From Vulcanimicrobiota bacterium (lineage in GTDB: Bacteria; Vulcanimicrobiota; JAJTBE01), in NCBI GenBank assembly GCA_021107945.1, contig JAIORV010000174.1, forward strand, positions 1 through 44,760: 44,760 nt of DNA. The letters are read 5' to 3'. Positions 1 to 44,760 of the stretch are shown here, piece by piece. The notes beneath the pieces were generated by a model, which was not told the DNA's origin, did not search any database, and saw only the letters and a list, made by a program, of their open reading frames with translations. Every line of letters starts with the position of its first letter. Position 1 is the first letter of the stretch. The translations under genes were made by a program, and so were the position numbers.

Positions 1-96
1 GAAGGTTGCTTATTTCATGCCAAGATTCCTACTTTGACAAAAAACATGTGCACCCTCCCGATACACCATTTACCTTTTAACCTTCAGAATTTGGAA

Positions 97-110
97 GCCT
101 CTGAAGAGGC
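97..110. repeat. short hairpin repeat, copy 1
   Basis: The sequence GCCTCT-GA-AGAGGC forms a perfect 6-bp stem and is embedded in a longer shared context (GGAAGCC...GGCTGAG). A second copy at 3220-3233 reads GCCACT-GA-AGTGGC, so the stem is kept although a base pair differs. No gene is associated with it. The rest of 1-330 holds the palindrome at 142-161 and a short inverted repeat near 274-311 (GTCATTG / CAATGAC), and no convincing gene. Confidence 0.6.
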
Positions 111-141
111 TGAGACGGTATGGTTAAAGCATTCTCCTTCC

Positions 142-161
142 CACCACAATAAATTGTGGTG
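142..161. repeat. 20-bp palindromic repeat, copy 1
   Basis: CACCACAATAAATTGTGGTG is a near-perfect inverted repeat (CACCACAAT / ATTGTGGTG). The reverse complement of the whole element recurs at 44722-44741 near the other end of the window, with extra shared flank (CAACACCAC). This marks a dispersed palindromic intergenic repeat. Its function is unknown; it could act as a transcript-end hairpin. Confidence 0.7.
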
Positions 162-330
162 TTGTTCTAAAAACCAATTATTGCTTTATTGTCAATGTTA
201 CTCTAAATACCACATCCATTTCCATAGAAATGTATATAAAGACAAGAACTTGTTTCAGGATCTATCGCAAAAACGTTGTCATTGTTGAATTTCGAAACAA
301 GTTCGCAATGACGTTTGCATAAGTCCTGAT

Positions 331-1827
331 CTAAACCTTAAAAACACCTGCCCACTTGCCTTTTAGTTGAACGCTGAATGTGTTTTGATTAAAATGAATC
401 GTATTGACTCCATCTATCATAGATATGGCCTTGTCGCGATTGGCCATCATCTCGCGGATCCTCGTGGGAATATTTGCATTCTCACGGTACGGCACATGAA
501 CCGGCTCCTCCATGGGATACTTGCCGTTGTTAAATGCGCAAATGACAACATTATCATCAATATACCGCAGATATATCATCAGGAAATTATCAACCCACAA
601 CGTCAGGAGCGCGCCATACTGGAGGGCGGGGTTCTCCTTGCGGATTTTTATAAGGTTTCTCATATGATCAAATATAATCTTGCTTTCGGGGTAGTTTTTC
701 TCGTCAGGCTCATTTCGCTTTAATATATGCCAGGGCATGTCCCTTCGATTGTCCGGATCGCCCCATCCCTCGAGCCCAATCTCGTCGCCATAAAACACCT
801 GCGGAATTCCACGACAAGTCAGAAGGAATGTATATGCTGAGAGGTATGCATTCAAAGCCCAGTACATTCCGTCTCCATCATGTCCATAGTGGTTCAGAAG
901 TTCGGTGAAAAAACGGGGGACGTCGTGATTGTCGAGGAATGTGATAAGCCTGTAAGGGTTGTTATAGCGCAGATCAAGGTCAAGGGTTCCCGGCACTTCG
1001 TTGTCGGAAAGCCTGGGTCTAGCTATTTTGTAGAATGGCGCCTCATTGACGAACACCTCGAACATCGCATTCTTCAACGGAAAATCAAGCATGGAGTCGA
1101 AATCATAAAAATCCTGGTAAAAAGCAACTTTTTCCGGGTTATAATCAAACGCCTCCCCAAAAATGCTGATACCGGGACATGCTCCCCGAAGAGAAGCTTT
1201 CAGATGATACCAGAAAGCTTTATCTATATGTTTCACCGCGTCCATTCGGATTCCGTCAATTCCACCCTCATTCACCCAGCTTATTATATCGTGCGTGAAA
1301 TAGTCGATGACGTCCGGGTTTGACAGGTCGAGGTCCGGAAGCCCGAATATATAGCGCCTGATATCATCCTCGTAACCCGGCGGATGGAACCAATTGGGTC
1401 TCTCCTTCTGCCAGGGATGCTCGTACCCGGTATGATTTATCACCATATCCAGAATGAGCTTGATGCCGTTTTCATGGAGCTTGTCGGTCAGTTTCTTCAG
1501 GTACTTCTTACTTCCGGGGGGTATATTGGGATCCCTGGAATACAAATGCCTGTCAACTTCACCAAAATCAAGAGGCCAGTATCCATGGTAAGAACGATAC
1601 CTGAACTTCGGGTCTTGCGTGTATTCAATATTTTGATAAACGGGCGTTATCCAAATTGCAGTTACACCAAGTTTCTTAAGGTATGGGATTTTCTTGATTA
1701 TCCCTGCGAAATCGCCTCCGTGGTACCCCTGGGGATCCTGCAGGTTGACATTATAGTTGTTTGCTGCGTCACCGTCGCAAAATCGATCGGTGAAGAGAAA
1801 ATATATTATGTCTCTCTGTGTTATCAT
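331..1827 (-). CDS. GH13 alpha-amylase family glycoside hydrolase
   Basis: A 498-residue protein with all four conserved regions of the alpha-amylase clan: DMVINHTG at 127-134, GIRMDAVKH at 192-200 with nucleophile D196, GEAFD at 224-228 with acid/base E225, and FLDNHD at 297-302 with the transition-state-stabilising D302. It begins directly with the barrel (IIYFLFTDRF) and has no signal peptide, so it should act in the cytoplasm on maltodextrins or related alpha-glucans, in the manner of neopullulanase/cyclomaltodextrinase relatives. The length fits a catalytic domain plus a short C-terminal beta domain. The ATG at 1827 is preceded by a strong AAAGGAGG site. Exact substrate specificity cannot be read from sequence. 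It may be co-transcribed with the membrane protein upstream, although repeat DNA lies between them. Confidence 0.92.
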   Translation of the reverse strand: MITQRDIIYFLFTDRFCDGDAANNYNVNLQDPQGYHGGDFAGIIKKIPYLKKLGVTAIWITPVYQNIEYTQDPKFRYRSYHGYWPLDFGEVDRHLYSRDPNIPPGSKKYLKKLTDKLHENGIKLILDMVINHTGYEHPWQKERPNWFHPPGYEDDIRRYIFGLPDLDLSNPDVIDYFTHDIISWVNEGGIDGIRMDAVKHIDKAFWYHLKASLRGACPGISIFGEAFDYNPEKVAFYQDFYDFDSMLDFPLKNAMFEVFVNEAPFYKIARPRLSDNEVPGTLDLDLRYNNPYRLITFLDNHDVPRFFTELLNHYGHDGDGMYWALNAYLSAYTFLLTCRGIPQVFYGDEIGLEGWGDPDNRRDMPWHILKRNEPDEKNYPESKIIFDHMRNLIKIRKENPALQYGALLTLWVDNFLMIYLRYIDDNVVICAFNNGKYPMEEPVHVPYRENANIPTRIREMMANRDKAISMIDGVNTIHFNQNTFSVQLKGKWAGVFKV

Positions 1828-1849
1828 GATACGCCTCCTTTATTTGGGA

Positions 1850-1990
1850 AAGGGGAAACGGGAAGTGGGATCCATCCTCCGTTTTCCATTTTCTATTCTC
1901 CGTTGTCCATTTTCTGTTCTCCGTTGTCCATTTTCTGTTCTCCGTCCTCCGCTTTCTGTTCCGGCTCTCTGTTTTGGAGGAGGAAATCCT
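1850..1990. repeat. low-complexity tandem repeat (family D)
   Basis: A run of the unit TCCGTTGTCCATTTTCTGTT and variants, following GGAAACGGGAAGTGGGATCC. The same style of purine-rich GGGAAATGGGAA / pyrimidine-rich TTATCCATTTTCC sequence recurs at about 12520-12560, 23580-23635, 25640-25745, 27306-27405 and 36350-36425. The array straddles the stop codon of the membrane-protein gene and codes for its last residues. Confidence 0.75.
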
Positions 1991-3071
1991 GGATTTTGCC
2001 TGTGAGCCAGAGTAAATTGGCGAAATCCTCCAGTCCGCCGGAATGGGCTTTCAACTCCAGAAAGTTATCTTTTGCAATTACAAGGCAAACAAATCCACGT
2101 GGTGACGGTTTGACCCTCACTTCCTTGATTTTGGCGGCATCAATTTCGCTTTTGTTAACCGTCTTTCCAAAAAAGATATTCTCATATTTAAACTTATCGG
2201 TTTCCAGTGTCAAATTTTTCCTTATTCCGGAATAATATGCGAGAGTCGCCAGGTAACCCAGTCCAATCAGGTAATAAATATTTTGCTTCTCAAAAAGAAA
2301 TGGGGCGTCGATCAGCCCTCCTTTAATGGATATAATATCGGCAAATGTCATAAAAGCAAGCGCTCCTGCCACAAGGGTCGCCATGCTCAGGTTCCTCCAG
2401 GTAAAAGCTGTCCATTTATATATCTTCTTCCGAGTTGAAATAATTTCTTCGTGTATCGCCTTTCGAGTAGGGATTTCTCCTGTGACAAGGAGATCTTTAA
2501 ATTTTACTGCACGCCCGGTAAACGGCAAATCAAGATCACCGGGACGCAAGTACATTATAATTCCGGACTGGTCCTTGTAAGTATAATCAATCACGGGGAT
2601 ATCCAATTTCTGAGAGAGAAGCCTGACTATCTCTCTTGTCTGTTGATAATTTTCGATATCCTCGGAAAAGAAAAAAACTTCGTCCTTGTATCCAATCAGA
2701 ATTCTCCATTTTTCACGGGGAATTATCAGTTGCAGATACGGAGAATTCTCTATCATAAGGACCATTTCACCTTTTTTTATAGGGTACTCAAGCTCGGCTT
2801 CAAGAAGATAGTTTTTTACATATATCCTCTCAGGGTGAATCTCGATCTTTCTTTCATAGGATCCATATAAGAAAAGAACAACTGCGGCAGACACGTAAAA
2901 CAATGTTACGTAAAGCCAAAATCCCCTGACATATTCAAAATAGTTTCCATATGAAAGAAGCGGAATCCCCGGAAAAAGCAACAAAAAGAAGCCCGCGAGC
3001 TTAGCTTTTGCTATCTGCTCACAGGAGGTATAACGAATTGTTGTTATGTCGCCCTTCGTTTCTATATGCAA
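1893..3071 (-). CDS. membrane protein of unknown function, repeat-derived C-terminus
   Basis: A 392-residue protein I do not recognise. It has two hydrophobic segments near residues 25-70, a soluble beta-rich stretch at about 70-200 that could be PH-like, and two more membrane segments near 225-285, followed by a second soluble part. This alternation resembles bacterial PH-domain membrane proteins, but the match is only structural in flavour. The start is a TTG at 3071 behind a GGGGGAAA site. The last 20 or so residues are low complexity (EQKMDNGE twice) and are encoded by a tandem DNA repeat that continues past the stop, so the natural C-terminus has been extended by repeat DNA. Read as an envelope protein of unknown role. 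Confidence 0.75.
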   Translation of the reverse strand: MHIETKGDITTIRYTSCEQIAKAKLAGFFLLLFPGIPLLSYGNYFEYVRGFWLYVTLFYVSAAVVLFLYGSYERKIEIHPERIYVKNYLLEAELEYPIKKGEMVLMIENSPYLQLIIPREKWRILIGYKDEVFFFSEDIENYQQTREIVRLLSQKLDIPVIDYTYKDQSGIIMYLRPGDLDLPFTGRAVKFKDLLVTGEIPTRKAIHEEIISTRKKIYKWTAFTWRNLSMATLVAGALAFMTFADIISIKGGLIDAPFLFEKQNIYYLIGLGYLATLAYYSGIRKNLTLETDKFKYENIFFGKTVNKSEIDAAKIKEVRVKPSPRGFVCLVIAKDNFLELKAHSGGLEDFANLLWLTGKIQDFLLQNREPEQKAEDGEQKMDNGEQKMDNGE

Positions 3072-3219
3072 TAAGTTTCCCCCGCAAATAATTTATAATG
3101 CAAAGCTAATATATACTTCCCCCGCAGCCCCCTGTTTTCCCTCTTTGAAAATACTTTTTTAATCGAACCGTTCTAATATTCACCACAAAGGGATTCTCCA
3201 ATAAGTCCCCCATCGGGAA

Positions 3220-3233
3220 GCCACTGAAGTGGC
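3220..3233. repeat. short hairpin repeat, copy 2
   Basis: GCCACT-GA-AGTGGC, the partner of the element at 97-110. Both positions of one stem base pair differ between the copies and pairing is preserved. The surrounding 3072-3341 stretch otherwise shows no gene. Confidence 0.55.
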
Positions 3234-3341
3234 TGAGGTGGCGTAGAAGAGGGGATTCATTTCCTTCCCCCGATTAAACCCTAATTTCTATATTCATTTT
3301 TTGGATGGAGTGAATTGGCCGATAATCATATCAATTTTTGT

Positions 3342-3724
3342 GTCATCCTGAGCGGAATACGATCTTTTCCTTTCCCGGATAAAACATGGCAAGAACAGAC
3401 ATATACTTGCCTCCGATTTATCCCACAGCGAAGGATCTCATCCCCGGGGATCTACTTCAGAAGAATCCTCTTTTTTTACAAGACCTGCTCCATTAAACAA
3501 TCAGGGCCGAGATTCTGGTTTATTCTTGTCAAGTATTTTTTAAAAACAACAACATCTTATCAGTATCGGGTAATGGATCTGACCACCAATCCCGGGTGTA
3601 TGGCTTTGCCCAACTCTGGTAATTTGAGATTCCTCGCCACGTGAATCTCCGTAAACCAAGCAAATCCCGTCTTTGAGAAAGTCTTCGAAGTAAAGTTATT
3701 CTTTTTTGTGCCGCTCAAAATGAC
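3342..3724. mobile_element. composite MITE-like element (family A), no transposase
   Basis: The element begins GTCATCCTGAGCGGAATACG and ends with the imperfect complement (CCGCTCAAAATGAC), giving terminal inverted repeats like the shorter relatives at 14583-14813 and 29649-29882. It is about 150 bp longer than those because its right half carries a unit (3530-3724) that recurs at 4213-4408. No transposase gene lies inside, so it would be a non-autonomous element. The GTCATTCTGAGCG type of end is widespread in bacterial intergenic repeats. Confidence 0.6.
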
Positions 3725-3806
3725 AGGACTCACTCTTCATTTGGCATAACTCCTGCATAAACAACATTATCCTGAATACTATCCACGAGCTTATCCCAAA
3801 TGCCAC

Positions 3807-3880
3807 CCATGAGATTGTCCCCCGGCTTCAGCCGGGGGTTGAGTAAAGAAAAGAACTTTTAACCGTTTCAACGGTTTACC
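3807..3880. repeat. two-hairpin REP-like element, copy 1
   Basis: After CATGAGATT come a 9-bp stem (CCCCCGGCTTCAGCCGGGGG, 3819-3838) and a second 7-bp stem (AACCGTT-TC-AACGGTT, 3861-3876). Copy 2 at 4028-4110 has the same order with compensating substitutions in both stems. This resembles REP elements mobilised by IS200-like (RAYT) transposases, but none is encoded here. A structured RNA is the alternative. Confidence 0.65.
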
Positions 3881-4027
3881 TATCTTTCCAAACAAAAAAT
3901 TTCATTGACAAGAATAAACCAGAATCATAAAGAGATTGGTGAAGTAGTTTTTAACTGAGGTCTTCTTCTGTCCTCGATGTTCGTGGCAAGATGCCAGTCC
4001 TACAAAAGGATGAGGACTGAATACTTA

Positions 4028-4110
4028 CCATGAGATTAACCCCCAGCTTCAGCTGGGGGCATAAAAAGACAATCCCTCCTCTTTGAGATTTAGCCGTTTT
4101 AACGGCTTCC
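4028..4110. repeat. two-hairpin REP-like element, copy 2
   Basis: After CATGAGATT come CCCCCAGCTTCAGCTGGGGG (4040-4059) and AGCCGTT-TT-AACGGCT (4092-4107). Relative to copy 1, G-C pairs are replaced by A-T pairs or the reverse in both stems while pairing is conserved. The spacer between the hairpins is longer here (32 against 22 nt) and unrelated in sequence. Confidence 0.65.
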
Positions 4111-4212
4111 TACTGGAAATTTGGCATGGGAAAGAGATGGTTTTTATTAGCATTACATTCATTTGTGAGAATCTGGATTCAAACTCGTAGTGTAGAGGAA
4201 TACAGAGAATGG

Positions 4213-4408
4213 GCAAGTATTCTTAAAAAAACAACAACATCTTATCAGTATTGGGTAACGGATCCGACCACCAATCCCGGGTGTATGGCTTTACCCAACT
4301 CTGGTAATTTGAGATTCTTCGCTGTGTCAATCACGAGCATCAAGAAAATCCCGTCTTTGAGAAAATCATTGGAGTAAAGAAACTCATTCTTGATCCGCTC
4401 AGAATGAC
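4213..4408. repeat. second copy of the 3530-3724 unit with a MITE end
   Basis: This stretch repeats 3530-3724 over about 195 bp, including the distinctive core around ACCACCAATCCCGGGTGTAT, and ends in GATCCGCTCAGAATGAC, the family A terminal sequence. The left MITE end is missing. A short apparent reading frame through both copies has similar peptides, but it lacks a ribosome site and start context, so I do not call a gene. The rest of 3072-4555 is repeat debris, including an AAGGAAATTAGGAAA-type patch (family E) at about 4456-4503. Confidence 0.6.
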
Positions 4409-4555
4409 AATTGCGTGAGTCCTGCTCATAAAACGATTCATGGATGACTATTCCTGCTTTCCTAATTTCCTTAGAGACATAACTTCCTGTTTTCCTTTTG
4501 CGAGTAGTTTATGTTATAATTTTTGAGATATGCTATGGAGGGAATGTATTTAGGT

Positions 4556-7516
4556 ATGACAGGAAGCAGAAAAAAACCAGACATTATTCCAAATAACAGG
4601 AACAAGCAATTTATAATAAGATTTGTCCGGGGAATCCTTATTGTTATTGTTGTTCTTGCATCTTTATCATTCTATTCCGGTTGTGAAAACAGGAACAAAA
4701 CAACTCCCTTCGTTGTTATTTACACTTCCAACCTACAGGGAAACGCCCTTCCGGGGCTTGTGGAGCAAGTCTCGGCCCATCAACCGGCTCATCATTTCTC
4801 TCAGACTCTGGAAATAATAAACCGCGTTAAAAAGGGGGACAAGAAGTCCGCCATTCTTCTTGATTCCGGCAATTCACTTGTGGGATTCGACGATTTCTCC
4901 TCAATGTTCAACGGAGATCCCATGATCGAGCTGATGAATATTGCCGGTTATGATGGAGTTCTTATCGCCGACAATCCGAATGTGGATGTCATAAAACTTC
5001 CCGACGCTCCCCCGTTTTTAAAAGCGGTGGGAGTGCCCGGTAAATCTCCCTGTATTGTGAAAAATATCGGCAATATTAAAATCGGAATTTTTTGCATAGT
5101 AGAAATAGGAGACGGTGAAGAAAAAGAAACCGAAAAATGGAAGAAGAATTCATCTAAAAGCACATTTTGCCCTGATTTTCAGGTTTTAAATAAGGCAGTT
5201 GCTGAGAAGAAAGCTGATTTCAATATTCTGCTTTGCCGGACAAACTTTATGGAGAAACTTACAGCAGAGGTAAAAGGAATAGACCTTATCATTCCGGGGC
5301 GGTTTCACGATGAGTTGAAATCAAGGGAGATAACGACAATAAACGGTGTCGCCGTCGCCCCGTATGTTGACTCGCGATTCAATATCGGCAAGATTGATAT
5401 TGAAGGAGATGATAAATTCAAATGCAGAATTATCCCCACGGGAGGAGCCGACGAGAGGCCTTCACAGGAAGTTATGAAAGTCCTGAGACCGTATATTGAG
5501 AAATTCCGCAAGAAATATCCCGACAATTATTCCACCGTTATATCCTCCGTAGTTGCATACGGAACCGATGACATGATACACAGGCTCGACTCACCGGGAG
5601 ATTCACCCACTGCCAATTTCATCACCGACGTCATACGAAAGGCCACAGGAGCGGAAATTGCCATTGTCAACCATCTTGCTTTCAGAAAAAACCTGAAGGG
5701 GACTATATCCACCGACAGGATAAGAGAGATTCTACCTTTCGAGAACGAGCTTGTTACAATAGATCTTACAGGTGAACAAATTGAAAGCATTCTCAAATCA
5801 AACGCAAAAGAGGGAAAGACGTTTTACCAGGTGAGCGGGATTGTGGTTGGTGTAGGAAATGAGGAAGGTGGGAATATATCCGCTAAGGAAATGAGGAAAG
5901 CAGGAAAGCAGGAAAAGGATCCCGCTTCCCAATCTGGGGTAATCATATCATACAACGGAAAACCCATCGAGAAAGATAAAACTTACCGGGTTGTAACGAT
6001 CGATTATCTCGTCAACTCCGACAAGGAGAAATATTCCACTTTCCGGGAAGCGAAAAACAGGAAATTCACCGGGATGATCATAAATATTGTGCTTTTTGAT
6101 TATCTGAAGGAGAATCCATATATTACCGCGCCTGCGGAGAGGATGATCATTGATGATGTTCTGTCTATACAAAAATTGATATCATCGACGAAAACACCTG
6201 AAATATTAGAAGTGGGAGGTTATGAGTTAAGAGGCAGTGTGACTATAAACAATGACAATGATATATATTTAAAAAACAGGAAAAGCTTCCTGAAAGTAAT
6301 ACCCGATGCTCAAAAAAAATTCGCCTGGAATCTTTTTACGGCAGTTATGCTTTTCAGGGACGGTAAGATTGACAAATCGAAAAAAGCATTCGAAAATTTG
6401 TTGAAAGAGCGTCCCGACAGCAGGCCGCTTCAGAAAATCACGGCATCGTTCCCGGAAAAGACATTGCCCGGTGAAGCTATATCCGGAAGAGTCCTCCAGA
6501 GAACATTCAGGGGAGATTTCAGGAGAACGGGAAGGAGTGAATATGCCGGAGCCACAAGAGGAAAGATTGCCTGGAAATTCCGGACGCATCATTCCATCCA
6601 GTCCTCACCGGTGATAGGACATGGCGGTGTGATATTCTGCGCCGCCGGTGACGGCCATTTATACGCCATAACACCGGAAGGAGCGAAGAAATGGTCGATT
6701 CGGCTGGGGAAAGTCCTTCTCGCATCACCGACTGTAACAGACAGGGGCGTTATATACACAGGGGCGGATAACGGGGTCATATATGCAGTTTCGCATACGG
6801 GCAAAATCTTATGGAAATATAAAACCGACGGATGGATAAAATCTACAGTCGCCATCGGACGGGACGGCACAATTTACTTCGGCTCCGACGACAAACACCT
6901 TTACGCCCTCACTCCCGCCGGAAAATTGAAATGGAAATTAAAAATGGGACACGAGGTTTTCTCATCTCCCGCTATCGGCAAGGACGGCGATATTTTCCTG
7001 GGATGCCTTGACAGGAATATTTATTGTGTATCCCCCGACGGAAAAGTAAAATGGAAATACCCGACGAAAGGCAAAATTTACTCGACCCCGGCAATTGCAG
7101 ACGACGGCACGGTATATGTGGGATCCGACGACAGCTTCATTTACGCCCTCACACCCGCCGGAAAATTGAAGTGGAAATACAAGACCGGCGGATTCGTACC
7201 GTCTTCCCCCGCTGTGGGAAAGGACGGAGCGGTCTATATCGGATCGGAAGACAACAACCTGTACGCACTCTCACCCGACGGAAAACTTCGCTGGAAATTC
7301 AAAACCGACTACGAAATATTCGGCTCCCCTGCAATAGACCGGGAGGGCAACATCTTCTTCGGATCCGACGACACATACTTCTACGCCCTGACACCGGGCG
7401 GAAAAATGATGTGGAAGGTGAAAGCGGCAAAATATATAGAGTCATCCCCGGCAATAGCAGACAACGGCACAATATACTTCGGAGCGGATGACGGGTTTGT
7501 GTATGCGGTGAAATAA
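4556..7516 (+). CDS. degenerate 5'-nucleotidase fused to 8-bladed PQQ-like beta-propeller, lipoprotein
   Basis: About 986 residues. The N-terminus has a hydrophobic helix ending in FYSGC, suggesting a lipoprotein signal although Tyr at -3 is unusual. Residues about 60-300 resemble the metallophosphatase half of 5'-nucleotidases, but usual metal-ligand motifs are altered: YTSNLQGN replaces the T-N-D-x-H-G motif and GRFHDEL stands at the GHxH site. The 5'-nucleotidase C-terminal domain follows (TANFITDVIRKATGAEIAIV, then EILPFENELVTIDLTGEQ). A TPR-like helix pair leads to eight PQQ-type blades (W-K-x-K-T ... SSPAIG-x-DG-x-I-Y-x-GS-x-D), nearest to the protein at 11134-12309. A repeat-derived peptide sits near nt 5885-5930. 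It is probably envelope-anchored and binding rather than catalytic. The start is uncertain: TTG 4523, ATG 4535 and ATG 4544 are in frame, and GGAGGG at 4537-4542 sits 13 nt from the chosen ATG. Confidence 0.85.
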   Translation: MTGSRKKPDIIPNNRNKQFIIRFVRGILIVIVVLASLSFYSGCENRNKTTPFVVIYTSNLQGNALPGLVEQVSAHQPAHHFSQTLEIINRVKKGDKKSAILLDSGNSLVGFDDFSSMFNGDPMIELMNIAGYDGVLIADNPNVDVIKLPDAPPFLKAVGVPGKSPCIVKNIGNIKIGIFCIVEIGDGEEKETEKWKKNSSKSTFCPDFQVLNKAVAEKKADFNILLCRTNFMEKLTAEVKGIDLIIPGRFHDELKSREITTINGVAVAPYVDSRFNIGKIDIEGDDKFKCRIIPTGGADERPSQEVMKVLRPYIEKFRKKYPDNYSTVISSVVAYGTDDMIHRLDSPGDSPTANFITDVIRKATGAEIAIVNHLAFRKNLKGTISTDRIREILPFENELVTIDLTGEQIESILKSNAKEGKTFYQVSGIVVGVGNEEGGNISAKEMRKAGKQEKDPASQSGVIISYNGKPIEKDKTYRVVTIDYLVNSDKEKYSTFREAKNRKFTGMIINIVLFDYLKENPYITAPAERMIIDDVLSIQKLISSTKTPEILEVGGYELRGSVTINNDNDIYLKNRKSFLKVIPDAQKKFAWNLFTAVMLFRDGKIDKSKKAFENLLKERPDSRPLQKITASFPEKTLPGEAISGRVLQRTFRGDFRRTGRSEYAGATRGKIAWKFRTHHSIQSSPVIGHGGVIFCAAGDGHLYAITPEGAKKWSIRLGKVLLASPTVTDRGVIYTGADNGVIYAVSHTGKILWKYKTDGWIKSTVAIGRDGTIYFGSDDKHLYALTPAGKLKWKLKMGHEVFSSPAIGKDGDIFLGCLDRNIYCVSPDGKVKWKYPTKGKIYSTPAIADDGTVYVGSDDSFIYALTPAGKLKWKYKTGGFVPSSPAVGKDGAVYIGSEDNNLYALSPDGKLRWKFKTDYEIFGSPAIDREGNIFFGSDDTYFYALTPGGKMMWKVKAAKYIESSPAIADNGTIYFGADDGFVYAVK

Positions 7517-7691
7517 AATGCAGACAGGCATGTATTGAAAGGGAAGTTGGGAAGAGTTTCTGCGGGTAAAGATAGTGGGAAGATCCAGGAAAAAGATGAA
7601 TAATAAAGAATAGGTAGCTGTCCACGGTTTTTATTAATTTCTACAGTGTTATCAGGGCTATTGGGCTATTTTAATTGTGAAGGGTAATGCA
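7517..7691. other. intergenic gap at the left edge of the AT-rich island
   Basis: About 175 bp between the propeller gene and the HD-domain gene. I see no terminator hairpin and no dispersed repeat. Base composition becomes clearly more AT-rich from about 7615 onward and stays so to about 11110. Confidence 0.4.
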
Positions 7692-10454
7692 ATGAAGATT
7701 TATGATTTACTTAACCCTGAATGGCAGAGATCAATAAATAAAATTCAAGAGTTAGCAAAAAGGGAGTTAGATAAAATTGTAATGTTTTTTCCTGATTTCT
7801 CAGATCATTCTTATGAGCATTCAGAAAAGCTAATTCAAATTATTGAGCGTTTGTTGCCAGAAAAATCACTAAAATCGCCAGATAATAGCCCAGATAATAA
7901 CCTTAGCATAGATGAAGTGGAAAAATTCCTAATTTTAGCAGGATGTTATCTACACGATCTTGGCATGGTGCCTTCTCAAACACAAATTGATCAAGGTATT
8001 ACTCAGGAGATAAAAGATGAAATAAGAAAAAACCACCATAAGATAATAAGAAATAGACTAAAAGAAAATAAATACAATCTTGACTTGGATCATCACATTT
8101 TGAATTATTTGGGGGATATATGTTATTATCACAGGGGTGAAGAAGACTTATCAAACGTTCGGGTTGAAGTAAACTACGAACTTTGTACAAGAGGAATACG
8201 TTTACAGTTCATTTGTACCTTAGTCAGATTAGCCGATGAATGTCATTTAACTTTTGACCGCGTACAAAAACTAACAGAAACATATAGGCACTTAAGTGAA
8301 GAATCAAAAAAACATTTTTTAAAACATTACAATACATCAGGTATGAGAATAACTGATGAAAATCTTGAAATAGCGTTTGATATAAATACCCCAAGAGATA
8401 AAGAAATTTTTGAAAATATGGTTAAAGAAAAGGTTGAAAAAGAATTTCAAAGATTAAGGACATTTTTAAGAATTGATAATCTTTGTAAATTGCGATATAT
8501 CCAATGGCAATTGAATGAGACAGGTGTATATAAAGCTATTACAATTGACGAAGTGCATAAAGAAATAATTAAATACTTATTATCAGGCGAAAGAACGTAT
8601 GAAGAGATAATCGTTTTTCTTACAGAAAAATATGAAGAGAATTATGACGAGCACGATTTCAGGGAAATACTAAGGGAAATACTAAGGTATTTAGTTGAAG
8701 AAAAATATATTACAGAGAACAATGGTTTATACCTATTTCCCCAAAAATTCAGTGTTCAGTTATTAAGAGAATATTGCAGGATTTTTTCCAAAAACGGCAT
8801 CATTGATGATGGATTTTTCTATAATAATCATTTCCAGGAGCTGCTGGAAAGTGAGATATTTAATACACTCGTTAATTTTTATAATTGCAAATATACTCCA
8901 GCAGAAAAACCAGACCGGATTGAATTATTAAAGGATTTTCCAAGTATTTTATATTTTTCTCTATTTGGAGATCAAAATGTAGATAATTATGGTTTGCTAA
9001 ACTGCGAAAGACTGCTTGATGCTTACTTCTTATTAGGAATGCTTGTGGACTCTGTAAGAAACCCAATCCTTCTAAACAGACGAATGGGTCAATTATCAAA
9101 CTGCTCAAGTATTTTAGAGGATTTGCAGAAAAAATTGCCGGATTTTCATTCGCTTCTAATAGAGCTAACAAAACTTATGAATTTATCTATGGAAGAGGTT
9201 AACAGAATCTTTTTTTCAGGAAAAGAAGAAAATATCCCCAAGGAAAAAACTATTGAATTTACTTTGAGGCTAAAACATAAAGCCTGTTATTCTCACCTGA
9301 CATTTCCATACCTTTCAATTGCATACCATAGAGCAAGATTACCCTTTATGATAAATGATGAATATATTGAAAATATTATAAGCAAAGATATACCTTATCT
9401 TGAAGGCTCTGATAAATCTGGAAATATGACAATCACAATGATGCCATATAAGACGAAAAAAGCCAATTTAAAGATAGAGGGGAAAACTACATGTAATTTA
9501 ATTGCAAATACCGAAACAGAACGGGCACTTATTAGATTTAATTCCAAGTGCAATTTTGATTTTAAAAATTATCCTTTTGGAGTTATGGCTGCCATTACCG
9601 CTACTGAAATGAATATGAATATGAATATGAATATGAACTTCGGACTTGATTTGTTCTTTATGGAGCCGAGAGATTATTTAAGACTCATTAATTTTATTGA
9701 TGGAAAGAGCTATAGAGAAATTAAGTTTATTGATGGTGAGACAGGAGACGATATTGGTATTTCGAAAGATATGGAAATGAAATTAAAAAATATTGAAGAA
9801 GAAGAAAAAAATACTATTAGAGCATTAGCCTTATTTCAAGAGAGAGTAAACAAATCATTTCCATTGCCAATTACCACATTACATTTGTCCAAGAATATAA
9901 CAGATAAAATATTAGATATCAAATACCTCCAACAAGCGACTGATAGTGAACTGGAAGCTATATATGAAGAAATAAGCTATTCAAAAAAACCAAACTTCAT
10001 CATTACTGGGATTGTCTTGTATAATGAAAATCTGAAGATGACTGATTATTATTTCTTTGCTCCTACGCCAGGAAATATCAATTTTAAGTTCTCTGATAAG
10101 CAAAGGAAAAACTTTATTAAAAGGATAAAATCTATTGATGAAAATATAGATGAAGCTGATATAAATAATCTATTGTTATTTGAAGGAGAGCCTTTCAAAG
10201 TAAGTGACTCTGCAAGCTCGTTATTCAAAAAGACAATAGAATATATCAGAAAAAACAAGAATATACCTGGTGATAAATATTATAAGGATCTAAATGGAGC
10301 AGGAGAGTCTTATATTACATATTTTACTGATCTGCTAAGAGATAAATTTTGGGAGAAGCGGCGGCTTGTTATCATTAATATTTTCTCAAAACTAACTGAA
10401 GATGATATTAAAAAGCATAAATATAGATTTATGGAGTTACATGATTCTCTTTAA
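7692..10454 (+). CDS. large HD-domain protein (HD-CE-like) of unknown function
   Basis: About 920 residues. The N-terminal 270 carry an HD-type phosphohydrolase signature: DHSYEHSEKL with H39 and H43, the doublet in CYLHDLGM (H88, D89), further histidines at about 115, 134-135 and 147, and D182 in VRLADECHL. This layout matches the HD-CE type of domain often found in bacterial conflict or signalling proteins, where it would cleave a nucleotide phosphoester. Residues about 286-352 look like a winged helix. The remaining 560 or so residues match nothing I know. In-frame copies of a 6-bp repeat give MNMNMNMNMN near nt 9608-9638. The start is the ATG at 7692 behind AAGGGT (GTG 7677 also possible). 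It is much more AT-rich than its neighbours and lies beside a toxin-antitoxin pair, which suggests horizontal acquisition. Confidence 0.8.
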   Translation: MKIYDLLNPEWQRSINKIQELAKRELDKIVMFFPDFSDHSYEHSEKLIQIIERLLPEKSLKSPDNSPDNNLSIDEVEKFLILAGCYLHDLGMVPSQTQIDQGITQEIKDEIRKNHHKIIRNRLKENKYNLDLDHHILNYLGDICYYHRGEEDLSNVRVEVNYELCTRGIRLQFICTLVRLADECHLTFDRVQKLTETYRHLSEESKKHFLKHYNTSGMRITDENLEIAFDINTPRDKEIFENMVKEKVEKEFQRLRTFLRIDNLCKLRYIQWQLNETGVYKAITIDEVHKEIIKYLLSGERTYEEIIVFLTEKYEENYDEHDFREILREILRYLVEEKYITENNGLYLFPQKFSVQLLREYCRIFSKNGIIDDGFFYNNHFQELLESEIFNTLVNFYNCKYTPAEKPDRIELLKDFPSILYFSLFGDQNVDNYGLLNCERLLDAYFLLGMLVDSVRNPILLNRRMGQLSNCSSILEDLQKKLPDFHSLLIELTKLMNLSMEEVNRIFFSGKEENIPKEKTIEFTLRLKHKACYSHLTFPYLSIAYHRARLPFMINDEYIENIISKDIPYLEGSDKSGNMTITMMPYKTKKANLKIEGKTTCNLIANTETERALIRFNSKCNFDFKNYPFGVMAAITATEMNMNMNMNMNFGLDLFFMEPRDYLRLINFIDGKSYREIKFIDGETGDDIGISKDMEMKLKNIEEEEKNTIRALALFQERVNKSFPLPITTLHLSKNITDKILDIKYLQQATDSELEAIYEEISYSKKPNFIITGIVLYNENLKMTDYYFFAPTPGNINFKFSDKQRKNFIKRIKSIDENIDEADINNLLLFEGEPFKVSDSASSLFKKTIEYIRKNKNIPGDKYYKDLNGAGESYITYFTDLLRDKFWEKRRLVIINIFSKLTEDDIKKHKYRFMELHDSL

Positions 10455-10483
10455 ACGGCGACAGCTAAATTTTTTGTTATCTA

Positions 10484-10523
10484 TTTACAAACTATTACTA
10501 ATTTAGTATAATATATATTAGTA
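10484..10523 (+). promoter_or_regulatory. promoter with operator-like inverted repeat for the toxin-antitoxin operon
   Basis: A -35-like TTTACA (10484-10489), a 17-bp spacer and a perfect -10 TATAAT (10507-10512) precede the antitoxin gene. The inverted repeat TACTAAT / ATTAGTA (10496-10502 and 10517-10523) is centred on the -10 box. A repressor bound there would block polymerase. This is the usual arrangement for antitoxin autoregulation, which I infer here. Confidence 0.65.
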
Positions 10524-10550
10524 GGGATAGAAAAGCGAGGGTATAGTGTT

Positions 10551-10850
10551 ATGAATACAAGTTCAAGGATCACCAGAAACTTTCAGGTGACCATTCCAAG
10601 AGACATTCGAAAGAAATTTCCACATTTAAAAGAAGGGGATCCTGTGGAATTCAGGGTGGAGGAAAATAAGATTATACTCATCCTCCAGAAAAAGATTCCG
10701 GCAGATCAGCTTTATTATTGGTCTCCAGGTTGGCAGGAGGGTATCAGGGAAGCAAGAGAAGACATCGAATCCGGACGGATTCTCGGACCTTATGAAGATG
10801 TAGAATTAGCTTTGAAAGAGTTGAAAGAACCCATCGGAGAAGAAGATTGA
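10551..10850 (+). CDS. AbrB/MazE-type antitoxin
   Basis: A 99-residue protein with an N-terminal SpoVT/AbrB swapped-hairpin DNA-binding domain (residues 4-48: SSRITRNFQVTIPRDIRKKF then EGDPVEFRVEENKIIL). Its acidic C-terminal tail, with a helix around residues 64-95 (EGIREAREDIESGR), is the part expected to wrap the toxin. The ATG follows GAGGGT. The stop overlaps the toxin start by 4 bp (TTGA), so the two are translationally coupled. It is expected to neutralise the adjacent RelE-like protein and repress the promoter at 10484-10523. Confidence 0.88.
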   Translation: MNTSSRITRNFQVTIPRDIRKKFPHLKEGDPVEFRVEENKIILILQKKIPADQLYYWSPGWQEGIREAREDIESGRILGPYEDVELALKELKEPIGEED

Positions 10851-11107
10851 ATCACTTTAAATTGTTATTTACAAGAAGATTTAAAAAAGATTACAAAAAG
10901 CTTCCCCCGGAAATTCAAAAAAAAGCTGATCAACAAATTCGATTGCTGAGAACCGGGAAATTTTCTTACCCCTCTCTGAGGCTTAAAAAGATGGTAGGAG
11001 AGCAGAAAATCTGGGAAGCAAGTGTCACTATGAATTACCGGATGATTTTCGAAATGGAGGATAGTCTCCTTACTTTTTTAAAAATAGGTCTCCATGACAT
11101 ATTATGA
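10847..11107 (+). CDS. RelE/ParE-superfamily toxin
   Basis: An 86-residue basic protein with the RelE-fold pattern: an N-terminal strand and helix (LLFTRRFKKDYKKLPPEIQK), then RLLRTGKFSYPSLRLKKM, and the closing strands WEASVTMNYRMIFEMEDSLL. Such proteins are ribosome-dependent mRNA interferases or gyrase poisons. The C-terminus IGLHDIL resembles the family's terminal strand. The start is TTG at 10847, overlapping the antitoxin stop; no ATG is available near the N-terminus. AbrB-type antitoxins paired with RelE-type toxins are a known hybrid arrangement. Confidence 0.85.
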   Translation: MNHFKLLFTRRFKKDYKKLPPEIQKKADQQIRLLRTGKFSYPSLRLKKMVGEQKIWEASVTMNYRMIFEMEDSLLTFLKIGLHDIL

Positions 11108-11133
11108 AAAGTCTGTAGAAAAGTTGATTTTAA

Positions 11134-12309
11134 ATGAACAGAAAAATAATTATCCCAATCGCATTTATATTCATCATCGCATTCCTTATAATTGTGCTGT
11201 TTTCTATGAGATCCGACGAAGACAAGCATAAAAAGAACATCATAAGCGTTCAGGTCTCCAAACATACCGGGGCTCAACCCAAAAGATTCGTATGGAGATT
11301 TTTCGGAGCGAACAGCCGGAGAAACTCGTTATCTTTTTTAAACGGCGCCAAAAAGGGAGAAGTCTTGTGGAAATTCAAAACCGGCGGGCGTGTATTCTCC
11401 TCAACTGTTATAGGAAAAGACGGTACGGTATATGTGGGATCGATGGACGGTTATCTCTATGCCGTGAAGTCCGGCGGGGATATTCTGTGGAAATATAAGA
11501 CGGAGAAATCGATATATTCATCTCCTGCCGTAGGATTCGACGGCACAATATATGTAGGAAGCAACGACGGTTACCTCCATGCCGTGAATCCCGACGGGAG
11601 CGTGAAATGGAAATTCAAGGCGGGCAATTTCATCGAGTCGTCGCCTGTTGTTGATAAAAACGGGATAATATATTTCGGTTGCAACGACGGACACATATAT
11701 GCGGTTCAACCCGACGGGACGCTCTCGTGGAAATATAAGGCCGGTGACTGGGTGAAATCATCTCCTGCAATTGCAGACGACGGCACGATATATGTGGGGG
11801 CGGATACATCGGAAATTTACGCCCTCGATCAAGAGGGAAGAGTCAAATGGAAATTCAAAACTGAAAAATATATATACTCCTCGCCTGCCATATCGAAAAA
11901 CGGCGATATAATTTTTAGCTCCGAAGACGGTCATATATATATGCTTGCTCCCGACGGTACATTGAAATGGAAATATAAAACCGAAAAGGACATTTCTTCA
12001 TCGCCTGCAATCGGCAGGGACGGAGTTATTTACACAGGTTCACAGGACGGCTTCATATATGCGCTCAACTCCGACGGTAAGTTGAAGTGGAAATACAAGA
12101 CAAAAGGGGCGGTATATTCATCTCCCGCCGTATCAGGGGATAACATCATTTATGTGGGTTCACAGGATTCCCATATTTATGCCTTGAAAGACGGGAAATT
12201 ATTGTGGAAATTAAAAACCGGGGGTTATGTTGACTCCTCCCCGGCAATAGGCCCGATGGGACAGATTTATTGCGGATCCGATGATGGGTTTTTATATGCT
12301 GTAGATTAG
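11134..12309 (+). CDS. membrane-anchored 8-bladed PQQ-like beta-propeller protein
   Basis: A 391-residue protein with one N-terminal membrane segment (residues about 4-24), a short linker, and eight consecutive blades from about residue 78. Each blade follows W-K-x-K-T-x(3-4)-SSPAI-x(3)-G-x-I-Y-x-GS-x-DG-x-IYA. The DNA is itself repetitive, so the blades are recent or homogenised duplications. It is a close relative of the C-terminal half of the protein at 4556-7516. No enzymatic residues of quinoprotein dehydrogenases are evident, so a binding or scaffolding role outside the membrane, as with BamB-type propellers, is more likely. It begins 26 bp after the toxin gene and lacks a clear ribosome site. 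The AT-rich island separates it from its paralogue. Confidence 0.9.
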   Translation: MNRKIIIPIAFIFIIAFLIIVLFSMRSDEDKHKKNIISVQVSKHTGAQPKRFVWRFFGANSRRNSLSFLNGAKKGEVLWKFKTGGRVFSSTVIGKDGTVYVGSMDGYLYAVKSGGDILWKYKTEKSIYSSPAVGFDGTIYVGSNDGYLHAVNPDGSVKWKFKAGNFIESSPVVDKNGIIYFGCNDGHIYAVQPDGTLSWKYKAGDWVKSSPAIADDGTIYVGADTSEIYALDQEGRVKWKFKTEKYIYSSPAISKNGDIIFSSEDGHIYMLAPDGTLKWKYKTEKDISSSPAIGRDGVIYTGSQDGFIYALNSDGKLKWKYKTKGAVYSSPAVSGDNIIYVGSQDSHIYALKDGKLLWKLKTGGYVDSSPAIGPMGQIYCGSDDGFLYAVD

Positions 12310-12545
12310 TATTTCAACGCAGAGAGCGCAGAGAACGCAGAGGATATACAAAATAATATTCACCACGAAGACAAATCCACCATTTATAATTTGATCTTAT
12401 CGCGGTTGGGAAACCACTCCTACAGATCCGGCGACCGATTATCGGGGCGAGACGCCCCTCCTACAAATCCGTTCTCCGTCATTATCTCCGTGTTCTCCGT
12501 GACTTCGTGGTGAAAAACCTTCCGTCCTCCGCAATCCGACCTCCG
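12310..12545. repeat. dispersed repeats (families C and G)
   Basis: This gap contains CGCAGAGAGCGCAGAGAACG (family C, about 12319-12348), GATTATCGGGGCGAGACGCC followed by CCTCCTACAAAT (family G, 12437-12468, recurring at 25603-25635), and the family C complement near 12482-12515 (CTCCGTGTTCTCCGTGACTT). Family C is repeated at many other places in the window. No gene or terminator is visible. Confidence 0.65.
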
Positions 12546-14513
12546 TCATTTTATCCTGAATACGCTCATTTCGTAATCGGGGAAAATTTCTTCTACGGGG
12601 ATGAAGTTTGTGGAGTATTCTATTTCATCGCCCATGAACTCAAAATACCTTGAATTCATAAAATGCTTTTTTGTCTCTTTGTAATAGTTAAACGCCTCTT
12701 GTTCTTCATTCCCTCTGTTTTTTGCCCTGGAGGCCCTTTCAAATTCGGACTCGTGCAATATCACATATTTATAACCCAATTTTTTTACCTGTTCAATATC
12801 TTTCCCGCCATATTCAGGAATTTTACCTTCGTGGCACTTTAGCAAATATTGCTGAAAACGGTTGTTGGCTTTTCGAAGTTCATCAAAATCCCGCGGGAAC
12901 ATCCAGGGCTGTCCTCCAGGCTTGGGAATCTTCGAAGCGAGGCCGGGATGTCGGGATTGAATATATTTTTTGCCATGAATTGACTGGTAGAATTCCGTTC
13001 GATCATATACCTCCTCCATTCCCGGAGTAAAATCTGGAATCGGGACTTCATATATTCCACAGAAGGGCTCTTTTGCAAGTGTATAATATTGACCTGGAAT
13101 CTCGATATTGCATATCTGATATCTGGTCCTGGGGTGATACCATCTCATTCCCACGGCAAGATAAGCAACAAGGGCAATAAGAAGGGCATAATTAATAAAT
13201 ACAAGCTTCCCTCTTTTTTGGAAGAAATTGAAAACAATCGTCAGCCCCAATCCCACAAGAAACAATAATGCAATTGATGAAAACGAGAGGAAATGATCGG
13301 GGTGATGAAGCCTGGATATGAACGGCACATATTTAAAAAACAGCAGGTATGGAAGGGGAACAAAACCGCCGTCCTGTGTCCTGTAGAACCCCTGTATATC
13401 GAAGTTTTCCGATAGCTTGAGATATGGTCCCAGTGATAAAATATAAAAAAGCAGGAAAATAAAAATCAACAGAAAAACAAGCGGTCGTGGCTTGAAGAAT
13501 GCAAACAGCACAAACAATGAAAAGAAGACAGGGAAATAGAATCGAAGGGGCATCTGCTCCATCATGATAAGGCGTAATGGATGTAGATGGCGATTTTCGG
13601 GATTGTATAGGAAATCCGGGGCAAAAATTTCTTCCGGTGTGGGAAGATCCCTGAAAAATTTTACACCAAAAGCCTGGTATTCTCCCGATTCTTTTTTTAC
13701 GGAAGTGAAATACGGAGCCATCCATGGAAGAACAATTATGGCGAAAAGCACAAAAACCACAATAAGCATCTTGAAAAATCGCCATATTTCAACAGGTTTT
13801 TTCCTGAAAAGTTCAATGACCGCTTTTCCGATAAAAACAAGAGCGATTGTCCATATAAGAAATATCCCGTAAAAAGCGTAAAAAATGGAAGAAAGCCCCA
13901 GGAATAATCCGCATAATACAGCCTTTTTAATATCGGGTTTTTGTGTAAGCTCATACAAATAATATATGCACAATATTGCAAACCCCAGAATCCCCGCTCT
14001 TAGTCTTGCTTTTGCAAGCATCATCACGAGAAACGGGTTGACTGCCATGAAAACACCGCATATTACGCCCACGTCTTCTCTTTTTGTGATACGACGGATA
14101 ACAAAATATCCGGCAAATGAGTTGAATAACAGGATGATGATGAATTTTATATTATAATACAGGGGAAATGACAGAGAAAGCCATTGTTTGAGGGGGTATG
14201 AAATAAAAAGAATGTCCGAGACGTTACCGGTTTCCGGGAGACTGCCATTACTGAGGATTCCATAATAAATCAGGTTCCAGAGCGAGAAAGGTCTTGCATG
14301 CAGGAACGCCCTGACGAGGTAAATGGAAACCCACTCCCTCCACATCCAGAACATGAGGAATGTTCTCGCTGGAGGCCCCACAGCAACCATTTTATGTATC
14401 TTGACAGAGAAAGGATAATATGCAATTAAAAAAACCAATATAAAACCTGCGCCAAGCGCAGGCCATTTAAAATATCTCAGGTATTTCGAGTATTTTTCTG
14501 TCAGACTTTTCAT
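12546..14513 (-). CDS. multi-pass membrane protein, GT-C/YfhO-like candidate glycosyltransferase
   Basis: About 655 residues with roughly ten or more membrane segments in the first 460, then a soluble domain of about 190 residues containing GYKYVILHESEF. A large first outer loop holds HARPFSLWNLIYYGI and LPETGNVSDILFISYPL. This topology matches GT-C fold, YfhO-like proteins that use lipid-linked sugars, but no diagnostic catalytic motif is certain. It is a clear paralogue of the protein at 27499-29505. The in-frame GTG at 14528 lies within a family C repeat; the ATG at 14513, with GGTGAG upstream (itself from the repeat), is the better start. Confidence 0.8.
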   Translation of the reverse strand: MKSLTEKYSKYLRYFKWPALGAGFILVFLIAYYPFSVKIHKMVAVGPPARTFLMFWMWREWVSIYLVRAFLHARPFSLWNLIYYGILSNGSLPETGNVSDILFISYPLKQWLSLSFPLYYNIKFIIILLFNSFAGYFVIRRITKREDVGVICGVFMAVNPFLVMMLAKARLRAGILGFAILCIYYLYELTQKPDIKKAVLCGLFLGLSSIFYAFYGIFLIWTIALVFIGKAVIELFRKKPVEIWRFFKMLIVVFVLFAIIVLPWMAPYFTSVKKESGEYQAFGVKFFRDLPTPEEIFAPDFLYNPENRHLHPLRLIMMEQMPLRFYFPVFFSLFVLFAFFKPRPLVFLLIFIFLLFYILSLGPYLKLSENFDIQGFYRTQDGGFVPLPYLLFFKYVPFISRLHHPDHFLSFSSIALLFLVGLGLTIVFNFFQKRGKLVFINYALLIALVAYLAVGMRWYHPRTRYQICNIEIPGQYYTLAKEPFCGIYEVPIPDFTPGMEEVYDRTEFYQSIHGKKYIQSRHPGLASKIPKPGGQPWMFPRDFDELRKANNRFQQYLLKCHEGKIPEYGGKDIEQVKKLGYKYVILHESEFERASRAKNRGNEEQEAFNYYKETKKHFMNSRYFEFMGDEIEYSTNFIPVEEIFPDYEMSVFRIK

Positions 14514-14582
14514 TATTTTACTACTCACCGCAGAGTTCGCAGAGCATTTAGAGGAGAGTTACTATTCAGATCCCACCAACAC

Positions 14583-14813
14583 GTCATCCTGAGCGAAACA
14601 CGATCTTTTACTTTAACAAACAGACCTTTCTCAGAAACGGGATTTACATATCGCCGATGAATAACTCAGCGAAGGATCTCCGCCCATAACATGCGATCTC
14701 TTGAGTCAACATTCATGAGATTCTTTGCTCTGTAAATCACGAACATCAAAAAAATCCGTCTTTGAGAAATCTGCAGGATTAAAGCAAATCATTCGTGATC
14801 CGCTCAGAATGAC
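14583..14813. mobile_element. MITE-like element (family A), complete copy
   Basis: A 231-bp element starting GTCATCCTGAGCGAAACACG and ending CGTGATCCGCTCAGAATGAC. The two ends are imperfect inverted repeats over about 34 bp. The interior shares CAGCGAAGGATCTC with the copy at 3342 and GTCTTTGAGAAA with those at 3342 and 4213. No coding capacity is evident. A family C fragment (CACCGCAGAGTTCGCAGAG) precedes it at 14527-14545. Together these fill the gap 14529-14852. Confidence 0.65.
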
Positions 14814-14852
14814 AAAAAATTACGGAAAACTGAATAATTACAGAGGAGTATG

Positions 14853-15809
14853 TTAGCTCTCATTTTCTTTGAAAACACCCATCTTCCTGTATTTTTGATA
14901 ACGTTGATCTCTTAGCTCCTTGACACTCAAGTTCTCGAGTTTAGACAAATTTTTCAGGATTGATTTTCTAACAGCTTTGAATATTTTATCCCTGTCCTTG
15001 TGCACACCTCCGAGAGGCTCGGGAACTATCTCATCAATAAGTCCGTTCTTAAGAAGGAATTCCGGAGTAAGTCCCAGTGAATTTGCCGCATCCGACGCCC
15101 TGCTTGCATCTCTCCATAGAATTGAGGCACAGCCTTCGGGCGAAATAACTGAATAGACTGAGTTCTCCAGCATTATCACCTTGTCTCCTGCGGCAATGGC
15201 AAGAGCTCCACCGCTTCCGCCTTCTCCTATAATAACGCACAAAATCGGAACATTGAGGGAAATCATCAATGCAATATTTTTTGAAATTGCATCATACTGT
15301 CCTCTTTCCTCAGCTTCAATTCCGGGGTATGCTCCTGGGGTGTCGATAAATGTAACCACGGGTTGATTAAATTTCTCGGCAAGTTTCATCAATCTGCCGG
15401 CTTTGCGGAAACCATCGGGATTGACCATACCGAAGTTTCTTTTCAGGTTCTCCTTGGTATCCTTGCCTTTTTGATGTCCCATAACCATAAAAGTCTTTCC
15501 GTTCAGACTTGCAAGACCGCCCACGAGAGCCATATCATCCTTGTAGTATCGATCCCCGTGAAGCTCGAAAAAGTCGTCAAAAACAGTCTCAATGTAATCC
15601 ATTGTGGTAAGGCGCAGGGGATGCCTGGCCATGAGTACCCTGTCCCAGGGAGTGAGATTCTGATAAATTTCCTTTTTCAATTCCGTCGCTTTTTTCTTCA
15701 GCGCCTTGATTTCGTCTGTAAGATTGACTTTCTCGGTTTCATTGAGCTTGACAAGCTCTTCTATTCTCTCTTCTAATTCTATCAGGGGTTTTTCAACATC
15801 AAGGATCAT
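14853..15809 (-). CDS. accA: acetyl-CoA carboxylase carboxyltransferase subunit alpha
   Basis: A 318-residue protein matching the bacterial alpha subunit in length and motifs: N-terminal helical region (PLIELEERIEELVKL), LTPWDRVLMARHPLRLTTMD, FFELHGDRYYKDD, VTFIDTPGAYPGIEAEERGQ and GEGGSGGALAIAAGD. With AccD it forms the alpha2-beta2 carboxyltransferase that makes malonyl-CoA for fatty acid synthesis in the cytoplasm. The ATG at 15809 lies one base after the accD stop, with its AGGAGG site inside the end of accD. A longer in-frame start at 15920 would overlap accD and is rejected. Confidence 0.97.
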   Translation of the reverse strand: MILDVEKPLIELEERIEELVKLNETEKVNLTDEIKALKKKATELKKEIYQNLTPWDRVLMARHPLRLTTMDYIETVFDDFFELHGDRYYKDDMALVGGLASLNGKTFMVMGHQKGKDTKENLKRNFGMVNPDGFRKAGRLMKLAEKFNQPVVTFIDTPGAYPGIEAEERGQYDAISKNIALMISLNVPILCVIIGEGGSGGALAIAAGDKVIMLENSVYSVISPEGCASILWRDASRASDAANSLGLTPEFLLKNGLIDEIVPEPLGGVHKDRDKIFKAVRKSILKNLSKLENLSVKELRDQRYQKYRKMGVFKENES

Positions 15810-15810
15810 A

Positions 15811-16710
15811 TTATGCTTCCTCCTTTTCGGGTGTCTGCTCTTTTTCATCTGTATTCGAGTAGAAATTGAGTATCCTTTCAAGTGTCCTCTTGAGGATTCT
15901 TCTATGAATAACCCGGTCAATAAAGCCGTGTTTCATGTAAAATTCCGATGTCTGAAAATCGGCCGGCAATTTCTGACGGATAGTCTGTTCAATGACTCTT
16001 CTCCCTGAAAATCCAATTATGGCGCCAGGCTCTGCAAGGATAACGTCCCCTATGGCGGCGTAACTTGCAGCGACGCCGGCGGTTGTGGGATCCGTCATTA
16101 TTACGATATATGGAGCCTTTGCCTCTCCAAGCCTTATTACCGCGGCGTTCGTTTTCACTAATTGCATCAACGAGAAGACGCCTTCCTGCATTCTTGCGCC
16201 GCCGGAGCATGTCACCATTATCGCCGGCAATTTATGTTCAGCCGCATATTCAAGAGCCCTTGTAACTTTCTCTCCCACAACGGAGCCCATCGAGCCTCCG
16301 CGGAAGAAGAACTCCATTATAATAGCAACAACCTTGTGTCCCTCAATCGTTGCCGTCCCGGTAAGCAAGGCATCATTCAGTCCCGTTTTTTTCTGATCCC
16401 TGGCAAGTTTTACCTGGAATTCTTCCCCAAAATCAAGGGGATCAACCGGGAAGATATTGGAATCCATCTCCTCAAAGCTACCGGGGTCAGTAAGAAGGGC
16501 AAGTCTTTCGAAGCTTGTCATCTTGTGATGGAAGCCACACTTGTCGCATACTTTCAGTTTCTCTTCAAGTACTTTGCGATAAATGGGAGTGTCGCATCCT
16601 TTGCATTTCACCCAGAGGTCCCCTGGGACCTTTGGTTTTCCTGATTTTATGGTGCCAGTTTTTTCAAGTTTCGGCTTTGTGAGTCTGAGTTTATCAAAAA
16701 ATGAACTCAT
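15811..16710 (-). CDS. accD: acetyl-CoA carboxylase carboxyltransferase subunit beta
   Basis: A 299-residue protein with the N-terminal four-cysteine zinc ribbon (C36, C39, C55, C58; CKGCD and CDKCGFHHK), the crotonase-like core with FRGGSMGSVVGEKV and CSGGARMQEGVFSLMQ, and DPTTAGVAASYA, as in the family. It is the first gene of a two-gene operon accD-accA. The ATG at 16710 follows CGGAGGTGCTTC; the upstream alternative at 16737 lacks a site. All expected motifs are present, so it should be functional. Confidence 0.97.
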   Translation of the reverse strand: MSSFFDKLRLTKPKLEKTGTIKSGKPKVPGDLWVKCKGCDTPIYRKVLEEKLKVCDKCGFHHKMTSFERLALLTDPGSFEEMDSNIFPVDPLDFGEEFQVKLARDQKKTGLNDALLTGTATIEGHKVVAIIMEFFFRGGSMGSVVGEKVTRALEYAAEHKLPAIMVTCSGGARMQEGVFSLMQLVKTNAAVIRLGEAKAPYIVIMTDPTTAGVAASYAAIGDVILAEPGAIIGFSGRRVIEQTIRQKLPADFQTSEFYMKHGFIDRVIHRRILKRTLERILNFYSNTDEKEQTPEKEEA

Positions 16711-17082
16711 GAAGCACCTCCGTATAAAATAAATCAAAAGTCGGAAGTCGGAATCGGTTTTTCAATGGATGGAATTAAAAAAGAAAAATTATGATATGAA
16801 AATAAATCTTTGTTTTCCTGCTTCCGCCGTTTTTGTTTTTTGTTTATGGTAAAACAACTTAGAATAAATGCTCCCCTGCCGGGAGTATTCCTGCTTCAAT
16901 TTCCCCTGACTTTGTTTCTCAAGTTCGGATAATTCTTTCCCGAGTTTCAAGGAATAATTTTCTTGCATATTCAATGGAATGAAAGAATACCCTTTTTATA
17001 TATAATTTGATGAAATAAAAATAAAGGATAAAAGTATAGTATATTGCAAACTATAATACAGACAATTTCCGGAGGTGCAGGG
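16711..17082. other. divergent intergenic region, likely promoters
   Basis: 372 bp between two divergent genes. It is AT-rich, with TATAAT at 17001-17006 and 17052-17057, but neither has a convincing -35 box at proper spacing. A minus-strand frame of 61 codons (16789-16974) has no ribosome site and I do not call it. A short family D trace (AAGTCGGAAGTCGGAATCGG) is near 16738. Confidence 0.4.
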
Positions 17083-20000
17083 ATGAAAACACTAAAAACG
17101 CTTCTTATCATCACAATTATATCATGCTCGTTTTTTCTTATGGGATCTAACGGATGCACGACATCATCGTACATCCCCGGTTACGAGGTAAGAGTCCTGG
17201 GGAATGATACTTTCCTGTCGGGAAGCCAGGGAGCGATGAGAATTATCACATACAACCCCGGGGATCAAAATCCCGTGGCTGATGTCCCGGTTCGGATATT
17301 CCTCCAGGGGGAGAAGAAAAAAGTTGGAGATAAAACGGGATCCGGCGTGGCAGCACCTGAAAAGAAGAATCCCGGTGAGGAGAAAGCTCCCGACTCCGCA
17401 GATAAAAAGACGGGAAGCGAGAAGGGAAAGGAAGATGTCCACGATTACGGCGATAAAGTATTCCAGGGAATAACGGACAAGACAGGGTCCCTCGATGCCG
17501 CTTTCAAGATACCGGAAGAGATGATGGGTAGTGCGAAGCTGACCATTGTAACAGGACTTGAGGGAAAGACACAAAATATTCCCATACAAATAAATGTAAA
17601 GAAAAAATTCAAGATATATCTCACGACAGACAAGCCCCTGTATCAACCGGGGCAAATCATAAACATAAGAGCGTTATCCCTGAACACTCCGAGCTTGAAG
17701 CCTGTGGCGGAGAAAGAAATTGTCCTTGAGGTTGAAGATGCAAAGGGGAACAAGGTTTTCAAGAAAAAATCGAACACCTCCAAATTTGGAATAGCCCATG
17801 CAAAATTCCAGTTGGCGGACGAGGTAAATATGGGGGAATTCCATATAAGGGCACTCCTGGACAGAGAATCATCGGAGAAAAGTGTTACGGTCAAAAAATA
17901 TGTTCTTCCAAAATTCAAGATAGACTTCAAAAAAAATAAGAAATTCTACACTCCCGGCGAGACAATAAAAGGGGAGATCCAGGCGGATTATTTCTTCGGG
18001 AAACCCATTTCCGGGGGAAAAGTATCGATAAAGCTCTTCACGTTCGACGTTGAGTTCAAATCCGCCGCCGAGGTCAAGGGCGTTACGGATAAGAAGGGGC
18101 ATTATTCATTCGAGCTGAAGATCCCCGATTATCTTGTGGGGCAGCCGCTTGAAAAGGGCGGGGCAATGGCGAAAATGGACATTGAGATCACAGATGCCGC
18201 AGGGCAAAAAGTGAAAAATGTCAAGAAGATCCCCATAAGTAAGGATTCGTTAAAGGTTCAGCTAATCCCGGAGAGCGGTGCATTGAAACTTAACCTGGAA
18301 AACAGGATATTTCTTCTCTCGAGTTACCCCGACGGCTCGCCTGCAAAAACATCCACAACACTAACGATAAAATTTCAGGATTCGAAAGTCAGTGAAAATA
18401 TCCAGGTTTTGAACACCGATGAGGCCGGTATCGCCACATTCAACCTGAAACCACCGGACACGAAACCGATAACCGTTCAGATATCAGCGATCACAAAAAA
18501 AGGTGATAAACTCGAGACAACGCAGAGTCTATCTGTTACCCGACAGAAGGAAAACGTGATTCTTCGCACCGACCGGGCGGAATACAATGTCGGCGACACG
18601 ATGAACCTGGAGATTCTCTCCACAAAGGGCAAAGGAAGCTATTACCTTGACGCTATAAAGGATCGCCAGACCATTCTGACAAAGGCGTTTGATGTGGATT
18701 CTACCCGGTATAAGAGTACTATGGATATTACTCCCGACCTTGCAGGGTTAATTACACTGAGCATATATAGGATTACCGGTAAGAATCAGATTATTCGTGA
18801 CAGGAGAAATATATTTGTAAGAAGTGCCGATGACCTGAAAATATCGGCCGCTCCTGACAAACCTGAGTACAAACCCGGTGGTGATGCAAAAATCACATTT
18901 ACCGTAACAGATAAATCCGGCAAGCCGGTCATAGCGGCAATGGGCGTTGATATCGTTGATGAAGCGGTATTCGCCCTCGGAGAGATGATGCCGGGACTGG
19001 AAAGAGTATATTTCCTCCTTGAAAAGCAATTGATGGAGCCAAAGTATGAGATACATGGGATAACGCTGAGGGAAGCTATAATGCCGACCAAGCAGATCAA
19101 ACAGGATCAGCAAATTATCAGGCAGATTCTGTTTGCAAAGATTCCCACAGAAGAGAAATTCAGCATAAACATTGATACATATAAAAAGAAAATTCAGGAA
19201 TGTTACCGAAAGATGAGCTCGGTAATGAACGGGATGCATGAATATTACAGGAAGTATAATAAGTATCCCACAACCGGCGATCTTGACAATATGGTGAAAG
19301 AAGGACTGATAAAAGAAAAGGATGCAATCGACCCCTGGGGACATAAATTCTATCTGATGCCGCAGGAGAAAGGCCAAAAATTTCCCGAGATCAAATCCGC
19401 CGGACCCAATGGCAAGATAGGGGACAAGGATGACCTGATACTGAGCGATCTACAGAAAAAATATGTCTTATTTGATAATACCGGGTTGGTTGACAGGGAT
19501 TCGGTACCGGTTAGAGCCATGAAAGGGGGATTCGCTCCGCGGCCCGCGGCCAAGATGGAAGCTGGAGAGATGCACAAAGATAAAATGGAAGCACCCGCCG
19601 GCTCAGAAGGAGCCGGCAAGAAACCCGTTCGCGTCAGAGAGTACTTCCCCGAAACACTTTATACAAACCCGCAAATCATAACGGATGAGAAGGGAAATGC
19701 AGAGATAGGACTGAAAATGGCGGACTCCATCACAACCTGGAGAATGTCGGTATTCGGTAACTCCGCAAGTGGGAAAATGGGCAACCTGCAGAGCGGAATA
19801 AAAGTATTTCAGGATTTCTTCATTGACATAGATTTCCCCGTGGCGCTCACGAGAGGCGATGAGATTTCAGTGCCGATTGCCGTCTATAACTACCTCAAGG
19901 AACCGCAGACAGTGAAGATCAAGGTTGAAAAAGAAGACTGGTTTGAAATGATGGACGGCGTGTTCGAAAAAGAGTTGAAACTCCAGAAAAACGAGGTTAA

Positions 20001-21726
20001 GGGAGTCAATTTCAGGATTAAAGCTAAAAAGCTTGGCAAACACAAACTTACAGTATATGGATACGGCTCAAAAATGGAGGATGCAGTACGAAGAGAGATT
20101 GAAATCCTGCCTGACGGAAAAATGTTCATGCTCAGTAAGAGCGACAAAATTCAACAGGAGATCAATGTGCCGGTCAATATCCCGAAAGGAGCCGTCAAAG
20201 GGGCGTCCAAAATCCTCGTCAGGCTCTATCCGGGAGTTATATCCCAGGTGGTGGAGGGACTGGACAAGATATTGCGCATGCCATGCGGATGCTTCGAGCA
20301 GACATCTGCCTCCACATACCCCAACGCCCTCGTGTTGGAATACCTGAAAAAACAGAAGAAGGTAACTCCCGAGATACAGATGAAAGCAGAGGGATACATA
20401 AACACAGGTTATCAAAAGCTTGTCAGCTTCGAGGTTCAGGGCGGAGGCTTCTCCTGGTTTGGTACCGCTCCCGCGAACAGGGTTCTGACGGCGTTTGGCG
20501 TGATGGAATTCTGTGATATGGCAAAGGTTCATGATGTTGACGAGAACCTGATTGACCGCACCCGGAGATGGCTTGCAGCACAGCAGAACAAGGACGGCTC
20601 CTGGAGTCCCGACAAAAACTACTGCCATGCGGAGAGTTGGGCGAAGATGCAGGGCGGTGGAAAGATCCCCGTAACTTCATATATCGTATGGGCATTGGCG
20701 GAATCGGGACACGAGGGAGAGGATCTGAAAAAGGGAATGGCTTTCTTAAAGAAAAAAGCCGGCGATCTGAATGACCCATACGTCCTCTCGCTTGCCTGCA
20801 ACGCATTTGCCACGGTGGAACCTGAAAGTCAATTCACAGCGGAATTGATAAAGAAACTTGCCAAAAAAGCAAAGATAACGGCAGGTGAAGCATACTGGGC
20901 GACAGGCATACAGACCGGGACATTTTCCAGGGGCAAATCAGCGAACATCGAGACAACCGCCCTTGCGACACTTGCATGCCTTAAAGTGAAAAGATATGAG
21001 AACCTCGCGAGCAAGGGGATAAGCTTCCTCGTTAAAAACAAAGATCCATACGGAACCTGGGGCACAACGCAGGGGACGATCCTTGCAATGAAAGCGTTGC
21101 TGACGGCACAGGATAAGGCGACACAAAAGGTAAACGCAAAAGTGAAGATAACAGTGAACGACGAGAGGAGCGAGGAGTTCGAAGTTACATCAGAAAACTA
21201 CGATGTATATCGCCAGGCGGACTTCGGCGATGTAACGAAAAACGGGAAAAATAAAGTAACTATAACAATCTCCGGCGAGGGTTCCTGCTACTACCAGGTG
21301 GCGACGAGATACTACATGCCCTGGGGAGATATGGCGAAGAAGAAAAAGCCTCTCTCAATCGGCGTGAAGTATGACAGGACAAAGCTGAAAGAGAACGACA
21401 TGCTCACCAATACAGTAACAATCCGGAATAATACGAAAGCTTATATGAAGATGGTAATGGTTGACCTGGGAATCCCCCCCGGATTCAGCGTGATGACTCC
21501 CGATCTGAATGAGCTTGTCGGCAAGAAGTTTATGAAATACTCAATGACATCAAGACAGATTGTCATATACATAGAAACAATGAAACCCGGCGAGAACTTA
21601 CAATTCAAATACAGACTGAAAGCAAAGTTCCCGTTAAAGGCGAAGACACCGAGATCGAAGACATACCAGTATTATAACCCCGATGTTAATGATGTAACAA
21701 AACCTGTGATGCTGGAGGTTGATTGA
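17083..21726 (+). CDS. alpha-2-macroglobulin family protein with GspG-like domain in the bait region
   Basis: A 1547-residue exported protein. The ATG at 17083 has a strong GGAGGTG site. The signal peptide ends near C25 (SNGC), a possible but atypical lipoprotein site. MG domains follow, interrupted by a charged Lys/Glu insert (about 85-128); the MG2 motif TDKPLYQPGQ is at about 180. MG6 (VDIVDEAVFALGEMMPGLER) leads into the bait position, where residues about 693-794 look like the C-terminal domain of GspG pseudopilins: YYRKYNKYPTTGDLD, DPWGHKFYL, SAGPNGKIGDKDDLIL. An Ala/Pro/Met-rich stretch (about 812-849) then meets the canonical REYFPETLYTN junction. The thioester motif is CFEQ (C1070-Q1073), followed by the alpha/alpha toroid and a receptor-binding-like C-terminal domain. 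By family analogy it traps proteases that cut the bait, probably in the periplasm or on the surface. The GspG insert is the odd part. Confidence 0.92.
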   Translation: MKTLKTLLIITIISCSFFLMGSNGCTTSSYIPGYEVRVLGNDTFLSGSQGAMRIITYNPGDQNPVADVPVRIFLQGEKKKVGDKTGSGVAAPEKKNPGEEKAPDSADKKTGSEKGKEDVHDYGDKVFQGITDKTGSLDAAFKIPEEMMGSAKLTIVTGLEGKTQNIPIQINVKKKFKIYLTTDKPLYQPGQIINIRALSLNTPSLKPVAEKEIVLEVEDAKGNKVFKKKSNTSKFGIAHAKFQLADEVNMGEFHIRALLDRESSEKSVTVKKYVLPKFKIDFKKNKKFYTPGETIKGEIQADYFFGKPISGGKVSIKLFTFDVEFKSAAEVKGVTDKKGHYSFELKIPDYLVGQPLEKGGAMAKMDIEITDAAGQKVKNVKKIPISKDSLKVQLIPESGALKLNLENRIFLLSSYPDGSPAKTSTTLTIKFQDSKVSENIQVLNTDEAGIATFNLKPPDTKPITVQISAITKKGDKLETTQSLSVTRQKENVILRTDRAEYNVGDTMNLEILSTKGKGSYYLDAIKDRQTILTKAFDVDSTRYKSTMDITPDLAGLITLSIYRITGKNQIIRDRRNIFVRSADDLKISAAPDKPEYKPGGDAKITFTVTDKSGKPVIAAMGVDIVDEAVFALGEMMPGLERVYFLLEKQLMEPKYEIHGITLREAIMPTKQIKQDQQIIRQILFAKIPTEEKFSINIDTYKKKIQECYRKMSSVMNGMHEYYRKYNKYPTTGDLDNMVKEGLIKEKDAIDPWGHKFYLMPQEKGQKFPEIKSAGPNGKIGDKDDLILSDLQKKYVLFDNTGLVDRDSVPVRAMKGGFAPRPAAKMEAGEMHKDKMEAPAGSEGAGKKPVRVREYFPETLYTNPQIITDEKGNAEIGLKMADSITTWRMSVFGNSASGKMGNLQSGIKVFQDFFIDIDFPVALTRGDEISVPIAVYNYLKEPQTVKIKVEKEDWFEMMDGVFEKELKLQKNEVKGVNFRIKAKKLGKHKLTVYGYGSKMEDAVRREIEILPDGKMFMLSKSDKIQQEINVPVNIPKGAVKGASKILVRLYPGVISQVVEGLDKILRMPCGCFEQTSASTYPNALVLEYLKKQKKVTPEIQMKAEGYINTGYQKLVSFEVQGGGFSWFGTAPANRVLTAFGVMEFCDMAKVHDVDENLIDRTRRWLAAQQNKDGSWSPDKNYCHAESWAKMQGGGKIPVTSYIVWALAESGHEGEDLKKGMAFLKKKAGDLNDPYVLSLACNAFATVEPESQFTAELIKKLAKKAKITAGEAYWATGIQTGTFSRGKSANIETTALATLACLKVKRYENLASKGISFLVKNKDPYGTWGTTQGTILAMKALLTAQDKATQKVNAKVKITVNDERSEEFEVTSENYDVYRQADFGDVTKNGKNKVTITISGEGSCYYQVATRYYMPWGDMAKKKKPLSIGVKYDRTKLKENDMLTNTVTIRNNTKAYMKMVMVDLGIPPGFSVMTPDLNELVGKKFMKYSMTSRQIVIYIETMKPGENLQFKYRLKAKFPLKAKTPRSKTYQYYNPDVNDVTKPVMLEVD

Positions 21727-21744
21727 GGTTTGACATAATTGTAG

Positions 21745-22215
21745 TTAGAATTCCCATTTCTCTCTTTCCATGAATCCTTCTAAATTTGTACATTCTATTT
21801 TGAAGTACTTACAGACATTTGGTATCTTTGCGGCGTTTTCTTTAAATTTTTCTTCGGTTACTACACAGGCATTTTTTATTTTGGCAGATGCAATTACAAA
21901 TGGGTCTGCCACCGTTCCCCCTTTTAATATTTTCTTCTGATCTACCAAATCACGAAAATGTTGAATGCGAAAAATCTCATTGACAAATTTTGTTTCTTCC
22001 GGACCGGGAATCAGAAATATCTTTTTATTTAAATATATCCAATCACTCAAGTGTTTCTTCGATATATTGTTATCTAATTCATGATAGACTTCCCGTACCG
22101 ATAATATTTTATTCTTTAATACCATCTCATCGAAATTCCTCCAGAATGAAGGAAAACGTCCTGGAAAATAATGACCTGCCACAATAAAACTATTGGTATC
22201 AAAAATATAAATCAT
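21745..22215 (-). CDS. PIN-domain protein, DUF4411-like
   Basis: A 156-residue protein with PIN-type acidic residues: IYIFDTNSFI at the N-terminus, EVYHELDN near residue 45, VTEEKF, and TVADPFVIASAK. It resembles the DUF4411 branch of PIN ribonuclease-like proteins, often encoded next to an XRE/ImmA-type protein as here. The likely role is a toxin or RNase regulated by its neighbour. The ATG at 22215 has GAGGTGA upstream; a TTG at 22218 is the alternative. The start is 3 bp after the stop of the upstream gene, so the two form one operon. Confidence 0.8.
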   Translation of the reverse strand: MIYIFDTNSFIVAGHYFPGRFPSFWRNFDEMVLKNKILSVREVYHELDNNISKKHLSDWIYLNKKIFLIPGPEETKFVNEIFRIQHFRDLVDQKKILKGGTVADPFVIASAKIKNACVVTEEKFKENAAKIPNVCKYFKIECTNLEGFMEREKWEF

Positions 22216-22218
22216 CAA

Positions 22219-23406
22219 TCACCTCGATTTCCTTGACATAATAAAATCCTCCAGTGCCGGAATATTTTTTTCCTTAATATTCAAATAACCTGCAAGTTGT
22301 TCAATAGTACAACGCCCTTGATAATACCTATTGAATGCTTGTGTGAGGAATTCTTCGCCAAGGTAAGTAGCCTGTGTGGCATAATAATTTCCGCCACCTT
22401 TACCACTTTGTTTGTCTTTTGTCTTTTTTATATATTCTGCATTCCATTGGCTTGCCTTGTATTCACACAGTTCCCTGTCAATTTTTCCGGCATCCAGTAA
22501 TTTCCTGAGAATTACTTCGCGGCTTACTTTATAATGCATTGCCATTTTATTCGCAAAGACCTCGATGTCTTCATTCACAAAAGTTCTATCAATTCTGTGT
22601 CTAAAATCCTCATATGGGACTAGAAACTCCGAAGCAAATTTATTACAGAAAACTTCAATGTCTTTTGAAACTCCCGAAAGCGAATCTATATATCTATCAT
22701 ATGGAATTGTAATACCGTTTATTTTTAATAGAATGTGAGACAATTCATGAAAAATAGAAAAAATCTGACGAGTCGCTGTTGTGCTATTGTTTAGGTATAT
22801 CACAGGGAATTCTTTGTCTGTAAGACAAAAACCGGAAATGCCTTTTTCTTTGAAAGACCTCTTGAAAACAAAAACACCCTTATCCTGAATAACTTCTCTC
22901 CATTGATTCAACGCATCCCTGGAACTTCCCCATTCCACCTGTTTCTCAAGTGAAATTCCCAGGTAGTCTCTTACCTTATTCGTTTCAACCGATAAGTCCA
23001 GATGAAAATCGAGTTGAATATCTCGAAAGACTTTTTGCGGGGATGGATTGATACCATCATTCAATTCAGCAAGAGCTATCTGCATTGCCTTTGCCTGACG
23101 AATTGCATAAAGGGTATCGGGTGATAGTTGATCAATTTTAAAACTGGGCAATGTTCTGAATTTTTGCCTCACATCGGGTTCAGGAGGAGGTTCTGGAAAG
23201 AAAAAAAGAGCGATAGGACGTTTGTAAATCTTGTTCGCAAGTTGTTCTAATTGAATATAAGTCGGTACACTTTTCCCGGATTCCCATTCCCTGATAACGT
23301 CAATCTTCTTTTTTATTTTTTGGGCTATTTTATCTAAAGAATAGCCAGACTTTTCTCTTGCCCATTTCAAAATTCCTGGATTTATACCTTCAGTATAATT
23401 AACCAT
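22219..23406 (-). CDS. XRE-family regulator with ImmA/IrrE metallopeptidase domain
   Basis: A 395-residue protein. Residues 10-65 are an XRE helix-turn-helix (WAREKSGYSLDKIAQKIKKK ... WESGKSVPTYIQLEQLA). A zinc peptidase domain follows with HELSH at 220-224 and a downstream glutamate near 251 (EVFCNKFASEFLVP), the ImmA/IrrE arrangement. Such proteins bind DNA and cleave a repressor or partner. It lies upstream of, and nearly contiguous with, the PIN gene and probably controls it as an antitoxin-like partner. The start ATG at 23406 has AAGGAATGG upstream. Confidence 0.88.
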   Translation of the reverse strand: MVNYTEGINPGILKWAREKSGYSLDKIAQKIKKKIDVIREWESGKSVPTYIQLEQLANKIYKRPIALFFFPEPPPEPDVRQKFRTLPSFKIDQLSPDTLYAIRQAKAMQIALAELNDGINPSPQKVFRDIQLDFHLDLSVETNKVRDYLGISLEKQVEWGSSRDALNQWREVIQDKGVFVFKRSFKEKGISGFCLTDKEFPVIYLNNSTTATRQIFSIFHELSHILLKINGITIPYDRYIDSLSGVSKDIEVFCNKFASEFLVPYEDFRHRIDRTFVNEDIEVFANKMAMHYKVSREVILRKLLDAGKIDRELCEYKASQWNAEYIKKTKDKQSGKGGGNYYATQATYLGEEFLTQAFNRYYQGRCTIEQLAGYLNIKEKNIPALEDFIMSRKSR

Positions 23407-23631
23407 TTAGAGCCATTCCTTGTGAAAGAGTATATTCAATAAAATGAATTGAATTCCTTATTTCCCGTTCTTTATTTTTTTCCTTCCCCTACAAATTATT
23501 CAGGAGTTATGCATTACTGATTTCTCTTTGTCTTCTGTAGTAAATGGATGGTGAAAATGAAACCTGACAACTGATTACCGATTTCCGGCCTCTGGCTTCT
23601 GCCTTCCGTTATCCATTATCTATTTTCCACC
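23407..23631. repeat. intergenic stretch with family D repeat DNA
   Basis: The segment contains pyrimidine-rich family D sequence (CTCTGGCTTCTGCCTTCCGT then TTATCCATTATC, about 23587-23635), which is also found just downstream of the intact oxidoreductase gene (about 25700-25740). The rest has no feature I recognise. Confidence 0.5.
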
Positions 23632-23880
23632 CTATACATTCGTCATGTTCGCCCCGTTTACTATCTCTCCGGTTTCCAGATCCTGCTGGGTTCGTGCTCC
23701 CTGGGTCTGCAGGGAATATTTCTCGAAGTAATCCTGCTCCCCACCCACTTTTTCCAGATCATAATTTGCATTTTCAATAATATTTCTCGCAGACAGGACA
23801 CCGGTTTCGATGGAGTGATCCTGTCGGTTCCGGCTACTGAATACTGATGACTGACGAATGTTTTTTTTAATATTGTCCAC
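23632..23880 (-). pseudogene. truncated duplicate of the FAD oxidoreductase 3' end
   Basis: An 82-codon open frame whose last 60 or so residues repeat the C-terminus of the oxidoreductase encoded at 25758-27248 (QDHSIETGVL, then NIIENANYDLEKVG). The DNA at 23657-23823 aligns without gaps to 25772-25938, and I count 7 mismatches in 167 bp. The FAD-binding domain and everything upstream are missing, and the first 20 or so codons are unrelated. No ribosome site is present. It is best read as a recent partial duplication whose break lies near 23824. Confidence 0.82.
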
Positions 23881-23946
23881 TCATCCGTTTCATGATATAC
23901 TTCTATTTGGTTGTATTTATTAAAAATATTTCAGGGGGTGGGAAAG

Positions 23947-25425
23947 ATGGAGGTAGGGAATGTAAAGCAGGGAATCTCTTCGATAAAGACGGGTAACTCC
24001 AATGAGCATATTCCTGTTCAACTCCCCTCTAAGGATGTCTTCGAGAAATCAAGTAAAGAATCAACATCAATGGGATTATATAATAAAACCGGGTTAAGAA
24101 CCTCACAAGCGTTAGACATACTTTTTTCTCCCAAAAATGACAGCGATTGCGTAAACATCATCGATCTCCAGAGGAAGGGATTTGTTGCAAACTCAACCGT
24201 TTTTGCTCCCCGAACAAAAACTCTTTATGCAAGTCTTATCCTTGAAAAAGAGAATAGTAAAGAAAATTTCCTTGCCGCTTTTAACATCGATGGCACTCAA
24301 AAGTGGAAAGTTCCCTTCGAGGGATATCATCCTAAATTGGTTCCCGATCATGAAAGCGGTGTAATTGTCCGGCAGGGAAGCAAGATTCAGTCTTATGATG
24401 TCAATGGAGATAAAAACTGGGAAGTTAGGGAGGATAATATTAAATACGACAATCTTCCGGTAGTCGGCGAGGATAATACAGTTTATTATACCACGGCAAG
24501 AAAAAATAAGATGCATGTTGTTGCAGTAAAAGACGGAAAAGAAAAATGGGCATATAAGACGAAGAACTTCCTTGGCACTCCGGGGCTTATGGTTACAAAA
24601 GACGGACATGTCTTCTTTAGCCTTACAGAGAAAAGATTATGTGATACACTTTCTAAAAAGATGTTATTATTACATGACATCAAAGATTTTCTGGTTTGCC
24701 TAAATCCCGACGGATCTTTAAAATATGAAAAGGAATACGAGAGAAGTGCCGACGGAAATTGTCATTCCATAGAAGGTCCCAACGGACATATCTATTACAT
24801 CTCAGGGAAACAAACCAGCTTGGAATGTATGGATATTGATGGGAATAAGATATGGGAATTTGATGCAGAGAAAAAGATTGTCCATTCCCCTGTACAGGAC
24901 TCCGGGGGAAATATTTATATTGCTTGTGGAGATACCAATAACACCTTTTGCGATGAAGGCTTCTCCATTACCTGCATTAATGAAAATGACGGTAAAGTGA
25001 AATGGGAGAAAAACTTTGATAGAAACATCGTCACATCTCCCATTGTCGGGGACGACTGCATATATATACATACAACAAGCGGAACGTTTGGAAATGATGA
25101 AGTGATTAAAAAAATATCAAGGGATGGAAAAACAGCCAGGAATGTTAGCTCTTCCAAAAAAGACTGCGATGGATTGACTTATCTTTCCAGGGACACTATA
25201 ATCACCCACACGGATGAAACCAGGCAGTTTGTTAAACTCGGGGGAAAATATGATTCAATCGAGGAATTCCCGACAAAGGAGAAACCGGAAGGAACCGGTA
25301 GGATTGAGATTCAAAAAGAATCGGTTATTATCGGTGGTGTCAAATTGGATATTCACAAAAAAATGGGCATAATCTTACCCCATCAGGCCGGCCTGGCTTT
25401 TCGGGAAATGGGAAACGAGAAATGA
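23947..25425 (+). CDS. PQQ-like beta-propeller protein, cytoplasmic or non-classically exported
   Basis: About 492 residues with PQQ-type strands: AFNIDGTQKWKVPFEG, AVKDGKEKWAYKTKNF, NPDGSLKYEKEYER, IDGNKIWEFDAEK and NENDGKVKWEKNFD. They are more divergent than in the other two propellers of this window. There is no N-terminal signal or membrane segment; the first 50 residues are polar and low complexity, which is unusual for this fold. The start ATG at 23947 follows GGGGGTG; an upstream in-frame ATG at 23911 is poorer. The C-terminal residues (FREMGNEK) are encoded by GGGAAATGGGAAACGAGAAA, a family D repeat running on past the stop. It sits between the pseudogene fragment and the intact oxidoreductase. 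Role unknown. Confidence 0.8.
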   Translation: MEVGNVKQGISSIKTGNSNEHIPVQLPSKDVFEKSSKESTSMGLYNKTGLRTSQALDILFSPKNDSDCVNIIDLQRKGFVANSTVFAPRTKTLYASLILEKENSKENFLAAFNIDGTQKWKVPFEGYHPKLVPDHESGVIVRQGSKIQSYDVNGDKNWEVREDNIKYDNLPVVGEDNTVYYTTARKNKMHVVAVKDGKEKWAYKTKNFLGTPGLMVTKDGHVFFSLTEKRLCDTLSKKMLLLHDIKDFLVCLNPDGSLKYEKEYERSADGNCHSIEGPNGHIYYISGKQTSLECMDIDGNKIWEFDAEKKIVHSPVQDSGGNIYIACGDTNNTFCDEGFSITCINENDGKVKWEKNFDRNIVTSPIVGDDCIYIHTTSGTFGNDEVIKKISRDGKTARNVSSSKKDCDGLTYLSRDTIITHTDETRQFVKLGGKYDSIEEFPTKEKPEGTGRIEIQKESVIIGGVKLDIHKKMGIILPHQAGLAFREMGNEK

Positions 25426-25757
25426 GAGGCGGGAGATGGTTTTTCAATACAGAGTTCACAGAGATTTTTCAAGGTCTTACCACGAAGGCACGGAGATTCC
25501 GGGGGGTTGAATGGGGTTTCAACTATGAACACATAGAGGATATGGAGATTTTTTTACGGTTAACAAACAAATCCTTAATCCATTATCCCACAACCGACCA
25601 CTGATTATCGGGACGAGGACGTCCCTCCTACAAACCTGGAAACGGGAATTGAGAAGTGGAAAACAAGATCCGCAATCCATTTATCTGTTATCCGTCATCC
25701 GACCTCTGGCTTCCGGCATCTGTTATCCATTTTCCATCTTACATATTATATACTTAT
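25426..25757. repeat. repeat-rich intergenic region (families C, D, G)
   Basis: This stretch holds family C (CAGAGTTCACAGAGATTTTT and CACGAAGGCACGGAGATT, about 25450-25500), family G (GATTATCGGGACGAGGACGT, 25603-25622, plus CCCTCCTACAAA) and family D (about 25640-25745). No gene is supported. It separates two convergent genes. Confidence 0.65.
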
Positions 25758-27248
25758 CTACTTCGCCTTACTTACCATCTCTCCGGTTTCCAGATCCTGC
25801 TGGGTTCGTGCTCCCTGGGTCTGTAGAGAATATTTCTCGAAGTACTCCTGCTCCGCACCCACTTTTTCCAGATCGTAATTTGCATTTTCAATAATATTTC
25901 TCGCAGCCAGGACACCGGTTTCGATGGAGTGATCCTGGTTGTTATATCTGAAACGCCCCGCTCTGCCGACAAGCTGAAGGTTGGTAAACTGCTTCAGATA
26001 ATCCTTGATTAAGCCGGAGTGCTTTTGATATGTGAGATCATATATGGGATAGACGAAATCCTCGCGATGCTTGTGATACTCAATTACATCCCCGCGCTTG
26101 ATAAAATTAAGCTTTTCCAGATGCTCAAGGGTTATCTCGAATAACTCGTCGGTGGAGCAGTCCCATCTGGAATCATCGGGGAAGACAAAATGCTCAACCC
26201 ACAGAGAAGTCTTGTCCTCCGGCGACATGGCGAGACTGAAATTCTTGGGCTCATGCATCCTGCCGAAGGGTATGTCCTTGTCGGGAAAATATATCCAGTT
26301 GTCCTGGCTTACGCGCTTCTTGTTGATTTTCATGAAAAGATAAACCTGATATCGATATTTCAATTGTTCCGCCGCCCGGATTACTTCCTCCGGAGCGACG
26401 GGACGCAGCATCTTCACAAGCTCGGTTACGGGAATGGAAGATATGCACTGATCGCATTCAAACGTATCCCGGCTTCCGTCAGGTTTTTCCACAGTAACCG
26501 AAGTTATACCCTCGTCGGAATGATCCAGTTGGCATACTGTGGCATTTGTGACAACGGTCGATCCTTTTTTCTCCATTTTATCCGCCATCATCTCATAGGT
26601 TTGGCTTGCGCCCATCTCCGGATAATAAAACTGGTCAACAAGTGTCTTGGGTCCCTTTGTGCCCTTGAATATTGCCTTTTTCATGAGCGCCATCAATGAC
26701 AGCCCCTTGATTCGTTGTTTGGCCCATTCTGCCGATATTTCTTTAGCAGGGATCCCCCATATTTTCTCTGTATAGTTTATCATATTCAGATTTGCCAGGG
26801 TATTTCCAAATTCGAGTATGACAAAATCCTCAAAATCCTTTATCGGCGGATTGAACAAGTGTTTGCGAAACCTTGAGTAAAGATAATCTATCATTGCCCT
26901 GAAAGCTTTGAGCAGTCCGAGATTTTTTAGAGCATCAGCCATCTGAACCGGGTACATAAAATATTTGCCCTGTATATAAAAACGGGTGAAGCGATCAACA
27001 AGAATCCATTGCTCGTGGAGGATTTCCTCGATCATCTTATACAAGAACCGGTTTTTACTGAAGAACCTGTGGGGTCCTATGTCGCTCCGCCATTCACCGA
27101 ACTCTATCGTCTTTGCAAGGCCTCCGACTTTTCTCCACCTCTCGAGGATAGTGGATCGGTAATCGTTTTTCGAAAGCTCATACCCGGCAGAGACACCCGC
27201 GGGGCCACCGCCAAGTATAAGTATATTTGAATCTCTATCTGATGTCAT
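25758..27248 (-). CDS. FAD-dependent oxidoreductase, protoporphyrinogen oxidase/UDP-galactopyranose mutase-like
   Basis: A 496-residue protein starting with the dinucleotide-binding motif ILILGGGPAGVSAGYELS and a following ERWRKVGGLAKT, typical of FAD-binding amine-oxidase-type enzymes. The middle carries INYTEKIWGIPAKEISAEWA, a motif I associate with the NAD(P)-binding FAD oxidoreductases found near polysaccharide genes. The C-terminal FAD-binding segment (LVGRAGRFRYNNQDHSIETG) is intact. The substrate cannot be inferred; glycan or lipid-linked sugar modification is plausible given the divergent membrane glycosyltransferase-like gene. The start ATG at 27248 has AAGGATCG upstream. Its 3' end has been duplicated at 23657-23823. 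Confidence 0.85.
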   Translation of the reverse strand: MTSDRDSNILILGGGPAGVSAGYELSKNDYRSTILERWRKVGGLAKTIEFGEWRSDIGPHRFFSKNRFLYKMIEEILHEQWILVDRFTRFYIQGKYFMYPVQMADALKNLGLLKAFRAMIDYLYSRFRKHLFNPPIKDFEDFVILEFGNTLANLNMINYTEKIWGIPAKEISAEWAKQRIKGLSLMALMKKAIFKGTKGPKTLVDQFYYPEMGASQTYEMMADKMEKKGSTVVTNATVCQLDHSDEGITSVTVEKPDGSRDTFECDQCISSIPVTELVKMLRPVAPEEVIRAAEQLKYRYQVYLFMKINKKRVSQDNWIYFPDKDIPFGRMHEPKNFSLAMSPEDKTSLWVEHFVFPDDSRWDCSTDELFEITLEHLEKLNFIKRGDVIEYHKHREDFVYPIYDLTYQKHSGLIKDYLKQFTNLQLVGRAGRFRYNNQDHSIETGVLAARNIIENANYDLEKVGAEQEYFEKYSLQTQGARTQQDLETGEMVSKAK

Positions 27249-27498
27249 GCTGTTTCGATCCTTATTATGTTTTGGTATCCCCTATTTCCCGAATTATATT
27301 ATCTATCCTGCCGAAAACAGGAAACGGGAAGCGGGAAATGGGAAATGGGAAATAGGAAGATGGAATGAGGATAATGGATCCATTTTCCAATTTCTTTTTT
27401 CTTTTATCCTTTTGTGTCCTCTGCGGTGAATATTTACTTTTCTTGTATGATATTGATTTAAGTAGGATTTATCAAAGCTGATATTTAATGTATTATTG
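27249..27498. repeat. divergent intergenic region with family D and C repeats
   Basis: 27306-27405 is a family D array (AAACGGGAAGCGGGAAATGG, then GGATCCATTTTCCAATTTC), followed by a family C end (CCTCTGCGGTGAATATTTA, about 27418-27436). The same pairing of these sequences is seen near 36350-36425. The promoters of both flanking genes must lie here, but I cannot identify them. Confidence 0.6.
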
Positions 27499-29505
27499 AT
27501 GAAAAGCCGGGATGAAAAACCAAAAAACGAGGACATTTCCGTGGAAGCGGAGATAGATTCAATAACGAATGACAACATAACAGATGAAGCTGTAAAAAAG
27601 CCTCCCCGTAAGATTTCGTTATATCAGGAGATGATAGCGGTAGCAGTTTTCCTGATTATTGTATTGATTTTCAAATTCCGCCCTCTTTTTGCCCGATTCA
27701 ATGAGCTTGTTTTCTGGAGTTTGGGTGACGAGCTTTATTTCTGGCACTGGAGATATTGGGTGGCATCACAATTTTTCAGGACTTTTTTACACGCCCAAAC
27801 TTTCAGCCTGTGGAATTTTATATATTTTGGGATCCTTGCAAACAGCGGTTTTCCTGAGGCGGGAAATGTTTTTGACTTGATTTTCATATCCCTGCCGTTA
27901 AACAAAATTTTTCCATATCCCATGTTTTACAACATCAAGATCATGTTGATATTGGTTTTCAACGGATGTGCGGCATATTACGTAATAAAGAAACTCACGA
28001 AAAATTACGGAGCCTCAATAATATGCAGTCTGTTTATCCTCATGAACCCGTATGTCTTCTTTATGGTGAATATATCAAGACTGAGGGCGGCAATACTGGG
28101 GTTTATGATACTTTGCATTTTTTACCTCTACCGGGTATCGGTTGATAATAAATGGAGAGACACGATTCTATCGGGAGTTTTTCTTGCCCTGACTTCCATT
28201 ATATACTGGTTCTATGGGATATTTCTCATATGGATAATAATCTTGCTTTTTCTCGGAAAGGCCTTTCTTCTTTACAGGCAGAAAAATAAAAAGGCGATTA
28301 AGACACTCCTGGCAAGGGTAGCTGTGATTATCGGCATATTTGCTGTTATCGCAATAATTTTCTTCCTGCCGTATGAGATGGGGACAATTTCACTCAATTA
28401 CCCCGATCTGAAGTTTTTTGTCCCGTTTCCTTCCCTGGACAGGGCGCTTTCTGAAACCTCAACTCAGTTTAATGAATACGGGTTCCCGTGGGTGACAGCG
28501 CGATTGATCCTGTCGGACTCAATTGTCGTTACTTTCCATTTCTCCCTTGTTTTATGCCTTGCCGCGCTTTTTGCTTTCAAGGGGAGGAGGAAGTTGTCAT
28601 TCTTTTTTCTTGCCCTTTTCATTATTTTTATGATCCTCAGTTACGGGCCATATCTCAAAGTATCGGAATCAAGGGATATCGGTGAGTTCGCAAAGATTGC
28701 GGGGCATCCCATACCTTTGCCCTACAAATACCTTTTTCATTACTTGCCTCCTGTATCCAGGCTTCAACATCCCGACCGATTTCTTTCAATAGCGGCGATT
28801 GCGCTGATGTTCCTTGCGGGAATGGGAATAACGGAGATTTACAACTATTTGAATAGAAAAAAACTCCTGTTGAGATACCTGATTTTTATCATTCTTGCCG
28901 TTCCTCTTCTCTATAATCTCCCTGTCAGGAGAACCGAGAAGACAATTCCACTGATCTGCGAATTGAGGATCCCATCTGTCTATAAGGAGATGGGAAAGCA
29001 GGATTATCTCTATGGAATAGTCGAGTGCCCGTGGGAAAAGAATATAGATCGACTAAATTTTTACCAGACATTTCACAAAAAAAAGTTCTATGGCTCATGG
29101 TGTATGAACCTGCTGGGCGGTGTGGAATTCCTCCGCGAGGGGAATCTTTACGAAATATGCCGTCCCGAGGAGTCCCTCAAATCTAATAAGTTTATCGAGT
29201 ATCTCAAAAAGTCTCCCGGTGGTGAGGATGTTAATTTTACACAAAAGGATATAAGGGAAGTCTCGATGTCGGGGTACAGGTATGTTATCCTTCACGAGTG
29301 GGATTTTCCGTCTTCCCGCATGAAAAACCAGCCATACCCAAAAAGCAGGAAAGACTCATATCTCAAAGTAAAAAGCAAATTGGAAAAAATACTTGGAAAA
29401 CCGGAGAAACACTGGGAAATAAGATTTGTTTTTGACGGAAGGGGTATTCCCACACCTGTAAAAATGATTCCTTTTGAGATGTCGGTATTTAAGTTGGAGA
29501 AATAA
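27499..29505 (+). CDS. multi-pass membrane protein, paralogue of the 12546-14513 product
   Basis: About 668 residues: a polar N-terminus of about 40 residues, at least ten membrane segments to about residue 460, and a soluble C-terminal domain with GYRYVILHEWDF and EMSVFKLEK. The first outer loop has HAQTFSLWNFIYFGILANS and PEAGNVFDLIFISLPLN, closely matching the other copy (HARPFSLWNLIYYGILSNG). Shared motifs run through the whole length, so this is an ancient full-length paralogue rather than a recent duplication. The fold suggests a GT-C or YfhO-like enzyme. ATG 27499 and TTG 27496 are adjacent; neither has a clear ribosome site. It is divergent from the FAD oxidoreductase. Confidence 0.8.
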   Translation: MKSRDEKPKNEDISVEAEIDSITNDNITDEAVKKPPRKISLYQEMIAVAVFLIIVLIFKFRPLFARFNELVFWSLGDELYFWHWRYWVASQFFRTFLHAQTFSLWNFIYFGILANSGFPEAGNVFDLIFISLPLNKIFPYPMFYNIKIMLILVFNGCAAYYVIKKLTKNYGASIICSLFILMNPYVFFMVNISRLRAAILGFMILCIFYLYRVSVDNKWRDTILSGVFLALTSIIYWFYGIFLIWIIILLFLGKAFLLYRQKNKKAIKTLLARVAVIIGIFAVIAIIFFLPYEMGTISLNYPDLKFFVPFPSLDRALSETSTQFNEYGFPWVTARLILSDSIVVTFHFSLVLCLAALFAFKGRRKLSFFFLALFIIFMILSYGPYLKVSESRDIGEFAKIAGHPIPLPYKYLFHYLPPVSRLQHPDRFLSIAAIALMFLAGMGITEIYNYLNRKKLLLRYLIFIILAVPLLYNLPVRRTEKTIPLICELRIPSVYKEMGKQDYLYGIVECPWEKNIDRLNFYQTFHKKKFYGSWCMNLLGGVEFLREGNLYEICRPEESLKSNKFIEYLKKSPGGEDVNFTQKDIREVSMSGYRYVILHEWDFPSSRMKNQPYPKSRKDSYLKVKSKLEKILGKPEKHWEIRFVFDGRGIPTPVKMIPFEMSVFKLEK

Positions 29506-30018
29506 AAAAATAAAGAATATAAAAATGACTCTTCGCTATATTGTGCGGGTAAATATTTGGAGGATTAAAATTAACCGCAAAGAAGCAAAGAACGCAAAGG
29601 GCTTTTTTTACCCCAAAAAATGCAATTATAATTAGGACTTACGCAATTGTCATTCTGAACGGATCACGAAAGACTTGCTTTACTCCAATGACTCTCTCAA
29701 AGACGGAATTTTCTTGATCTACGGAGATTTACATAGTGAAGAATCTCTTGAATAATTGCCTGCAGGAGAGCATTTGTCGCGGATAGAGATCCTTCGCCTT
29801 GGAAGACATCGGAGGTAAGTAAAACCCGTTCGTGCCAAGATTTATTCAGGAAAGAAAAAGATCGTATTCCGCTCAGGATGACAGTTTCACGCATTTCTTT
29901 CTTGGAAATGTGTAAGTCCTGTTAGCAGTGAATCCTTGTATAAAATAAATTCTCCGCGCCCTCTGCGGTGAATAGATAAAAATCAACATAGACGAACAAA
30001 GGAAAGGTGAAAACTAAT
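29506..30018. repeat. repeat-filled intergenic region
   Basis: The 513-bp gap contains family C at 29571-29600 (ACCGCAAAGAAGCAAAGAAC), a full inverted-orientation MITE at 29649-29882, and another family C end near 29951-29976 (CGCGCCCTCTGCGGTGAATA). There is no gene. The aminotransferase ribosome site is at its right end. Confidence 0.65.
29649..29882. mobile_element. MITE-like element (family A), inverted complete copy
   Basis: A 234-bp element bounded by GTCATTCTGAACGGATCACG and CGTATTCCGCTCAGGATGAC. It is the same family as 14583-14813 but in the opposite orientation: its left end corresponds to the other copy's right end. The interior includes GATCCTTCGCCTTGGAAGA and TCTCTCAAAGACGG. There is no coding capacity. 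Confidence 0.65.
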
Positions 30019-31227
30019 ATGATCTCAACTGAAGCTAAAAAAGAACATTTCTATATTGCCGAGAGGACGAAAAAGATAAAAGGATCGGGAATCAGAAAAG
30101 CATTTGATATGGCATCACAATTAAAAGACGCGATCCACCTGGGACTTGGAGAACCTGATTTTAACGCCCCGGAAGAGCTGAAAATGCTTCTGAAAATGGC
30201 TGTCGATGAAGGATACGACCATTATACTCCCAACGCGGGCTTCCTCGATTTTAGAACGGTTCTTGCGGAAAAACTGGAAGAAGAGAATGGCATAGAATAT
30301 GACCCGGAAAAAGAAATAATGGTTACAGTAGGCGCAATGAACGCCATTCACCTTGCCATCCTGTCCATTGTGAATCCCGGTGATGAGGTGATAATGCAGG
30401 ATCCGTCTTTTGTCGGCTTTGAGCCCTGTATTTTAATGGCGGGTGGAGTGCCGGTAAAGGTAGCGTTGAGGGAAGAGTTTGACTTTGAAGTTCAAATTGA
30501 GGATATCGAAGCAAAAATAACCGATAAAACAAAAATGTTGATTCTCAATACACCCCACAATCCCACCGGGGCGGTAATACCCCGGCAGACTATCGAAAAA
30601 ATAGCTGACCTTGCGTTGAGGAATGATATATTCATCATTGCCGATGAAGTCTATGAGAAACTTATATATGACGGACGGGAGCATGTGAGCATAGCGTCAT
30701 TGCCCGGTATGAAAGAGAGAACCCTCACGGTTCATAGTTTTTCCAAGACATTTTGTATATGCGGTTGGAGAATCGGGTATGCGGCAGGACCAATACCTCT
30801 TATCAACGAGATGATTAAATTTCAGCAATTCGACTCCGTCCATCCTCCGGCACCCATACAGAAAGCTGTACTTTTCTATTTGAGCCGATCAAATGAGTTT
30901 GTTGATTATGTCAAGAAAGTTTATGTTTCCCGGAGAGATTATATGGTGGACAGACTCAATTCCATTGATGATGTCTCCTGCATAAAGCCCCATGGAGCTT
31001 TTTACATTTTCCTGAATATCAAGCAGTTGGAGTGTACATCGGGAGAATTCGCACGGTTCCTTCTGGAAAAGTACCGCGTTGTAACAATACCGGGGACGGC
31101 GCTTGGCGATGCCGGCGAGGGATATATCAGAATCTGCCTGACTGTTCCCATAGAACAGCTTGAGGTAGCATGCATCAGGATAGAAAAAGCTGTGAAGCAA
31201 GTCCTGAGAAACGGCGGAGTTGAGTAA
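30019..31227 (+). CDS. class I/II pyridoxal-phosphate aminotransferase
   Basis: A 402-residue fold-type I aminotransferase, aspartate-aminotransferase-like. Visible motifs are IHLGLGEPDFNAPEE near the N-terminus, YTPNAGFLDFR, NTPHNPTGAV, IADEVYEKLIYDG, and SFSKTF with the PLP lysine K243, followed by GWRIGYAAGP. The C-terminal substrate arginine lies in GYIRICLT. It transfers amino groups between an amino acid and a 2-oxoacid in the cytoplasm; the specific substrate cannot be called. The ATG at 30019 has AAAGGTGA upstream, and GTG 30007 is an alternative. It may be co-transcribed with the rnhB-yraN-kinase genes downstream. Confidence 0.93.
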   Translation: MISTEAKKEHFYIAERTKKIKGSGIRKAFDMASQLKDAIHLGLGEPDFNAPEELKMLLKMAVDEGYDHYTPNAGFLDFRTVLAEKLEEENGIEYDPEKEIMVTVGAMNAIHLAILSIVNPGDEVIMQDPSFVGFEPCILMAGGVPVKVALREEFDFEVQIEDIEAKITDKTKMLILNTPHNPTGAVIPRQTIEKIADLALRNDIFIIADEVYEKLIYDGREHVSIASLPGMKERTLTVHSFSKTFCICGWRIGYAAGPIPLINEMIKFQQFDSVHPPAPIQKAVLFYLSRSNEFVDYVKKVYVSRRDYMVDRLNSIDDVSCIKPHGAFYIFLNIKQLECTSGEFARFLLEKYRVVTIPGTALGDAGEGYIRICLTVPIEQLEVACIRIEKAVKQVLRNGGVE

Positions 31228-31241
31228 AACTTTTGTTACTA

Positions 31242-31325
31242 TTCACCGCGAAGTTCGCAGAGGACGCAGAAATTTTTTTTCTCTGGTTATCCTCCGCGAA
31301 CTCCGCGATCTCTGCGTTGAAAAAC
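31242..31325. repeat. family C inverted pair between two genes
   Basis: TTCACCGCGAAGTTCGCAGA plus GGACGCAGAAA at the left is mirrored by CTCCGCGAACTCCGCGATCT plus CTGCGTTGAAAA at the right, so the two arms can form a long imperfect hairpin. It lies between the aminotransferase and rnhB, and would be transcribed if they share a message. An upstream in-frame TTG for rnhB (31220) would translate this repeat, which argues against that start. Confidence 0.6.
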
Positions 31326-31360
31326 AAATTAATTTATATCGGAAAGTGGGATATATCAAA

Positions 31361-32161
31361 TTGGCTAGAACAAAAGACATTATTAATTTCTACAGGCAAA
31401 TAAACAATATGCCATCATCGGCGGTGAAATCCCCGGATTCCGATTCGGAGAAATATATCACATATAACGAAATTCCCCGGGAGATTGTTGAACTTCATGG
31501 CGCCTGGCTTCAATCGGAACACGACAGACTCAAGGTTATGTTTGAAGCGGAAAAAGAAGTCCTCAATTCCGGTGTAAGATTTATAGCGGGTGTTGATGAG
31601 GTTGGAAGAGGTCCCCTGGCGGGGTCTGTTGTCGCCTGCGCTGTCGTCTTTGACGGTTTCAGGTTCCTCCCGGGTTTGAATGATTCGAAAAAGATAAAAG
31701 AGGATCTGCGAGAGATTTTATTTGATGAGATATATAAATGCGCCCATGTTTCAACGGGACATGCGGATCCCGGTGAGATTGATCGTATAAACATTCACAG
31801 TGCGGCGCTTCTTGCCATGAGGCGTGCAATTGAAGGGCTTCCCATAAAACCGGGTATGATCTTTGTCGATGGAAGATTCACCGTCCCCGGGATAGATTGC
31901 CCGCAGCAGCCCGTTATAAAGGGCGACGGAAAGGTGCTGTCCATTGCCGCCGCCTCGGTGATAGCAAAAGTTACCCGTGACAGGCGAATGTACGAATACG
32001 ACAAGGAATATCCCGGCTATAGCTTTTCGTCCCACAAGGGATACTGCACAAAAAAGCATGTGGATGCAGTAATGAAACTGGGTCCCTGCCCCATTCATCG
32101 CAAATCCTTCGAACCCATAAAAAGTATGGATTCCCCCGGAGAACAGTTAAGTTTTATATGA
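31361..32161 (+). CDS. rnhB: ribonuclease HII
   Basis: A 266-residue protein with the RNase HII catalytic set: D79 and E80 in AGVDEVGRGPLAG, D170 in IFVDGRF, and D207 in VTRDRRM, plus FSSHKGYCT and GPCPIHRKSF near the end. It removes RNA from RNA/DNA hybrids and single ribonucleotides in duplex DNA. The extra N-terminal 70 residues resemble the longer Gram-positive-type enzymes, including a helix TKDIINFYRQINN. The start is uncertain: the chosen TTG at 31361 keeps that helix; ATG 31406 would remove it; TTG 31220 would read through repeat DNA. yraN follows 12 bp later, as in many bacteria. Confidence 0.95.
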   Translation: MARTKDIINFYRQINNMPSSAVKSPDSDSEKYITYNEIPREIVELHGAWLQSEHDRLKVMFEAEKEVLNSGVRFIAGVDEVGRGPLAGSVVACAVVFDGFRFLPGLNDSKKIKEDLREILFDEIYKCAHVSTGHADPGEIDRINIHSAALLAMRRAIEGLPIKPGMIFVDGRFTVPGIDCPQQPVIKGDGKVLSIAAASVIAKVTRDRRMYEYDKEYPGYSFSSHKGYCTKKHVDAVMKLGPCPIHRKSFEPIKSMDSPGEQLSFI

Positions 32162-32173
32162 GGAGGTTGATTT

Positions 32174-32545
32174 ATGAGCAGGAATCCCTCCAGAAAACAT
32201 CTTGGCAGAGCCGGGGAGAATTTTGCCGCCAGGTTCGTGGAATCACGGGGGCTTGAAATACTGGAGAGAAATTACAGAACGAGGGAAGGGGAAATTGATA
32301 TAGTGGCAAGGGACGGCCATATTATTGTATTTATAGAGGTCAAAACCCGTCGCACGGATACATGCGGACTTCCAATCGAGGCAATAGACGAGAAAAAACA
32401 GGAAAAGCTAAAAGATCTCGCCGAGTTGTACCTGATAAACAAGGACTTGTCGGATCCGGAGGTTCGTTTTGATGCATTTACAATAAGGTTTGACAGTGAA
32501 AAGGGCAAATGGGTTGCACAGTGGATAAAAAGGGCGTTTTACTAG
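32174..32545 (+). CDS. yraN: YraN/UPF0102 family endonuclease-like protein
   Basis: A 123-residue protein with the full family signature: LGRAGENFAARFVESRG, NYRTREGEIDIVARD and FIEVKTRR, the core of a restriction-endonuclease-like fold, with E-x-K residues positioned to bind metal. Family function is poorly defined; a role in DNA processing or recombination is proposed. AGGAGG stands before the ATG. It directly follows rnhB, a common pairing. Confidence 0.95.
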   Translation: MSRNPSRKHLGRAGENFAARFVESRGLEILERNYRTREGEIDIVARDGHIIVFIEVKTRRTDTCGLPIEAIDEKKQEKLKDLAELYLINKDLSDPEVRFDAFTIRFDSEKGKWVAQWIKRAFY

Positions 32546-32635
32546 GGTATTAACCGTTAGATATTCAAACAGGAAGAAATCCTTTACTGATGAATATTGT
32601 AACCCGTATTCCCGACTGGCGGTGTGATTTGATTT

Positions 32636-33859
32636 ATGGCGATACAAAAAGGAAAAATACTAAAAGATAAATATAAAATTCTTGATATCCTGGGCAAGGG
32701 TGGGCAAGGCTGTGTCTATCGCGCCTATGACATGAAAAGAGGCTTCTATGGGCGCGGCGAAGTTGCAATAAAAGAGATGCGCCGCGGCAGGGACTGGAAA
32801 ATGGACATGGTTAATATGGACTTTTTCAGGCAGGAAGTTCAGACCTTGGCACAACTCAGACACCCATATCTCCCCAGGGTTTTTGATGTGTTTACAGAAT
32901 CGGGGAGTTTCTACATTGTCGAGGAATACATAGAAGGTCCCACGCTTGAAGTTTATCTGAGAAAAGAAAAAAAAGTCTCTCCGCTAAAAGCTGTCGATCT
33001 TGCCCTTCGTATTGCGGATATACTCGATTACTTACATCAGCAGTACCCGCCCATATATTACAGGGATCTGAAACCGGCGAACCTGATTATACAACCCGGT
33101 CGTCTGTATCTCGTGGATTTCTCGGGGTGTTATATCCCGATGATGGGATTCGGCGAGGGTGTTGCTGTACGCACCAGAGGGTATTGCCCGCCGGAAGCAT
33201 ATACCACGACTACGGCCGACCCGACGTTCGACGTTTATACCCTGGGAATAGTTTTATATCAGATGGTAACAGGTGCGAATGTGGGAGAGTTCTCCGGCAC
33301 GCCGCCGCCTCTTGATGTAAAAAGGGACAAGGTTCCGCCGGAGCTTGTAAAAATCATAAACAAGGCCATAAAAAAGAATAAAATGTCCAGGTATCATACG
33401 ATCTGGGAGATGAAAATCGAGCTGGAGTCCCTTGAAAAGCAGATCAGGGCGACGAATCATTCAACCGTGCCCAAAGAAGGGGAAAAGCTCAAGACTCCAA
33501 AAACCCCGTTGAAATACATACTGAAAAATGCCGGTAAGAAGATACTATTCCCTCTGCTGGATATTCTTGTATTGTTCATGATCCCGGCAATGATTGTCAG
33601 ACCTGCGTATGCAAAATTCATACCCTTTGCACATAGCGAAACTGCTCCGGGTTGGAAATTCTACATCCTGGTTTTCCTCATACTTATCATTCATATTATT
33701 CAACGACATTTTATTGACTGGATTTATTTAGCGGGTACATATTTCAGATATCTCCATTTTCCCATCAGGAACTATTTTGATATTCGTCCCATTCGTTGGT
33801 TCCTGGTGTTAGAAATAATTCTAATACTATATATATATTTCAAAATATTAACATTATAA
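32636..33859 (+). CDS. Ser/Thr protein kinase with C-terminal membrane anchor
   Basis: A 407-residue protein. The kinase domain occupies about 12-270: glycine loop GKGGQGCVYRA (20-30), lysine K46 in VAIKEM, glutamate E67, catalytic loop YRDLKPANL (D144, K146, N149), and PPE at 185-187. The metal-binding triad reads DFS-G (D161) instead of DFG, and HRD is YRD; both still keep the aspartates, so activity is likely. Three hydrophobic segments follow (about 300-325, 335-370 and 385-405), so the kinase faces the cytoplasm from the membrane. There are no PASTA or sensor domains outside. A lipoprotein of unknown function starts 15 bp downstream with its own ribosome site, suggesting co-transcription. 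Confidence 0.93.
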   Translation: MAIQKGKILKDKYKILDILGKGGQGCVYRAYDMKRGFYGRGEVAIKEMRRGRDWKMDMVNMDFFRQEVQTLAQLRHPYLPRVFDVFTESGSFYIVEEYIEGPTLEVYLRKEKKVSPLKAVDLALRIADILDYLHQQYPPIYYRDLKPANLIIQPGRLYLVDFSGCYIPMMGFGEGVAVRTRGYCPPEAYTTTTADPTFDVYTLGIVLYQMVTGANVGEFSGTPPPLDVKRDKVPPELVKIINKAIKKNKMSRYHTIWEMKIELESLEKQIRATNHSTVPKEGEKLKTPKTPLKYILKNAGKKILFPLLDILVLFMIPAMIVRPAYAKFIPFAHSETAPGWKFYILVFLILIIHIIQRHFIDWIYLAGTYFRYLHFPIRNYFDIRPIRWFLVLEIILILYIYFKILTL

Positions 33860-33874
33860 ACAGGAGTGGTCATA

Positions 33875-36346
33875 ATGAGCAAAGAGAGCAGAGCAATTCT
33901 AAACATCGGAATTATTTTTATCATTCTTTCAGCCTTTTTTTTCGCAGGATGCGGCGGTAGCAGTGGTGGTGGAGGAGATGCCACTCCCACCCCAACAAAT
34001 ACAGGATGGGTATCCCAGGAAACGGGCACGACAAATGACTTGAATGATGTATTTTTTGTTAATACCGGTTCGGGTTTGATGGTCGGGAACATCGGAACCA
34101 TACTAAAAACAAGCGATGGGGGGACAAGTTGGTCATCCCGGGATTCAGGCGTTTCCTCGAACCTGAAAGGACTTCATTTTAGCGATGCCGACTCCGGCGT
34201 CATTGTGGGAGATTCGGGAGTAATCCTGACCACCTCGGACGGAGGCGAAACCTGGGGCGAGAAAAACACAGGGCTCTTCCGCCAGACATCCTCGGGACTG
34301 AATGACGTTTTTACCGTGGGATCCTCCATATGGATTGTCGGCGATAGCGGATCAATCCTCCATTCCCCTGACGCCGGCGTTACATGGACCTCGCAGACAT
34401 CGGGGACTTCATCAAACCTTTATTCTATCCAATTTGCCGATTCGACAACGGGATGGATTGTCGGAGACAGCGGCGTGATATTGCATACAACCGACGCCGG
34501 CGTTACATGGGCACAACAGGTATCAGGTGTTAACGGCGCATTACACGGCGTTTTCTTTATTGACTCCTTCAACGGCTGGGCTTGCGGAGCAGGCGGAATA
34601 TTGATTCATACTGCAGACGGAGGCGCGACCTGGACAACACAAACATCCCCGACCGAAGAAAATCTCTATAATATTTATTTTGTGGATTCAACAAATGGAT
34701 GGGCTGTCGGGGCTAACGGGACAATAATTCATACCACAACAGGAAAGGGCAACTGGGCAAATCAAAATTCCGGTATTTCAAACAACCTGAACGGAGTTCA
34801 TTTCACGGACAGGAACAATGGACATTCATCGGGATCCGGCGGTTCCGCCCTTGGCACAACAAGCGGCGGAGAACCGACACCGACACCGACCGTATCACCC
34901 ACCTCCTCACCAACAACATCGCCCTCGCCCACACCCTCACCAACGGTACCTCCTTCTCCTTCACCCACAACAAGCCCGTCTCCAACTCCATCGCCTACAA
35001 CCACTCCCGGACCGGGACCCGGTGAAAAGAAATGGCAGGGATCCGTCGTTATTGACGGGGGAGCGGATGAATTCGCAGGAGAACAACAAGTGGCCGTTGG
35101 TACCGACGGTACCGCAATTGCTGTATTTATGCAGATTGACGATTCACAAGGTATTTTAAATGCAAGAAACGGCGGAAGAGATGTTGTTTATGCAAGAAAA
35201 TGGAACGGATCAGGATGGGAGATTATCAAGCAGATTGACGATATAGCGGAAGGAGATTCAGCGAATCCTAATGTTGCATTTGACTCTCAGGGAAATGCAA
35301 TATGTGTATTTGTCCAGACTGATGGTGTCAAGCGCGTTGCCGGCAGGTACAAGCTTTTTGCAAGAAAACTTGATAAAGGCTCTGCGAATTGGGGTGCCTC
35401 GGTTATCATAGATGATCCGGCACAGGGAAGCTCCGGTTTACCGGAGATAAAATTTGCTCCCGACGGAACCGCTCTATGTGTCTTTGCTCAGACGGTCGGT
35501 GCAAATGAAAGGATTTATGCAAACTATTATAACGGCACAAATTGGGGAGTCGCAGGGATTATTGATTCCGGAGCGGATCAAGGGGCGGTCAATCCAAAAG
35601 TTGCAATTGACAATAACGGAAATGGAATCTGTGTTTTTGTTCAAAGTGACGGGGTAAGGGACAGGATATATGCGAGGAAATGGGACGGCAACACGAAAGA
35701 CTGGGGAAATCTCAATACAATTGATCTCGACGGTGTGAATGCAGGTGACGCTGAGGGAATTGTGGATGTCGCCTTTTCTCCCAATGGCGATGCAATTGCC
35801 GTGTTTGACCAGGTGCAAAAAAATATTCCCGTTGTTGGAGATATATCCAGGGCATTCGCGAACAATTGTCAAGCCGGCGCATGGCAGGGCGCCGTTCCCC
35901 TTAGCCAGGATCCCACAGGCTCCGCAATGCCTGCGATCGCTACGGCAAATGACGGCAGCGCGTTGGCGGTGTTTGTCAAGCAGGATGACGGTGTCGGTCA
36001 TGAAAGGATATTTGCCAATCGTTGGGACGGAGCAGCCTGGGGGACTCCCGAAGCGATTGACGATCCCACCGAGAATTTTTCCAATTCACCCGACATTGCA
36101 TTTGACAGCCGGGGCAATGCATTCTGTATATTCACACAGTTTACAGATGCTTTTGCTTTTAGAACATTTGTCAGCAAGTGGAACTACACTCACTGGAGCT
36201 CACCTGTGGCAATCGATTCCGCCTGTATCGGACTTGCAATCTCACCACCCCATATCGCTTTTGACAGCAATGGAAATGCCGTTGCTGTTTTCAACGAATA
36301 CCCGGATATAATGACCCCGAGGGTATATGCGAATGTGTATAGATAA
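33875..36346 (+). CDS. secreted lipoprotein with BNR/Ycf48-like and second repeat domain, Pro/Ser/Thr linker
   Basis: About 823 residues. The N-terminal hydrophobic helix ends FFFAGCGGSS, a lipoprotein-type site with unusual Phe at -3. Residues about 40-320 hold tandem repeats of the type SDGGETW...GVSSNLKGLHFSDADSG, the BNR/photosystem-II-stability-factor propeller pattern. A Pro/Ser/Thr-rich linker of about 50 residues (around 335-385) separates it from a second set of repeats (residues about 390-820) with IAFDSNGNAVAVF and YARKW-type strands, perhaps another propeller. It is presumably an adhesin-like or binding surface protein. AGGAGTGG precedes the ATG at 33875. It follows the kinase gene closely. 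Confidence 0.85.
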   Translation: MSKESRAILNIGIIFIILSAFFFAGCGGSSGGGGDATPTPTNTGWVSQETGTTNDLNDVFFVNTGSGLMVGNIGTILKTSDGGTSWSSRDSGVSSNLKGLHFSDADSGVIVGDSGVILTTSDGGETWGEKNTGLFRQTSSGLNDVFTVGSSIWIVGDSGSILHSPDAGVTWTSQTSGTSSNLYSIQFADSTTGWIVGDSGVILHTTDAGVTWAQQVSGVNGALHGVFFIDSFNGWACGAGGILIHTADGGATWTTQTSPTEENLYNIYFVDSTNGWAVGANGTIIHTTTGKGNWANQNSGISNNLNGVHFTDRNNGHSSGSGGSALGTTSGGEPTPTPTVSPTSSPTTSPSPTPSPTVPPSPSPTTSPSPTPSPTTTPGPGPGEKKWQGSVVIDGGADEFAGEQQVAVGTDGTAIAVFMQIDDSQGILNARNGGRDVVYARKWNGSGWEIIKQIDDIAEGDSANPNVAFDSQGNAICVFVQTDGVKRVAGRYKLFARKLDKGSANWGASVIIDDPAQGSSGLPEIKFAPDGTALCVFAQTVGANERIYANYYNGTNWGVAGIIDSGADQGAVNPKVAIDNNGNGICVFVQSDGVRDRIYARKWDGNTKDWGNLNTIDLDGVNAGDAEGIVDVAFSPNGDAIAVFDQVQKNIPVVGDISRAFANNCQAGAWQGAVPLSQDPTGSAMPAIATANDGSALAVFVKQDDGVGHERIFANRWDGAAWGTPEAIDDPTENFSNSPDIAFDSRGNAFCIFTQFTDAFAFRTFVSKWNYTHWSSPVAIDSACIGLAISPPHIAFDSNGNAVAVFNEYPDIMTPRVYANVYR

Positions 36347-36426
36347 TGTGGGAGACGAGAAGTGAGAAACGAGAAATGAGAAATTGGAAATTGGATATTG
36401 GATCCATTTTCCAATTTCCATTTGTG
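36347..36426. repeat. family D repeat between two genes
   Basis: GAAACGAGAAATGAGAAATT, followed by GGATCCATTTTCCAATTTCC. An ATG at 36346 gives an in-frame extension of the next gene through this repeat, but that peptide is low-complexity and the true signal peptide starts at 36427. Confidence 0.6.
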
Positions 36427-37035
36427 ATGAATAGATACATTATGTCAGCGATATTATTGTTTGTGTTATTGCTCTTTCCGGGAAATGTCCGGGCAGATAC
36501 GGGGAAAACACATATTTTATACCATTATCCTGAGTCGGAAATGAAGATATCCAGCGCGCTCAAGATAAAAGCTATAACCGTTCCCATATACAAAATCGGC
36601 GTCGGCAAGGAAGAGAGAATTAAGATTGCCCTCGTTCAAATAGGCATATCGAAGAATTTGACAAGAAGCGAACTTGCAAGAAATATCCTGAAAATAATTA
36701 AATCTGCCTTTGAAGTGGATCCGACCCTCCACAGGATAGATATTTACGGTTCAGACAGACCCGATACAAAAACCGCGAAAGGTGAAGTACTTTTCAGCAT
36801 ATCCGCTCTTCACACGGATATTCACCGCATTGATCCTCACAAATCGTCTTCAGGTAACTTAAATACATTCGGTCTTTTTTATATCTCAGAGAAAATAAAA
36901 GATCCGCTTCTTTCCTGGCGGCAAGTTGCAATGAAACGGATACACCGGATTCTTTTGATGAAAGAAAAGACAAGAAAGAAAAAAAGCAAACCCGGTAAAG
37001 GCGAAAATACCCCTGATAAAAAATCAAAGTATTAA
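36427..37035 (+). CDS. small exported protein of unknown function
   Basis: A 202-residue protein with a signal peptide (MSAILLFVLLLFPG, cleavage near NVRA-DT), a compact middle part and a very basic Lys-rich tail (residues about 176-202: KEKTRKKKSKPGKG). I recognise no domain. The stop overlaps the stop of the convergent gene at 37032 by 4 bp. The start choice avoids the family D repeat upstream. Confidence 0.65.
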   Translation: MNRYIMSAILLFVLLLFPGNVRADTGKTHILYHYPESEMKISSALKIKAITVPIYKIGVGKEERIKIALVQIGISKNLTRSELARNILKIIKSAFEVDPTLHRIDIYGSDRPDTKTAKGEVLFSISALHTDIHRIDPHKSSSGNLNTFGLFYISEKIKDPLLSWRQVAMKRIHRILLMKEKTRKKKSKPGKGENTPDKKSKY

Positions 37036-37709
37036 TTGTCAGGCGTCGGCACTACGTCTGTTACTGATTCATATGGAAGCTTTGAAATGGGATCATGTCC
37101 CGGCTCAACCTGCGAGTTATACTTCTTATCGGCATTGGAGCTGTTGAGATCAATTCCATAAGCTCCCGGCTTATTCAGGTTCATCCTCAGGTGCCACGAT
37201 TTGTCCATTAGCACTTTTACCGGAACCGTCGTTTTTACATTTTCCCGGTAAGGTGTTCCATACTGGGGAGTAACTGTTCTCCATTCCCATTTTTCTTCAA
37301 ACCTGGTATATGAATATTTACTTATGGCAACAAGCAGGTAATTCATATCGGGAGCCACGCCGGTGAACTTGAACTTGCCTTTTGAATCGGTTCTTGTTAT
37401 ATATTTTCTTGCATGCGCAACCTGGAAGAGTCTCACTTCTAATCCCTTACAGGTGAATTCTTTTCCCGTTTCATCGGGACGATATATCGCACCCGACAGT
37501 GTAATTCCACCGTTTCCTGCGGCAAGTAGTTTGCCCTCACATTTGTCCGACACACCCTTTGCCATTGCGACATTGAAAGCATCTTTCCGGACCGGGGAAT
37601 CTCCATGATAACCGGACATGAGTAATGTTACAAACAGCGCGATAATCGCAGTAAGGATTACAAACGACAAAAGAGTCTTTCCCGATGATCTTCTCTTATT
37701 TTTGTTCAT
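37032..37709 (-). CDS. exported protein with carboxypeptidase-regulatory-like domain
   Basis: A 225-residue protein. An N-terminal membrane segment (LLSFVILTAIIALFVTLLM) acts as signal or anchor. A beta-sandwich of the carboxypeptidase-regulatory type follows, with GGITLSGAIYRPDETGKEF, TRTDSKGKFKFTGVAPDMNY and a closing DKSWHLRMNL. Such domains are non-catalytic and occur in surface proteins. The ATG at 37709 has GGGAGGTG upstream; the alternative ATG six codons earlier overlaps that site and is rejected. Convergent with the previous gene. Confidence 0.75.
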   Translation of the reverse strand: MNKNKRRSSGKTLLSFVILTAIIALFVTLLMSGYHGDSPVRKDAFNVAMAKGVSDKCEGKLLAAGNGGITLSGAIYRPDETGKEFTCKGLEVRLFQVAHARKYITRTDSKGKFKFTGVAPDMNYLLVAISKYSYTRFEEKWEWRTVTPQYGTPYRENVKTTVPVKVLMDKSWHLRMNLNKPGAYGIDLNSSNADKKYNSQVEPGHDPISKLPYESVTDVVPTPDN

Positions 37710-37796
37710 AAAGATCACACCTCCCATTCTTTCATGTGGTGAATGGTTACCTTATCCTGGTGGGTGTTACATCCTTTATTATTTCCCTTGCGTTAA

Positions 37797-37850
37797 ATTC
37801 CTGATTTCCTCATTTCCTCATTTCCTTAGAGAAAAACCCTGCTTTCCTTA
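37797..37850. repeat. family E repeat
   Basis: CTGATTTCCTCATTTCCTCA, then TTTCCTTAGAG and CCTGCTTTCCTTA. The complement (CTCTAAGGAAAT-AGGAAA) recurs at 44579-44625 and about 4456-4503, and a form of it is inside the coding sequence at about 5885-5925. Confidence 0.6.
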
Positions 37851-37851
37851 C

Positions 37852-38796
37852 TCACCTTTGCATTGCAAACAGTCTCTCCGCCGATTTCCAGACCCCCGGT
37901 TCCGGTGGGTTGTCAACATATTCAATCGCCACTTTTGCCAGGTGTACCACCGCCCACTCGTAATAATGCCACCTGATCGACTCGGGCTGCATATCGGGTA
38001 CCATATTTGTAAAATCTATCGCTATGGGCTCACCGTCCCGGAATGCAAATTCGCATACATTCATATCAAAATCCAGCACATCGGAGAGCGCAACCGCATA
38101 GTTATGAACCCTGCTTCCCTGCTCCGGCGTGAGATGCTGATGATCTATCACATACTGCTCATGGAACGGGGCGTCGGTTTGATACTTGATGGGCATTGTA
38201 TATTTTCTCCCCAGGCAGAGACATCGCACATAATGGTCATAATCGATAGCCTCCTGCAGAAGCATCAGATTGTCCCCCGATTGATCATACCGGTACATCA
38301 ACTCGCCGAAATCATGCACCTTATAGACATCACGCCATCCCCATCCGTCGGCAGGCTTAAAAAATGCCGGGAAGCCTATTTTTTCGGTGATACTTTTCCA
38401 GTCAAGTGGGAAAACCAGATTCTGGAGACTGTCACCGCCAAAGCCCTTGCCGGGATTCTTCGGAGGCAGTAAAATCGTATCGGGCACGGGAACGCCAATC
38501 TCCCTTGAAGCGGTGTAGCCAAAGTATTTATCAACATAAAAACGGAAAGGATTGTTTATTATATAAGTGCCTTCCAGTAAAGCGTGTTTTGTGTATTGAA
38601 GGTAATACGGAAACACATGAGATATCCTGTCGATAATCACGCTATATGGTATCTCCATATCAATATCCAATTCCGACACATTGCATAACTCCGCCGTGAT
38701 CCCGCTGTCATTTGTTCCGTTAATGGTCTCAATAAGATCGCCTATAAGGGGATCCTCTTTCCCTGCGAGGATACCGACAACTCGTGATTTTGGCAT
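37852..38796 (-). CDS. ATP-grasp-like protein of unknown substrate
   Basis: A 314-residue cytoplasmic protein with an ATP-grasp flavour: an N-terminal alpha/beta domain (VVGILAGKEDPLIG), then ITEKIGFPAFFKPADGWGWR, LLQEAIDYDHYVR and EFAFRDGEPIAIDFTNMVPD, where the last acidic group would bind magnesium. No classical P-loop is present, as expected for the family. The ligation substrate is unknown (carboxylate-amine ligases are typical). AAGGAGATGAT precedes the ATG. It has no close operon partner. Confidence 0.75.
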   Translation of the reverse strand: MPKSRVVGILAGKEDPLIGDLIETINGTNDSGITAELCNVSELDIDMEIPYSVIIDRISHVFPYYLQYTKHALLEGTYIINNPFRFYVDKYFGYTASREIGVPVPDTILLPPKNPGKGFGGDSLQNLVFPLDWKSITEKIGFPAFFKPADGWGWRDVYKVHDFGELMYRYDQSGDNLMLLQEAIDYDHYVRCLCLGRKYTMPIKYQTDAPFHEQYVIDHQHLTPEQGSRVHNYAVALSDVLDFDMNVCEFAFRDGEPIAIDFTNMVPDMQPESIRWHYYEWAVVHLAKVAIEYVDNPPEPGVWKSAERLFAMQR

Positions 38797-38934
38797 AATA
38801 TCATCTCCTTAATTTTCGCGTCCTCCGCGGTGAATAATTAATTATATCTATTCAGCCCCCTCTTTGGGGAGGAATTTCTAAACCCTGAAGAAACTCTGCG
38901 TCCTCCGCGTCCTCTGCGGTAAATAATTAATAAC
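38797..38934. repeat. family C repeats
   Basis: CGTCCTCCGCGGTGAATAAT (about 38819-38838) and CTGCGTCCTCCGCGTCCTCT plus GCGGTAAATAAT (38894-38926) flank a short CCCCCTCTTTGGGGAGG patch (38864-38880). These are the family C and family F types seen elsewhere in the window. No gene. Confidence 0.6.
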
Positions 38935-40074
38935 CTAAAACTTACCCGGACTGCCTATTCGGGATTTGACCGCAGATTCCCATTTTTTGAACTGATCCGC
39001 CATTAATATTTTCTGGATTTTCTTCGTCGTGCGAGTCCTTATCTTATCAACCCTGCGGGCATAATCCCAGGAAATATAAAATAATATTTTCCTCTGAGAG
39101 TCGCTCAGACTGAATATTGTCTTTAAATATTCCGGGTTTAACAGGAGTCTTTTTTTGTAATCGCCTTTATCTCCAAGCTTGTCAAATTTCTGATAGAGAC
39201 CGTCCCACTTTGCCTCCTGCTTATCATTCAGAATTTTCAGTATCTTCTCAGCGGCACTTGAACGGGCGTTCATTATTTGATCCCGCTCTTTTAAAAGCAA
39301 TTGTTTGATTTTCATTTCCTGGTGTACCGTGAACCTTACATGCCGTGCAAACTTATCCCAGTGTGTTCTCTTGTATGATTTTGTAGAGAAATGCTTCCTT
39401 GGCTTTTTGGGCTTAGGCTTCAAAGTTTTGGGAGCGATGGGTTTTGGAGTTTTCTTCACCACGGGAGTCTTCAAAGGCTTCGGAGTTACAGGCTTCCTTA
39501 CGGGAGTCTTCTCCAAACTCGGCGTAGGTGAAGGCATTACAGTCTTCTTCGGCTTTGGCACGGGTTTTGGTGTCTTTTTGATTGGCTTTGGCGTCGGAGA
39601 CTTCTTCGCCGGCTTCGGTTTTGGAGTCTCTTTGCCGGCCTTGGGTTTTGGCACCGGCTTTAAAGTCTTGGGAGTAAACTTCGTTCTCTTGGGTGCAGGA
39701 GCCGGGGATGCCTCATCCTTATTCTTATCTCCATCCTTCACATCTTTTTTGGGAGTGGGAGATTTTTTCGAGGAATCGGGAGTGGGTGACGCCTCCTTCT
39801 TTTCCGGGGATTTTGGTGAAGGCGACTCTTCGTCGGGCTTCTTTTCAGGTGAGGGTGATTCCTGGGGTTTTCCTCTGTCTTTTAATATCGCCGACGCAAT
39901 TTGGTTATAATCACCCAGCTTTACTGAGCTGTCAACCACACCAAGGGAAGAAGATATTTGTGAATTAACATTCTCATTTAGCTTCTGTGCCCTTGAGATT
40001 TCAGGCGAAAACAACGCAATCGTCGTGAAAATAAAGATTATAATGATAAAAGAAATAAATGCTGTCTTTTTCAT
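38935..40074 (-). CDS. exported Pro/Lys-rich protein with helical C-terminal domain
   Basis: A 379-residue protein. A signal-type N-terminus (FISFIIIIFIFTTIALFS) is followed by about 165 residues of Pro-Lys-Thr/Ser repeats (PTPKPIKKTPKPVPKPKK style; residues about 75-235) likely to be extended and cell-wall or surface associated. The C-terminal 140 residues are predicted helical (VHQEMKIKQLLLKERDQIM; ILMADQFKKWESAV), which could resemble LTxxQ/Spy-like periplasmic chaperone-type domains, though no motif is certain. GAGGTAG stands before the ATG. Function unknown. Confidence 0.75.
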   Translation of the reverse strand: MKKTAFISFIIIIFIFTTIALFSPEISRAQKLNENVNSQISSSLGVVDSSVKLGDYNQIASAILKDRGKPQESPSPEKKPDEESPSPKSPEKKEASPTPDSSKKSPTPKKDVKDGDKNKDEASPAPAPKRTKFTPKTLKPVPKPKAGKETPKPKPAKKSPTPKPIKKTPKPVPKPKKTVMPSPTPSLEKTPVRKPVTPKPLKTPVVKKTPKPIAPKTLKPKPKKPRKHFSTKSYKRTHWDKFARHVRFTVHQEMKIKQLLLKERDQIMNARSSAAEKILKILNDKQEAKWDGLYQKFDKLGDKGDYKKRLLLNPEYLKTIFSLSDSQRKILFYISWDYARRVDKIRTRTTKKIQKILMADQFKKWESAVKSRIGSPGKF

Positions 40075-40303
40075 TTGACTACCTCTTTCGAGTTGTTTTG
40101 TACTTTTATACGGATATTTTTGATAATAATTTTCTTTAAACGGAGTTTATATCCTTCCGTCTGATTTTTATTATGTAACGAATTTGCATGTCAAGTAACT
40201 ATTCGCGGCAGAGGACGTTGAATAGATACCATGTCAAATTTTTAAAGGAGGGTTCTTCTACTAATTTATAGTATTGTATCATTGTTAATAAGGGGGTCGG
40301 ACT

Positions 40304-41545
40304 ATGAGAAAAATTACTTTTACCCGAATAATCCTGATTCTGCTGATATTGGGAACATTCTTCCAACAGGCGTCCGCCGTCGAGACCGGGAAAATTCAGA
40401 TTGTGGAAAGCATTCCTTTAGAAGCGAAAATCGGAAATCAGACTTTTCCCGATACTGTCGACGTCTGGCTGAGGATGATAAACAACGCAAGGAAAACGCT
40501 TGATATCGAGGTCTTCTATATTTCCAACAAGAAAGGTCAACCTCTTGAGAAGGTAATCTCCGCAATTGAGAAGGCGGCGGATCGGGGGGTCAAGGTACGG
40601 ATTATCATTGACTCGAAATTTATCGGAATCTATCCGGAGCCTGCCCGGAGCCTGGGAAAGAGGAAGAATATAAGCTTCAGGATAATCAATTTCAACAAAC
40701 TGACCGGCGGCGTTATGCATGCGAAGTTTTTTATAGTTGATGGGAGGTTCGTTTTTCTCGGGAGTCAGAATTTCGACTGGCGTGCATTAAATCAAAATCA
40801 CGAAATCGGTGTGTATATCGAAAACAGGAAGATAGCGAGGGAAATTGAGAAAATCTTTAACCTCGACTGGCAGATTTGCGTTAATCCGAAATCTGCCGGG
40901 AAGTTATTAAAACAGAAAACAAATGAGATTATCAATCGCTCGAATCCTGTGAAGATCATGGTTGATGATGAAGAAGTCATTGTTTATCCTGCATTCAGCC
41001 CAAAAAAGCTTGCCTATAGCGGAATGAGCCTGGAAGAGGAGGAAATTGTAAGCCTGATGAAATCCGCAAGGAAGGAAATTCTTGTGCAGGTGATGACATA
41101 CTCACCCAAAACTTACAGCAAGAAGGATCCCTATTATGCGGTTCTGGATAATGCAATTCGGGCGGCGGCTCAAAGAGGCATAAAAGTAAAACTTCTTGTG
41201 GCAAACTGGAGCGTTGGCGGGAAAAAAATAGATTTCCTGAAATCTTTGGCACAGGTTCCAAATGTGGAAGTAAAGATCAGCAGTCTGCCTGAGTACAGCA
41301 AGGGATTTATTCCCTTTGCAAGGGTGGAGCACTGCAAGTATATGGTTGTGGATGGCAGGATTACCTGGATAGGTACAGGAAATTGGGAAAAAAGTTATTT
41401 CCATGCATGCCGTGATATGGGTGTGGTCATCATTAGCAGGAAGATGAGCTCGCAGATGCGCAAGATGTTTCAAACAGGGTGGAATTCTCCGTATGCAGAG
41501 GCAATAGATCTTTCGAAAAAATACAAAAGACCAAGGATTAAATAA
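40304..41545 (+). CDS. secreted phospholipase-D-superfamily protein with two HKD motifs
   Basis: A 413-residue protein with a signal peptide (IILILLILGTFFQQASA) and two intact HKD motifs: HAKFFIVDGRFVFLGSQNFD (H139, K141, D146) and HCKYMVVDGRITWIGTGNW (H343, K345, D350). The spacing and length match bacterial PLD-like phosphodiesterases and nucleases of the PLDc_2 type. It would act in the periplasm or outside on phospholipid, nucleic acid or another phosphodiester; the substrate is undetermined. No immunity gene is apparent nearby. The start context is AAGGGGGTCGGACT. A family C trace (GCGGCAGAGGACG) lies upstream near 40205. Confidence 0.92.
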   Translation: MRKITFTRIILILLILGTFFQQASAVETGKIQIVESIPLEAKIGNQTFPDTVDVWLRMINNARKTLDIEVFYISNKKGQPLEKVISAIEKAADRGVKVRIIIDSKFIGIYPEPARSLGKRKNISFRIINFNKLTGGVMHAKFFIVDGRFVFLGSQNFDWRALNQNHEIGVYIENRKIAREIEKIFNLDWQICVNPKSAGKLLKQKTNEIINRSNPVKIMVDDEEVIVYPAFSPKKLAYSGMSLEEEEIVSLMKSARKEILVQVMTYSPKTYSKKDPYYAVLDNAIRAAAQRGIKVKLLVANWSVGGKKIDFLKSLAQVPNVEVKISSLPEYSKGFIPFARVEHCKYMVVDGRITWIGTGNWEKSYFHACRDMGVVIISRKMSSQMRKMFQTGWNSPYAEAIDLSKKYKRPRIK

Positions 41546-42010
41546 GCTGATATAGTCTGTCTATAATTCTTCTATGAAAATGTAGAGAATTAAGCTTTAT
41601 TCAGGAAATATTTTCTAAATTTACTCCCTTTATCCCACCCACAAGCGGGGGGGAGGTAATTTTTTCCCTCTTTGAGGGGGGATGAAGGGGGGAGCCTAAG
41701 AAGCTTAACAGGAATTTTATCGAATCCTAATTGATCCCTAATTGATCCCTAATCGATCCATCATTGCTCCCTGATTGCCCCTCCCCAGCCCTCCCCGCAA
41801 GCGGGGAGGGAGTTGCTATCATCGTTACAGGGGGATTAAAGGGGGGGCAAATTTGGACAACACCTTAAAAAGGAAACAGGAGGAGTTTGAGAGAAAAATA
41901 ATTTGATGGCAAATAGAAAATATATCCGTAATAAGTTATCTATTATCCATTCCCTTTCGTGTTTTTCGTGACTTTATGGTAAATGGTATGATATGAGGAG
42001 GAGCTAAACT
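41546..42010. repeat. intergenic region with GC-rich palindromes and an 11-bp tandem repeat
   Basis: Contains a perfect palindrome in CCTCCCCGCAAGCGGGGAGG (core of 41789-41810), a related ACAAGCGGGGGGGAGG at 41641-41656, a CCCTCTTTGAGGGGGG stretch at about 41667-41682, and four copies of TAATTGATCCC and variants at 41728-41771 (11-bp period). A family C trace follows at about 41957-41985. No gene is supported. The ribosome site AGGAGG for the next gene is at its end. Confidence 0.6.
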
Positions 42011-42742
42011 ATGAAAAAAATATTCGCATTCATTGGAAGCCCGCTGAAAGAAAAATCAAACACCTATAACCTCACAAAAATGATGCTGGATAAATTAGTG
42101 AAAATGGATGGAGAGATCACATACGAGATTCTCACCGCGGGGCATGTCCACATCAAATACTGCACCGGTTGCTGGAGTTGCATGACAAAAGGATTCTGTC
42201 CTCTGGACAGTACCGATGACATGGGAGGGATCAGACAAAAAATGATGGATGCCGATTTCATCATAATGGGCTCTCCTGTCTATACAATGTCCGTATCGGG
42301 GCAGATGAAGACTCTACTTGACCGTTTCTGTGCCTGGTATCACCTTTTCAAGCTCGCCGGAAAACCGGGGATGACCGTTGCTACAACGGCGGGCAGTGGA
42401 CTGGAGGAAGTTCATGATCTCCTGGAGATGTTAATGACAGCGTTAGGGATAAAATCCGTGACAAGACTTGAAACATACGCATATTTTCCTGGGATATACA
42501 GGGATCCCGAGTCGGCAAGGAAAAAGGCGGAAGAGGCCGCTGAGATCGTATATCCATATATAACCGGGGAAAAGCAAGTTGAATCCGATGAATTCTTCGA
42601 GGAATGCTTCAAGATTATGAAGAATAAAGTTACAATGGGCGCAAGATGGCTGGCCGCCGATTACAAGTACTGGGAAGAGCATGGATTCCTGGAATTAAGT
42701 TCATATGCCAAGCTGCTTGAGAAGGAAAGAGAAAATGAGTGA
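42011..42742 (+). CDS. flavodoxin-fold NADPH-dependent FMN reductase-like protein
   Basis: A 243-residue protein of the flavodoxin-like reductase family: IFAFIGSPLKEKSNTYNLTK binds FMN phosphate, and IIMGSPVYTMSVSGQMKTLL and TVATTAGSG complete the site. Four cysteines (C51, C54, C57, C63; CTGCWSC then C) have the compact spacing seen in iron-sulfur flavoproteins, so a 4Fe-4S cluster is possible; ordinary family members can show a similar motif without a cluster. It probably transfers electrons to an unknown acceptor. AGGAGGAGC stands before the ATG. The methyltransferase gene overlaps its end by 8 bp. Confidence 0.85.
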   Translation: MKKIFAFIGSPLKEKSNTYNLTKMMLDKLVKMDGEITYEILTAGHVHIKYCTGCWSCMTKGFCPLDSTDDMGGIRQKMMDADFIIMGSPVYTMSVSGQMKTLLDRFCAWYHLFKLAGKPGMTVATTAGSGLEEVHDLLEMLMTALGIKSVTRLETYAYFPGIYRDPESARKKAEEAAEIVYPYITGEKQVESDEFFEECFKIMKNKVTMGARWLAADYKYWEEHGFLELSSYAKLLEKERENE

Positions 42743-43472
42743 ACTGCTTGAAAAAGTTTTTCAGGGAATGGAAATGAAAGACAAGAGAATACTCGAAGCC
42801 GGTTGTGGAGCGGGAAATACAACTCTTTTCCTGTTGGAGAGAAATGCGGCGATGGTTCTTGCAGTCAGCAATCACCCCGATGATCTGGAGCATTGCAGGA
42901 AAATAATTCCAGGAAAGTACCGGGGAAATGTTGAGCTGGTCAATAATGACCTGCGGGATCTCAAACAGGTTGAAGGATCTTCTGTGGATATAGTAACAGC
43001 TCATTTCCTCTTTAATGTTGTGAACCCATTTGACGCTGACACAATATTGTGCGGATTCAACCAGGCTCTGAAACCGGGGGGGCTCCTTGTGGTCATCGAT
43101 TATGCTCCCTTTGACAGTTTTGTTGATGATACTTCATTTATTCAGAGAGACCTGTGGAACATTGAAAATGCAATCTCCGTCCTCCTGGCCGGGAAAAAAA
43201 TGTACCACGAATATCCCATGGATTGGCTCTCGGAGCACATTGAAATAGCCGGCTTCAAAATAAACGAGGTGTCAATTCCCCTTCAGAGAGTTGAATGGTC
43301 ACAGGTTCTCCTGATGGGGCATATAAAAGAGACAAGAAGAAGATTAAAGCTTTTGAAAGATGAGAATCACCAACTGGCACTTTCGAAAAAACTTCGAGTC
43401 CTCACTCAGCAGGTGGAAAATAATGTAGTTTGCTCGGGGCAGGTGTATTCTATCATAGCGGAAAAAAAATAA
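42735..43472 (+). CDS. class I SAM-dependent methyltransferase
   Basis: A 245-residue protein with methyltransferase motif I ILEAGCGAGNTTLFL (residues 19-33), acidic post-motif residues, DIVTAHFLFNVVNPFD, and the motif QALKPGGLLVVIDYAPF before the final strands. The target is unknown. It overlaps the flavodoxin-fold gene by 8 bp, so the two are translationally coupled and likely act together. GGAAAGAG precedes the ATG. Confidence 0.87.
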   Translation: MSELLEKVFQGMEMKDKRILEAGCGAGNTTLFLLERNAAMVLAVSNHPDDLEHCRKIIPGKYRGNVELVNNDLRDLKQVEGSSVDIVTAHFLFNVVNPFDADTILCGFNQALKPGGLLVVIDYAPFDSFVDDTSFIQRDLWNIENAISVLLAGKKMYHEYPMDWLSEHIEIAGFKINEVSIPLQRVEWSQVLLMGHIKETRRRLKLLKDENHQLALSKKLRVLTQQVENNVVCSGQVYSIIAEKK

Positions 43473-43608
43473 CGCAGGGGATATGTTGAAATCTGAAATA
43501 ACAACCGGAATTCTTGTTTAATAAAAAAAGGTTTACCCCGAGCTTTTGTCAAATTTGTTCATGTCCAAAGTGGAAAGATCTCGCAATCCAAAAAGGAAGT
43601 GATTATTA

Positions 43609-44505
43609 ATGAAGAAAGCAACATTACTTATTTGCCTGACTGTCCTTCTCTGCCTTGTTATGATATCAAGCGGATGGGCTATGCGGGTGTTTGTTAAGAA
43701 CCGGCCCATGGGCGGGTTTTTTGTATCAAAAGGAAGCCTTTATGTTAATGTAGAGGAATTCCTCAAAATGTCCCGGTATTCCTGGAAATGGAACAGGGAT
43801 TCCCTTGTAGTATCAGCGGTAAAAGGCGGCGGTCCCAGGCTCTTGAAAGAACCCGGCAGCTATAATTTTGACGGAAGAAAATTCAAGGTCTCCGACGTCT
43901 ATTCTGACGGTGTTTTATATGCCCAAGCAAAAACACTGGCAAGTAATATCGGCTTGGAATATACATATACACCCAGCTCGAAAACCATGGAATTCTTTAC
44001 GGCCTCGTCATATCTTCCAAAATCGGCAACGAAGAAACCCACGACGGCAAAAAGTAAGCCAACTACAGGCTCGGGATCGACCGGCGGAATCGAAACGGCA
44101 CAGGATACCGGCGAAAAGAGTAAACCGGGAGAGAAAAAAGAAGGCAAAATTGTAACAATCAAAGAAGTGAAAAAATCACTCATCAAACCCAAGAACGAGT
44201 ACTTCACCGATTCGAGAATGCAGGGAGGCAGACTTACGGGTGGTGTCCGGGGAGAAGTCTATTTCTTCAATAGCGCTAAAGAAAAGATCACCAACATAGA
44301 TATTAAATTCATGATCTGTGATGGCGACGGCACACCGCTTCAGACCTGGAATTACAATGTCGGGACTCTTGCCCCCAACGAAAAAACAAAGAAATATGAA
44401 TACTATTTCACGAATCCCTCCTCGTTTAATATCAATAACTCCTCCTTCAAATATGAGTTCACATATAAAGAGCCGCCCAAGGAAGAAAAGGAAGATAAGA
44501 AGTAA
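43609..44505 (+). CDS. exported protein with copper-amine-oxidase-N-like and FxLYD-like domains
   Basis: A 298-residue protein. A signal peptide (LLICLTVLLCLVMISSGWA) precedes a domain with VFVKNRPMGGFF, GSLYVNVEEFLKMSRYSWKW and VLYAQAKTLASNIGLEYTYT, the pattern of the so-called copper amine oxidase N-terminal (stalk) domain, which is a repeat module rather than the enzyme. A Thr/Lys/Gly-rich linker (about 140-185) leads to a beta-sandwich (GGVRGEVYFFNSAKEKITNI ... LAPNEKTKKYEYYF) resembling FxLYD domains. The likely role is in cell-surface structure. AAGGAAGTG precedes the ATG and a strong terminator follows. Confidence 0.75.
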   Translation: MKKATLLICLTVLLCLVMISSGWAMRVFVKNRPMGGFFVSKGSLYVNVEEFLKMSRYSWKWNRDSLVVSAVKGGGPRLLKEPGSYNFDGRKFKVSDVYSDGVLYAQAKTLASNIGLEYTYTPSSKTMEFFTASSYLPKSATKKPTTAKSKPTTGSGSTGGIETAQDTGEKSKPGEKKEGKIVTIKEVKKSLIKPKNEYFTDSRMQGGRLTGGVRGEVYFFNSAKEKITNIDIKFMICDGDGTPLQTWNYNVGTLAPNEKTKKYEYYFTNPSSFNINNSSFKYEFTYKEPPKEEKEDKK

Positions 44506-44551
44506 ACAGCTAAAAAGTAAATAGCAAACTTAGTGTTTTAATTATAATATC

Positions 44552-44578
44552 AGGGGGATTTCATCCCCCTTTTTTTTT
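44552..44578 (+). terminator. rho-independent terminator
   Basis: AGGGGGAT-TTC-ATCCCCCT forms an 8-bp stem with a 3-nt loop, followed by a run of nine T residues (44570-44578). It sits 46 bp after the stop of the exported-protein gene. Confidence 0.9.
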
Positions 44579-44625
44579 ATAAGGAAATAAGGATTTTTTT
44601 CTCTAAGGAAATTAGGAAAACTAAT
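44579..44625. repeat. family E repeat
   Basis: AAGGAAATAAGGATTTTTTT, then CTCTAAGGAAATTAGGAAAA. It is the reverse complement of the type at 37797-37850 and 4456-4503. Confidence 0.6.
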
Positions 44626-44721
44626 TACTCACATTTCGCACATGCGAATTTGTTAAGAAGCAATAGAATTTATTTCAAGTGTTTTAGAGTAATAACAGGA
44701 GTTTAAAGGTGTTTAAGACAA

Positions 44722-44741
44722 CACCACAATTTATTGTGGTG
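44722..44741. repeat. 20-bp palindromic repeat, copy 2
   Basis: CACCACAATTTATTGTGGTG is the exact reverse complement of the copy at 142-161, with extra matching flank (CAACACCAC). Nothing else is seen in 44626-44760. Confidence 0.7.
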
Positions 44742-44760
44742 AATTGAGTGTAAACCCCAC

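What the first reader, a model, noticed from the sequence alone, without database searches (positions are those of the whole stretch)
19159..19463. A GspG-like pseudopilin domain sits in the bait region of an alpha-2-macroglobulin
Between the MG6-type VDIVDEAVFAL and the canonical REYFPET junction, where macroglobulins carry the protease bait, this protein has about 100 residues with YYRKYNKYPTTGDL, DPWGHKFYL and SAGPNGKIGDKDDLIL. That is the C-terminal pattern of type II secretion major pseudopilins, including the acidic loop that binds calcium in that family. The swap is in frame, and the thioester motif (CFEQ) and downstream domains are intact. It could make the trap respond to calcium or to a secretion-linked protease. 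I cannot tell whether related proteins in other phyla share it.
Basis: partly seen in the sequence, partly recalled or inferred. Interest (0 to 1): 0.75.

Follow-up and report, generated by a model that had tools for sequence, protein, structure and literature searches.

The report
Pseudopilin domain inside bacterial protease trap
A large family of bacterial alpha-2-macroglobulins (protease traps related to animal A2M and complement C3) carries a folded, probably calcium-binding domain of the type II secretion major pseudopilin in the insert that also holds the protease bait, where complement proteins carry their anaphylatoxin domain; it recurs across many phyla, even in genomes without that secretion system.

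Summary
Residues ~711-803 of the 1,560-codon A2M ORF match Pfam T2SSG over its cut-off. A profile of 81 homologues finds only GspG chains in the PDB (best 8e-9), aligns to real GspG at 98.5% probability, and AlphaFold plus Foldseek return major pseudopilins first.

It is not a one-off. A second A2M in the same genome and all 80 best homologues from named genomes (Armatimonadota, WOR-3, Planctomycetota, Hydrogenedentota, Poribacteria, Cloacimonadota, Acidobacteriota, Myxococcota and others) have it. The most conserved residues of the domain are DPW and the GspG calcium loop (S-x-G-P-D ... D-D); the thioester CFEQ is invariant.

Two corrections. The domain does not replace the bait: a hypervariable Met/Ala/Gly/Pro-rich linker (36-98 aa) follows it and aligns with the mapped bait of human A2ML1. 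And a secretion link is unlikely: 12 genomes, five of them closed WOR-3 chromosomes, keep the domain without any GspG.

Best reading: a calcium-stabilised folded plug or cap between LNK and bait of a monomeric thioester trap, analogous to the complement anaphylatoxin domain. Architecture is well supported; mechanism is inferred. No held paper mentions macroglobulin together with pseudopilin.

The parts
17083..21726 (+). Alpha-2-macroglobulin gene of the short, eukaryote-like type; likely start ATG 17083 (TTG 17044 is the mechanical ORF start)
17083..17157 (+). N-terminal export signal (MKTLKTLLIITIISCSFFLMGSNGC), possibly but not clearly lipoprotein
   Evidence: sequence; 59 of 65 full-length homologues show a hydrophobic N-terminal stretch
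17611..17883 (+). MG2 domain (PF01835)
18562..18978 (+). A2M_BRD (PF07703), ending at the VDIVDEAVFAL strand
18985..19143 (+). LNK-like segment (MPGLERVYFLLEKQLMEPKYEIHG...), strongly conserved in the family
   Evidence: P650 99%, G651 100%, F657 99%, E660 96%; named by analogy with the LNK of A2ML1 (PMC9156758)
19174..19452 (+). GspG-like (T2SSG, PF08334) soluble pseudopilin domain
   Evidence: (pLDDT 94-98 over the core)
19330..19341 (+). DPWG motif of the domain
   Evidence: D763 100%, W765 92%
19396..19437 (+). Putative calcium loop SAGPNGKIGDKDDL (D/N789, D796, D797)
   Evidence: S785 93%, G787 100%, D789 96% (Asn here), D796 100%, D797 99%
19453..19629 (+). Hypervariable Met/Ala/Gly/Pro-rich linker, the probable bait
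   Evidence: (pLDDT about 46-55 over its C-terminal part); aligned with the A2ML1 bait
19630..19656 (+). RVREYFPET junction (C-terminal end of the bait, start of the conserved part)
19669..19923 (+). A2M domain (PF00207)
20236..21099 (+). Thioester domain (PF07678)
20287..20301 (+). Thioester motif GCFEQ
   Evidence: CFEQ in all 81 sequences that cover it
21448..21693 (+). Receptor-binding (C-terminal MG) domain (PF07677)

Best explanation
This is a thioester-type alpha-2-macroglobulin of an exported bacterial family in which the C-terminal soluble domain of the major pseudopilin GspG was inserted once, long ago, into the MG6 insert, between the LNK segment and the bait. The order is LNK - GspG domain - bait linker - REYFPET. 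Shown here: identity and predicted fold of the domain, its conservation, the near-invariance of the calcium-site residues, the position of the hypervariable linker behind it, and persistence in genomes without T2SS. Inferred: (1) calcium in the periplasm or outside the cell lets the domain fold, as in PulG; [quoted passage not shown] (3) a protease cuts the exposed linker downstream of the domain, the C-terminal end of the bait retracts, and the thioester captures the protease; (4) the domain stays on the N-terminal fragment through LNK and may act as a lid over the captured protease in a trap that works as a monomer.
For: Domain identity. Family-wide presence: all 80 loci, own second copy on contig C32. 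One clade: the T2SSG-bearing A2Ms separate from two of the genome's other A2Ms with 100% SH-aLRT. Calcium residues are among the most conserved of the domain; PulG misfolds and domain-swaps without calcium (PMC6692295), and altering the coordinating aspartates of GspG dramatically impairs T2SS (review PMC10574481). Bait position: linker 36-98 aa, median 61, Met x3.4, Ala x2.0, Gly x2.0, Pro x1.6 over the whole protein, low pLDDT, aligned with the A2ML1 bait that ends just before SQVRQYFPET (bait Ser695-Asp726 in PMC9156758). LNK and bait form one insert in MG6 and complement replaces the bait by an anaphylatoxin domain (PMC9156758). Thioester CFEQ invariant. Independence from T2SS.
Against: No experiment exists: protease trapping, calcium binding and the plug or lid role are all inferred. 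The homologues were ranked with a query that contained the domain, so 80 of 80 is not an unbiased census; 242 weaker relatives were not retrieved. Two relatives (L045, L047) fall inside the clade, with weak support, without the domain and with a multi-TM insert instead, so it is replaceable. The window protein has Asn, not Asp, at one calcium ligand. The whole A2M could not be modelled with the domain in place, so plug versus lid is not resolved. Foldseek E-values are modest (1.8e-3 at best) because the model includes disordered flanks.
Confidence: 0.55

Rival explanations
1. Calcium-gated trap: the domain unfolds when calcium is lost, exposing more bait or releasing the bait end, so the trap is armed or fires according to calcium.
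For: Near-invariant calcium-site residues; PulG misfolds without calcium (PMC6692295).
Against: Structural calcium of this kind is usually constitutive; nothing shows that the protein meets calcium levels near the affinity of the site. The window protein has Asn at one ligand.
Confidence: 0.15
2. Secretion-linked device: the domain docks on the T2SS or its pseudopilus, so the trap guards the secretion machine or is secreted by it.
For: The domain is homologous to GspG, and many of the genomes, the window's included, have genuine GspG; the window's genome has GspD.
Against: 12 genomes (G156, G158, G168, G176, G177, G184, G186, G188, G190-G193), five of them closed chromosomes, have the A2M as the only credible T2SSG match; the nine of these tested have no GspD over the curated cut-off. 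The domain lacks the hydrophobic N-terminal helix that polymerises pseudopilins. No T2SS genes recur next to the A2M.
Confidence: 0.04
3. The domain is itself the bait, cut by a dedicated protease and released as the anaphylatoxin is.
For: It lies in the MG6 insert, where C3-C5 have the anaphylatoxin domain (PMC9156758).
Against: It is a well-folded, conserved domain, whereas the linker behind it is hypervariable and aligns with the mapped bait of A2ML1. Release would need a second cut upstream; no such site was looked for or is evident.
Confidence: 0.1
4. A neutral spacer: an ancient insertion tolerated in a permissive loop, with no own function.
For: The slot tolerates other inserts: multi-TM in L045 and L047, two tandem domains in L114.
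Against: Key residues stay at 92-100% across very diverged homologues and the domain persists across phyla.
Confidence: 0.1

Closest known systems
Animal A2M family protease inhibitors (A2ML1, A2M, CD109, insect TEP1)
   Same: Nearest solved relatives over MG2-MG3 and over the part from the bait to the receptor domain; thioester; insert in MG6 with LNK and bait; single-chain build without the two extra N-terminal MG domains of enterobacterial A2Ms (inferred from length and matches)
   Different: Bacterial; thioester CFEQ instead of CGEQ; a GspG-like domain between LNK and bait
Complement C3/C4/C5 with anaphylatoxin domain
   Same: A folded domain in the MG6 insert at the bait slot
   Different: Unrelated fold (GspG-like instead of the disulphide-bonded helical anaphylatoxin); here the bait linker is kept behind it; no furin site or release shown
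Type II secretion major pseudopilin GspG (PulG, EpsG, XcpT)
   Same: C-terminal soluble domain: second half of helix 1, YP(T), DPWG, S-x-GPDG-x-x-T-x-DD[I/V/L] calcium loop; only GspG structures are hit by the profile
   Different: No prepilin leader, no hydrophobic N-terminal helix; the long loop before DPWG is shortened by about 10 residues; embedded in a 1,500-residue exported protein
Enterobacterial A2Ms (E. coli ECAM, Salmonella)
   Same: Bacterial thioester A2M inhibitors of proteases (PMC4498604, PMC9156758)
   Different: [quoted passage not shown] not among the 60 best PDB matches of this protein

Membership tests
Alpha-2-macroglobulin family | MG domains, A2M domain, thioester domain and receptor domain in order | tested here: met
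   MG2, MG3, BRD, A2M, TED, receptor domain all over the cut-off (MG4 just below)
Alpha-2-macroglobulin family | Thioester motif C-x-E-Q | tested here: met
   CFEQ in all 81 sequences covering it
Alpha-2-macroglobulin family | Exposed, variable bait before the FPET junction | tested here: met
   Hypervariable linker; cleavage itself not tested
Alpha-2-macroglobulin family | Inhibits or traps proteases on cleavage | not testable with these tools
   Needs biochemistry
T2SSG / GspG C-terminal domain | Profile match over curated cut-off | tested here: met
   27.0 bits against 21 on the segment; 20.3 in the whole-protein scan, just under; 57 of 81 homologues at E<=0.01
T2SSG / GspG C-terminal domain | Pseudopilin fold | tested here: met
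   model: top Foldseek matches are GspG/EpsG/PulG, target-normalised TM 0.54-0.66
T2SSG / GspG C-terminal domain | Calcium-coordinating acidic loop | tested here: met
   By sequence only: D789 96%, D796 100%, D797 99%; Asn at 789 in the window protein; binding not measured
GspG as a working pseudopilin | Prepilin leader and hydrophobic N-terminal helix | tested here: not met
   No such segment precedes the domain; so it shares a domain with GspG but is not a pseudopilin
Complement C3/C4/C5 | Anaphylatoxin domain in the MG6 insert | tested here: not met
   No anaphylatoxin match; same slot, different fold

The most novel reading that the evidence does not exclude
Bacteria independently evolved a complement-like arrangement of the A2M scaffold: a folded, calcium-dependent plug taken from the type II secretion pseudopilin holds the bait and gates the thioester, in one ancient family spread over many phyla and independent of secretion.
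Probability: 0.35. Interest if true: 0.8.

Novelty: new variant of a known kind. Interest (0 to 1): 0.62.

Why it matters
It shows that bacteria, too, placed a folded domain in the bait slot of the A2M scaffold, as vertebrate complement did, with an unrelated fold. That gives a second case for asking how the bait slot controls the conformational switch. It also shows a pseudopilin domain kept outside any secretion system. The family occurs in many poorly known phyla and offers complete chromosomes and a MAG labelled Chthonomonas calidirosea (a species with a cultured type strain, from own knowledge) for tests.

Tried and rejected
Direct phmmer of the window segment against PDB found nothing useful; only the 81-row profile did. 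The first structure job (MG6-TED, 8 rows) modelled the domain well but its fold search was swamped by MG matches, so the second job used the insert alone. Conserved gene neighbours: none beyond local synteny within WOR-3 and a few Hebobacteria; window neighbours are accD/accA, DUF4411 and HTH-M78 genes. T2SS link rejected. Assembly chimera rejected: independent genomes of several phyla carry the same order. The original calcium papers (Korotkov 2009, Lopez-Castilla 2017) are not held. The phylum of the window could not be named with certainty.

Full report
OBSERVATION. The window holds one long + strand ORF, 17044-21726, with a likely ATG start at 17083 behind a ggaggt site. It is an alpha-2-macroglobulin: MG2, MG3, A2M_BRD, A2M, TED and receptor domains are all found. 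Pfam T2SSG matches it at 27.0 bits on the segment (cut-off 21), 20.3 bits in the whole-protein scan.

IDENTITY OF THE DOMAIN. I built an alignment of the insert from 81 homologues (A3). 57 of the 81 match T2SSG on their own at E<=0.01. Profile against profile with nine genuine GspG sequences of related genomes gives 98.5% probability, E 1.9e-15, over helix 1, YP, DPWG and the calcium loop. Against every PDB chain the profile finds eight distinct sequences and all are GspG: EHEC GspG 3g20 at 8.2e-9, PulG, XcpT, EpsG and others. AlphaFold models residues 714-803 at block pLDDT of about 94-98 for the core, while the C-terminal linker is near 50. Foldseek ranks 3gn9, 4lw9, 3fu1, 3g20 and 5o2y among its first matches with probability 1.00 and target-normalised TM 0.54-0.66, together with type IV pilins. 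E-values there are modest because disordered flanks are part of the model.

DISTRIBUTION. The own genome has five A2Ms; two carry the domain, this one and one on contig C32. Orthologues lie in six more genomes of the phylum. With a profile outside the domain, 7 of 149 genomes of the phylum have the clade. In named genomes 322 relatives were found and the best 80 kept. All 80 carry the domain: 77 by pattern, the other three by eye. They are labelled Armatimonadota, WOR-3/Stahlbacteria, Planctomycetota, Hydrogenedentota, Poribacteria, Cloacimonadota, Acidobacteriota, Myxococcota/Deltaproteobacteria, Zixibacteria and others. The search patterns lay outside the domain, but the ranking used a query that included it, so this is not an unbiased census. 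On a tree of the part behind the bait, the domain-bearing A2Ms separate from two of the genome's other A2Ms with full support, which fits one acquisition. Two relatives with multi-TM inserts instead (L045, L047) fall inside with weak support, one of them a short fragment.

CONSERVATION. Across up to 83 sequences D763 is 100%, W765 92%, S785 93%, G787 100%, D789 96%, D796 100% and D797 99%. These are the DPW motif and the positions that in GspG form the calcium site (assignment of ligands from own knowledge of Korotkov 2009; the papers are not held). A review states that altering the coordinating aspartates dramatically impairs T2SS (PMC10574481), and PulG without calcium misfolds into a swapped dimer (PMC6692295). 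The window protein has Asn at 789, still a possible oxygen ligand. The thioester CFEQ is invariant in the 81 sequences that cover it.

WHERE THE BAIT IS. In animal A2Ms, LNK and bait form one insert in MG6, and in complement the bait is replaced by the anaphylatoxin domain (PMC9156758). In A2ML1 the bait is Ser695-Asp726. The alignment (numbered from the ATG, 13 residues less than the ORF numbering used elsewhere here) starts at query residue 819 and chain residue 681; the chain's ...HQAED precedes SQVRQYFPET, so the A2ML1 bait ends just before the shared junction (chain offset of 18 inferred by me). The equivalent here is the linker 804-862 in ORF numbering, not the GspG domain. It is 36-98 residues long in the family (median 61), rich in Met, Ala, Gly and Pro, hypervariable and modelled as disordered. 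So the order is LNK - GspG domain - bait - REYFPET.

SECRETION LINK. In 50 genomes searched for T2SSG, 12 have the A2M as the only credible match, five of them closed WOR-3 chromosomes (CP070664, CP070686, CP070834, CP070802, CP070795). Nine of the twelve, those five included, were searched for GspD and have only lower-scoring secretins, as expected for type IV pili. No T2SS genes recur beside the A2M. The domain therefore persists without a T2SS.

MECHANISM (inferred). In A2ML1 the C-terminal end of the bait is threaded through a channel formed with LNK, MG2 and MG3, and its retraction after the cut starts the conformational change (PMC9156758). [quoted passage not shown] calcium outside the cytoplasm would fold it after export. 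After the cut it would stay attached through LNK, near the captured protease, and could act as a lid, which a monomeric trap needs. Plug and lid are not separated by my evidence. The calcium-gated reading is possible but needs measurement.

NOVELTY. No held paper contains both macroglobulin and pseudopilin, and further searches found no description of this architecture; the library lacks most subscription journals. I rate it a new variant of a known kind: the scaffold and the domain are known, the arrangement, its age and its breadth are not described as far as I could see.

LIMITS. No experiment; a biased homologue set; no model of the whole protein; the phylum of the window could not be named, since its nearest named relatives are labelled Bacillota, Chloroflexi and Armatimonadetes.

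Noticed in passing
L045:3026-4249 (G017:C35) and L047:268-1455 (G003:C2): A2Ms of the same clade carry a multi-TM insert in the bait slot instead of the GspG domain; its last helix ends in pilin-like VPNFLRARGGG / APNFLKARAQG, and the pilin L160 of G003 has VPNFLKARAQG. No Pfam family matches over its cut-off.
   Followed up: partly
L049:2172-7208 and L024: More distant A2Ms also have several TM helices in the bait slot, so the slot seems to accept different inserts.
   Followed up: partly
L114:4989-6035: This homologue seems to have two tandem GspG-like domains before the bait; the first has DAW and lacks the calcium loop.
   Followed up: partly
L162:214-3471 (G002:C54): A GspG-like domain (72.5 bits) sits in the N-terminal part of a TPR-CHAT protease-like protein of 1,086 aa.
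   Followed up: partly
L163:9-3002 (G195:C11): A GspG-like domain near the C-terminus of a 998-aa protein followed by ankyrin-like repeats; another soluble use of the domain.
   Followed up: no
window 21748-23406 (-): DUF4411 gene next to an HTH-M78 (IrrE-like) gene, an arrangement that looks like a toxin-antitoxin pair.
   Followed up: no
window 7677-10451 and 4523-7513 (+): HD-CE/HD domain protein of 925 aa, and a 997-aa 5'-nucleotidase C-terminal plus beta-propeller protein.
   Followed up: no
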